From: a virus
IMG/VR virus record: IMGVR_UViG_3300020595_000117
Coordinates: 1-32,365 of that record
Reading direction: 5' to 3' (one strand)
DNA length: 32,365 nucleotides
Numbering within the stretch: the first letter of the stretch is position 1; each line of letters opens with the position of its first letter. A program made the translations under genes and the position numbers. The notes below the pieces were generated by a model. The model was not told where the DNA came from and made no database searches. It saw nothing but the letters and a program-made list of their open reading frames with translations. This document shows positions 1 through 32,365 of the stretch, one piece after another.

Positions 1-539
1 AATGTCTTTAGCCTTGCACCTGCAGGGCGTACCTGAGATACGTCCCACTTAGGAATCTCACCAGCCCAAAGGAGTGCAAGAACTTGACGGAACCCCTTAG
101 CCCACCCTTCCTTACTGTCCTTAACGACAACGACAGACTCACTCTCATACAACTCAGGCACTTCTGGGAGCTTGCTGATGAACTGGCGCTCGACACTGAA
201 CCCGACACCAGTGCCGCAGAGGAGGATGTACATAGCCTCATCAAAGGACTTAGGGTCATCTACGGGTAGGTAGCTACAGTTGTAGCCTGCAGTGTTGTCA
301 CGATCAAGCGCTGGCCCAGCTGTCATCATAGCTCTCATGGAGGGCATGATCTCTTGACCAAGGATAGCCTGCTCAATGTCGTTGATGTAAGAGTTGTCAC
401 CTGTCACACGGCGCACTACGTTATCCATGTAGCGGCTTACTGTCTTACCCCATGACTCACGGCCTTCGCCGTCAAAGTACTTGGCGTAGCGTGACTTGTG
501 AATGAATGCTTGATAGTCTGTTGGTAGTTGATTGCTCAT
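1..539 (-). CDS. Class II (adenosylcobalamin-dependent) ribonucleotide reductase, N-terminal part
   Basis: This would reduce ribonucleotides to deoxyribonucleotides for phage DNA synthesis using coenzyme B12. The gene starts at 539 and runs off the left edge; 179 codons are present. Recognisable RNR segments are the DIEQAILGQEIMPSMRAMM stretch near residues 54-72, the GYNCSYLPV segment carrying a candidate redox cysteine (C88), and LLCGTGVGFSVERQ near 106-119. These match monomeric B12-dependent (NrdJ/RTPR-type) reductases better than class I NrdA. The ATG overlaps the MazG stop codon as ATGA, so the two nucleotide-metabolism genes are probably translationally coupled. Dependence on cobalamin suggests a host that makes or imports B12, as many marine alphaproteobacteria do. 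The C-terminal radical-site and redox cysteines are outside the window, so the class assignment rests on N-terminal similarity. Confidence 0.86.
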   Translation of the reverse strand, partial: MSNQLPTDYQAFIHKSRYAKYFDGEGRESWGKTVSRYMDNVVRRVTGDNSYINDIEQAILGQEIMPSMRAMMTAGPALDRDNTAGYNCSYLPVDDPKSFDEAMYILLCGTGVGFSVERQFISKLPEVPELYESESVVVVKDSKEGWAKGFRQVLALLWAGEIPKWDVSQVRPAGARLKT

Positions 540-895
540 CGGTTGTCACCTGATCCTTTAATAACGCCACGTCTTGCACGGCTGTTTAGTTTGTCCATAT
601 TAGTTTGCAGTACGTCTGTCAGATCACTGTAAAAGTAATTAGCTAGGGCTGTAGCGTAGAACACAACATCTCCTAACTCTTTAACGATGTCTTCCTTATT
701 GATCTTAGTGTTATCCCTACGGTATTTCTTAATCTTCTCAGCTACTTCACCTGCCTCACCAACCAAACCTAAAATGTTTTCAACAAGTCTGTCATCTCCT
801 TCTGTGACAATTTTATCTTCTACCCAATAAGAGTACTCTTGGGTATCAACATTAGTCATAGCAGCAAACGCATCTATATCTTCTTGTGTAATCAT
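536..895 (-). CDS. mazG: MazG-like nucleotide pyrophosphohydrolase
   Basis: The 119-residue protein carries the all-alpha NTP pyrophosphohydrolase signature: LVGEAGEVAEKIKK at about residues 44-57, and KELGDVVFYATALA at about 70-83. The acidic residues of the two helices (ExGE..E and E..D) are the expected metal ligands. The family hydrolyses (d)NTPs or alarmones to monophosphates. Phage members are thought either to recycle host nucleotides or to influence ppGpp; which applies here cannot be told from sequence. Its start overlaps the stop of the upstream small gene as ATGA, and its stop overlaps the RNR start, placing it in a nucleotide-supply cluster. The length is typical of short phage MazG proteins. 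Confidence 0.88.
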   Translation of the reverse strand: MITQEDIDAFAAMTNVDTQEYSYWVEDKIVTEGDDRLVENILGLVGEAGEVAEKIKKYRRDNTKINKEDIVKELGDVVFYATALANYFYSDLTDVLQTNMDKLNSRARRGVIKGSGDNR

Positions 896-1059
896 TGTCT
901 CTCCTTGACGTTTAAGTTCTCAATCTCCACATCATCTACATCATAGATAACATCTGTAATCAAGTCATGAATGTCTTGCTCATGACTGTCTTCGTAGGAT
1001 GATAGTATGTTATTATTCTTATCAACCTTCATAACAAAAGTAACACTAAACTTCTTCAT
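892..1059 (-). CDS. Small acidic hypothetical protein, 55 aa
   Basis: A 55-residue reading frame exactly fills the space between its neighbours. Its ATG (1059-1057) overlaps the upstream stop as ATGA, and its TGA (894-892) overlaps the MazG ATG in the same way. The product begins MKKFSVTFVMKVD and has a very acidic second half (DLITDVIYDVDDVEIENLN), consistent with a small alternating beta/alpha fold. No family is recognised. The perfect stop-start coupling on both sides is the main reason to believe it is translated. Confidence 0.7.
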   Translation of the reverse strand: MKKFSVTFVMKVDKNNNILSSYEDSHEQDIHDLITDVIYDVDDVEIENLNVKERQ

Positions 1060-1409
1060 GCGCTTCCCTGTGTCTTAGACCAGCGTGTAAGTGTAACTAC
1101 ATTATCCTCTACTTCATACGCTGTAGCTTCTGCTTGCTCTTGTTCTGCTTCTGCATACTGATCGGGAAACATCTCTTGAATAATACCCTGCCGTAGATCT
1201 GCAAAGTCTTCCCAAGCATCAGGGTAAAGCTCTAAGAACTGCTGTGCTGCAGACATAGTGAGTGCCTCATCAAGAGCAGCCCTCATGCCATCCTCTGAAC
1301 CAGCCGAACCAAAGACCATGCCAGTCTTGATACTGCCAGTCCACTCACCGTCCTCAACGACAGGAGATAATACAATAGCTACGTCACCAGGTTTAATCTC
1401 ATAAGCCAC
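1056..1409 (-). CDS. Hypothetical phage protein, 117 aa
   Basis: The product starts MAYEIKPGDVAIVLSP, reads as a short beta-rich N-terminal segment, and continues into an acidic, glutamine- and alanine-rich helical region near residues 85-100. No catalytic motif is recognised. The start shares one base with the stop of the endonuclease I gene, and the stop overlaps the next small gene as ATGA, so it belongs to the same transcription unit as the endonuclease and MazG genes. The function is unknown. Confidence 0.75.
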   Translation of the reverse strand: MAYEIKPGDVAIVLSPVVEDGEWTGSIKTGMVFGSAGSEDGMRAALDEALTMSAAQQFLELYPDAWEDFADLRQGIIQEMFPDQYAEAEQEQAEATAYEVEDNVVTLTRWSKTQGSA

Positions 1410-1837
1410 TACTCTCTCCTCTTAACTTTGACACGTTGCTCTTTCATTCGCTTGCCTTTCTCTTTGAGCCACTCTTCTGGTATCACACGATTAGCCCAGA
1501 GGAAACCCTTTTGATCGCACCAATCGCAGTACCTACTCTTGGCTCCTTTGTAAAGCCTTGAATTAGCATTACTAAATACAAAACGAATATCTAGTGTAGG
1601 ATGCTGACGCTGTATCTCTATATGTTTACGTCTATCTGCAGCAGAAAACAACCCCTTCAGCTCAATAATAATACCATTATCTAGCTCAAAGTCTGGTGTG
1701 TATGTACGATACTTTAGATCCTCCCACTCTATCTTTAGCTTTTCATAGGCTACAATCTTCTGCCTATCCTTGAGGTATGCAGCGGCCTCAACTTCAAGGC
1801 CACTGCGATATGTGCGAGAGTTATGCTTTCTAGGCAT
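1409..1837 (-). CDS. T7 endonuclease I-like Holliday junction resolvase
   Basis: The 142-residue product closely resembles phage T7 gp3, a dimeric PD-(D/E)XK enzyme that resolves four-way junctions and branched DNA before packaging. The catalytic set is complete: E15 in SGLE, D49 in YTPDF, and E59 and K61 in IIIELKG. The C-terminal LDIRFVFSNANSRLYKG segment and the VIPEEWLKE motif also follow the T7 family. The length matches T7 gp3 (149 aa). The start lies 8 nt inside the end of the Cas4-like nuclease gene, indicating coupled translation of two recombination nucleases. It probably debranches replicative concatemers. Confidence 0.93.
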   Translation of the reverse strand: MPRKHNSRTYRSGLEVEAAAYLKDRQKIVAYEKLKIEWEDLKYRTYTPDFELDNGIIIELKGLFSAADRRKHIEIQRQHPTLDIRFVFSNANSRLYKGAKSRYCDWCDQKGFLWANRVIPEEWLKEKGKRMKEQRVKVKRRE

Positions 1838-2699
1838 CTACATACTCAGGTGCAATGTAAGTGTAGTCCACAAGTTGCGGGTTTTTGGATTTACTTGGGA
1901 TGCTTGGGCGTGTCTCAAAGTTGTCATGACACTTATGTTTAAAGCTACAGAATTTACAGTCATCAGGTAGCACCCAGTTGCCTGTCTTCTTACGGTAGAA
2001 GGATTCCTCTACAGGCTCAAAGCAACGCTCAAACGGTTCATCGTTATCAATGTAGTCTACGGTAGCTTGAATGTCGGCTAGAACTGCCTCCTTGTCTACA
2101 TCCTCAGAGGCGTCCACATACTTGAATTGACCATTTGCTTTGTTGACTACCCACCAGCCACCTACATCCTTTCCAGCGGCCTCTGCGTAGCCCACAAGCT
2201 GTGCTACATAGCCAAAGCCATCCTTGTAGGCGAGTGAACCAAAGGATGCAAACTTGTTATCATAGGACCAAGGCGAGGCAGACTTAACATCGTCAATGCG
2301 CCCATCCATCTCCATGTCATACTCACCCTTGATCTCCTGACCATGAGGTAGCTTGAGAGTAACACGCTTGTTATCCTCAAACTCTATGCCTGCTGAACGT
2401 AGGATACCCTTAAACACAGCCTCAACTATATCGCCAAGGATCATGTTCATCAGGAAGTGTGGAGGGAAAGGTGTCTTGTCTTCTGGGTCATTCTTGTCAA
2501 ACCATAGCTGACACTTAGGCCTACCGATATTAGACATCCGTAAGCGAAAATCATCACGAGGACCACCTGAGAATTGCTTATACAAAGCAGCCTCAACATC
2601 GGAGGCGACTTGTTTAGCCACCTCCTCTGTCATAGTAGTCTCACCAGCCATAGCCTTCTGCAAGAAAGAGAAAACAGCTATCTCTGCAGGATGAGTCAT
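1830..2699 (-). CDS. Cas4/RecB-like PD-(D/E)XK exonuclease with a probable Fe-S cluster
   Basis: The 289-residue protein has the core of a PD-(D/E)XK nuclease, with GEYD at about 125-128 followed by IDDVKSAS at about 135-142 (D128, D137, K139 as metal and catalytic residues). One cysteine lies upstream (C63 in GRPKCQLW) and three lie near the C terminus (C248, C251, C257 in DDCKFCSFKHKC). This C...CxxCx5C arrangement is that of Cas4/AddB-type nucleases carrying a 4Fe-4S cluster. Such phage enzymes usually resect DNA ends for recombination. No CRISPR genes are nearby, so a recombination role is more likely than spacer acquisition. It sits between a 292-residue unknown protein and endonuclease I. 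Confidence 0.82.
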   Translation of the reverse strand: MTHPAEIAVFSFLQKAMAGETTMTEEVAKQVASDVEAALYKQFSGGPRDDFRLRMSNIGRPKCQLWFDKNDPEDKTPFPPHFLMNMILGDIVEAVFKGILRSAGIEFEDNKRVTLKLPHGQEIKGEYDMEMDGRIDDVKSASPWSYDNKFASFGSLAYKDGFGYVAQLVGYAEAAGKDVGGWWVVNKANGQFKYVDASEDVDKEAVLADIQATVDYIDNDEPFERCFEPVEESFYRKKTGNWVLPDDCKFCSFKHKCHDNFETRPSIPSKSKNPQLVDYTYIAPEYVDA

Positions 2700-3577
2700 T
2701 AGTATGGTGCCTCTTCTACATCAATAATAGAACCTACAAGTGCTGCATCTTCCTTGCTCATACTTGTATTGGAACGCTCAATGTGTAGATCCATGATCTT
2801 ACCATTTGAGTAGCTGACATAATCCAAGAAGTCTGAAGCTACTTTCCTCATAGCTGCAGTGTCTTCGTCTGACTCCTGTACAATCTCTCCTACAGAAGAA
2901 GTAATGTAGCCATAGATAGCACCTGTAGGAATAGAAGCCTCTGCACCACTAAGGATAACCTTAGCCATGTGAGTTTTGACGTTCTTGCGCTCAATAGCTT
3001 TTTCAGTAGCTGCAAGGCTCTTGAGGCTATCGTTATTTTTAACATCCATAACGAATGGGATATCAACATACTCACCAGCAGTAGGTTGTCCTGCATCATC
3101 AAGAGGAGCTTTAACTGTAAGTGTACCCATGAAGATCTTCACACGTTTAGCTGAGCGAATAATCTCCTTAGTAGCTTCAGGTAGTGCGTTCCAATCCTGA
3201 ATGTAACCAGAGGGACGGCCTAAGTTAAAGCCACCAGTGCTATCCTTTAAGTCGCTGTAAGTAGAACGACTCATAACGGACTTCTCCATCTCATTAGATG
3301 AAGCATTCCACCGCTGAAACTGAAAGCGATGCGTGATTATACGAACCTCTACGCTTTTTGCATAGAAGACATTATCACCAAGTGTGATCTTGTAAGACCC
3401 AACAGGTACAACGTCTGTCTTGATCTTCTCACCACCAAATTCTTTCTCGCCTTTAATGGCTGTACTCAACACGTTAACACGAGCCAGAGAAGATCGTGAT
3501 TGTGTCTGTGGTCTAGGTTCACCTATTAGCTCTGCTAATGGGTCTACCCAACCTGTTGTTGCTAGTTCTGTACTCAT
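2699..3577 (-). CDS. Hypothetical replication-module protein, 292 aa
   Basis: The ATG at 3577 is preferred because AAGGA lies about 8 nt upstream; an in-frame TTG at 3601 is less likely. The product begins MSTELATTGWVDPLAEL, has a beta-rich centre (EVRIITHRFQFQRW and KIFMGTLTVKAP) and ends in an acidic tail (VGSIIDVEEAPY). No enzymatic motif is seen. It lies directly between DNA polymerase and the Cas4-like nuclease, and its stop shares one base with the nuclease start. In many phages this position is held by a single-strand DNA-binding or recombination mediator protein. The acidic C terminus would fit that idea, but this is an inference from context. Confidence 0.8.
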   Translation of the reverse strand: MSTELATTGWVDPLAELIGEPRPQTQSRSSLARVNVLSTAIKGEKEFGGEKIKTDVVPVGSYKITLGDNVFYAKSVEVRIITHRFQFQRWNASSNEMEKSVMSRSTYSDLKDSTGGFNLGRPSGYIQDWNALPEATKEIIRSAKRVKIFMGTLTVKAPLDDAGQPTAGEYVDIPFVMDVKNNDSLKSLAATEKAIERKNVKTHMAKVILSGAEASIPTGAIYGYITSSVGEIVQESDEDTAAMRKVASDFLDYVSYSNGKIMDLHIERSNTSMSKEDAALVGSIIDVEEAPY

Positions 3578-3620
3578 CTGTATATCCTTTACTACAGTCA
3601 AAAAGAGTCTTAGTTATACC

Positions 3621-5669
3621 TCATACGTCTCTTACGTCAAGCCAATTCGGCCCGATTTTAGATTCTAATAATAGAGGCACATTCATTTTTACGTTATAGG
3701 CTTTCTCAATTAAGTCTGTCAAGCCCTCATTCATGTCTTCTATAATACTTAACACTGTCTCCTTCTCCTCTGGGTGAATGTCTATAACCGTTGAGTCGTG
3801 AACAGTATTCACTAAGCAAGATTGTAGCCCCTTCAACCGCTCCTCCAGTTCAATTAGCACAACAGGAACAACATCACCAGTAGCAAAACCCTGCACTGGA
3901 TAGTTCTTAATCATGGTGAAGTGTGATACACCACCACGAGCGTTGCGCTTAACATCAGGGAATGCGTACTGCCGCCCTGACACATTAGTAATCTTGTTAA
4001 ACCGTACAGCTTCATCAGCTAAGTTCTTGTGCCAGTTAGCTACACCCTGATACTTCTCATTGAAGTGGATGTAGTAGGCTTCCTCTGCCTTAGATCTGCC
4101 ATAACCTGTAGCACCAAAGAGAGGTGCAAAGGTATGAGCCTTGGCTTCCTGACGTGACGTAGGCTGTCCTGCATCAGAGATAACCTGTGCAGTATAGCTG
4201 TGTACGTCAAAGCCCGTGTTGATCTCTTCCATAGCAACTTCATCCTGAGCCAAGTATGCAGCCGTTCTAAATTCAAGTTGAGCAAAGTCAGCCTCACAGA
4301 TGTAGCCGCCATCCCAGCGAGACACAAACACTTTCTTTACGGGAAACGTCCCGCCTCTTGGCATGTTTTGCATGTTGGGGTTTCTTCCAGAAAATCTACC
4401 TGTACTGGTAATATGCTGAGTGAGTCCCACATGCAGGAATCCGTCTGACTTGGTGAAGGTGTCGATACCTTCCACAAAACTAGAGAGGTAGCTACTAACA
4501 GCAGAAAGACGCTTAAGGTCAGTAAGAAACTCAACAGCAGCATCCATATTGTTCGTTTTAGCAGTTCCCACAAGTACATCTAAGTTATCCTTCCCTGTAC
4601 TAAACCCGTTAGCACTTACCCACTTCTTGCTTGGCGCACCAAAGCCTAGACCAGCTATATGATTAAGCTCTTTCAAGCCGTAGCCACGAGCATCACAGTC
4701 CTTACACTTGTTAGGTTTAGCAAACTTAGTGCCATCCTTTTTGATCTTGTAAGTCTTACCTGTACCCTCACATGTAGGACAGGTAAAAGCTTTTGTACGT
4801 TTTATGATAGTACTGTTAGCTTCTACAGCCTGCTTAAACTCCTTCTTGTCACGCACATGCTCAAACAAGTCAGCCCACTCTTTCTTGTTGTTAACCTTAC
4901 GAGAGAAGACCACCTGAGACATCTGCTCTGGTGAGTTAAGATTGATAGGTGTGTCACCCATTATCTCACGCACCTTATGCTGTAGCCGATCCTCAATGTC
5001 TGCCTTCTCACGTTCAAACTGTAAGCGTACATCATCTAAGGCTGTACGATCCACCCTGATTCCTGACATGTACATTCGGGTAAGGGTTTGACAGGTTCTG
5101 AAGGTAACGTCTCTAACGGTGTGTAGACTGGCTGAATCGGGTTCACCGTAGTCTGCCTCAATGCTGTGGAACAACTCACGAGTTGTGTCGAGATCGCACC
5201 TAAGATAAAAGCAAAGCTCACTGAGAGGAATCTCATTTGTATTATACCCTTCCTTAAAGTAACGCTTAAGGGTGTCATCCTTCTGAGCGTTAAGGTTGCG
5301 TCTCTCTGCACATGCTTCTAAGCTTAACGGCTCCTTCTGACCACGCAGTAGAATATACTCTGCAAGCATGGTGTCATAGATAGGCCCGTCATACTTAAAG
5401 CCACATTCCCATAGCCACATCAGATCGTGCTGCGCATTGTGCATGATGAGAAGAGTAGTCATGTCTAAGATTTGTTGAATTAGCTTACGCCCAGCACCAC
5501 TAGTGTCTTTCTTCTCAACGTGATCTAATGTTACAATATGTAACTCTTCGTGATTATCTGCGTTCTGCATACCGACTTGCACAAGGAAGTTACCCTCCTC
5601 ATATGGGTCTAGGTGTAGCTTATCCCTACGCCTGTTTGTTGTGTTCTCAACGTCTAGTACAAGTCTCAT
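3621..5669 (-). CDS. Family A DNA polymerase with a DnaJ-like zinc finger insertion
   Basis: This is the replicative polymerase, 682 aa. The 3'-5' exonuclease domain has LVLDVENT (D6, E8), HNAQHDL (D82) and the YLRCDLD motif near 155-161. The polymerase domain shows motif A (EADFAQLEFR, D461), motif B (RQEAKAHTFAPLFG, R506/K510/F514/F518) and motif C (NTVHDST, D625). Between the domains, residues 297-325 hold CPTCEGTGK and CKDCDARGY, a DnaJ-type zinc finger with two CxxC pairs. That insertion is the hallmark of HMO-2011-type marine phages. The residue equivalent to E. coli Pol I F762 is Phe (F514), and Y766 is also replaced by Phe (F518). The start at 5669 has a GGAGAGAGAG ribosome-binding site. 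Confidence 0.96.
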   Translation of the reverse strand: MRLVLDVENTTNRRRDKLHLDPYEEGNFLVQVGMQNADNHEELHIVTLDHVEKKDTSGAGRKLIQQILDMTTLLIMHNAQHDLMWLWECGFKYDGPIYDTMLAEYILLRGQKEPLSLEACAERRNLNAQKDDTLKRYFKEGYNTNEIPLSELCFYLRCDLDTTRELFHSIEADYGEPDSASLHTVRDVTFRTCQTLTRMYMSGIRVDRTALDDVRLQFEREKADIEDRLQHKVREIMGDTPINLNSPEQMSQVVFSRKVNNKKEWADLFEHVRDKKEFKQAVEANSTIIKRTKAFTCPTCEGTGKTYKIKKDGTKFAKPNKCKDCDARGYGLKELNHIAGLGFGAPSKKWVSANGFSTGKDNLDVLVGTAKTNNMDAAVEFLTDLKRLSAVSSYLSSFVEGIDTFTKSDGFLHVGLTQHITSTGRFSGRNPNMQNMPRGGTFPVKKVFVSRWDGGYICEADFAQLEFRTAAYLAQDEVAMEEINTGFDVHSYTAQVISDAGQPTSRQEAKAHTFAPLFGATGYGRSKAEEAYYIHFNEKYQGVANWHKNLADEAVRFNKITNVSGRQYAFPDVKRNARGGVSHFTMIKNYPVQGFATGDVVPVVLIELEERLKGLQSCLVNTVHDSTVIDIHPEEKETVLSIIEDMNEGLTDLIEKAYNVKMNVPLLLESKIGPNWLDVRDV

Positions 5670-5680
5670 CTCTCTCTCCT

Positions 5681-6907
5681 CTAGGCTTGATATAGTGATC
5701 TCGCCCCGTCTAACTCACAGTGTACTACACCGTGCCAACCACCCTTAAGCTTATTCTTAGCTATATTCAAGTGCCGTTGTGTATCTTCTTCATCAGCACC
5801 CTCAACAATGGGGTTCTTAGAGATCAGAACCATAAGGTCTGCCTCTGCTGCTTTACCTGTCTTACTGCCTTCCATCATGGATTGGTCTACATATACCTTA
5901 CCCTCTGCTACAGCACTCAGCTGTGACATCCATACAACACAACAGTTGTATTGCTTGGCAATGTTACGAGCATAGATAGCCGCATCTTTTAGGTACACAT
6001 CGGACTTATCGCTAGTCTTACTGGCAAACTTATCACCCATATCCAGGATCAGTATGTCGGGACGCTCTTGCTTAACCAGAGACTCAACCCACTGCATATC
6101 CTTGTTGGTGCTGTCCTTGATGCGAATGTTCTTCCTGACAGGTTCATAGCGGCTACGAGCAAGGGCTACGTTAGCCTTAACCTCATCCATGGACATGTTA
6201 GAGGCGGCACTCAAGTAACGTGCTCCTACACGCTCATACGCTTCCTCATTACATAGCACAACACACTTAGCGCCTTGGTGCGCCCAACCCTCAGGTCCAG
6301 CAATGAGAGAAGCATGGAAGGATGTCTTACCTGTGTTAGGACGTGCGCCTACCAACAGTAAGTGACCACCACTGACACCCTCTACCTTGCGGCGTAGGCT
6401 AGGGATATTAAACTTCCATTGTGTCTGTAGATCGTTTGCCTTGAGTAGTGTGTCGATGCTGATGTCTTCCCACTCAATACGAAGGTTGGGGGTGAAGTCA
6501 TCCTTGTAGTTCTCAAGCATACGTCTGAGAGGCTCTAGGCTGGTCTGTGTGCCGTTAACGAAGTCAAAGCCTAGGTTGGCTACCTGCTCACCTACATACT
6601 GCTGAAACATACTGCCAAGTACGTCTGTAGCGATATCCTCTTTGATAGTGTCTTCTTTATTTATCTTGCGAAAGAGATCTTCATAGGCAGTTTTAGTAGC
6701 GGTTGTCATCGTCTGGTTCTGTGAGTAGAACAAAGCCTCTAGGTCTGACGTGTTTAGATCACCCTCATATTTACGCATAGCAGCATCTAGTGCCTGCTTG
6801 ATCTTGCGTACATCCTTAGTGAAGATCTTATCAGGGCAGCGAATGCCCTTGTGTTGTTCATAGAAGTCACGGTTAAGTAACGTCTTAATTAGTGCCAGTT
6901 CCATCAT
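5681..6907 (-). CDS. Replicative DnaB-like DNA helicase
   Basis: The 408-residue protein has a RecA-fold C-terminal motor. It shows Walker A GARPNTGKT at residues 187-195, the catalytic glutamate region NEEAYERVGAR near 220-230, and Walker B ILILD at 285-289. It ends with KNKLKGGWHG, an arginine/lysine-finger-like region typical of SF4 helicases. The N-terminal 150 residues are helical and resemble a DnaB-type N domain rather than a primase. Primase is encoded separately (9341-10126), unlike the fused T7 gp4. The gene lies 11 nt upstream of DNA polymerase, so the replisome proteins are co-transcribed. The start at 6907 has GGAGAG about 7 nt upstream; a second ATG follows immediately. Confidence 0.92.
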   Translation of the reverse strand: MMELALIKTLLNRDFYEQHKGIRCPDKIFTKDVRKIKQALDAAMRKYEGDLNTSDLEALFYSQNQTMTTATKTAYEDLFRKINKEDTIKEDIATDVLGSMFQQYVGEQVANLGFDFVNGTQTSLEPLRRMLENYKDDFTPNLRIEWEDISIDTLLKANDLQTQWKFNIPSLRRKVEGVSGGHLLLVGARPNTGKTSFHASLIAGPEGWAHQGAKCVVLCNEEAYERVGARYLSAASNMSMDEVKANVALARSRYEPVRKNIRIKDSTNKDMQWVESLVKQERPDILILDMGDKFASKTSDKSDVYLKDAAIYARNIAKQYNCCVVWMSQLSAVAEGKVYVDQSMMEGSKTGKAAEADLMVLISKNPIVEGADEEDTQRHLNIAKNKLKGGWHGVVHCELDGARSLYQA

Positions 6908-7097
6908 TGTCTTTCTCTCCTACAAAGATACGATATAATACTTCCAGTGCAATCAAAGGCCACAGGAAAGCAAACTTGATAGGGCCAGAGTTATCCATCT
7001 CCTCATCCTCTGGCTCTACCATATGGTATAGTAAGGGTAGGGCTAACACATACATTGCGAATACGCCAGCGAAAAACCCTTGTCCTAGTTCATTCAT
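6885..7097 (-). CDS. Small two-helix membrane protein, 70 aa
   Basis: The product has two hydrophobic stretches: FFAGVFAMYVLALPLLYHMV (about residues 8-27) and FAFLWPLIALEVLYRIFV (about 43-60). They are separated by an acidic loop (EPEDEEMDN), and the tail is charged. This predicts an inner-membrane hairpin protein. Its end overlaps the helicase start by 23 nt, and its start overlaps the preceding stop as ATGA. The location among replication genes argues against a classical holin; a membrane anchor or a superinfection or host-takeover factor is possible. No family is recognised. Confidence 0.72.
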   Translation of the reverse strand: MNELGQGFFAGVFAMYVLALPLLYHMVEPEDEEMDNSGPIKFAFLWPLIALEVLYRIFVGEKDNDGTGTN

Positions 7098-7336
7098 ACT
7101 TGTGGCCTCTCAAATGATATGTAGAAAGCCCCTTCTTTACTGTTGTATGCTGCCATAATATCAATGAGTTGCTGATGGCTCATGATAACCATCTGGTAAC
7201 AGTCCATGTCTGGTTCAAACTGTCGGATATATACATCACCATCATCACCTAAGATGACTTCCACATCCTCGTGCATGTCATCCTGGTCTAGGGTTGTGAT
7301 TACAGCAGCGTCTGATTCAAACTCAACTGTGTACAT
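7094..7336 (-). CDS. Acidic hypothetical protein, 80 aa
   Basis: The product begins MYTVEFESDAAVITTLDQDD and is strongly acidic in its first half (HEDVEVILGDDGDVYIRQFEPDMD), with a likely all-beta core and a helical segment near residues 50-65. No cysteine cluster or catalytic motif is seen. Its stop overlaps the membrane-protein start as ATGA, and its own start lies 14 nt inside the 42-residue gene upstream. The function is unknown. Confidence 0.7.
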   Translation of the reverse strand: MYTVEFESDAAVITTLDQDDMHEDVEVILGDDGDVYIRQFEPDMDCYQMVIMSHQQLIDIMAAYNSKEGAFYISFERPQV

Positions 7337-7451
7337 CAGGTTGCTCCGCTACAAGAATGTTAACGTGAGCTACGTTACCTTCCACACGGGTGATGACATA
7401 CTCAAGCCCTGCCTTGGTTAGTAACAAACGTAATTGACCTATAGGTATCAT
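7323..7451 (-). CDS. Small hypothetical protein, 42 aa
   Basis: A 42-codon frame begins with an ATG at 7451 that overlaps the DUF3310 gene stop as ATGA, and it overlaps the next gene by 14 nt. The product starts MIPIGQLRLLLTKAGLEY and ends HVNILVAEQPDVHS, giving a helix followed by two probable beta strands. It fills a gap that would otherwise be empty in a tightly packed operon. The family is unknown. Confidence 0.6.
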   Translation of the reverse strand: MIPIGQLRLLLTKAGLEYVITRVEGNVAHVNILVAEQPDVHS

Positions 7452-7768
7452 GTCTTATCCTTTCCATCTAGCTTTATCAGACGATCCAAGTACCACTGTG
7501 ACTTGAGTAGATCCTCTTGTTTGTTCTTGTAACGCCAGCGGTGTAGGTACTTAGCTATGTTACCACGCAGGTAGCCTATGTATTCCTCTGTGGTGAGGAA
7601 GTCTTCAATGTAGTCAATGCACTCAATGCTACCCTTACCATAGTGCGCTGGGTTGTTGACATTATCCGCTGCCGTAACAGGCGGTTCTATTCTATTATGC
7701 TCAGCCAATACACTCTCCTTAAAGTCCTGGTTCTCTTTCATCAAACGTTTCCATTCACTACGAATCAT
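7448..7768 (-). CDS. DUF3310-family protein, 106 aa
   Basis: The central and C-terminal part (VNNPAHYGKGSIECIDYIED followed by YLRGNIAKYLHRWRYKNKQ) is the DUF3310 signature found in many phages, including the C-terminal part of T7 gp1.7, a nucleotide kinase. Whether this short version has kinase activity is unknown; no P-loop is visible. The ATG at 7768 is chosen over the in-frame ATG 27 nt upstream because it overlaps the upstream stop as ATGA and has GGAGGAAG directly in front. Confidence 0.82.
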   Translation of the reverse strand: MIRSEWKRLMKENQDFKESVLAEHNRIEPPVTAADNVNNPAHYGKGSIECIDYIEDFLTTEEYIGYLRGNIAKYLHRWRYKNKQEDLLKSQWYLDRLIKLDGKDKT

Positions 7769-7947
7769 TCTTCCTCCAGACAGAAGCCACACCATGTGTC
7801 CTTGCTTGCATTACCACAGCTGACACACTTGCGCCACTTATTCTTTTCATCACGTTCTTGGGATGCCTTACGTTCCTCTGGTGTCATAGGTCTTATGTCA
7901 CTAAAGTCTGCCTCTAAAGGCCACTCATTGTCTGTCACGGAGTACAT
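7765..7947 (-). CDS. Small zinc-ribbon-like protein, 60 aa
   Basis: The C terminus has two CxxC pairs ([20 protein letters not shown]), a compact zinc-ribbon arrangement, after a charged middle segment ([19 protein letters not shown]). The start is uncertain. The ATG at 7947 overlaps the upstream gene by 23 nt, whereas a longer frame reaching 8004 would overlap it by 80 nt and add an unlikely Ser/Cys-rich leader. It may be a nucleic-acid- or protein-binding adaptor. The stop overlaps the DUF3310 start. Confidence 0.62.
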
Positions 7948-8137
7948 CCTCATACTTGTTGAACAACTGCTCAAACTTCCACTGGTACACTTGCTGCATA
8001 CCAAGCAGGGCGTTCATCAGTTCGTCTTGTGTAGGCTCACGTTCACCGTCACCTATCTGTTTGAACACTACCTGTAGGTCATCGCATACATGCCAGCAGT
8101 CCATTATCATTTGCTCTAAGTCATACAGTTTAGTCAT
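7925..8137 (-). CDS. Small helical hypothetical protein, 70 aa
   Basis: The ATG at 8137 is preferred over the one at 8143 because GGAGG lies 6 nt upstream of it but directly abuts the other. The product ([17 protein letters not shown]...) appears entirely helical, with heptad-like spacing in [20 protein letters not shown] near residues 40-60. It overlaps the thyX end by 8 nt. No family is recognised with confidence. Confidence 0.72.
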
Positions 8138-8780
8138 CTTCATCCTCCGTTAGTGCATCCCATGACACAGGGAATAGCTCAATCATCTTATGGTCTATCT
8201 GGGCAGCTACCTCTCGTGTCTCTGCCTGTGTGTCACGCTTGCAGCGTAGGTTACACATATCAGCGAAGGCATCTAAGCTACCTGACCAGTACCACTCAGT
8301 CATAGTAGACTGTGGCAGTACCATACGGGCTTGCTCTGGTGCTACACCATGCTCAAGAAGATCTTTGTAGGCTTTGAGACATGCCCAGTTAGTATCACCC
8401 CAGTCACCTACATCAACGACACCATCACTACCTTGCTTCTTGTCAGCACTGCGCCCTCGCCACACGTCAGGTACATAAAACTCTGGCTCATCATCCACGT
8501 AGCGCCTAGAAATCTCGTTCCATCTCAAGAACTTATGCTTGACTAGCTGCCGTGCTACAAAGATTGGAGCCTTGACGTGGAAGCTTGCGAAGCAATGTCC
8601 GAATGGACTGATGTGCTTGTGCTTGGCTAGGTAGCGAATGAGCTTATCATCCTTAGCCTTGAGCTTTGGTGGCCCCCAAGGATCGTCTTCCATCTCAGAT
8701 TTCTTACCAAATGACACTCGTGCAGCGTTAGCTACGGTCAAGTCACTACCCATGTGGGTAATGTAAGTTGCTTCAATCAT
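8130..8780 (-). CDS. thyX: Flavin-dependent thymidylate synthase ThyX
   Basis: The product converts dUMP to dTMP using FAD, NADPH and methylene-tetrahydrofolate. The 216-residue protein has the family landmarks [10 protein letters not shown] (about 17-26), HISPFGH (56-62) and the C-terminal [15 protein letters not shown] region. The ThyX signature is present but altered. The usual RHRxxSxNExSxRY reads [14 protein letters not shown] (residues 81-94), so both signature arginines are lysines and the first serine is Arg; the serine in the NEIS portion is retained. The length is typical. It sits with RNR and MazG in the same leftward block and would supply dTMP. It overlaps the endonuclease VII-like gene by 8 nt. 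Confidence 0.92.
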
Positions 8781-9207
8781 GTGCTATCTCCTCATGTTTT
8801 TGTAGGTACGCTACGGCATTTCTAATTCTATTGATGTCATCTTTGAATGCACCCAGTCCTGTATTGCAATGATGACACAGCCAACCTCTATACGTTTCTG
8901 TATCGTGGCAGTGATCAAGTACCCAATTCTGTAATCTCTTCTGTCCCTTCTTTCCTATCTGATCAATGCTGCGATCACATATGGGACAAGTGTAACTGTC
9001 GTCAGGATACGGGTGCAACTTCTTTAAATATTTAACCAGATTGGATTGCTCCCTAGCACAAGTGCGGCACTTTCTTTTTATCTCACCTGATACCATGTGC
9101 TGAAATTTCTCAACAGGTTGTACTACACCACAGTTATTACACTCAAGTCCATCTTCGTAATGCTCTACAACCTTTTCAAACAGTTCTAGTTGGTTCTCAC
9201 TAATCAT
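8773..9207 (-). CDS. Endonuclease VII-like (His-Me finger) nuclease
   Basis: Residues 96-120 (VLDHCHDTETYRGWLCHHCN) match the T4 endonuclease VII / HNH fold. D98, H99 and H101 form the catalytic strand, C111 and C114 pair with C74 and C77 for zinc, and N115 follows. A second pair of CxxC motifs (C23/C26 and C47/C50) forms an extra N-terminal zinc finger. The length (144 aa) is close to T4 gp49 (157 aa). It may resolve branched DNA, or be a free-standing homing-type HNH enzyme that inserted next to thyX. The genome also encodes a T7-type endonuclease I, so the resolvase role may be redundant. Confidence 0.85.
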   Translation of the reverse strand: MISENQLELFEKVVEHYEDGLECNNCGVVQPVEKFQHMVSGEIKRKCRTCAREQSNLVKYLKKLHPYPDDSYTCPICDRSIDQIGKKGQKRLQNWVLDHCHDTETYRGWLCHHCNTGLGAFKDDINRIRNAVAYLQKHEEIAHD

Positions 9208-9344
9208 TAAAATGGAACCTCACCGTACTTGTTTCGTGGATCTACATAATATCCTGGCTGCATATAGTCAGGCTTCTCTGCGCTTGGCTTAGGGTGGACA
9301 CTCTCTAGGCCCATCTCTTTAAGGAAATCTTTAAGATCGTTCAT
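9207..9344 (-). CDS. Small hypothetical protein, 45 aa
   Basis: The 45-codon frame starts at 9344, overlapping the primase stop as ATGA, and ends in a TAATG junction with the endonuclease VII-like gene. The product has an amphipathic N-terminal helix (MNDLKDFLKEMGLES) and a proline/tyrosine-rich tail (PDYMQPGYYVDPRNKYGEVP). It could be a short interaction peptide for a replication protein, but this is speculative. Confidence 0.63.
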   Translation of the reverse strand: MNDLKDFLKEMGLESVHPKPSAEKPDYMQPGYYVDPRNKYGEVPF

Positions 9345-10126
9345 GATAGTAATTCCTTTAATCGTTCTAGGTCATCAGTTAGCCTATATTTGATGTCATC
9401 GTCAAGTCTAAAGGCTAAACAATTTGCATTGGTCCATAGTGCTATCTCTCTACTAAACTGCAAAGTCTTGTGTGCAGCATCAGGATCTAGTGCTACAATA
9501 ACATTGTCATACTGGCTTATTTTATCCATGTGTGCAGACGTAAGGGCTGTGCCTAGGATAGCCATGGCTGTCACGTTAGGAAACTCCTGATAAGCAACCA
9601 TAGCTGACACACAATCCTCTAATACTAGAAGTGTTGAACCCGTCCCTACAGTGTAGTAGTCTGCCTTACCTGTATAGCGATACCACTTAGGCAGCTTATC
9701 GCCCACTGCACGTCCATTAGCATCAATGATGCGCCCTTTGTAGTGTATCGGGAATACAACACGTTCATCCTTAACATCATAGAGTAGGCGTCTATCTACG
9801 ATACCCCAGCGTTTAGTGAACCTGTGAAACTTATCATGCTCTGCTGTAGGCTGTACCACATATTCAGGTATCTCCATAGTCTCAGGCTCCATCTGCATAG
9901 GCTTCTCTTGTTTAGCCATGAGGATTTTTATCTCTGCTGCTGTAAGGTCAGTGTGATGATACCCGCCAATGCTACAGTTTAGCTTATAGCAGTTGTACTT
10001 GATTAGCCCCATCTCTTTGGTGACAGTAAATGTGTTCCTGCTATGGCAGGATGGGCAGTTCATACGTCTGCTCTCATCCTCTTTTAAGTCGAGGCTGTCT
10101 AAGTATTTACGAATGTTCATCGTCAT
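9341..10126 (-). CDS. DNA primase with zinc-binding and TOPRIM domains
   Basis: The 261-residue product starts with a zinc-binding domain (C24, C27 in CPSC; C46, C51 in NCYKLNC), followed by a linker and a TOPRIM domain with LLVLEDCVSAM (E170) and VALDPDAA (D214, D216). This is the primase half of a T7 gp4-like system, encoded separately from the helicase. It would recognise template sites and lay down RNA primers for PolA. AGAGG lies 4-5 nt upstream of the ATG at 10126; another ATG two codons later is possible. The start overlaps the integrase end by 20 nt. Confidence 0.9.
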   Translation of the reverse strand: MTMNIRKYLDSLDLKEDESRRMNCPSCHSRNTFTVTKEMGLIKYNCYKLNCSIGGYHHTDLTAAEIKILMAKQEKPMQMEPETMEIPEYVVQPTAEHDKFHRFTKRWGIVDRRLLYDVKDERVVFPIHYKGRIIDANGRAVGDKLPKWYRYTGKADYYTVGTGSTLLVLEDCVSAMVAYQEFPNVTAMAILGTALTSAHMDKISQYDNVIVALDPDAAHKTLQFSREIALWTNANCLAFRLDDDIKYRLTDDLERLKELLS

Positions 10127-11024
10127 CTTTACCTCTCGCTGCTAGTGCCTTGGATGCACCACTGAATGTGTTGACCATGTAAGGCTTTACTGATCCAACT
10201 TCCTTGTGTCCTGTTACCTGCATGATACCTGCTAAGTCTGCGCCACCCTCCATCATCTCTGTGACAGCGGTACGCCGTAAGTCCATAGCTGTGAGTGTCA
10301 TAGGTAGATTAGCTTCCTTGAGTACCTCATTGATAATGATACCTATTTCTACTTTATCGTAGGGTGAGTACGCCCCCGCCCTTGGCTTTACACGAGGCGC
10401 AACGTAGTCCTGGAACCCAAAGTCTTTCTTTTGCTGTCGCAGCATATCACACAAACCCTTAGAGATAGGAAGGTGTATCTCTGCGTTGCGCTTGCTCTGT
10501 GTTAAGTCCATGCGGCACTGAGTTAAGTCTAGCTTGTCCCACTGGAGAACACGCATATCACCAACACGCTGCCCCCAATCGTAAGCCATGTGAACAATCA
10601 GCCCAATGCTGCGCCAGCGGAAGTCACCATAAGCTGTGGAAAGGAATGTCTGTACTTGATCTCTGCTCCATAGTACACGCCGTGGTTGACCAGACTTGGT
10701 TTCTAATAGAGCCACTGGATCGTGCGTCATTACGTCATGTCTCATTGAATGTTTCCATGCTACAGACAGAACAGACTTACGATAGTTAGCAGTGCGAACA
10801 CCAACGGATAGCCAGCTTTCATAAGCCTGAGTAAGGTGACGTACCTTGATACTCTTATGGCGATACGCCCCAAGGCGCTTGCCCTCCACTACTGTGCTAC
10901 ACACCGCAGCCAGTTGAGTATCGTAGTCCTTCTGTGTCGTAGCTGCCAACCTAGCAAACGCAGGTGACTTGGCATAGAAGTCTACGATCTCTTGTAGTGT
11001 GGCTGATGCCTTGGGGATATTCAT
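10107..11024 (-). CDS. Tyrosine recombinase / phage integrase
   Basis: The 305-residue protein has an N-terminal SAM-like DNA-binding domain (about residues 8-100) and a catalytic domain. Catalytic candidates are R153 (WGQRVGDMRVLQW), K178 (QSKRN), R250 (AMDLRRTAVTEM), H273 (VTGHKEV) and the nucleophile Y282 (VKPYMVNT). The usual histidine of the HxxR box is Met (M247), a change from consensus. The gene would mediate site-specific integration or resolve replication products. It is embedded in the replication block, with no visible excisionase, repressor or attachment site beside it. The ribosome-binding site AGGAGAGAG lies just upstream. Confidence 0.9.
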   Translation of the reverse strand: MNIPKASATLQEIVDFYAKSPAFARLAATTQKDYDTQLAAVCSTVVEGKRLGAYRHKSIKVRHLTQAYESWLSVGVRTANYRKSVLSVAWKHSMRHDVMTHDPVALLETKSGQPRRVLWSRDQVQTFLSTAYGDFRWRSIGLIVHMAYDWGQRVGDMRVLQWDKLDLTQCRMDLTQSKRNAEIHLPISKGLCDMLRQQKKDFGFQDYVAPRVKPRAGAYSPYDKVEIGIIINEVLKEANLPMTLTAMDLRRTAVTEMMEGGADLAGIMQVTGHKEVGSVKPYMVNTFSGASKALAARGKDDDEHS

Positions 11025-11040
11025 TTCTCTCTCCTGTAGT

Positions 11041-11127
11041 TTAAGGGTTTATATAGACGTAGCCTAGGTAAAGAAAGGGTGCTAGGACGTACAAGCCTAC
11101 TAGTGATCTTAGTATCTCTCCTATCAT
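11041..11127 (-). CDS. 28-residue membrane micropeptide
   Basis: The ATG at 11127 overlaps the upstream stop as ATGA. The frame encodes one hydrophobic helix (LRSLVGLYVLAPFLYLGYVY) flanked by a short N terminus and an INP tail, then stops 16 nt before the integrase start. The exact coupling and the single clean transmembrane segment support translation, though so short a peptide cannot be proven from sequence alone. The function is unknown. Confidence 0.5.
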   Translation of the reverse strand: MIGEILRSLVGLYVLAPFLYLGYVYINP

Positions 11128-11312
11128 GATCTATAGCTTTTCAGAACAGTATTCTTAACGCTCTTCATGGTTATACGATGCACCTTGTTGTCCTCAAATA
11201 GTTTAGCTCGTAGACGATGGGCATCGTATGGTGTGAACACTGTAGATACAAACTCCTCATGCTGATTGACGTATGTGTTCTTGTAAACCTTGATTGCTTT
11301 ACTGGCTATCAT
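11124..11312 (-). CDS. Basic hypothetical protein, 62 aa
   Basis: The product is lysine- and arginine-rich (MIASKAIKVYKNTYVNQHEE at the start; KNTVLKSYRS at the end) and probably small alpha/beta. It lies between a HTH protein and a membrane micropeptide, joined to the first by a one-base TAATG junction and to the second by ATGA. Its basic charge could fit nucleic acid binding. No family is recognised. Confidence 0.65.
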   Translation of the reverse strand: MIASKAIKVYKNTYVNQHEEFVSTVFTPYDAHRLRAKLFEDNKVHRITMKSVKNTVLKSYRS

Positions 11313-11527
11313 TACGCTGTCTCCTCAATAAGCACATAGCGTGTGTACTGCTGACCTGTCACAGGGTGCTTACCCTTAACGCCATCAATGCGGTAGCCTG
11401 ACTTGCGTAGCTCAGAGATACGCTTAGTGAATGACTGGATGCTGTAGTCCAGCATAGCCTCACGCTGGGTCAGACCCTTGGTTGCACGAAGGTGTGTGAT
11501 GATCTTAGAGTTTTGTGTGTTAGTCAT
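11312..11527 (-). CDS. Winged helix-turn-helix phage protein, 71 aa
   Basis: The sequence THLRATKGLTQREAML followed by SFTKRISELRKSGYRI and a beta-wing ending RYVLIEE fits a compact winged HTH of the kind annotated as a helix-turn-helix domain in many phages (HTH_55-like). It would bind DNA, possibly as a regulator, but the target cannot be inferred. A GGAGAGAGA ribosome-binding site precedes the ATG at 11527. The 73 nt between its start and the next gene upstream hold nothing convincing. Confidence 0.75.
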   Translation of the reverse strand: MTNTQNSKIITHLRATKGLTQREAMLDYSIQSFTKRISELRKSGYRIDGVKGKHPVTGQQYTRYVLIEETA

Positions 11528-11600
11528 GTCTCTCTCCTTTGTTAGACATTTATAGATTAGTAATTGTATTCGGCTGCGTCAATGTTACCATTATGTCACG

Positions 11601-11852
11601 TTACATTTCAGCAACACCTAGGACGCCAGTGTTCTCCCACTCAGCGAATAGCCCCTGCTTTTCCAGGATAGCATTGATCTTGTGGTTGACACCAAAGTCA
11701 TCCAAGACAGTGCCACCAAACTCACAGTAGTAGTCAGCCCACACCTCTGGGTAGTTGTCCTCACCTGAGATGCGGAAGCCATCGTCATCCTCATAGACTG
11801 TGACGCCTAGTTTCTTGAGTTGATCATATGCGGTACGATAGTTCTTCTTCAT
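11601..11852 (-). CDS. Acidic hypothetical protein, 83 aa
   Basis: The ATG at 11852 is chosen because it overlaps the stop of the 47-residue gene as ATGA and has AAGGG about 8 nt upstream; a longer frame to 11948 would overlap that gene entirely. The product (MKKNYRTAYDQLKKLGVTVY...) has an N-terminal helix, a beta segment with DDDGFRISGED, and an acidic WADYYCEFGG region. The function is unknown. Confidence 0.68.
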   Translation of the reverse strand: MKKNYRTAYDQLKKLGVTVYEDDDGFRISGEDNYPEVWADYYCEFGGTVLDDFGVNHKINAILEKQGLFAEWENTGVLGVAEM

Positions 11853-11992
11853 TCTGTTACCCTTATCTCTGTTTTGATACCTTCCATGCGGCTGTAAGTA
11901 GCAGCCAGTCTGTCTGCCTCCCTCATGTCTGTCACTGTGTGATAGCACAAGGGTTTGTGCGTTATCTTGCTGGTGATTATGATGCGGATCAT
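11849..11992 (-). CDS. Small basic hypothetical protein, 47 aa
   Basis: The 47-codon frame is linked at both ends by ATGA overlaps. The product begins MIRIIITSKITHKPLCYHTV and ends TEIRVTE, with a beta-alpha-beta-like pattern and a central helix (MREADRLAATYSRMEG). No family is recognised. Confidence 0.6.
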   Translation of the reverse strand: MIRIIITSKITHKPLCYHTVTDMREADRLAATYSRMEGIKTEIRVTE

Positions 11993-12147
11993 GTCTCTAT
12001 TTCCTCTACATAGTTTATGTTGTAGTCTGCGCAGTCTAATGTGTCATGCACTGATAGTTCACGCACTATTTGTTCTGCCTGTTCTTCATTATCAGCCTCA
12101 ACCTCAAACGAGTTGTATATGGTAATACTTACATGGTACTTAGTCAT
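11989..12147 (-). CDS. Small acidic hypothetical protein, 52 aa
   Basis: The product begins MTKYHVSITIYNSFEVEADN, followed by EEQAEQIVRELS and a C-terminal acidic strand. It looks like a beta-beta-alpha-beta mini-fold of the type often seen in phage DpnD/PcfM-like or DUF proteins, but no family can be named. It is joined to its upstream neighbour by TAATG and to its downstream neighbour by ATGA. Confidence 0.62.
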   Translation of the reverse strand: MTKYHVSITIYNSFEVEADNEEQAEQIVRELSVHDTLDCADYNINYVEEIET

Positions 12148-12317
12148 TACGACAACTCCTCTATCACTAAGTTATACACTGTGCAACGATCCAGATAGTA
12201 TTGCATGACATCTATGTCAGTGTAGTCTGGTGCATCCATGCCGGACATGTCAATGTCATTGTCAATCATTTCCTTCAGCATGAATAGCTGGCTTGATGTT
12301 AGTTCTAGCGTATACAT
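12147..12317 (-). CDS. Small acidic hypothetical protein, 56 aa
   Basis: The product (MYTLELTSSQLFMLKEMIDN...) has a short strand, a helix and a very acidic centre (NDIDMSGMDAPDYTDIDVMQ). The start lies 3 nt after the preceding stop (position 12321) and the stop forms a TAATG junction. The composition resembles other small acidic phage proteins such as DNA mimics, but there is no specific evidence for that role. Confidence 0.62.
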   Translation of the reverse strand: MYTLELTSSQLFMLKEMIDNDIDMSGMDAPDYTDIDVMQYYLDRCTVYNLVIEELS

Positions 12318-12320
12318 TGT

Positions 12321-12515
12321 TCAGTCCTCCAGTATTTCATCTAAATTTAGTTCAGTATCTAGCGTGTGCTTGTTGCACATCTCATCAAACACAGAAGCGG
12401 GATTTTCTTCAAAGATGTGCTCATATATGTCCTCATCCTTTACATGGTCAGGCACTTCATACTCTGGATACCAAGTGTCTGTGCGTGTAAGTTTTAGTTT
12501 GATTGTCCTAGGCAT
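12321..12515 (-). CDS. Small acidic hypothetical protein, 64 aa
   Basis: The ATG at 12515 shares one base with the methyltransferase stop (TAATG), so it is preferred over an in-frame extension to 12560 lying inside that gene. The product begins MPRTIKLKLTRTDTWYPEYE and continues into an acidic helix region (DHVKDEDIYEHIFEENP) with one cysteine. The function is unknown. It may be co-translated with the methyltransferase. Confidence 0.65.
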   Translation of the reverse strand: MPRTIKLKLTRTDTWYPEYEVPDHVKDEDIYEHIFEENPASVFDEMCNKHTLDTELNLDEILED

Positions 12516-13456
12516 TACGCCATTCCTTTCATGATGTGTTTGATTACTTCTACTGTCCATCCATTGCCCAGCATACGATACCGCTGCGTGTTACTAACGT
12601 GTGCAGTGTAGCCCTCTGGCACAGTCTGTAAGCGTTCACACTCTAAGGGTGTTAGCTTGCGCCATGCGTCAGGGTCAACGTATGTCTTAGGCTCAAGGTT
12701 GCCACCGCTACTAGCGCACAGGCTTGGCCCTTTACCCGCAGGGTGATACACTCGTTTGTTGTAGCCATGTCCCTTGAGATCAGCATCACCAACATGGCAC
12801 ATACCATCTGTGCTAAAGACTAACTGTCTGCGGTGCTTCTCAAAGTATGACTTGAGGTTTCCGCCCTTGAAATAGTTGGCGTCAATACAGTGTAACTTGT
12901 CCCTGTCTGTGCAACCATCCTCTAAGATGTCAGACAATACAATACCACGATCCTCTGGGATGCCATCCATAGGGATGTTAGTCCAGTATAGGCGGTGTCT
13001 GTTCTGTGCTGACACTAGGTTGCTGTTGATTGCCACAGGCTCAACGCCCAGCATCTCAGTGATAACTTCCATGCTCTCCTTCTTCATCCTGACATTCTCC
13101 AGCAGGAAATACTTGGGCTTGAGAGCCTTGAGAAGTCTGACATACTCAAAGAATAACTTACTGCGTGGGTCATCAAAGTTGAGTTGCTTACCTGCAAAGC
13201 TGAAGCCTTGGCATGGTGAGCCGCCGATCAGTAAGTCAATTTTGTGTCCACAGTCAAAGTCATCCATCAGGTGATCGCCAGAGGTCTGTACGTTACGCAC
13301 ATCGCCAAGGTGTATCATGTCAGGGTAGTTGGCTTGAGCCACCTTGATTGCATACTTGTCAATCTCCGCAGCGAAATAGTTTTCTACCTTGATGCCCAGC
13401 TGGTCAAGTGCAATCTGACCACAGGACATACCATCAAATAAGCTTAGAACATTCAT
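12515..13456 (-). CDS. dcm: Orphan DNA (cytosine-5) methyltransferase
   Basis: The 313-residue protein carries the C5-methyltransferase motifs in order: motif I LFDGMSCG (6-13), motif IV GGSPCQGFS with nucleophile C82, motif VI LLENV (E120), motif VIII AQNRHRLY (150-157), motif IX LTPLECERLQTVPEGYT and motif X RYRMLGNGWTVEVI. The target-recognition region lies roughly at residues 185-270. The ATG at 13456 starts directly before motif I and has GAGG 8 nt upstream. No restriction enzyme gene is next to it, so the likely role is self-protection of phage DNA against host restriction, or epigenetic control. The target sequence cannot be read from the protein. Confidence 0.94.
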   Translation of the reverse strand: MNVLSLFDGMSCGQIALDQLGIKVENYFAAEIDKYAIKVAQANYPDMIHLGDVRNVQTSGDHLMDDFDCGHKIDLLIGGSPCQGFSFAGKQLNFDDPRSKLFFEYVRLLKALKPKYFLLENVRMKKESMEVITEMLGVEPVAINSNLVSAQNRHRLYWTNIPMDGIPEDRGIVLSDILEDGCTDRDKLHCIDANYFKGGNLKSYFEKHRRQLVFSTDGMCHVGDADLKGHGYNKRVYHPAGKGPSLCASSGGNLEPKTYVDPDAWRKLTPLECERLQTVPEGYTAHVSNTQRYRMLGNGWTVEVIKHIMKGMA

Positions 13457-13457
13457 C

Positions 13458-13628
13458 TCAATATCCTCTCTCTCTTTGCAATGCTGTCGCCTGTTCATCA
13501 GTAACGTCCAGCAATATGTTCTTTACCTCCTGCTCAGTCAGGTGGAAGTGTCTTGCTACCTGTGCGAGTGTCTTGTTGGTTGTGTCAAACATATCGCACA
13601 CTTCTTGGTCTAGTGTCCCAATGGTCAT
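13458..13628 (-). CDS. Small HTH-like protein, 56 aa
   Basis: The centre of the product (NKTLAQVARHFHLTEQEVKN) has the spacing of a helix-turn-helix, like the sigma-70-region-4 or resolvase type, with a leading DQEVCDMFDTT helix. It could be a small DNA-binding regulator of the methyltransferase gene that starts 1 nt after its stop. The start overlaps the upstream stop as ATGA. Function is inferred only from the HTH pattern. Confidence 0.66.
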   Translation of the reverse strand: MTIGTLDQEVCDMFDTTNKTLAQVARHFHLTEQEVKNILLDVTDEQATALQRERGY

Positions 13629-13948
13629 GATGTCACCTTCTTTGTTAGATAGATTATGAGCTTGTCCACATTGTCAAACTCCTCATGAAATGTCATCATA
13701 CCCTCTGCGTCATAGCAGTTGTATGATAGTAAGCTCCACTCTGGATCTTCCCGCATGGCAGGGTCTACATAGTCCACGAATACCTGACAATAATTGCCAT
13801 GCCGTTCCTCTTTGAGCAGTGACGGGCAAGTGTCATTCTTCCACGAGCTATGCTCCCAGCCATGCGGTGACAATGCGTGAAAGAGTTTATTCAGGGTGTC
13901 ATAGTTGTCATAATCTGCGTGTGGTACGTCTGCGATAGCGTAGATCAT
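13625..13948 (-). CDS. Hypothetical protein, 107 aa
   Basis: The product begins MIYAIADVPHADYDNYDTLN, is rich in aromatic and acidic residues, and contains three cysteines (NDTCPSLL, NYCQVFVDYVDP, SYNCYDAEG). It ends in a helix-strand segment (NVDKLIIYLTKKVTS). The cysteines do not form a clear CxxC zinc motif. The start lies 3 nt after the preceding stop. No family is recognised. Confidence 0.7.
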   Translation of the reverse strand: MIYAIADVPHADYDNYDTLNKLFHALSPHGWEHSSWKNDTCPSLLKEERHGNYCQVFVDYVDPAMREDPEWSLLSYNCYDAEGMMTFHEEFDNVDKLIIYLTKKVTS

Positions 13949-13951
13949 TGT

Positions 13952-14167
13952 TTAAACCTCCATCAGTCCATCTGTCTTGTGAAAATATATGTGATGACGC
14001 ATTCCGCCTTCGTTCCTGCGCTTTGCTGTACTGCCAATTTTGATATCCAGCTGGCCTTCTTCTGCTTCTACCCAAATAGTAATCCTGTCGGGGTAGTCAA
14101 GCTTGAATTTAGCTAAAGCCCGTGCCGCTACGTCCAGCGTGGTTGTGTCTATGTCTAGTCGTGCCAT
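13952..14167 (-). CDS. Hypothetical protein, 71 aa
   Basis: The ATG at 14167 lies one base after the stop of the 33-residue membrane peptide; an in-frame extension to 14248 would cover that gene and is rejected. The product (MARLDIDTTTLDVAARALAK...) has an N-terminal helix, a strand (DRITIWVEAEEGQLDIKIGS) and a basic tail with RRNEGGMRHHIYFHK. The function is unknown. Confidence 0.7.
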   Translation of the reverse strand: MARLDIDTTTLDVAARALAKFKLDYPDRITIWVEAEEGQLDIKIGSTAKRRNEGGMRHHIYFHKTDGLMEV

Positions 14168-14168
14168 G

Positions 14169-14270
14169 TCATTTATCCTCTTTGTTGTTGTCCAGTGGGA
14201 AATACATAAACGCAGCCCCAGCGATTGATAAGCCCAAACATAGGGCAAAGATTAAAAGTGTTGCCATCAT
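14169..14270 (-). CDS. 33-residue single-span membrane micropeptide
   Basis: The frame starts with two ATGs (14270 and 14267) behind an AGGCGG-like ribosome-binding site. It encodes one hydrophobic helix (LLIFALCLGLSIAGAAFMYF), then a short charged tail (DNNKEDK). The clean N-out/C-in-like layout, the spacing to both neighbours and the in-operon position support translation. It could be a small membrane-acting protein; no family is known. Confidence 0.55.
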   Translation of the reverse strand: MMATLLIFALCLGLSIAGAAFMYFPLDNNKEDK

Positions 14271-14281
14271 GTTACACCGCC

Positions 14282-14872
14282 TTATATGTTGTGGATGCGT
14301 TTCCATGTTGTCCATGTGATAGCTTGCAATTCATGCGGCTTAACTTTCACACGCTTGGCAGCTGTTACATAGGCGGCTTGCAATTCACGATACTGTTTCT
14401 TGCCCATGTTTGTTTTGTCAGATGTAAGGCCTTCACGCTTGCCCCTTGCAATATTCAATGCGTGCCCATCAATAGTTACTTCATCAAGCCCACGAATATT
14501 AGAGTAGAAAGAGCGGATCTTCTGCCCATTGAGGCGGGAAAGAATGTCTTCATCTGTTGTCAGGTCATCCTCTAAGATAGACCACGCCTTCTGCTTCATC
14601 GTGTTATAGCAGGACACTTTGAAGTCATCTGTTGTGTCGCCACTGATCCACGCTTGGCACATAGTTAGAGCGTCCTTGCAATTCCGTTCCCATCTGTTGT
14701 TAGGCGATAGTGCCGCCATAACGCCGATCACTGTTGTCTCTGGAATGTTAGTCTCTTTTGCAATCCATGCCGCCATGCGCTTTGCTCTATCGTACCATTC
14801 AACGCCATCCGATACGTCTGACACTGTGGCAATGCGGTATGTCTTAAGGATATTTCTCACATAATTTGTCAT
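14282..14872 (-). CDS. Putative helix-hairpin-helix DNA-glycosylase-like phage protein
   Basis: This 196-residue protein is the first gene of the leftward block. A conserved-looking segment (VMAALSPNNRWERNCKDAL) at about 51-69 is followed by a helical region with QKIRSFYSNI and then VTIDGHALNIARG (about 132-144). The last segment resembles the VDxHxxR region of HhH-GPD DNA glycosylases, where the Asp is catalytic (D135 here). A canonical GxG hairpin is not obvious, so the similarity could be superficial. Related proteins occur in many phages without known function. Possible roles are base excision or DNA hypermodification, next to an orphan methyltransferase. Confidence 0.72.
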   Translation of the reverse strand: MTNYVRNILKTYRIATVSDVSDGVEWYDRAKRMAAWIAKETNIPETTVIGVMAALSPNNRWERNCKDALTMCQAWISGDTTDDFKVSCYNTMKQKAWSILEDDLTTDEDILSRLNGQKIRSFYSNIRGLDEVTIDGHALNIARGKREGLTSDKTNMGKKQYRELQAAYVTAAKRVKVKPHELQAITWTTWKRIHNI

Positions 14873-15032
14873 TGTCTTACTCTTTCTGTTTTGTGTTACT
14901 TTCTACAATCAATAGGACATACTTCAAAAGAGATGTACAATAAAAAATACAATTCCTGGTCAGAAACTTTAAAGCGTGACATTTGAGCAACATTAAAGAT
15001 CCAGGTTTTTATCGTGCTATATAGTAGTGCAG

Positions 15033-15115
15033 AAGAGACGTAGCATATAAGCGATTACTTATATAAGAGCCAGGACATATAAGAGCTTACTTATATAAGA
15101 GATGCAGCATATAAA
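15033..15115. repeat. Three-copy 32-bp direct repeat array (iteron-like)
   Basis: AAGAG occurs at 15033, 15065 and 15097, and CATATAA at 15044, 15076 and 15108, each exactly 32 bp apart. Copies one and two share a 26-bp core (15044-15069 and 15076-15101) with two mismatches. Each core contains an inverted repeat ATATAAG-N6-CTTATAT (15045-15064 and 15077-15096). The third copy is truncated after CATATAA and runs into the first TGTGATCACA palindrome. Regular spacing of about three helical turns suggests binding of several protein copies on one face of the helix, as at iteron origins or operators. Confidence 0.85.
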
Positions 15116-15199
15116 TGTGATCACAAAAAAGAGGGGTATGGTATTTGTGATCACATATTGTTGGGGTAGGGTATTTCATACACGGCTTTTGTGATCACA
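15116..15199. repeat. Three TGTGATCACA palindromes with a repeated GGGGTA-GGTATTT spacer
   Basis: The perfect 10-bp palindrome TGTGATCACA is at 15116-15125, 15146-15155 and 15190-15199. Between the copies, GGGGTATGGTATTT (15133-15146) and GGGGTAGGGTATTT (15163-15176) repeat with the same 30-bp offset as palindromes one and two, so this is a second tandem array. The half-sites resemble TGTGA/TCACA of CRP-type regulators but lack the 6-bp spacer. A phage repressor or initiator site is more likely. Confidence 0.85.
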
Positions 15200-15341
15200 A
15201 ACACAAATGAAAAAACGCCCTATAATTTCACGCTATATTGAGCCGAATGATGATGTAACAGTATAGAATTACCTATAAAACAACAGCTTAAACAGATAAA
15301 TCACCTAGTTTTGCGTGATAGTAGCACAAAACATAGCAAAA

Positions 15342-15376
15342 GGGGGGGTGTGCGTGGGCCATGGGGGGTGTGGCGG
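15342..15376 (+). other. G-run cluster, possible G-quadruplex
   Basis: The plus strand has runs of 7 G (15342-15348), 3 G (15356-15358) and 6 G (15363-15368), then GG at 15372 and 15375, in an otherwise AT-rich region. The first run can be split into two GGG tracts, giving four tracts with loops of 1, 7 and 4 nt, which fits a G-quadruplex. Location between repeat arrays and late promoters suggests a structural role in replication or transcription. Homopolymer length may also be affected by sequencing error. Confidence 0.55.
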
Positions 15377-15525
15377 TACGTATATATACACTAATACACA
15401 CACGGGGTTTTTAGCTTTGCCCTAGTTTTGCCTTATTTAGTCGTATACATGGTGCATATATATCACACTTTACTATAAAGTTGTAACATTTAGTAACTTC
15501 TTTACAAGTATGTGCATTTTAGGGG

Positions 15526-15553
15526 TTGACCAGGGTGTTTCTATGGGTATAAC
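15526..15553 (+). promoter_or_regulatory. Sigma-70-like promoter, rightward
   Basis: TTGACC (15526-15531) and TATAAC (15548-15553) are separated by 16 bp, each one base from the consensus hexamer. It points toward the late block and lies about 350 bp upstream of the first late gene. A transcript from here would cross the inverted repeat at 15572-15632. Confidence 0.5.
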
Positions 15554-15571
15554 TGCGGAGCAGGAGCACAC

Positions 15572-15632
15572 AGAGTAATACTCTTAGAGTTAAAACTAAA
15601 GTAAAGTAATAAATAAAGAAGAGTATTACTCT
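15572..15632. repeat. Inverted repeat AGAGTAATACTCTT / AAGAGTATTACTCT
   Basis: Positions 15572-15585 and 15619-15632 are exact 14-bp inverted copies separated by 33 bp, and each arm is itself nearly palindromic. As RNA this can form a long stem; as DNA it offers two equivalent operator-like sites just downstream of the TTGACC/TATAAC pair. A third partial copy, AGTAATACTCT, is at 15816-15826. Confidence 0.7.
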
Positions 15633-15669
15633 ATAAGAGAGTGTTACAAAAAGGATAGTGGACATAGGT

Positions 15670-15746
15670 AAGTTATAACTCTCTAAGTTTTAACTAAGAA
15701 AGTTTTAACTATAGGGTTGACAGTATTATTAGTTATAATGTACACT
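15670..15746 (+). promoter_or_regulatory. Candidate late promoter region with AAGTTTTAACTA repeats
   Basis: AAGTTATAACT (15670-15680) and two AAGTTTTAACTA copies (15685-15696 and 15700-15711) lead into AACTATAGGG (15707-15716). TTGACA (15717-15722) and TATAAT (15734-15739) follow. The last two hexamers match consensus but are only 11 bp apart. TTGACA with TACACT (15741-15746) at 18 bp is an alternative pair. AACTATAGGG also resembles the start of T7-type single-subunit polymerase promoters. The region looks regulatory, but the exact start site is not resolved. Confidence 0.45.
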
Positions 15747-15783
15747 ATATACAAGTAACACATATAAACTTGTATAAACAATA

Positions 15784-15826
15784 AGTGTTACACTACTGGT
15801 ACGTGTTACACTCTAAGTAATACTCT
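15784..15826. repeat. GTGTTACACT direct repeats
   Basis: GTGTTACACT occurs at 15785-15794 and 15803-15812, 18 bp apart, followed by AGTAATACTCT (15816-15826). GTGTTACA also occurs at 15641-15648. The short repeats are near-palindromic and could be protein-binding sites upstream of the first late gene. Confidence 0.5.
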
Positions 15827-15905
15827 CTCCTCCCTCACTCTCCTCATACTTAGTTTGCGGCACGTACCACTTTCTCCCCTTTGTATAATAAAAGTATTGA
15901 CATTC

Positions 15906-16163
15906 ATGTCTAAACAAATAAAACTATACGCATCTGATTCCGTATTAGAAGAGTTTTACTCTGCTTTAGCGTCAAATGATGTAAAAGCTTTCCAGCGTGT
16001 ACATATTCCTCGTAGTGAAGTGTTTTACACTAGAGCACACCTACAGGAAGTCTTCCCTGATAGAGAGTTAACCTTAGATTACGTAGAACGAATGATGTAT
16101 TTAGAAGGTCTACTTGATCGTAAAGACGTACTAGACCCCGATAGAGAGCGAGACTATGGCTAG
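15906..16163 (+). CDS. Hypothetical protein, 85 aa, first gene of the rightward block
   Basis: The product begins MSKQIKLYASDSVLEEFYSA and is predicted mostly helical and acidic, ending DVLDPDRERDYG. The ATG at 15906 is preferred; a TTG at 15855 would add 17 residues (upstream Ser/Pro/Leu-rich) that do not look like protein. There is no clear Shine-Dalgarno sequence, but a TATAAT (15884-15889) lies 17 nt upstream, so the transcript could be almost leaderless. It overlaps the HNH gene by 8 nt. The function is unknown. Confidence 0.7.
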   Translation: MSKQIKLYASDSVLEEFYSALASNDVKAFQRVHIPRSEVFYTRAHLQEVFPDRELTLDYVERMMYLEGLLDRKDVLDPDRERDYG

Positions 16164-16401
16164 AGACTACAAAAAAGAGTATGCTAACTACCAGGGTAAG
16201 CCTGCTCAGGTAAAGAAACGTGCATCTCGTAACTCTGCTCGTGCTAAACTCTCTGCTGGTGGTGCTGTTAGGAAGGGTGATGGCAAAGACGTACATCACA
16301 AGGATGGTAATCCTAAGAATAACAAGCGTTCTAACCTAGCAGTAACTACAAAGGCTAAGAACCGTAGTTTTCCTCGTAATAGCAGAGCAGGTAAAGCTTA
16401 A
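16156..16401 (+). CDS. Small HNH endonuclease-like protein, 81 aa
   Basis: Residues 45-62 (DVHHKDGNPKNNKRSNLA) match the core of the HNH fold, with tandem histidines H47/H48 and asparagines N56 and N60 as the expected metal and catalytic residues. The flanks are strongly basic, suitable for DNA binding. Small HNH proteins are frequently encoded near packaging genes, and some are needed for terminase cleavage. Here the terminase lies about 3.3 kb downstream, so the link is plausible but unproven. The zinc-binding cysteines of larger HNH proteins are absent. Confidence 0.78.
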   Translation: MARDYKKEYANYQGKPAQVKKRASRNSARAKLSAGGAVRKGDGKDVHHKDGNPKNNKRSNLAVTTKAKNRSFPRNSRAGKA

Positions 16402-16679
16402 TGGCTGTAGAGTACAGAGGAGAGAAGTTTGCAGGTTACAACAAGCCCAAGCGTACTTCTAAACACCCGACTAAATCCCACGCCGTACTTGCCAAGGAAG
16501 GTGATACCATTAAGCTCATCCGCTTTGGTGAGCAGGGAGCATCCACAGCAGGCAAGCCTAAAGCGGGTGAATCTGATCGCATGAAGAAGAAACGTGCATC
16601 ATTCAAAGCTAGACATGCAAAGAATATCAGTAAGGGCAAGATGAGTGCAGCTTACTGGGCAGATAAGGTGAAGTGGTAA
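16401..16679 (+). CDS. Basic phage protein, 92 aa (DUF6321-like)
   Basis: The C-terminal half (RMKKKRASFKARHAKNISKG followed by KMSAAYWADKVKW) is a motif common in small phage proteins, and I believe it is the one called DUF6321. The N-terminal half has a beta segment (GDTIKLIRFGEQGAST). The high lysine/arginine content suggests nucleic acid binding. It is joined to the upstream and downstream frames by TAATG junctions. No biochemical function is known to me. Confidence 0.78.
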   Translation: MAVEYRGEKFAGYNKPKRTSKHPTKSHAVLAKEGDTIKLIRFGEQGASTAGKPKAGESDRMKKKRASFKARHAKNISKGKMSAAYWADKVKW

Positions 16680-16720
16680 TGGCTGCTCCTAAACCAACTA
16701 ACATGAAGAAGAATAAGTAA
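16679..16720 (+). CDS. 13-residue micro-ORF linking two genes
   Basis: The frame encodes MAAPKPTNMKKNK. Its ATG shares one base with the preceding stop (TAATG at 16677) and its stop shares one base with the next start (TAATG at 16718). It could be a real micropeptide or a relay that keeps ribosomes moving into the 101-residue gene. Its lysine-rich sequence resembles the N termini of the neighbouring basic proteins. Confidence 0.4.
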   Translation: MAAPKPTNMKKNK

Positions 16721-17025
16721 TGAAATACTACCATAAATATAAAGAAGCACTGGAAGCTAAGGGCTACCGTGTAGATGAGCATGGCTACGTATGGGACACC
16801 ATGGGTAATCAATCTGCTGGTGAAGACAACTATGGCAACGTTCAGAGCAAAGACCCTAACGTCAATGCTATTTGTCAGGAAGCAGACATTGTAGCTACTA
16901 AGCCTAAGAAGAAAGCTAAGAAAGCTACACCTCCTCCAGGTAAGAAACGTGCTCGTAACGCTAAAGGTCAACTCATTGCTGATGATCCTAACACCCCAGA
17001 GAATGAAGCGTGGGTTGACGAGTAA
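16720..17025 (+). CDS. Hypothetical protein with basic tail, 101 aa
   Basis: The N-terminal part (MKYYHKYKEALEAKGYRVDE) forms a likely helix and turn, and the middle is polar. Residues 61-82 are lysine- and proline-rich (KPKKKAKKATPPPGKKRARN), followed by an acidic end (DDPNTPENEAWVDE). The bipartite charge pattern suggests a DNA- or RNA-contacting linker. The gene sits between TAATG junctions in the small-gene segment before the DUF1127 gene. No family is recognised. Confidence 0.7.
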   Translation: MKYYHKYKEALEAKGYRVDEHGYVWDTMGNQSAGEDNYGNVQSKDPNVNAICQEADIVATKPKKKAKKATPPPGKKRARNAKGQLIADDPNTPENEAWVDE

Positions 17026-17396
17026 TGGCTGTTACATTATCTCACCAAGGTAGACCTGCTCGTAGGCGTTCTGTCTATGGGCATAATACTGGTACTACTA
17101 CAGAGGATGTGTATACATGTCCTAATAACTGTGTCGCTGAGATAAGCTATCTTCACATCCATAACTCCTCAGGTAATACAAATATTACTATTGAGTGGTA
17201 CGTAGCAGCTACTGCAACAAGCGCTGAATATACGTCACACTTCTTAGAGGGTAAGAACTTAGGTGCAGGTGAATACATAACCTTTTCTGATATTGAGTTA
17301 GTACTTGCTGCTGGTGATAAGATACAAGTAACACCTGATACAGCAGCACACGTAGACACTATCCTAACTGTAACAGAGACCTTCTCTGGCGTATAA
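17025..17396 (+). CDS. Beta-rich putative virion protein, 123 aa
   Basis: After a basic start (RPARRRSVYGHNTG), the product alternates short strands typical of a jelly-roll or Ig-like fold: TTTEDVYTCPNNCVAEISYL, then TNITIEWYVA and KIQVTPDTAAHVDTILTVTE. It has two cysteines (CPNNC). Such small beta proteins in late operons are usually minor virion or decoration proteins. No specific family is recognised, so the virion role is an inference from composition and position. Confidence 0.66.
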   Translation: MAVTLSHQGRPARRRSVYGHNTGTTTEDVYTCPNNCVAEISYLHIHNSSGNTNITIEWYVAATATSAEYTSHFLEGKNLGAGEYITFSDIELVLAAGDKIQVTPDTAAHVDTILTVTETFSGV

Positions 17397-17446
17397 CGAA
17401 TAGCGGGTATGCAAACTTAGTAGAGGTAAATAACGCTAACATATGT

Positions 17447-17496
17447 ATAACTATGCAAGTCTAGCAATGATGCTGGGCATAACATAGGAAAATACA
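17447..17496 (+). promoter_or_regulatory. Hairpin leader upstream of the DUF1127 gene (copy 1)
   Basis: The leader starts ATAACTATGCAAG and contains a stem-loop (CTAGCAATGATGCTGG, 17461-17476), then AACATAGGAAAATACA before the ATG. A very similar leader precedes the scaffold gene (26826-26877). AGGAAAA (17487-17493) is the likely ribosome-binding site. The upstream 17397-17446 shows only a short TATGCAA repeat. Confidence 0.65.
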
Positions 17497-17667
17497 ATGT
17501 TCACACTTATTATTAAGACCTTCACAGACTTCTTAGCAAGCTTACAAAAGGCACAACAAGCACGTGCAGACTACTGGATCCTCACTAATATGTCAGACAA
17601 AGAACTGCATGACATCGGTATCGCACGGGGTGAAATCCGCAATGTCGTGGCAGGGAACTTTAAATAA
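17497..17667 (+). CDS. DUF1127 family small protein, 56 aa
   Basis: Residues 25-50 (DYWILTNMSDKELHDIGIAR and onward) fit the DUF1127/YjiS domain, with the LsDreLxDIGlxRxEI pattern. An N-terminal amphipathic helix (MFTLIIKTFTDFLASLQKAQ) precedes it. DUF1127 proteins are common in Alphaproteobacteria, where some affect RNA turnover and phosphate or stress regulation. A phage copy is therefore a candidate host-derived regulatory gene. It follows the duplicated hairpin leader and overlaps the next gene by 26 nt. Confidence 0.82.
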   Translation: MFTLIIKTFTDFLASLQKAQQARADYWILTNMSDKELHDIGIARGEIRNVVAGNFK

Positions 17668-17881
17668 TCTTGCATTTCTGGTTTGTATGAGTATAACTAC
17701 TGCATGTAGTACTTCATCTGTGGTCTTACCTTCCTCTTGCCCGGCTAATGATGCCAAATGCCAACGGAACTTAGATGCACAAACTCTTACATACATCGGT
17801 CAGAAAGACGCCGCTCTACAGCTTATGTGCAGTGACCCTGATCTCCGTGATGTTATTGGGGATGACTGCACAGGCGGGTGA
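17642..17881 (+). CDS. Putative lipoprotein or secreted small protein, 79 aa
   Basis: From the ATG at 17642 the product has a hydrophobic segment (LAFLVCMSITTAC, residues 9-21) followed by a Ser/Cys-rich region. ITTAC could be a lipobox, though its -3 residue (Thr) is not ideal, so secretion by lipidation is uncertain. The mature part has four further cysteines. Its last 107 nt overlap the signal sequence of the next gene in another frame. The start could be further downstream at 17687. GGGGTG about 9 nt before 17642 is the best ribosome-binding site. Confidence 0.6.
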   Translation: MSWQGTLNNLAFLVCMSITTACSTSSVVLPSSCPANDAKCQRNLDAQTLTYIGQKDAALQLMCSDPDLRDVIGDDCTGG

Positions 17882-18488
17882 TGTTACAGGTGACTTCTCT
17901 ACGAGTAACGAGAACAGCACTGTAGACAGTAACAACTCTGAGGAGACTGTAACTAACAACTACAACGCTACGGGTGCTGGTTCAGCTGCCCCTGTTATGT
18001 CAGCGATAGCTCCTACGATGATGGGTGGTGGCGGTAACGATAGTTGCTTACTACCTAGCTCTACAGGGATACAGATAAGCGTCTTAGGTTTATCCTCTGG
18101 TAAGATGGAGCAGGATGAATCTTGTAACAGACGTAAGAACGCTAGGCTCTTAGGTGCACCACAGCAAGTAGGTGGCTTAGGGTTACAGGTATCAGCTATA
18201 TCTGTATTGTGCCAAGACCCTATAGTGTTCCGCAGTATGATGTTAGCGAATACCCCTTGCCCTATCAACGATAGTAAGACGGGTAAGCTGCTTATGGGGA
18301 AGGCAGCGATAAAGAAGTACAGAGAGAGTCCAGCGCTTTATATCGTTGGGTATGAGACAGATAAAGCGTTTTGGGATACCCTACTTAGGGTAGGAGAGGA
18401 AGACACAGATGAAGAGATCGTTGAAGACAATACTCCTAAGCTCAGCCTTAGTGAGCGTTTCCGCAGCAGTAAGCGCACAAGAGACTAA
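17775..18488 (+). CDS. Secreted hypothetical protein with Sec signal peptide, 237 aa
   Basis: The N terminus is a classical signal peptide: a basic HKLLHTSVRK, a hydrophobic core (CAVTLISVMLLGM) and a probable AQA-GD cleavage near residue 34. The mature protein has an Asn/Ser/Thr-rich N region with an NNY motif, then conserved-looking parts: CLLPSSTG, GKMEQDESC, ISVLCQDPIVFRSM and ANTPCPI. These resemble secreted proteins of unknown function seen near packaging or lysis genes of marine phages. Six cysteines could form disulphides in the periplasm. The first 107 nt overlap the upstream gene and the last 80 nt overlap the next. Confidence 0.75.
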   Translation: MHKLLHTSVRKTPLYSLCAVTLISVMLLGMTAQAGDVTGDFSTSNENSTVDSNNSEETVTNNYNATGAGSAAPVMSAIAPTMMGGGGNDSCLLPSSTGIQISVLGLSSGKMEQDESCNRRKNARLLGAPQQVGGLGLQVSAISVLCQDPIVFRSMMLANTPCPINDSKTGKLLMGKAAIKKYRESPALYIVGYETDKAFWDTLLRVGEEDTDEEIVEDNTPKLSLSERFRSSKRTRD

Positions 18489-19236
18489 CTACGAGCTAAC
18501 TGGTCAAGAGAAGATTGACATGCTTATCGCTTCTATTGGCGATATTCAGGATCGTATCACTAACAGTGGTGTTATGACTGTAGGTGCTGTAGGTTATGCT
18601 GCTATTGGTGGTGTGATTAACGATGATGCACTTAGTGAGGGTATTATTACCACAAATGAGCTAAGTGCATACCTAGAAGCTAAAGATCTTGTACTACAAC
18701 ATGACTATGCCATTGCTCAGACAGCTGAGCAGATGTTTATGCAGGAACATGCAGCGGCTATGAATAGCTTGAACACTGCAGTAGATAATCTTACTGCTGC
18801 TACAGCTGTAGTTATGACAGCAGTTGAGGTAGCTTCCGTAGCATCAGAGGCAGACACTAAGCCTGAGCAGGTTGAGCTACAAGGTATGCTTGAGACAGAC
18901 GCATATAGATTAGACGCTGTTGAAGTTAACGAGTATAACGAGGCAGTAACAGCTGTAGAGACTTTTGCACAACAAGCTGGTGCTTACATGGCTGCGGCTA
19001 ATAACGATGAACTTACAGCATCTGTAGACAACTATGCTGCACAGGGTAACTACATGGTTGGTAGCTACACAGCTATCACATATACACAGGCTGTTGATGA
19101 GTTTGTTATCACTTGGGATGAGTCAGGCTTTGGTACAGGCTTCCAGGGCTACTTGACACCTGAGATGAAGAATGCTACAGAGATTTACGCAGCAGGTGAA
19201 TACATTAATCAGTATGGGGCAATGCCAACACAATGA
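18409..19236 (+). CDS. Secreted helical protein with signal peptide, 275 aa
   Basis: A strong Sec signal (MKRSLKTILLSSALVSVSAA followed by VSA-QE) is encoded within the last 80 nt of the preceding gene. A good ribosome-binding site (AGGAGAGGAAG) lies upstream, so this start is well supported. The mature protein is Ala-rich and predicted to be largely helical (SLNTAVDNLTAATAVVMTAV, then EAVTAVETFAQQAGAYMAAA), with a segment near GFGTGFQGYL at the end. No cysteines are in the mature part. The function is unknown. It may act in the periplasm, for example in lysis or exclusion of other phages. Confidence 0.75.
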   Translation: MKRSLKTILLSSALVSVSAAVSAQETNYELTGQEKIDMLIASIGDIQDRITNSGVMTVGAVGYAAIGGVINDDALSEGIITTNELSAYLEAKDLVLQHDYAIAQTAEQMFMQEHAAAMNSLNTAVDNLTAATAVVMTAVEVASVASEADTKPEQVELQGMLETDAYRLDAVEVNEYNEAVTAVETFAQQAGAYMAAANNDELTASVDNYAAQGNYMVGSYTAITYTQAVDEFVITWDESGFGTGFQGYLTPEMKNATEIYAAGEYINQYGAMPTQ

Positions 19237-19682
19237 TGGACTTTGAGTTTAGCGTAGGTGGATACAACATTAAGGGCTGGATGGTTGCTGTGGCACTTCC
19301 AGTTCTTTCTACAGTTGCAGGTGGTGTGTATTGGTCTTATGATACACTACAGCGTTTCTATGGTGTAGAAGCTGGTATTGCACAGGTTGCGGAGAATAGT
19401 GATTCATTCAACGCAAAAGCTGCGGAGCTTACCTCTCGTATCCAAACATTAGAGCAAGCTATACTTGACAATGATGTGCGTGGACTAAATACTAAGCTTG
19501 CACAGCTATCTACTAATATGACACAAATCTTAGAGCAACAGAAGGTGCTTTTAGACTTACGTAGTCAAGTAGATAAGGCTACAACTATTACAGATGGACT
19601 AGGCGATACGCTAAATACTCTACAGACAGAAGTAGATGATATCTGGAAAGCGTATGACGAGCTAGTCGATAATCCCCTATAA
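19233..19682 (+). CDS. Single-span membrane protein with coiled coil, 149 aa
   Basis: A transmembrane helix near residues 15-34 (GWMVAVALPVLSTVAGGVYW) is followed by about 100 residues of heptad-like helix: LTSRIQTLEQAILDNDVRGL, then KLAQLSTNMTQILEQQKVLL and onward. This layout resembles inner-membrane spanins (Rz-like) and other periplasmic coiled-coil proteins. The order after secreted proteins fits an envelope-disruption module, but no holin or endolysin is recognised in the window. The start overlaps the previous stop as ATGA. Confidence 0.72.
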   Translation: MMDFEFSVGGYNIKGWMVAVALPVLSTVAGGVYWSYDTLQRFYGVEAGIAQVAENSDSFNAKAAELTSRIQTLEQAILDNDVRGLNTKLAQLSTNMTQILEQQKVLLDLRSQVDKATTITDGLGDTLNTLQTEVDDIWKAYDELVDNPL

Positions 19683-19692
19683 GGAATACATT

Positions 19693-20064
19693 ATGGCTAG
19701 AGTTCTTACAGAACAGCAACAGCGCTTCTTAGAGGTGCTCTTTGATGAGGCTGGTGGTGACGTGGTAGCAGCTAAGAAACTTGCAGGCTATGCTCCTGCT
19801 TCAAGCACAGCAGCTATTGTAGAATCTCTTAAAGATGAGATTGGTGAGAAGACACGGACTTACTTTGCACGTACTGCACCCAAAGCAGCTATGGCAATGG
19901 TAGGCGCTCTGTCTGACCCTACTGAGTTAGGCATTAAAGAGAAGATGGTAGCAGCAAAAGACTTGCTAGATCGTGCAGGACTTGGTAAGGTAGACAAAGT
20001 AGACGTAACATCTGGCGGTGGAGGCATATTCTACCTGCCACCAAAAGAAGGTTCAAACGAATAG
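19693..20064 (+). CDS. terS: Terminase small subunit-like protein
   Basis: The 123-residue protein starts LTEQQQRFLEVLFDEAGGDV, an N-terminal helix-turn-helix typical of small terminases, followed by ASSTAAIVESLKDEIGEKTR. Its C-terminal part (VDVTSGGGGIFYLPPKEG) resembles the segment that contacts the large subunit. Small terminases bind the packaging site and feed DNA to TerL. AAGGA precedes the start. Its stop codon TAG overlaps the apparent ATA start of the next gene. Confidence 0.84.
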   Translation: MARVLTEQQQRFLEVLFDEAGGDVVAAKKLAGYAPASSTAAIVESLKDEIGEKTRTYFARTAPKAAMAMVGALSDPTELGIKEKMVAAKDLLDRAGLGKVDKVDVTSGGGGIFYLPPKEGSNE

Positions 20065-20477
20065 TACCTGAGAGAGATTTAGGCTTCTGGCAGTTACCGT
20101 TACCGCCAAAAGATCACAACAAGAAGTGGCATACTATAGTCAGGATAACAAGACGTATACCTTTTGGCTATAAACTGCACCCCGACAACGATAAGTTACT
20201 CGTACCCATTGAATCTGAGTTAGAAGCTTTAGAGCTTGCTAAACGACACCTTAAGCAGTATAGTTATCGTGCAGTAGCACACTGGTTAAGCAAAGAGACA
20301 GGCCGTGACATAGGCCACACAGGTTTAAAGAAAAGAGTTGAGATTGAGCAGAAACGTAGAAAAGCAGCTGCAATTAAGCGCAAGCTTGCCAAGTGGCTCA
20401 AAGAAACCCTTGAGGAAATCAAAAAACTTGAAACCCAAGGGGTCGGGGCATACGCAGAAATTGACAGAGACGGTTGA
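20061..20477 (+). CDS. Packaging-region accessory protein with apparent ATA start, 138 aa
   Basis: A 139-codon open frame lies between terS and terL with no ATG, GTG or TTG near its beginning. It is in the -1 frame relative to terS. ATA at 20061 overlaps the terS stop (ATAG), and AGAAGG lies 9 nt upstream, so ATA is the best start; a -1 frameshift from terS at CCA-AAA is the alternative. The product begins VPERDLGFWQLPLPPKDHNK after the start, has an HTH-like part (YSYRAVAHWLSKETGRDIGH) and a basic coiled-coil C-terminal region. Related proteins occur beside terminases in marine phages. Confidence 0.72.
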   Translation: MVPERDLGFWQLPLPPKDHNKKWHTIVRITRRIPFGYKLHPDNDKLLVPIESELEALELAKRHLKQYSYRAVAHWLSKETGRDIGHTGLKKRVEIEQKRRKAAAIKRKLAKWLKETLEEIKKLETQGVGAYAEIDRDG

Positions 20478-21945
20478 AGCAGTCGCCACCCCCAAAGTAG
20501 AGACTGTTCCTGCACAAGTCAAAGCACCTGAGTATGATGTAGATGTGGCTATGGATGTGGTTTTCAAGCCAAACCCCGGCCCCCAGACGCACTTTCTTAG
20601 TTCGTCAGAACGTGAGGTTCTCTATGGTGGCGCAGCTGGTGGTGGCAAATCCTACGCTATGTTAGCTGACCCGCTACATGGTTTAAACGATCCTAACTTT
20701 AGTGGCCTACTTGTACGTCACACAACAGAAGAACTAAGGGAACTAATACAAAAGTCTCAGGAGCTATACCCTCGTGCTATTCCGGGCATTAAATGGTCAG
20801 AGCGTAAGTCTCAGTGGATCTCACCTAGAGGTGGTCGCCTCTGGATGTCATACTTGGATAAGGATACAGATGTCACACGCTATCAGGGTCAGGCTTTTAA
20901 CTGGATTGGATTTGACGAACTTACTCAATGGACTACACCTTACGCTTGGGATTATATGAGATCTCGCTTGAGATCTGCACATTCGTCAACTCTTGGTCTC
21001 TACATGAGAGCAACAACAAACCCCGGAGGAGCAGGACATGCTTGGGTTAAGAAAATGTTTATTGACCCTGAAAGAGCAGGTAAAGCTTTTTGGGCAACGC
21101 ATTTGGATTCTGGGGAAACTATTACCTTTCCTAAAGGGCATAGTAAAGAAGGTCAGCCTCTATTTAAGCGGCGTTTTATTCCCGCCTCTCTATTTGATAA
21201 TCCGTACTTATCTGACTCTGGCGACTATGAAGCGATGCTTCTCTCTCTGCCGGAGCATCAGCGTAAGCAGTTACTTGAAGGTAACTGGGATATTAATGAA
21301 GGTGCCGCTTTTCCAGAGTTTGACAGAAAGATACATGTCGTGGACTCATTTGAGATACCTGACTCTTGGGCAAAGTTTAGGGCTTGCGATTACGGTTATG
21401 GTAGTTACACTGGTGTTCTCTGGTTTGCTGTAGCTCCTGATGAACAAGTAATTGTGTACCGTGAGATGTATGTATCTAAAGTTACAGCTTCTGACTTAGC
21501 AGATTTGATATTGGAAGCAGAAGCAAGAGATGGTACAATGAGATACGGGGTGCTGGATAGTTCTTTATGGCACAACCGTGGCGACACTGGACCTAGCTTG
21601 GCAGAGCAGATGAACATGAAGGGTTGTCGTTGGCGTCCCTCTGATCGGTCAAGAGGTTCACGTGTCGCAGGTAAGAACGAAATACATAGGCGTTTAAAGG
21701 TGGATGAGTTCACTGAAAAGCCTCAACTAGTGTTTATGAGTAACTGTACAAACACGATAGCACAGATTCCTAGTATTCCTCTGGACAAGAAAAACCCAGA
21801 AGATGTTGATACTCACGCAGAGGATCACTTGTATGACGCTCTAAGATACGGTATTATGACACGTCCACGTAGCAGCATATGGGACTTTAACCCAGCAAAA
21901 CAACGCACTGGTTTTCAAGCTAGTGATCCACAATTCGGGTATTGA
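20461..21945 (+). CDS. terL: Terminase large subunit (packaging ATPase and nuclease)
   Basis: Walker A GGAAGGGKS (about residues 56-64 from this start), Walker B NWIGFDEL (about 147-154) and the coupling motif ATTNPGG are present. The C-terminal nuclease has ACDYGYGSYTG and HAEDHLYDALRYG. It translocates DNA into the prohead and cuts concatemers. The start is unclear. TTG at 20461 overlaps the preceding gene by 17 nt; the first ATG is at 20551, only about 25 residues before Walker A. Earlier in-frame codons look like noise from the overlapping gene. The length (about 494 aa) fits TerL. Confidence 0.94.
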   Translation: MTETVEAVATPKVETVPAQVKAPEYDVDVAMDVVFKPNPGPQTHFLSSSEREVLYGGAAGGGKSYAMLADPLHGLNDPNFSGLLVRHTTEELRELIQKSQELYPRAIPGIKWSERKSQWISPRGGRLWMSYLDKDTDVTRYQGQAFNWIGFDELTQWTTPYAWDYMRSRLRSAHSSTLGLYMRATTNPGGAGHAWVKKMFIDPERAGKAFWATHLDSGETITFPKGHSKEGQPLFKRRFIPASLFDNPYLSDSGDYEAMLLSLPEHQRKQLLEGNWDINEGAAFPEFDRKIHVVDSFEIPDSWAKFRACDYGYGSYTGVLWFAVAPDEQVIVYREMYVSKVTASDLADLILEAEARDGTMRYGVLDSSLWHNRGDTGPSLAEQMNMKGCRWRPSDRSRGSRVAGKNEIHRRLKVDEFTEKPQLVFMSNCTNTIAQIPSIPLDKKNPEDVDTHAEDHLYDALRYGIMTRPRSSIWDFNPAKQRTGFQASDPQFGY

Positions 21946-21947
21946 TT

Positions 21948-24077
21948 ATGGCAGAACAAGAAGAAATGTTTGAAACAGATGAAGTCGTAGCTGCTGAAGA
22001 CAGTACGGACAGTATCTTTGAAACTAAGTCTAGTGTAGTTGCTTTTGTAGCTGAGCGCTATAAACGTGCAGAAGATGCTAGGTTTGCAGATGAAGAGCGG
22101 TGGCTAAAAGCCTATCGTAACTATCGTGGTTTGTATGGTAAGGACGTACAGTTCACAGACACAGAGAAGTCACGTGTGTTTGTTAAAGTCACTAAGACTA
22201 AGACCCTTGCAGCGTATGGACAGATTGTTGATGTACTATTTGGTAACAACAAGTTTCCTTTATCTGTTAATCCCTCTGTATTACCTGACGGTGTTGCAGA
22301 GTCTGTACATATCAACGTAGATCCTAACGCTGCAGCAGCAGGAGATGCGTTACGGCCTATTACTGAGCAAAAACCCGCTGCACCCTACTTACTGGATGGT
22401 GTTACAGAGCTTAAACCTGGAGCTACGTTATCAGAATTAGCTAATCGTCTAGGCCCACTAGAAGATAAACTTTCAGCTGTATCTGATAAGGTAGTTGAGG
22501 GTGACGGTACTACTCCTACCACAGTAACATTCCATCCTGCTATGATTGCAGCTAAGAAGATGGAAAAGAAGATCCACGATCAGCTTCAAGAGTCTGGTGC
22601 TTCTGTACATCTACGCTCTATGGCATTTGAGATGTCTCTACTTGGAACGGGTGTCATGAAGGGTCCGTTTGCTGTAGATAAAGAGTATCCTAACTGGAAC
22701 GGTGAAGGTGAGTATGAACCTCTCGTAAAGACTGTGCCAGAATGTAGCCATGTTTCTGTTTGGGACTTCTACCCTGACCCCGAAGCTAAGTCTATGAATG
22801 ATGCTGAGTATGTGGTAGAACGTCATAAGATGTCACGTACTCAATTACGTGCTCTTAAGAACCGCCCATACTTTATGTCTGACTCAATTAGCTTAGCTAT
22901 TGATAAAGGCCCAGACTACATTCAGAAGTACTGGGAGATGACTATGGAGGATGACGATACACAGCCGTCCTCTGAGCGTTGGGAAGTACTAGAGTTCTGG
23001 GGCTTTGTAGATACGGATGTTCTGGAAGAGCATGGTGTAGCTATTCCTAAAGCTCTACGAGATCTTGATGAGGTTAACTGTAACGTATGGGTATGTAACG
23101 GTGAGGTACTACGCTTCGTACTTAACCCATTCAAACCTACACGTATTCCTTACTACGCTGTACCCTATGAGCATAATCCTTACTCCTTCTTTGGTGTAGG
23201 CATTGCTGAGAACATGGACGATACACAGACGTTGATGAATGGCTTTATGCGTATGGCTATTGACAACGCTGCACTATCGGGTAATCTTATCATTGAAGTA
23301 GATGAGACTAACCTTGTACCAGGTCAAGACTTATCTGTGTACCCAGGCAAGGTGTTCCGGCGTCAGGGCGGTGCCCCGGGGCAAGGAATCTTCGGCACCA
23401 AGTTCCCTAACGTAGCACAAGAGAACATGCAACTCTTTGATAAAGCACGAGTACTAGCAGATGAAAGTACTGGATTCCCTAGTTTCGCTCATGGACAAAC
23501 CGGAGTATCTGGCGTTGGGCGTACAGCTTCTGGTATTTCTATGCTTATGTCTGCTGCTAACGGTTCTATTAGGACGGTAGTTAAGAACGTTGATGACTAC
23601 TTGCTTCGCCCACTTGGTAAAGCTTTCTTCTCATTCAACATGCAGTTTGACTTTGATGACCAGATTCGTGGTGACTTAGAGGTACATGCCTCTGGTACAG
23701 AGAGCCTCATGGCTAACGAAGTACGGTCACAGCGTTTGATGCAGTTCTTGCAGGTTGCACAGAACCCAGTACTAGCTCCCTTCGCTAAGATGGACTACAT
23801 CATTCGTGAGATTGCTAAGTCTATGGACCTTGACCCAGACAAAGTGACTAACTCTATGCAGGACGCATCTATCCAAGCTGAGATCCTAAAAGGCTTTCAG
23901 GCTCCCGTACAGCCCCCTGCAGGGCTGGAAGGTGTAAACATGCCCCAAGGTGGCCCAGCACCAGAAGGACAGGCTCCACAGGGCGTACAGGACACCTCAG
24001 GTGGCGGTGGCTCTCAGATAGGCGTAGGTACAGCACCAACACCTGGTGAGCAAGGGTTTAGCGGTAATGTCGCTTAA
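21948..24077 (+). CDS. Portal protein
   Basis: The 709-residue product forms the ring through which DNA enters the head. Conserved parts include the acidic N-terminal region, a wing and crown region with WDFYPDPEAKSMNDAEYVVE, the segment QTLMNGFMRMAIDNAALSGN, and GVGRTASGISMLMSAANGSI. The C-terminal 60 residues are Pro/Gly-rich (PQGGPAPEGQAPQG), a flexible tail. The length is typical of podovirus portals. The ATG at 21948 lies 3 nt after the terL stop codon. It is followed by a small gene that overlaps its stop by 11 nt. Confidence 0.93.
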   Translation: MAEQEEMFETDEVVAAEDSTDSIFETKSSVVAFVAERYKRAEDARFADEERWLKAYRNYRGLYGKDVQFTDTEKSRVFVKVTKTKTLAAYGQIVDVLFGNNKFPLSVNPSVLPDGVAESVHINVDPNAAAAGDALRPITEQKPAAPYLLDGVTELKPGATLSELANRLGPLEDKLSAVSDKVVEGDGTTPTTVTFHPAMIAAKKMEKKIHDQLQESGASVHLRSMAFEMSLLGTGVMKGPFAVDKEYPNWNGEGEYEPLVKTVPECSHVSVWDFYPDPEAKSMNDAEYVVERHKMSRTQLRALKNRPYFMSDSISLAIDKGPDYIQKYWEMTMEDDDTQPSSERWEVLEFWGFVDTDVLEEHGVAIPKALRDLDEVNCNVWVCNGEVLRFVLNPFKPTRIPYYAVPYEHNPYSFFGVGIAENMDDTQTLMNGFMRMAIDNAALSGNLIIEVDETNLVPGQDLSVYPGKVFRRQGGAPGQGIFGTKFPNVAQENMQLFDKARVLADESTGFPSFAHGQTGVSGVGRTASGISMLMSAANGSIRTVVKNVDDYLLRPLGKAFFSFNMQFDFDDQIRGDLEVHASGTESLMANEVRSQRLMQFLQVAQNPVLAPFAKMDYIIREIAKSMDLDPDKVTNSMQDASIQAEILKGFQAPVQPPAGLEGVNMPQGGPAPEGQAPQGVQDTSGGGGSQIGVGTAPTPGEQGFSGNVA

Positions 24078-24255
24078 GAAGCTAGTTAACGATAAACAGA
24101 TATGGGATGCGTTCATTGAGGAGCTTGATGGGTGCATCTCTTCCACACATAGAAGTATGGAAAACATCTCTGATACTGCAGAGTTATATCGACATCAGGG
24201 TGCTATCAAAGCGCTGAGACAACTAAAGTACTTGAGGGACAAAGTGAATGGCTGA
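24067..24255 (+). CDS. Small protein downstream of portal, 62 aa
   Basis: The ATG at 24067 starts within the portal end, giving MSLKKLVNDKQIWDAFIEEL and ending with YRHQGAIKALRQLKYLRDKV. It is all-helical and resembles small proteins that often follow portal genes in marine phages; the role is unknown but probably virion-related. An in-frame GTG 21 nt upstream is less likely. It overlaps the large structural gene by 8 nt. Confidence 0.76.
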   Translation: MSLKKLVNDKQIWDAFIEELDGCISSTHRSMENISDTAELYRHQGAIKALRQLKYLRDKVNG

Positions 24256-26812
24256 CTATCGTAAACGCCTCATTGATATGACAGACGAAGAACGTGCAGC
24301 AGTAGCACCAGGCGCTCCTAGTTTTGATGAGCGGTACGAGAACGTAGGTGATCCTCTAAGTGTTCAGATGATGGAAGCTGGACTAGACTTTACTCCTGTA
24401 GGTACTGTCAAAGGCATCTCCGATATTAAAGATGAGCTTAGTAGCGATGACCCTAACTACTTAAAAGCTATAGGTATGGGTGCAGTTGAGGCAGCTAGTA
24501 TTATTCCTGGAGCTGCACCTGTTCTTAAGGGTATGTTACGTAAAGGCGATGCCTTAACTGCCGCAAGCAAACAGGCTGACGTAGACCAAGCCGCTGCTAT
24601 TCTTGATAGTTCTGATGAATTAAAGAGATGGCAGGAAGCTAACAAGATACCAGAGAATAAACGACAGTCTAATACAGAGACAGCCCAAGCAGCAGCAGAA
24701 GATCTATATCAAGGGAATATAACATCTAAGGAAGCTAGGCAAATAATTAAAGAAGACCTCCCTATAACTTCTTTGTATACAGCAGAGTCTATGCCTAATA
24801 TGCCTACTGTTACTGAGGTTGCGGGTTCTCTAGGGAAGAAGGTACAAAAGACTGGTGTTGTGGGTGTAAAGGGTTTTGAAATACCTGCAGGCACTCGTGT
24901 AGGCTCTAGGTTAGATATTCCTGCGTACAACAACTACGACACCTGGGTCGTATCTATTCATGATGGTAAAAACGACACTAAAGGTTCTGTGCTAGGTTAT
25001 GGTCAGGCTGTTCGCCTTAAGAACATTAAGTTTGGGTCTGAATCTAAGGAAGCACTAAACATAGCTAGGGGTAAACGTACTACAACTAAAGGTGAAGAGA
25101 AGCCTATGGGTAAGGCTACTATTGCTCGTGTGTATGGTGACTACGTTCCAGAAGACCCTTATGTCTTACAAGAACAAGCACGTAATCTTTTATCTGACCC
25201 TGAGTGGACACAAGTAGGTATGAACCCTTACAGGCAGAGTAATTTCTATGATAAGAATACTGGTCTTCCCGTTTTTGAGGCTGATGAGGTTATTCAGGTA
25301 GGGCCATTAGTATTGGCTAAGGGCGTAAAGAAACCCACTAAAACACAACTAAAAGAGCTTGCTGTTAGAACTAAAGATGGCAAACTTAGATTATTCAACG
25401 AGGGCGGAGCAGTAATGGATGAACAAATGGAAATGGCCTTCGCAGAAGGTGAACGTGTAGACCCTGTGTCAGGCAATGAAGTCCCTACAGGCTCTATGCC
25501 AGAAGAAGTACGTGATGACATCCCTGCTCAACTGAGTGAAGGTGAGTATGTTGTACCTGCTGATGTGGTACGCTTCTTTGGCGTTAAGTTCTTTGAGGAC
25601 ATCCGTAATGAAGCCAAGCGAGGCTTTGCTGATATGGAAGCTAATGGACGCATCGGTGGTGAGCCTATCGGTATGGAGATGGCTGAAGACGAGCTTCCCT
25701 TTGACATCTCAGAGCTACAGATTGTCGATGATGAAACAGAAGAGCAACCTATGATGAACATGGGTGGTTATATGCGTGGTTATGCTGATGGCGGTTTAAC
25801 TCTCCCTTCGGCTGTAACTGACATGACTGAATCTACTGGTATACCTACGCCAGTAGCTAATCTTAGTGGTATTGAAATGAAAGAGTACGTTGGTCCTAAC
25901 GGAGAGATAACGTATATTCAATTTATTAATGGTGTAGCACAGTCTGTTATTCCAGAAGGTTATACAGCTAAGGCAGCTGCACCTACTACCCCTGCTGCAC
26001 CTGCCGTACCTGAAGGACTGGGTGTAGTAACTGCACCAGATGACAATAACAATACTGCTCATGAAGATATGATGCGTGAAGCTCAAGAACGTGAGTCTAT
26101 TGATTGGACTAGCCCTGACGTAGGTATTGAACAGTATGAAAAAACAATGGAGCAAAGCAATAGCCTGTTAGCTAAGGGCTTCTCTGGACTAGCCACAGTA
26201 TTAGGCGGTCCTATTGTAGCTGGCTTTATGGCTGTTGCTAAGCGTCATCAAAACAAAAAGATGATTGAGGGTGCTACTGCTAGACTAGAAGACCCTAACG
26301 TAAAAGGTGCAGAACGTGAAAAGTGGACATCTATTCATAACCGCTTAAGTGGTCTTGATGAAGACGGAAAAGCACGTAATAGCTTCACTGAGGGATTAGC
26401 AAATCTACTAACACCAGATGACGGTATGGAGTATGTAAACGGTGTACTCGTTGATACTAAAACAGGTAAGGTTCTTAAGCCAGGTATTGCAAATAGCAAA
26501 GGTAATGACGTAGTTGCTCCTACACCTACACCACAAAGTGGCAGTAATGACAATGACTCCCATACTTCTATGATGAAATCTGCAATGGGTGCAGCAAATG
26601 CGGCAAATCAGGCAATTACATCCCAAGATATGTCAGGTAAAAGTGCACAATACAAAACAGCTGCTGCTAAAAAGGCCACAAGTGGTATAACAACAGGTAC
26701 AACTACTTCTACTGCACAAGATGATACAACAGGAGGCGGTGCTTCTTTAGACACTTCCTATGGTATATCAGGACTAAATAAAGGCGGCTTGATGAAGCGT
26801 AAGAAGAAATAA
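24248..26812 (+). CDS. Large structural protein of mosaic domain build, 854 aa
   Basis: Several segments are visible. The N-terminal 215 residues are helical. Residues about 215-385 form a beta-rich domain (GTRVGSRLDIPAYNNYDTWV; LLSDPEWTQVGMNPYRQSNF; EADEVIQVGPLVLAKGVKKP). About 385-500 contain FNEGGAVMDEQMEMAF and IPAQLSEGEYVVPADVVRFF, a sequence block shared by structural proteins of many marine phages. A hydrophobic stretch (GLATVLGGPIVAGFMAVA) lies near 647-665. A Thr/Ser-rich linker and a KRKKK tail end the protein. It probably is an internal virion or head-tail protein. I do not recognise an enzyme domain. Confidence 0.82.
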   Translation: MADYRKRLIDMTDEERAAVAPGAPSFDERYENVGDPLSVQMMEAGLDFTPVGTVKGISDIKDELSSDDPNYLKAIGMGAVEAASIIPGAAPVLKGMLRKGDALTAASKQADVDQAAAILDSSDELKRWQEANKIPENKRQSNTETAQAAAEDLYQGNITSKEARQIIKEDLPITSLYTAESMPNMPTVTEVAGSLGKKVQKTGVVGVKGFEIPAGTRVGSRLDIPAYNNYDTWVVSIHDGKNDTKGSVLGYGQAVRLKNIKFGSESKEALNIARGKRTTTKGEEKPMGKATIARVYGDYVPEDPYVLQEQARNLLSDPEWTQVGMNPYRQSNFYDKNTGLPVFEADEVIQVGPLVLAKGVKKPTKTQLKELAVRTKDGKLRLFNEGGAVMDEQMEMAFAEGERVDPVSGNEVPTGSMPEEVRDDIPAQLSEGEYVVPADVVRFFGVKFFEDIRNEAKRGFADMEANGRIGGEPIGMEMAEDELPFDISELQIVDDETEEQPMMNMGGYMRGYADGGLTLPSAVTDMTESTGIPTPVANLSGIEMKEYVGPNGEITYIQFINGVAQSVIPEGYTAKAAAPTTPAAPAVPEGLGVVTAPDDNNNTAHEDMMREAQERESIDWTSPDVGIEQYEKTMEQSNSLLAKGFSGLATVLGGPIVAGFMAVAKRHQNKKMIEGATARLEDPNVKGAEREKWTSIHNRLSGLDEDGKARNSFTEGLANLLTPDDGMEYVNGVLVDTKTGKVLKPGIANSKGNDVVAPTPTPQSGSNDNDSHTSMMKSAMGAANAANQAITSQDMSGKSAQYKTAAAKKATSGITTGTTTSTAQDDTTGGGASLDTSYGISGLNKGGLMKRKKK

Positions 26813-26825
26813 TAACTAAACCTAA

Positions 26826-26877
26826 ATAACTATAAGGCTACCCAGCAATAATGCTGGCCCCAACATAAGGAAAGAAA
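26826..26877 (+). promoter_or_regulatory. Hairpin leader upstream of scaffold gene (copy 2)
   Basis: AACTATAAGGC (26828-26838) is followed by a perfect stem-loop with arms CCAGCA and TGCTGG and a 4-nt loop (26842-26857). AACATAAGGAAAGAAA then leads to the ATG. It parallels the leader at 17447-17496 in order and spacing. AAGGAAAG is the likely ribosome-binding site. The hairpin could stabilise the transcript or partly terminate upstream messages. Confidence 0.68.
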
Positions 26878-27804
26878 ATGTCAGAAGCAATTCAGACGGA
26901 CTCAGCGTCTCATAATCGTAACATATCTCGTGTACAACGTGATGAAGAGGAACTAAAAGCTCTGTTTAAACAAGCAGGGATTCAGACAGATGAAACAGAA
27001 GAAGAAACTGCTGAAGAGGAATCCCGTAGCGAAGAGCCTGTCGAGCGCACAGTTCAGGCAGAGAGTGTTACCGAACAAGAAGAAGAACCACAAGCTGAAG
27101 CACAAGATGAAGATCTGAGTGCAGAAGAGAAGAACTTCAAGAAGCGTTACGGTGATCTACGGCGACACACTCAAGAGAAAGAGAAAGAGTTTCAATCACA
27201 GCTTGATAAGCTTAAGTCACAACTAGATGCAGCTACAAAGAATGAACTTGTACTACCTAAGTCAGAAGACGAAGTAGAAGCATGGGCTAAGAAGTACCCA
27301 GATGTTGCAGGTATCGTAGAGGCTATTGCTGATAAGAAAGCTAATGAACGCTCTGCTGATTTAGATGGGCGCTTGAAAGAGATTGAAGCATTACGTGCGT
27401 CTGCTAAACGAGATAAGGCTGAAGCTGAGTTACTCTCTATGCACCCTGACTTTCAAGAGATTCGTGCTGATGATGCGTTTCATACATGGGCAGAGAAGCA
27501 GCCTAAGGTTGTACAGGATGCACTATACGAGAACAGTGAAGACGCTAAGTCTGTAGCACGTGTTATTGATCTCTATAAGTCAGATAAAGGTATCAAGACT
27601 AAGAGTAGCTCTAGCTCAGACAAAGCGGCTGCATCCTCAGTTAAAGCTAAAGGTCGTACTGCATTGGATGCAGATGACTCCTCAAGGTATCTCAGTGAAT
27701 CACAAGTAGCTAAGATGAGCCTTAAAGAATACGAGAAGCGCAATGATGAGATCTTTGAAGCTCAGCGCTCTGGTAAATTTATTTATGATATGTCTAAGAA
27801 ATAA
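26878..27804 (+). CDS. Capsid scaffolding protein
   Basis: The 308-residue product is highly charged. The N-terminal 85 residues are very acidic (TDETEEETAEEESRSEEPVE), followed by a coiled coil (KEFQSQLDKLKSQLDAATK) and a helical region with EVEAWAKKYPDVAGIVEAIA. A Ser/Lys-rich linker and a basic C terminus (SLKEYEKRNDEIFEAQRSGK) would contact the capsid. No protease domain is seen. Position directly before the major capsid gene, charge and coiled coil all support a scaffold that directs prohead assembly and then exits. The duplicated hairpin leader precedes it. Confidence 0.88.
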   Translation: MSEAIQTDSASHNRNISRVQRDEEELKALFKQAGIQTDETEEETAEEESRSEEPVERTVQAESVTEQEEEPQAEAQDEDLSAEEKNFKKRYGDLRRHTQEKEKEFQSQLDKLKSQLDAATKNELVLPKSEDEVEAWAKKYPDVAGIVEAIADKKANERSADLDGRLKEIEALRASAKRDKAEAELLSMHPDFQEIRADDAFHTWAEKQPKVVQDALYENSEDAKSVARVIDLYKSDKGIKTKSSSSSDKAAASSVKAKGRTALDADDSSRYLSESQVAKMSLKEYEKRNDEIFEAQRSGKFIYDMSKK

Positions 27805-27838
27805 CTTGACACTTATTCAATCATGGATAAAACTATAG

Positions 27839-27879
27839 GCATGTACAGTGTCAGGCATAAACTGCCTGTACATGCTTTT
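27839..27879 (+). terminator. Strong hairpin between scaffold and capsid genes
   Basis: GCATGTACAG (27839-27848) pairs perfectly with CTGTACATGC (27866-27875), followed by TTTT. The loop contains a further GGCA/TGCC pairing. It fits an intrinsic terminator or a stable 5' stem for the capsid transcript. The remaining leader to 28040 has no gene and no clear promoter. Confidence 0.75.
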
Positions 27880-28040
27880 AACTAAGCACTAAAGCCACAT
27901 CAAAGAACTACCTCAGATTATAGGCCCAGCGCTCAACGGACGGCCATCCTTAGAGCATAGCTGACTACCCTACCAAGACGAGCCTCTTTAGTGGATATGT
28001 AGTGTATATCTCTCACGCCATATCTATAAGGAGAATTATT

Positions 28041-29099
28041 ATGGCTATCGGAACCGCTGGTGGTGGATTTAACGGGAACTTCTCCCCGATTATCTACTCC
28101 AAACAGGCACAAATCGCTCTGCGTAAAAGTGCTGTAACTAACGCAATCACCAACAACTCTTACTTTGGTGAGATTGCAAACCAAGGCGACACAGTTCGCA
28201 TCCAAAAAGAGCCAGACGTAACCGTCAACGCTCTGCAGCGTCACACAGGTATCTCCGTAGAGAAGCTTGATGACACAGACTTCTCTTTGACTATTGATAA
28301 AGCTAACTACTTTGCTTTCAAAATGGATGACATTGAAGAGCAGTTCTCTCACGTAGACTTCACCTCATTGGCAGCCAACCGTGCAGCCTACAAAATGGCA
28401 GACGCCATGGATGAAGAATGCTTGGGTTACTTGTCTGGTTACGCTGGTGGTGCAGGCTCTTGGGCCGTCAACACAACAGCTTCTGGCGATAAAGCCAATA
28501 CTGGTGCTGGTACTGACGAACTGTTGGCAGACAACAAACTGGACGCAACTGACTTCGGTAACTTGACCATCTCTGGTTCAGCTACTGCAGGTGACTCCAT
28601 CCCACTCGCTCCACGCCTCCCAGGTGCAACAGCATTGTCTGCGACAACTGTTTCTCCTTTGACTGTGGTTGCACGTATGGCTCGTAAGCTTGACGTACAA
28701 AACGTTGACGCACGTGGTCGCTGGATGGTTGTCGATCCAATCTTTGTTGAGATGCTGAAAGACGAAGACTCTCGTGTACTGAACGCAGACTTCGGTGGCT
28801 CAGGCTTGATGAACGGTTTGGTTCTCAACAACCTGCACGGCTTCCGTATCTACGTATCCAACAACCTGCCTTACTTGGGTACAGGTGCTGGTACTAACGG
28901 TACAACTGCACAGTCTACTAACTACGGTGTAGTTGTTGCTGGTCAGGACGAGGCTGTTGCTTCTGCTGAGCAAATCAACAAAGTAGAGAACTACCGTGAC
29001 CCAGACAGCTTTGCTGACATCGTTCGTGGTATGCACCTCTATGGTCGCAAGATCCTGCGTCCAGAGGCTCTTATTGTTGCTAACTACAACGCTGCCTAA
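28041..29099 (+). CDS. Major capsid protein
   Basis: The 352-residue protein starts at the ATG at 28041 behind AAGGAG (28028-28033). It begins MAIGTAGGGFNGNFSPIIYS, followed by LRKSAVTNAITNNSYFGEIA and ALQRHTGISVEKLDDTDFSL. These are typical of coat proteins in this phage group, presumably HK97-fold. Codon choice differs from neighbours, with more C-ending codons (AAC, TTC, GAC) and TTG/CTG for Leu, as in highly expressed genes. It lies directly after scaffold and before hairpin 29113-29135, as expected for the most abundant virion protein. A frame extending upstream to 28002 is rejected. Confidence 0.92.
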   Translation: MAIGTAGGGFNGNFSPIIYSKQAQIALRKSAVTNAITNNSYFGEIANQGDTVRIQKEPDVTVNALQRHTGISVEKLDDTDFSLTIDKANYFAFKMDDIEEQFSHVDFTSLAANRAAYKMADAMDEECLGYLSGYAGGAGSWAVNTTASGDKANTGAGTDELLADNKLDATDFGNLTISGSATAGDSIPLAPRLPGATALSATTVSPLTVVARMARKLDVQNVDARGRWMVVDPIFVEMLKDEDSRVLNADFGGSGLMNGLVLNNLHGFRIYVSNNLPYLGTGAGTNGTTAQSTNYGVVVAGQDEAVASAEQINKVENYRDPDSFADIVRGMHLYGRKILRPEALIVANYNAA

Positions 29100-29112
29100 T
29101 AGGCATAACATT

Positions 29113-29140
29113 GGGGCTGGCTACATGTTGGCCCCTTTGT
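29113..29140 (+). terminator. Hairpin downstream of major capsid gene
   Basis: GGGGCTGGC (29113-29121) pairs with GTTGGCCCC (29127-29135), with three G-U pairs and a TACAT loop, followed by TTTGT. It fits a moderate intrinsic terminator ending or attenuating the capsid message, or 3'-end protection. Confidence 0.66.
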
Positions 29141-29162
29141 GCTTACCATAAAGGTTCTAATA

Positions 29163-29600
29163 ATGTCAATCACTACAGCAGTATGTAACAGCTTTAAGCA
29201 GGAACTGCTTGGTGGTACACATGACTTAGATACCGACACAATAAAGGTTGCACTGATTAAAGTATCGCCAAGTGGTACTTATAATTCAAGTACAACAAAC
29301 TACGCAGACGTTACAAATAATTCAGATGAAGCTTTAGGTGTAGGTTATACTGCTGGTGGTAACACACTAACAGGTGCAGCTATTGCTTTAGACAGTTTTA
29401 CTGCTACAGTCGATTATGACAATACCACATGGTCATCTGTAACTGTTTCTGCTGATGGGTGTATCATTTATAACTCATCTAAGTCCAACAGAGCTATTGC
29501 TGTAGTTTCTTTTGGTTCAACTAAGAAGTCTATCAATGGGGATTTTACAGTTCAATTTCCCACAGCAGACGCATCTAACGCCATAATACGTATTGCATAA
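29163..29600 (+). CDS. Putative virion protein A (paralogue of the next gene), 145 aa
   Basis: The product begins MSITTAVCNSFKQELLGGTH, then DLDTDTIKVALIK, followed by Thr/Ser/Asn-rich beta segments such as TTWSSVTVSADGCIIYNSSK and ending NAIIRIA. It is beta-rich and typical of small head or tail proteins in marine phages. The next protein has the same plan (D-L-x-x-D-x-x-x-V-A-L near the start; D-x-F-T-V-x-F near the end), which suggests duplication. AAGG precedes the ATG at 29163. The exact location in the virion is unknown. Confidence 0.78.
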   Translation: MSITTAVCNSFKQELLGGTHDLDTDTIKVALIKVSPSGTYNSSTTNYADVTNNSDEALGVGYTAGGNTLTGAAIALDSFTATVDYDNTTWSSVTVSADGCIIYNSSKSNRAIAVVSFGSTKKSINGDFTVQFPTADASNAIIRIA

Positions 29601-29611
29601 GGAGTAAACAA

Positions 29612-30049
29612 ATGGCATCTTTTAATAAGGTTAATGACTTCGTTAAAAACGCAGTCCACAATATGGACTTGGAATCAGACCAGTTCGTAGTTGCACTATC
29701 AAACACAGCACCAGCATCTGAATCTTCAAATCCAGAATCAGATGGTAATGGTATTATTGGTAATGTAACAGAGATAGCATATACAAATATATCTTCTCGT
29801 AACATCACAACTACTTCATCTGCACAGTCAAGTGGTACATATAAGCTGGTTCTTTCTGACATCACACTGACATCTACAGGTGGTTCAACTGGACCATTCC
29901 GTTACATCTATATCTATGATGATACAGTAACAACACCTGCTGATCCTATTGTTGGTTACTATGACTATGGTTCATCCTTAACTCTGAACGATGGTGATAG
30001 CTTTACTGTAGACTTTAATGCTGCTAACGGTGTAATTCAACTTACGTAA
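29612..30049 (+). CDS. Putative virion protein B, 145 aa
   Basis: The product (MASFNKVNDFVKNAVHNMDL...) has the same length and architecture as the preceding protein: DLESDQFVVALSNTAP at 19-34, Ser/Thr-rich strands, and GDSFTVDFNAANGVIQLT at the end. It is beta-rich with a YIYIYDD segment. A GGAG ribosome-binding site lies upstream. It is probably a head-completion, decoration or tail protein. The relationship to gene A is inferred by eye from shared spacing. Confidence 0.78.
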   Translation: MASFNKVNDFVKNAVHNMDLESDQFVVALSNTAPASESSNPESDGNGIIGNVTEIAYTNISSRNITTTSSAQSSGTYKLVLSDITLTSTGGSTGPFRYIYIYDDTVTTPADPIVGYYDYGSSLTLNDGDSFTVDFNAANGVIQLT

Positions 30050-30061
30050 GGTTAAAGATCA

Positions 30062-30436
30062 ATGGTCACTCTTGTAAATAGAGCAAAGATGTCCACTAGT
30101 TCGACAGGTACAGGGACAATAACTTTGGGTAGTGCTGAAAGCGGCTACCAGAGCTTTGCTGATGCAGGGGTGGCTGATGGTGACACAGTAAGATATACTA
30201 TAGAAGATGGCACAGCATTTGAGATAGGCTCTGGCGTATATACTGCGACAGGTACTACTCTTAGCAGAACTGTATCTGAGAGTTCTAACTCAGACTTAGC
30301 CATTACTTTGTCTGGTTCCGCAACTGTATTTGTTACAGCTACTGCAAGAGACATTAATATATACGATGTAGATGGTGGAAATGCTTCATCTGTTTATGAT
30401 GCAAGTCTACAAGCTCTTGATGGGGGTTCTGCCTAA
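30062..30436 (+). CDS. Putative tail or fibre-associated structural protein, 124 aa
   Basis: The product begins MVTLVNRAKMSTSSTGTGTI and continues with SGYQSFADAGVADGDTVRYT and TGTTLSRTVSESSNSDLAIT. This block recurs in marine phages, alone or fused to tail-fibre domains. It is beta-rich and lacks cysteines. The stop shares one base with the fibre gene start (TAATG), supporting a shared virion role. Confidence 0.8.
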   Translation: MVTLVNRAKMSTSSTGTGTITLGSAESGYQSFADAGVADGDTVRYTIEDGTAFEIGSGVYTATGTTLSRTVSESSNSDLAITLSGSATVFVTATARDINIYDVDGGNASSVYDASLQALDGGSA

Positions 30437-31764
30437 TGGCAAATAAGATACAAATACGTAGAGATGTTGCTGCTAACTGGACTAGCAGTAACCCTACTTT
30501 GTCACAAGGTGAGCAAGGCTACGAGACAGACACAGGCAAGATAAAGATCGGTGATGGCTCTACAGCTTGGACTAGCTTGGCATATAACACTAGCTACTCT
30601 GATTCTGACGTAGATACCCACCTTAACACAAGCACAGCCACCACTGGTGAGGTCTTGTCATGGACTGGTACGGACTACGATTGGATTGCTGCTGGTGGCG
30701 GTGGTGCAGCACTTGAGCTATACGCTGAAAACCCATCTACACCTACTGCACCTAGTGCTACAGGTAGTAATGCTGTGGCTATAGGGTCACAGTCACAAGC
30801 TTCTGGTTCATATGGGCTTGCTTTGGGAAGGTCATCAAATTCGTCAGGACAAGGCGGTGTTGCAATTGGTTATGCAATAGCTTCTGGATCAAGGTCGGTT
30901 TCTATCAATAATGCGGCTGGTTCTTATAGTACAGTAGCATCTGCATCAAACTCTACTGCAATAGGAGGTAATTCAAGCGCTGTCCAAGGCTCTCAAGCGG
31001 TTACAGGTGCTGGTGCTATGGCTCTCGGTGGCTCTTACGCCTCAGGCACAGACTCCTTCGCAGCAGCTATAACAAACAACACCTCAAGCTATGGCGCTAC
31101 TGGTCCTAACTCGGTGGCGATGGGAAAACTGGCAAAGGCAACAGGAATCTCAGCCCATGCCTTTGGTGCGTCAAACACAGGTAATATTGCAAGCGGACAT
31201 AACTCTTTTGCTTCTGGTGTAGGGGCAACAGCATCATCCAATAGTACAATCGCAATGGGTTCAAGCGTTACGGCTGATGGTTATCATTCAATAGCAAAAG
31301 GTGCATATGGTGACGTTAATGGCGTCCAATATCGTGAAGTATTTGGGTTTGGGACAGACTATCAAAGGAGTATCTTTGTTCTGCAAGATACTACCTCAGA
31401 TGCTACTGCAACAATATTAAGCACAGACGGTGACGCTTCTGCAATTAACACCACAAAACAGATCGTCCTCCCCAACAACTCAGCCTACGCCTTCCACGGC
31501 ACCATCGTAGCCCGTCAGCAAGCCTCGGCAGGCACAGCAAGTGCAGCATGGAAGGTCGAGGGTTTGATCCGCAGGGAAGGCTCTGCTGGTACGACAGTGC
31601 TAGTCAACTCAGCAACAACTGTCCTAGACAACACCCCAAACTGGGGCATGGCACTATCCGCTGACACAACTAATGGTGGTCTTGCGATTACTGTAACTGG
31701 TGCAGCAGCAACCAACATCAGGTGGGTCGCTACGATACACACATCTGAAGTAACTTACGCCTAA
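30436..31764 (+). CDS. Tail fibre / receptor-binding protein with YadA-like repeats
   Basis: The 442-residue protein begins with a phage fibre N-terminal domain (IQIRRDVAANWTSSNPTLSQ followed by ETDTGKIKIGDGSTAW, as in Mtd_N-like proteins) that probably attaches to the virion. Residues about 108-290 contain repeated NAVAIGSQSQASGSYGLALG-like units (AIG, ALG, AMG and AFG motifs every 14-16 residues), which match the head repeats of YadA-type trimeric adhesins. The C-terminal part (residues about 335-442) is a separate beta domain ending RWVATIHTSEVTYA. It would bind the host surface. It lies next to other fibre-like genes. Confidence 0.88.
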   Translation: MANKIQIRRDVAANWTSSNPTLSQGEQGYETDTGKIKIGDGSTAWTSLAYNTSYSDSDVDTHLNTSTATTGEVLSWTGTDYDWIAAGGGGAALELYAENPSTPTAPSATGSNAVAIGSQSQASGSYGLALGRSSNSSGQGGVAIGYAIASGSRSVSINNAAGSYSTVASASNSTAIGGNSSAVQGSQAVTGAGAMALGGSYASGTDSFAAAITNNTSSYGATGPNSVAMGKLAKATGISAHAFGASNTGNIASGHNSFASGVGATASSNSTIAMGSSVTADGYHSIAKGAYGDVNGVQYREVFGFGTDYQRSIFVLQDTTSDATATILSTDGDASAINTTKQIVLPNNSAYAFHGTIVARQQASAGTASAAWKVEGLIRREGSAGTTVLVNSATTVLDNTPNWGMALSADTTNGGLAITVTGAAATNIRWVATIHTSEVTYA

Positions 31765-31778
31765 ACAGGAGAATCCAA

Positions 31779-32084
31779 ATGGCTATTCAAAATAACATCG
31801 CAGAAGGTGTCTCCCAATATGGCATCGCTTTTAACAACGCTTACTACCGCATCGTGACAGCGGCAATCAGCCGTCAACGTGGAACTGATCCAAAGTTCAG
31901 CGTGATGATTGACCTGTCAGCTTATGCTACAGCTACACCCGGTGACGACACTCGTGAGGTAGACTTCCGTCGTTACCACGCTGACTTGGCTGACGTAGAA
32001 GCACAATCAGGTGCAACATTCTTGGATAAGTGCTATACTTGGGTAATGACACAAGCCGATATGGCAGGGAGCGTTGCAGTATAA
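31779..32084 (+). CDS. Hypothetical structural-region protein, 101 aa
   Basis: The product begins MAIQNNIAEGVSQYGIAFNN and contains AYYRIVTAAISRQRGTDPKF, then a mixed beta/alpha segment ending DKCYTWVMTQADMAGSVAV. Similar proteins often lie among fibre genes in marine phages. It may be a fibre-associated or assembly protein. AGGAG precedes the ATG. The stop forms a TAATG junction with the next gene. Confidence 0.75.
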   Translation: MAIQNNIAEGVSQYGIAFNNAYYRIVTAAISRQRGTDPKFSVMIDLSAYATATPGDDTREVDFRRYHADLADVEAQSGATFLDKCYTWVMTQADMAGSVAV

Positions 32085-32365
32085 TGGGCATTGTCATCGA
32101 CTACACAAATGGCTTCTTTAAGGCAGCACCTTCTGGTGAAACAGTTGGTGACATCTCTACTGGCACTCTCGACTTGTCCTCTGGCAACGTGTTCAGCTAC
32201 ACGCCTACGGCTGATACTACTTTTGTGTTCAACAACCCACCTGCGTCGGGAACTGCTCAAGGCTTTACGCTGAAGGTCACTGGGGTTTCTATTGATAACG
32301 CTTGGGACTTGGCTAATGCCCAACCGCCTGCTTATGGTAAATTTAGTGTTGCTGCTCAAGATAAA
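32084..32365 (+). CDS. Putative tail-fibre-like structural protein, N-terminal part
   Basis: The gene runs off the right edge; 94 codons are present. The product begins MGIVIDYTNGFFKAAPSGET and continues with GTLDLSSGNVFSYTPTADTT and NPPASGTAQGFTLKVTG, a beta-rich sequence typical of phage fibre or structural proteins. The ATG shares one base with the upstream stop. The function of the missing C-terminal part is unknown. Confidence 0.75.
   Translation, partial: MGIVIDYTNGFFKAAPSGETVGDISTGTLDLSSGNVFSYTPTADTTFVFNNPPASGTAQGFTLKVTGVSIDNAWDLANAQPPAYGKFSVAAQDK

Follow-up and report, generated by a model that had tools for sequence, protein, structure and literature searches.

Iteron-type origins of replication, such as plasmid Rep iterons and the lambda O sites, are built of regular direct repeats in AT-rich non-coding DNA, with units of approximately 18–22 bp. 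Repeated sites of another type are the operators of GntR-type regulators that carry an FCD domain. These operators, exemplified by that of Atu1419 from Agrobacterium fabrum (ATGTATACAT), are perfect 10-bp palindromes found more than once close to the promoters that they control (PMC7797058). An FCD regulator was shown to occupy 10-bp palindromes in tetrameric form, and DNA loops were observed by electron microscopy (PMC7797058).

HMO-2011-type phages have been described as dominant in the ocean and as broadly distributed there (PMC9038755). Promoters and intergenic sites are not mentioned in that work, and nothing was found on how these phages switch their genes on. Here, we describe two groups of repeats in the divergent intergenic region of such a phage, and we propose a class of candidate regulators that may act there. 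The combination of a conserved operator and a named candidate regulator class turns gene switching in this group into a testable question.

The divergent intergenic region of the window

The window, i.e., the whole stretch of 32,365 nucleotides that was analysed (a 32-kb IMG/VR record), belongs to an HMO-2011-type marine podovirus related to Roseobacter phages CRP-2, CRP-603, and CRP-207. Its structural genes share 74–86% DNA identity with those of CRP-207, CRP-2, and CRP-603, and its DNA polymerase is 57–76% identical to that of HMO-2011-type phages. The CxxCxGxG motifs reported for this group (PMC9038755) are seen in the DNA polymerase ORF of the window. Hosts of the HMO-2011-type phages considered here are RCA roseobacters and SAR116.

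Leftward genes end at 14872 and rightward genes start at 15906, with a single non-coding gap of approximately 1 kb between them. This divergent intergenic control region (14873..15905), delimited by the ORFs, has the lowest GC content of the window and coincides with the skew switch. The first leftward gene (14282..14872, minus strand) encodes a DUF7178 protein (PF23802, E 2.7e-42), while the first rightward gene (15906..16163, plus strand), whose start was set by a family alignment, encodes a conserved all-helical protein of 85 aa (model pLDDT 75). A probable rightward promoter, TTGACC-N16-TATAAC with GGG upstream, can be read in the sequence at 15526..15553 on the plus strand. The same layout occurs in CRP-207, CRP-1, CRP-345, HMO-2011, and genome G001, and the consensus promoter scan did not return this promoter. 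On the other side, between the repeats described below and the leftward gene, a conserved GTGCTATATAGTAGTGC element at 15014..15030 on the minus strand is a possible leftward −10. A similar element recurs at the same position in relatives, in either orientation; no −35 was recognised for this candidate, and by consensus it is not convincing as a promoter.

Further repeats were noted in and around the gap. The stretch from 15570 to 15850, which follows the probable rightward promoter and precedes the first rightward gene, contains approximately ten short repeats, palindromic or nearly so, of the type AGTTATAACT, AGTTTTAACT, GAGTATTACTC, and AGTGTTACACT, suggestive of another operator or leader-RNA array; such repeats also occur in CRP-207, CRP-1, HMO-2011, L018, and L223. 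In L018 and L026, the final 300–400 bases before the leftward gene contain a conserved non-coding block, ACGTTATTTGA...CCACCTAGGC...GCCGATAATGG..., which is missing from the window and may be a structured leader RNA; Rfam searches of the window, L018, and L026 gave no match.

Array A and the B sites

The first group of repeats was originally noticed as a 32-bp iteron-like array, and the observations behind that description hold. AAGAG lies at 15033, 15065, and 15097, with one further copy at 15129, and CATATAA at 15044, 15076, and 15108, all at 32-bp spacing; the 26-mers at 15044 and 15076 differ by two mismatches, and ATATAAG-N6-CTTATAT is found twice. Within the gap, tandem self-matching peaks at 42/64 for period 32, a value not equalled in any of 300 dinucleotide shuffles (periods 8–60, maximum 36). 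It is the unit that has to be revised, since a core recurs every 16 bp: CATATAAGCG at 15044, TATATAAGAG at 15060, CATATAAGAG at 15076, TATATAAGAG at 15092, and a degenerate fifth, CATATAAATG, at 15108. Period 16 alone gives a self-match of 38/64, compared with 0/500 shuffles. The 32-bp register arises because the spacers alternate between the 16-bp cores, so that 32 bp corresponds to two units, and the 32-bp iteron unit was replaced by a 16-bp one. Array A, as we call it, thus spans 15033..15117 with the minus-strand core CTCTTATAT (plus-strand ATATAAGAG), and its minus strand reads TTTATATGCTGCAT / CTCTTATATAAGTAAG / CTCTTATATGTCCTGG / CTCTTATATAAGTAAT / CGCTTATATGCTACGT / CTCTTCTGC.

The interval given in the earlier note omitted a second group of repeats, three perfect TGTGATCACA palindromes referred to here as B sites. 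Site B3 (15116..15125) abuts array A, B2 (15146..15155) lies 30 bp from B3, and B1 (15190..15199) lies 44 bp from B2. No 10-bp palindrome occurred three times in any of 500 shuffles of the gap. Perfect TGTGATCACA is largely restricted to the divergent gap: among 37 complete or long records, there were 0–4 copies per record, almost always clustered where present, with one stray extra copy outside the gap in each of G003 and G006.

B sites recur in most relatives, unlike array A, which is rare among them; in this comparison, which covers mostly metagenomic fragments and a biased sample of loci fetched via the left-hand gene and via the palindrome itself, the B sites are far more conserved than array A. 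Clusters of TGTGATCACA were found in the gaps of CRP-1, CRP-2, CRP-345, CRP-603, CRP-13, and most long contigs tested, and among the IMG/VR matches listed, 111 of 118 contigs with paired TGTGATCACA carry proteins of the HMO-2011-type assemblage. The gap is present without TGTGATCACA in G001, HMO-2011, CRP-207, and CRP-9; therefore, the B sites, if they matter, must be replaceable. Phages CRP-3, CRP-207, CRP-212, CRP-235, and CRP-5, whose host is strain FZCC0040, are likewise devoid of B sites. In G001 (L018), GATTGTTC/GAACAATC repeats lie approximately 780–900 bases into the gap, where the A and B arrays would be. Three TGTGATCACA sites 20–24 bp apart were also seen in the viral contigs L117, L144, L147, L148, and L159, with no protein similarity to the CRP/HMO group in L147 and L159. 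A literature search for TGTGATCACA returned unrelated papers only.

The distances between neighbouring B sites vary and fall into a few classes (20–23, 29–34, 39–48, 52–55, and 74–75 bp, with few others, in 117 distinct clusters), which are multiples of approximately 10.5 bp and place the sites on one helix face. The phasing value R was 0.62 over the 117 clusters and 0.74 with one cluster per homology group (15 groups), a value reached in 0/5000 draws from a null of uniform distances, whereby the homology groups may still share some ancestry. Sites arranged in this way, at differing distances yet on one helix face, suggest a single protein whose dimers interact or are bridged. Such phased spacings provide a strong and simple prediction on the binding mode of the protein.

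FCD-GntR proteins as candidate regulators

The B sites resemble the FCD-GntR operators in being perfect 10-bp palindromes present in several copies near promoters, and their spacing would allow FCD-GntR dimers to line up along one side of the helix or a tetramer to bridge the sites. In alphaproteobacteria, a TGTGATCACA pair was found in three of 385 genomes, and TTTGTGATCACAAA in five of 385, compared with one for the reversed control. The sites at L488, L491, and L492 are next to either a GntR gene or the partner gene divergent from it, and at L488 they lie on both flanks of the gene for an FCD-GntR regulator. Both GntR regulators tested contain PF00392 and PF07729 (GntR plus FCD).

Phylogenetic footprinting extended this association. 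The element TTGTGATCACAA is located upstream of its own FCD-GntR gene in 12/12 orthologs with 60–100% identity, at most one base off outside the core, and often in two copies 50–57 bp apart. Because of this footprint, the palindrome is regarded as the operator of an FCD-GntR clade, which belongs to an alphaproteobacterial family. The element was found upstream of 0/3 homologs at 35–40% identity, and the palindrome was absent from GntR homologs on plasmids of Rhodobacterales, Rhizobium, Shinella, and Microvirga (36–45% identity). Since homologs at 35–45% identity are without the palindrome, the operator seems confined to a narrow clade. In the literature searched, TTGTGATCACAA was not found as an FCD-GntR upstream element, and a query combining GntR, FCD, and TGTGATC gave no papers. 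In the members inspected among L501–L512, the FCD-GntR gene with the TTGTGATCACAA element is divergent from an aminotransferase gene.

The phage locus differs from the known FCD-GntR systems in that the phage encodes no GntR protein and its sites occur in 2–4 copies at variable but phased distances. PF00392 was detected in 0/16 phage genomes, with controls detected, so that no cognate GntR gene was found together with the sites. Because the phages encode no such protein, a host source of the regulator is proposed; the B sites would be GntR-like operators, not part of a GntR system of the phage itself.

We propose, with a probability of roughly 0.5, that the region is a cluster of sites controlling leftward early transcription rather than primarily an iteron origin, in which the B sites would be bound by a host FCD-GntR protein and array A would serve as an accessory operator. 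The three in-phase B sites would be occupied by an FCD-GntR-type regulator, most likely a host protein. Dimers bound along the same face of the helix, or one tetramer bridging the sites, could then control a leftward early promoter just past array A; the array has the last B site on one side and the candidate leftward promoter element on the other. The same complex could also act on the rightward promoter approximately 330 bp away, while array A would be an accessory operator of variable copy number for a second protein. Occupancy of the B sites, the host as the source of the protein, the presence of a leftward promoter, and the sign of regulation are features that we infer.

More tentatively, and at clearly lower odds, a host metabolite sensed by the FCD-GntR protein may set phage early transcription or the choice between lysis and lysogeny through 2–4 phased operators that govern the divergent early/late switch, with other operators swapped in where the host or the regulator differs. 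If true, gene expression in an abundant marine phage assemblage would be tied to the metabolism of the host.

Other readings of the gap

The earlier note had expected an origin or a master operator in this only divergent gap of the window. Several operator-like arrays, clustered there and conserved across relatives, agree with the operator part of this expectation. They could be bound by a repressor or regulator encoded by the phage, forming an immunity-type switch whose specificity is swapped between relatives, though we consider this unlikely. It would fit G001, in which the replication genes are 95–99% identical to those of the window and another repeat takes the place of both A and B; the integrase (61% identity) and the adjacent 62-aa gene (48%) changed together with the repeats. 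G018, whose replication genes are also nearly identical, has the same arrays as the window and keeps the integrase at 100% and its neighbour at 98%. The contrast between G001 and G018 or the window resembles an exchanged control module; however, this co-swap is a single contrast, and none of the window genes occurs in every site-bearing genome while being missing from every site-lacking one. The first rightward gene was rejected as the source of a B-binding protein, as it is 98% identical in B-less G001, and the model of its product matches no solved fold in the PDB. The HTH proteins at 11312 and 13458, put forward before as candidate binders, do not track array A: no Mor-like HTH gene was detected in L019/L195, where the array is longest, and G001 carries a 100% identical HTH_39 gene but no array A.

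We give similarly low credence to the proposal that array A, the palindromes, or both are initiator-binding iterons of a phage origin. The gap is AT-rich, array A shares with iteron origins its regularly spaced direct repeats in non-coding DNA, and the cumulative GC-skew minimum does fall within or at the gap in all nine complete genomes tested. Gene direction flips at the same place, though, and the skew is confounded with it. Unlike iteron origins, array A has 16-bp units, no cognate initiator, and no DnaA boxes (0 in the gap), and none of the proteins scanned is evidently an initiator, in agreement with the first reading of the sequence. The repeats also vary among close relatives, against the conservation that was expected of them: with the same flanking genes and sites, there are 0, 3, approximately 5, or approximately 10 units of array A. 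Three units with non-alternating spacers are present in L136/L221, and approximately ten in L195/L019. L025 retains all three B sites as well as the leftward element and the rightward promoter but has other DNA where array A would be; array A is likewise missing from G001. With a unit number of 0 to approximately 10 and persisting surroundings, an essential origin at array A is unlikely. The B sites, in turn, are present in CRP-13, G006, and G008, in which no homolog of the window DnaB helicase or primase was seen; persisting with unrelated replication genes, they do not follow the replication module.

Similar arrays elsewhere bear on the origin question in another way. Limnohabitans phage DC31 and seven viral contigs contain a similar 16-bp CTTATAT array adjoining 2–6 DnaA boxes, a point in favour of an origin. 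These origin-like regions of freshwater phages share with array A the CTTATAT core and the 16-bp period, but in them several TTATCCACA DnaA boxes adjoin the array, whereas the window has none. In DC31 itself (PQ492658, approximately 20357; L495 4001–4200), a 16-bp CTTATATAAG array lies together with further repeats and several TTATCCACA boxes in a part of the record that is unannotated, and the region looks like an origin. In Bacillaceae, the ArsR/SmtB operators of arsR-arsB-arsC operons consist of CTTATATAA with 16-bp spacing, approximately 30 bp upstream of arsR (L299, L302, L307, L320, and others). They resemble array A; no ArsR or ars genes were seen in the window, and we take the likeness as convergence on an AT-rich palindrome. 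Six 16-bp CTTATAT units were also observed upstream of a 216-aa gene in L217 (6686–6781), a 106-kb contig that is possibly a plasmid. As the CTTATAT palindrome is found in such differing settings, sequence alone does not reveal the function of the array.

Somewhat less probable still is that array A is a neutral tandem duplication, functionless in itself, beside functional palindromes. Its copy number varies freely and its units are alike within a genome; some viral CTTATAT arrays are plain satellites, and bacterial ones are mostly tandem satellites or the ArsR operators of Bacillaceae. Against neutrality, the cores remain intact while the spacers diverge (per-16 identity 0.56–0.72), as do the spacers in many of the viral arrays. 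The 16-bp spacing is moreover favoured in unrelated viruses: three CTTATAT motifs at this spacing occur in 59 viral contigs, versus 15 and 16 for four other spacing combinations each. An accessory operator, as in the proposed control cluster, would be consistent with these data.

That the gap is an attP region containing arm-type integrase sites or excisionase sites is very improbable, and this reading was rejected: the integrase gene is 4 kb away and array A occurs together with an integrase of 100% identity in G018 and L195, but no tRNA-like attP core was seen in the window, and the attachment sites of relatives are elsewhere, in the left arm. CRP-3 integrates into tRNA-Met (PMC6918029), and its attachment primers and tRNA end map at approximately 2.8–3.6 kb in that arm, where similar tRNA ends are also located in CRP-235, CRP-212, and CRP-738. 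Sequences resembling a tRNA 3′ end, GGTTCGAGTCCTGCAGGGTGGGCCA and its variants, were additionally observed in CRP-13 (4030), CRP-9 (6198), and G008 (50563), and are probably the attP cores of these phages.
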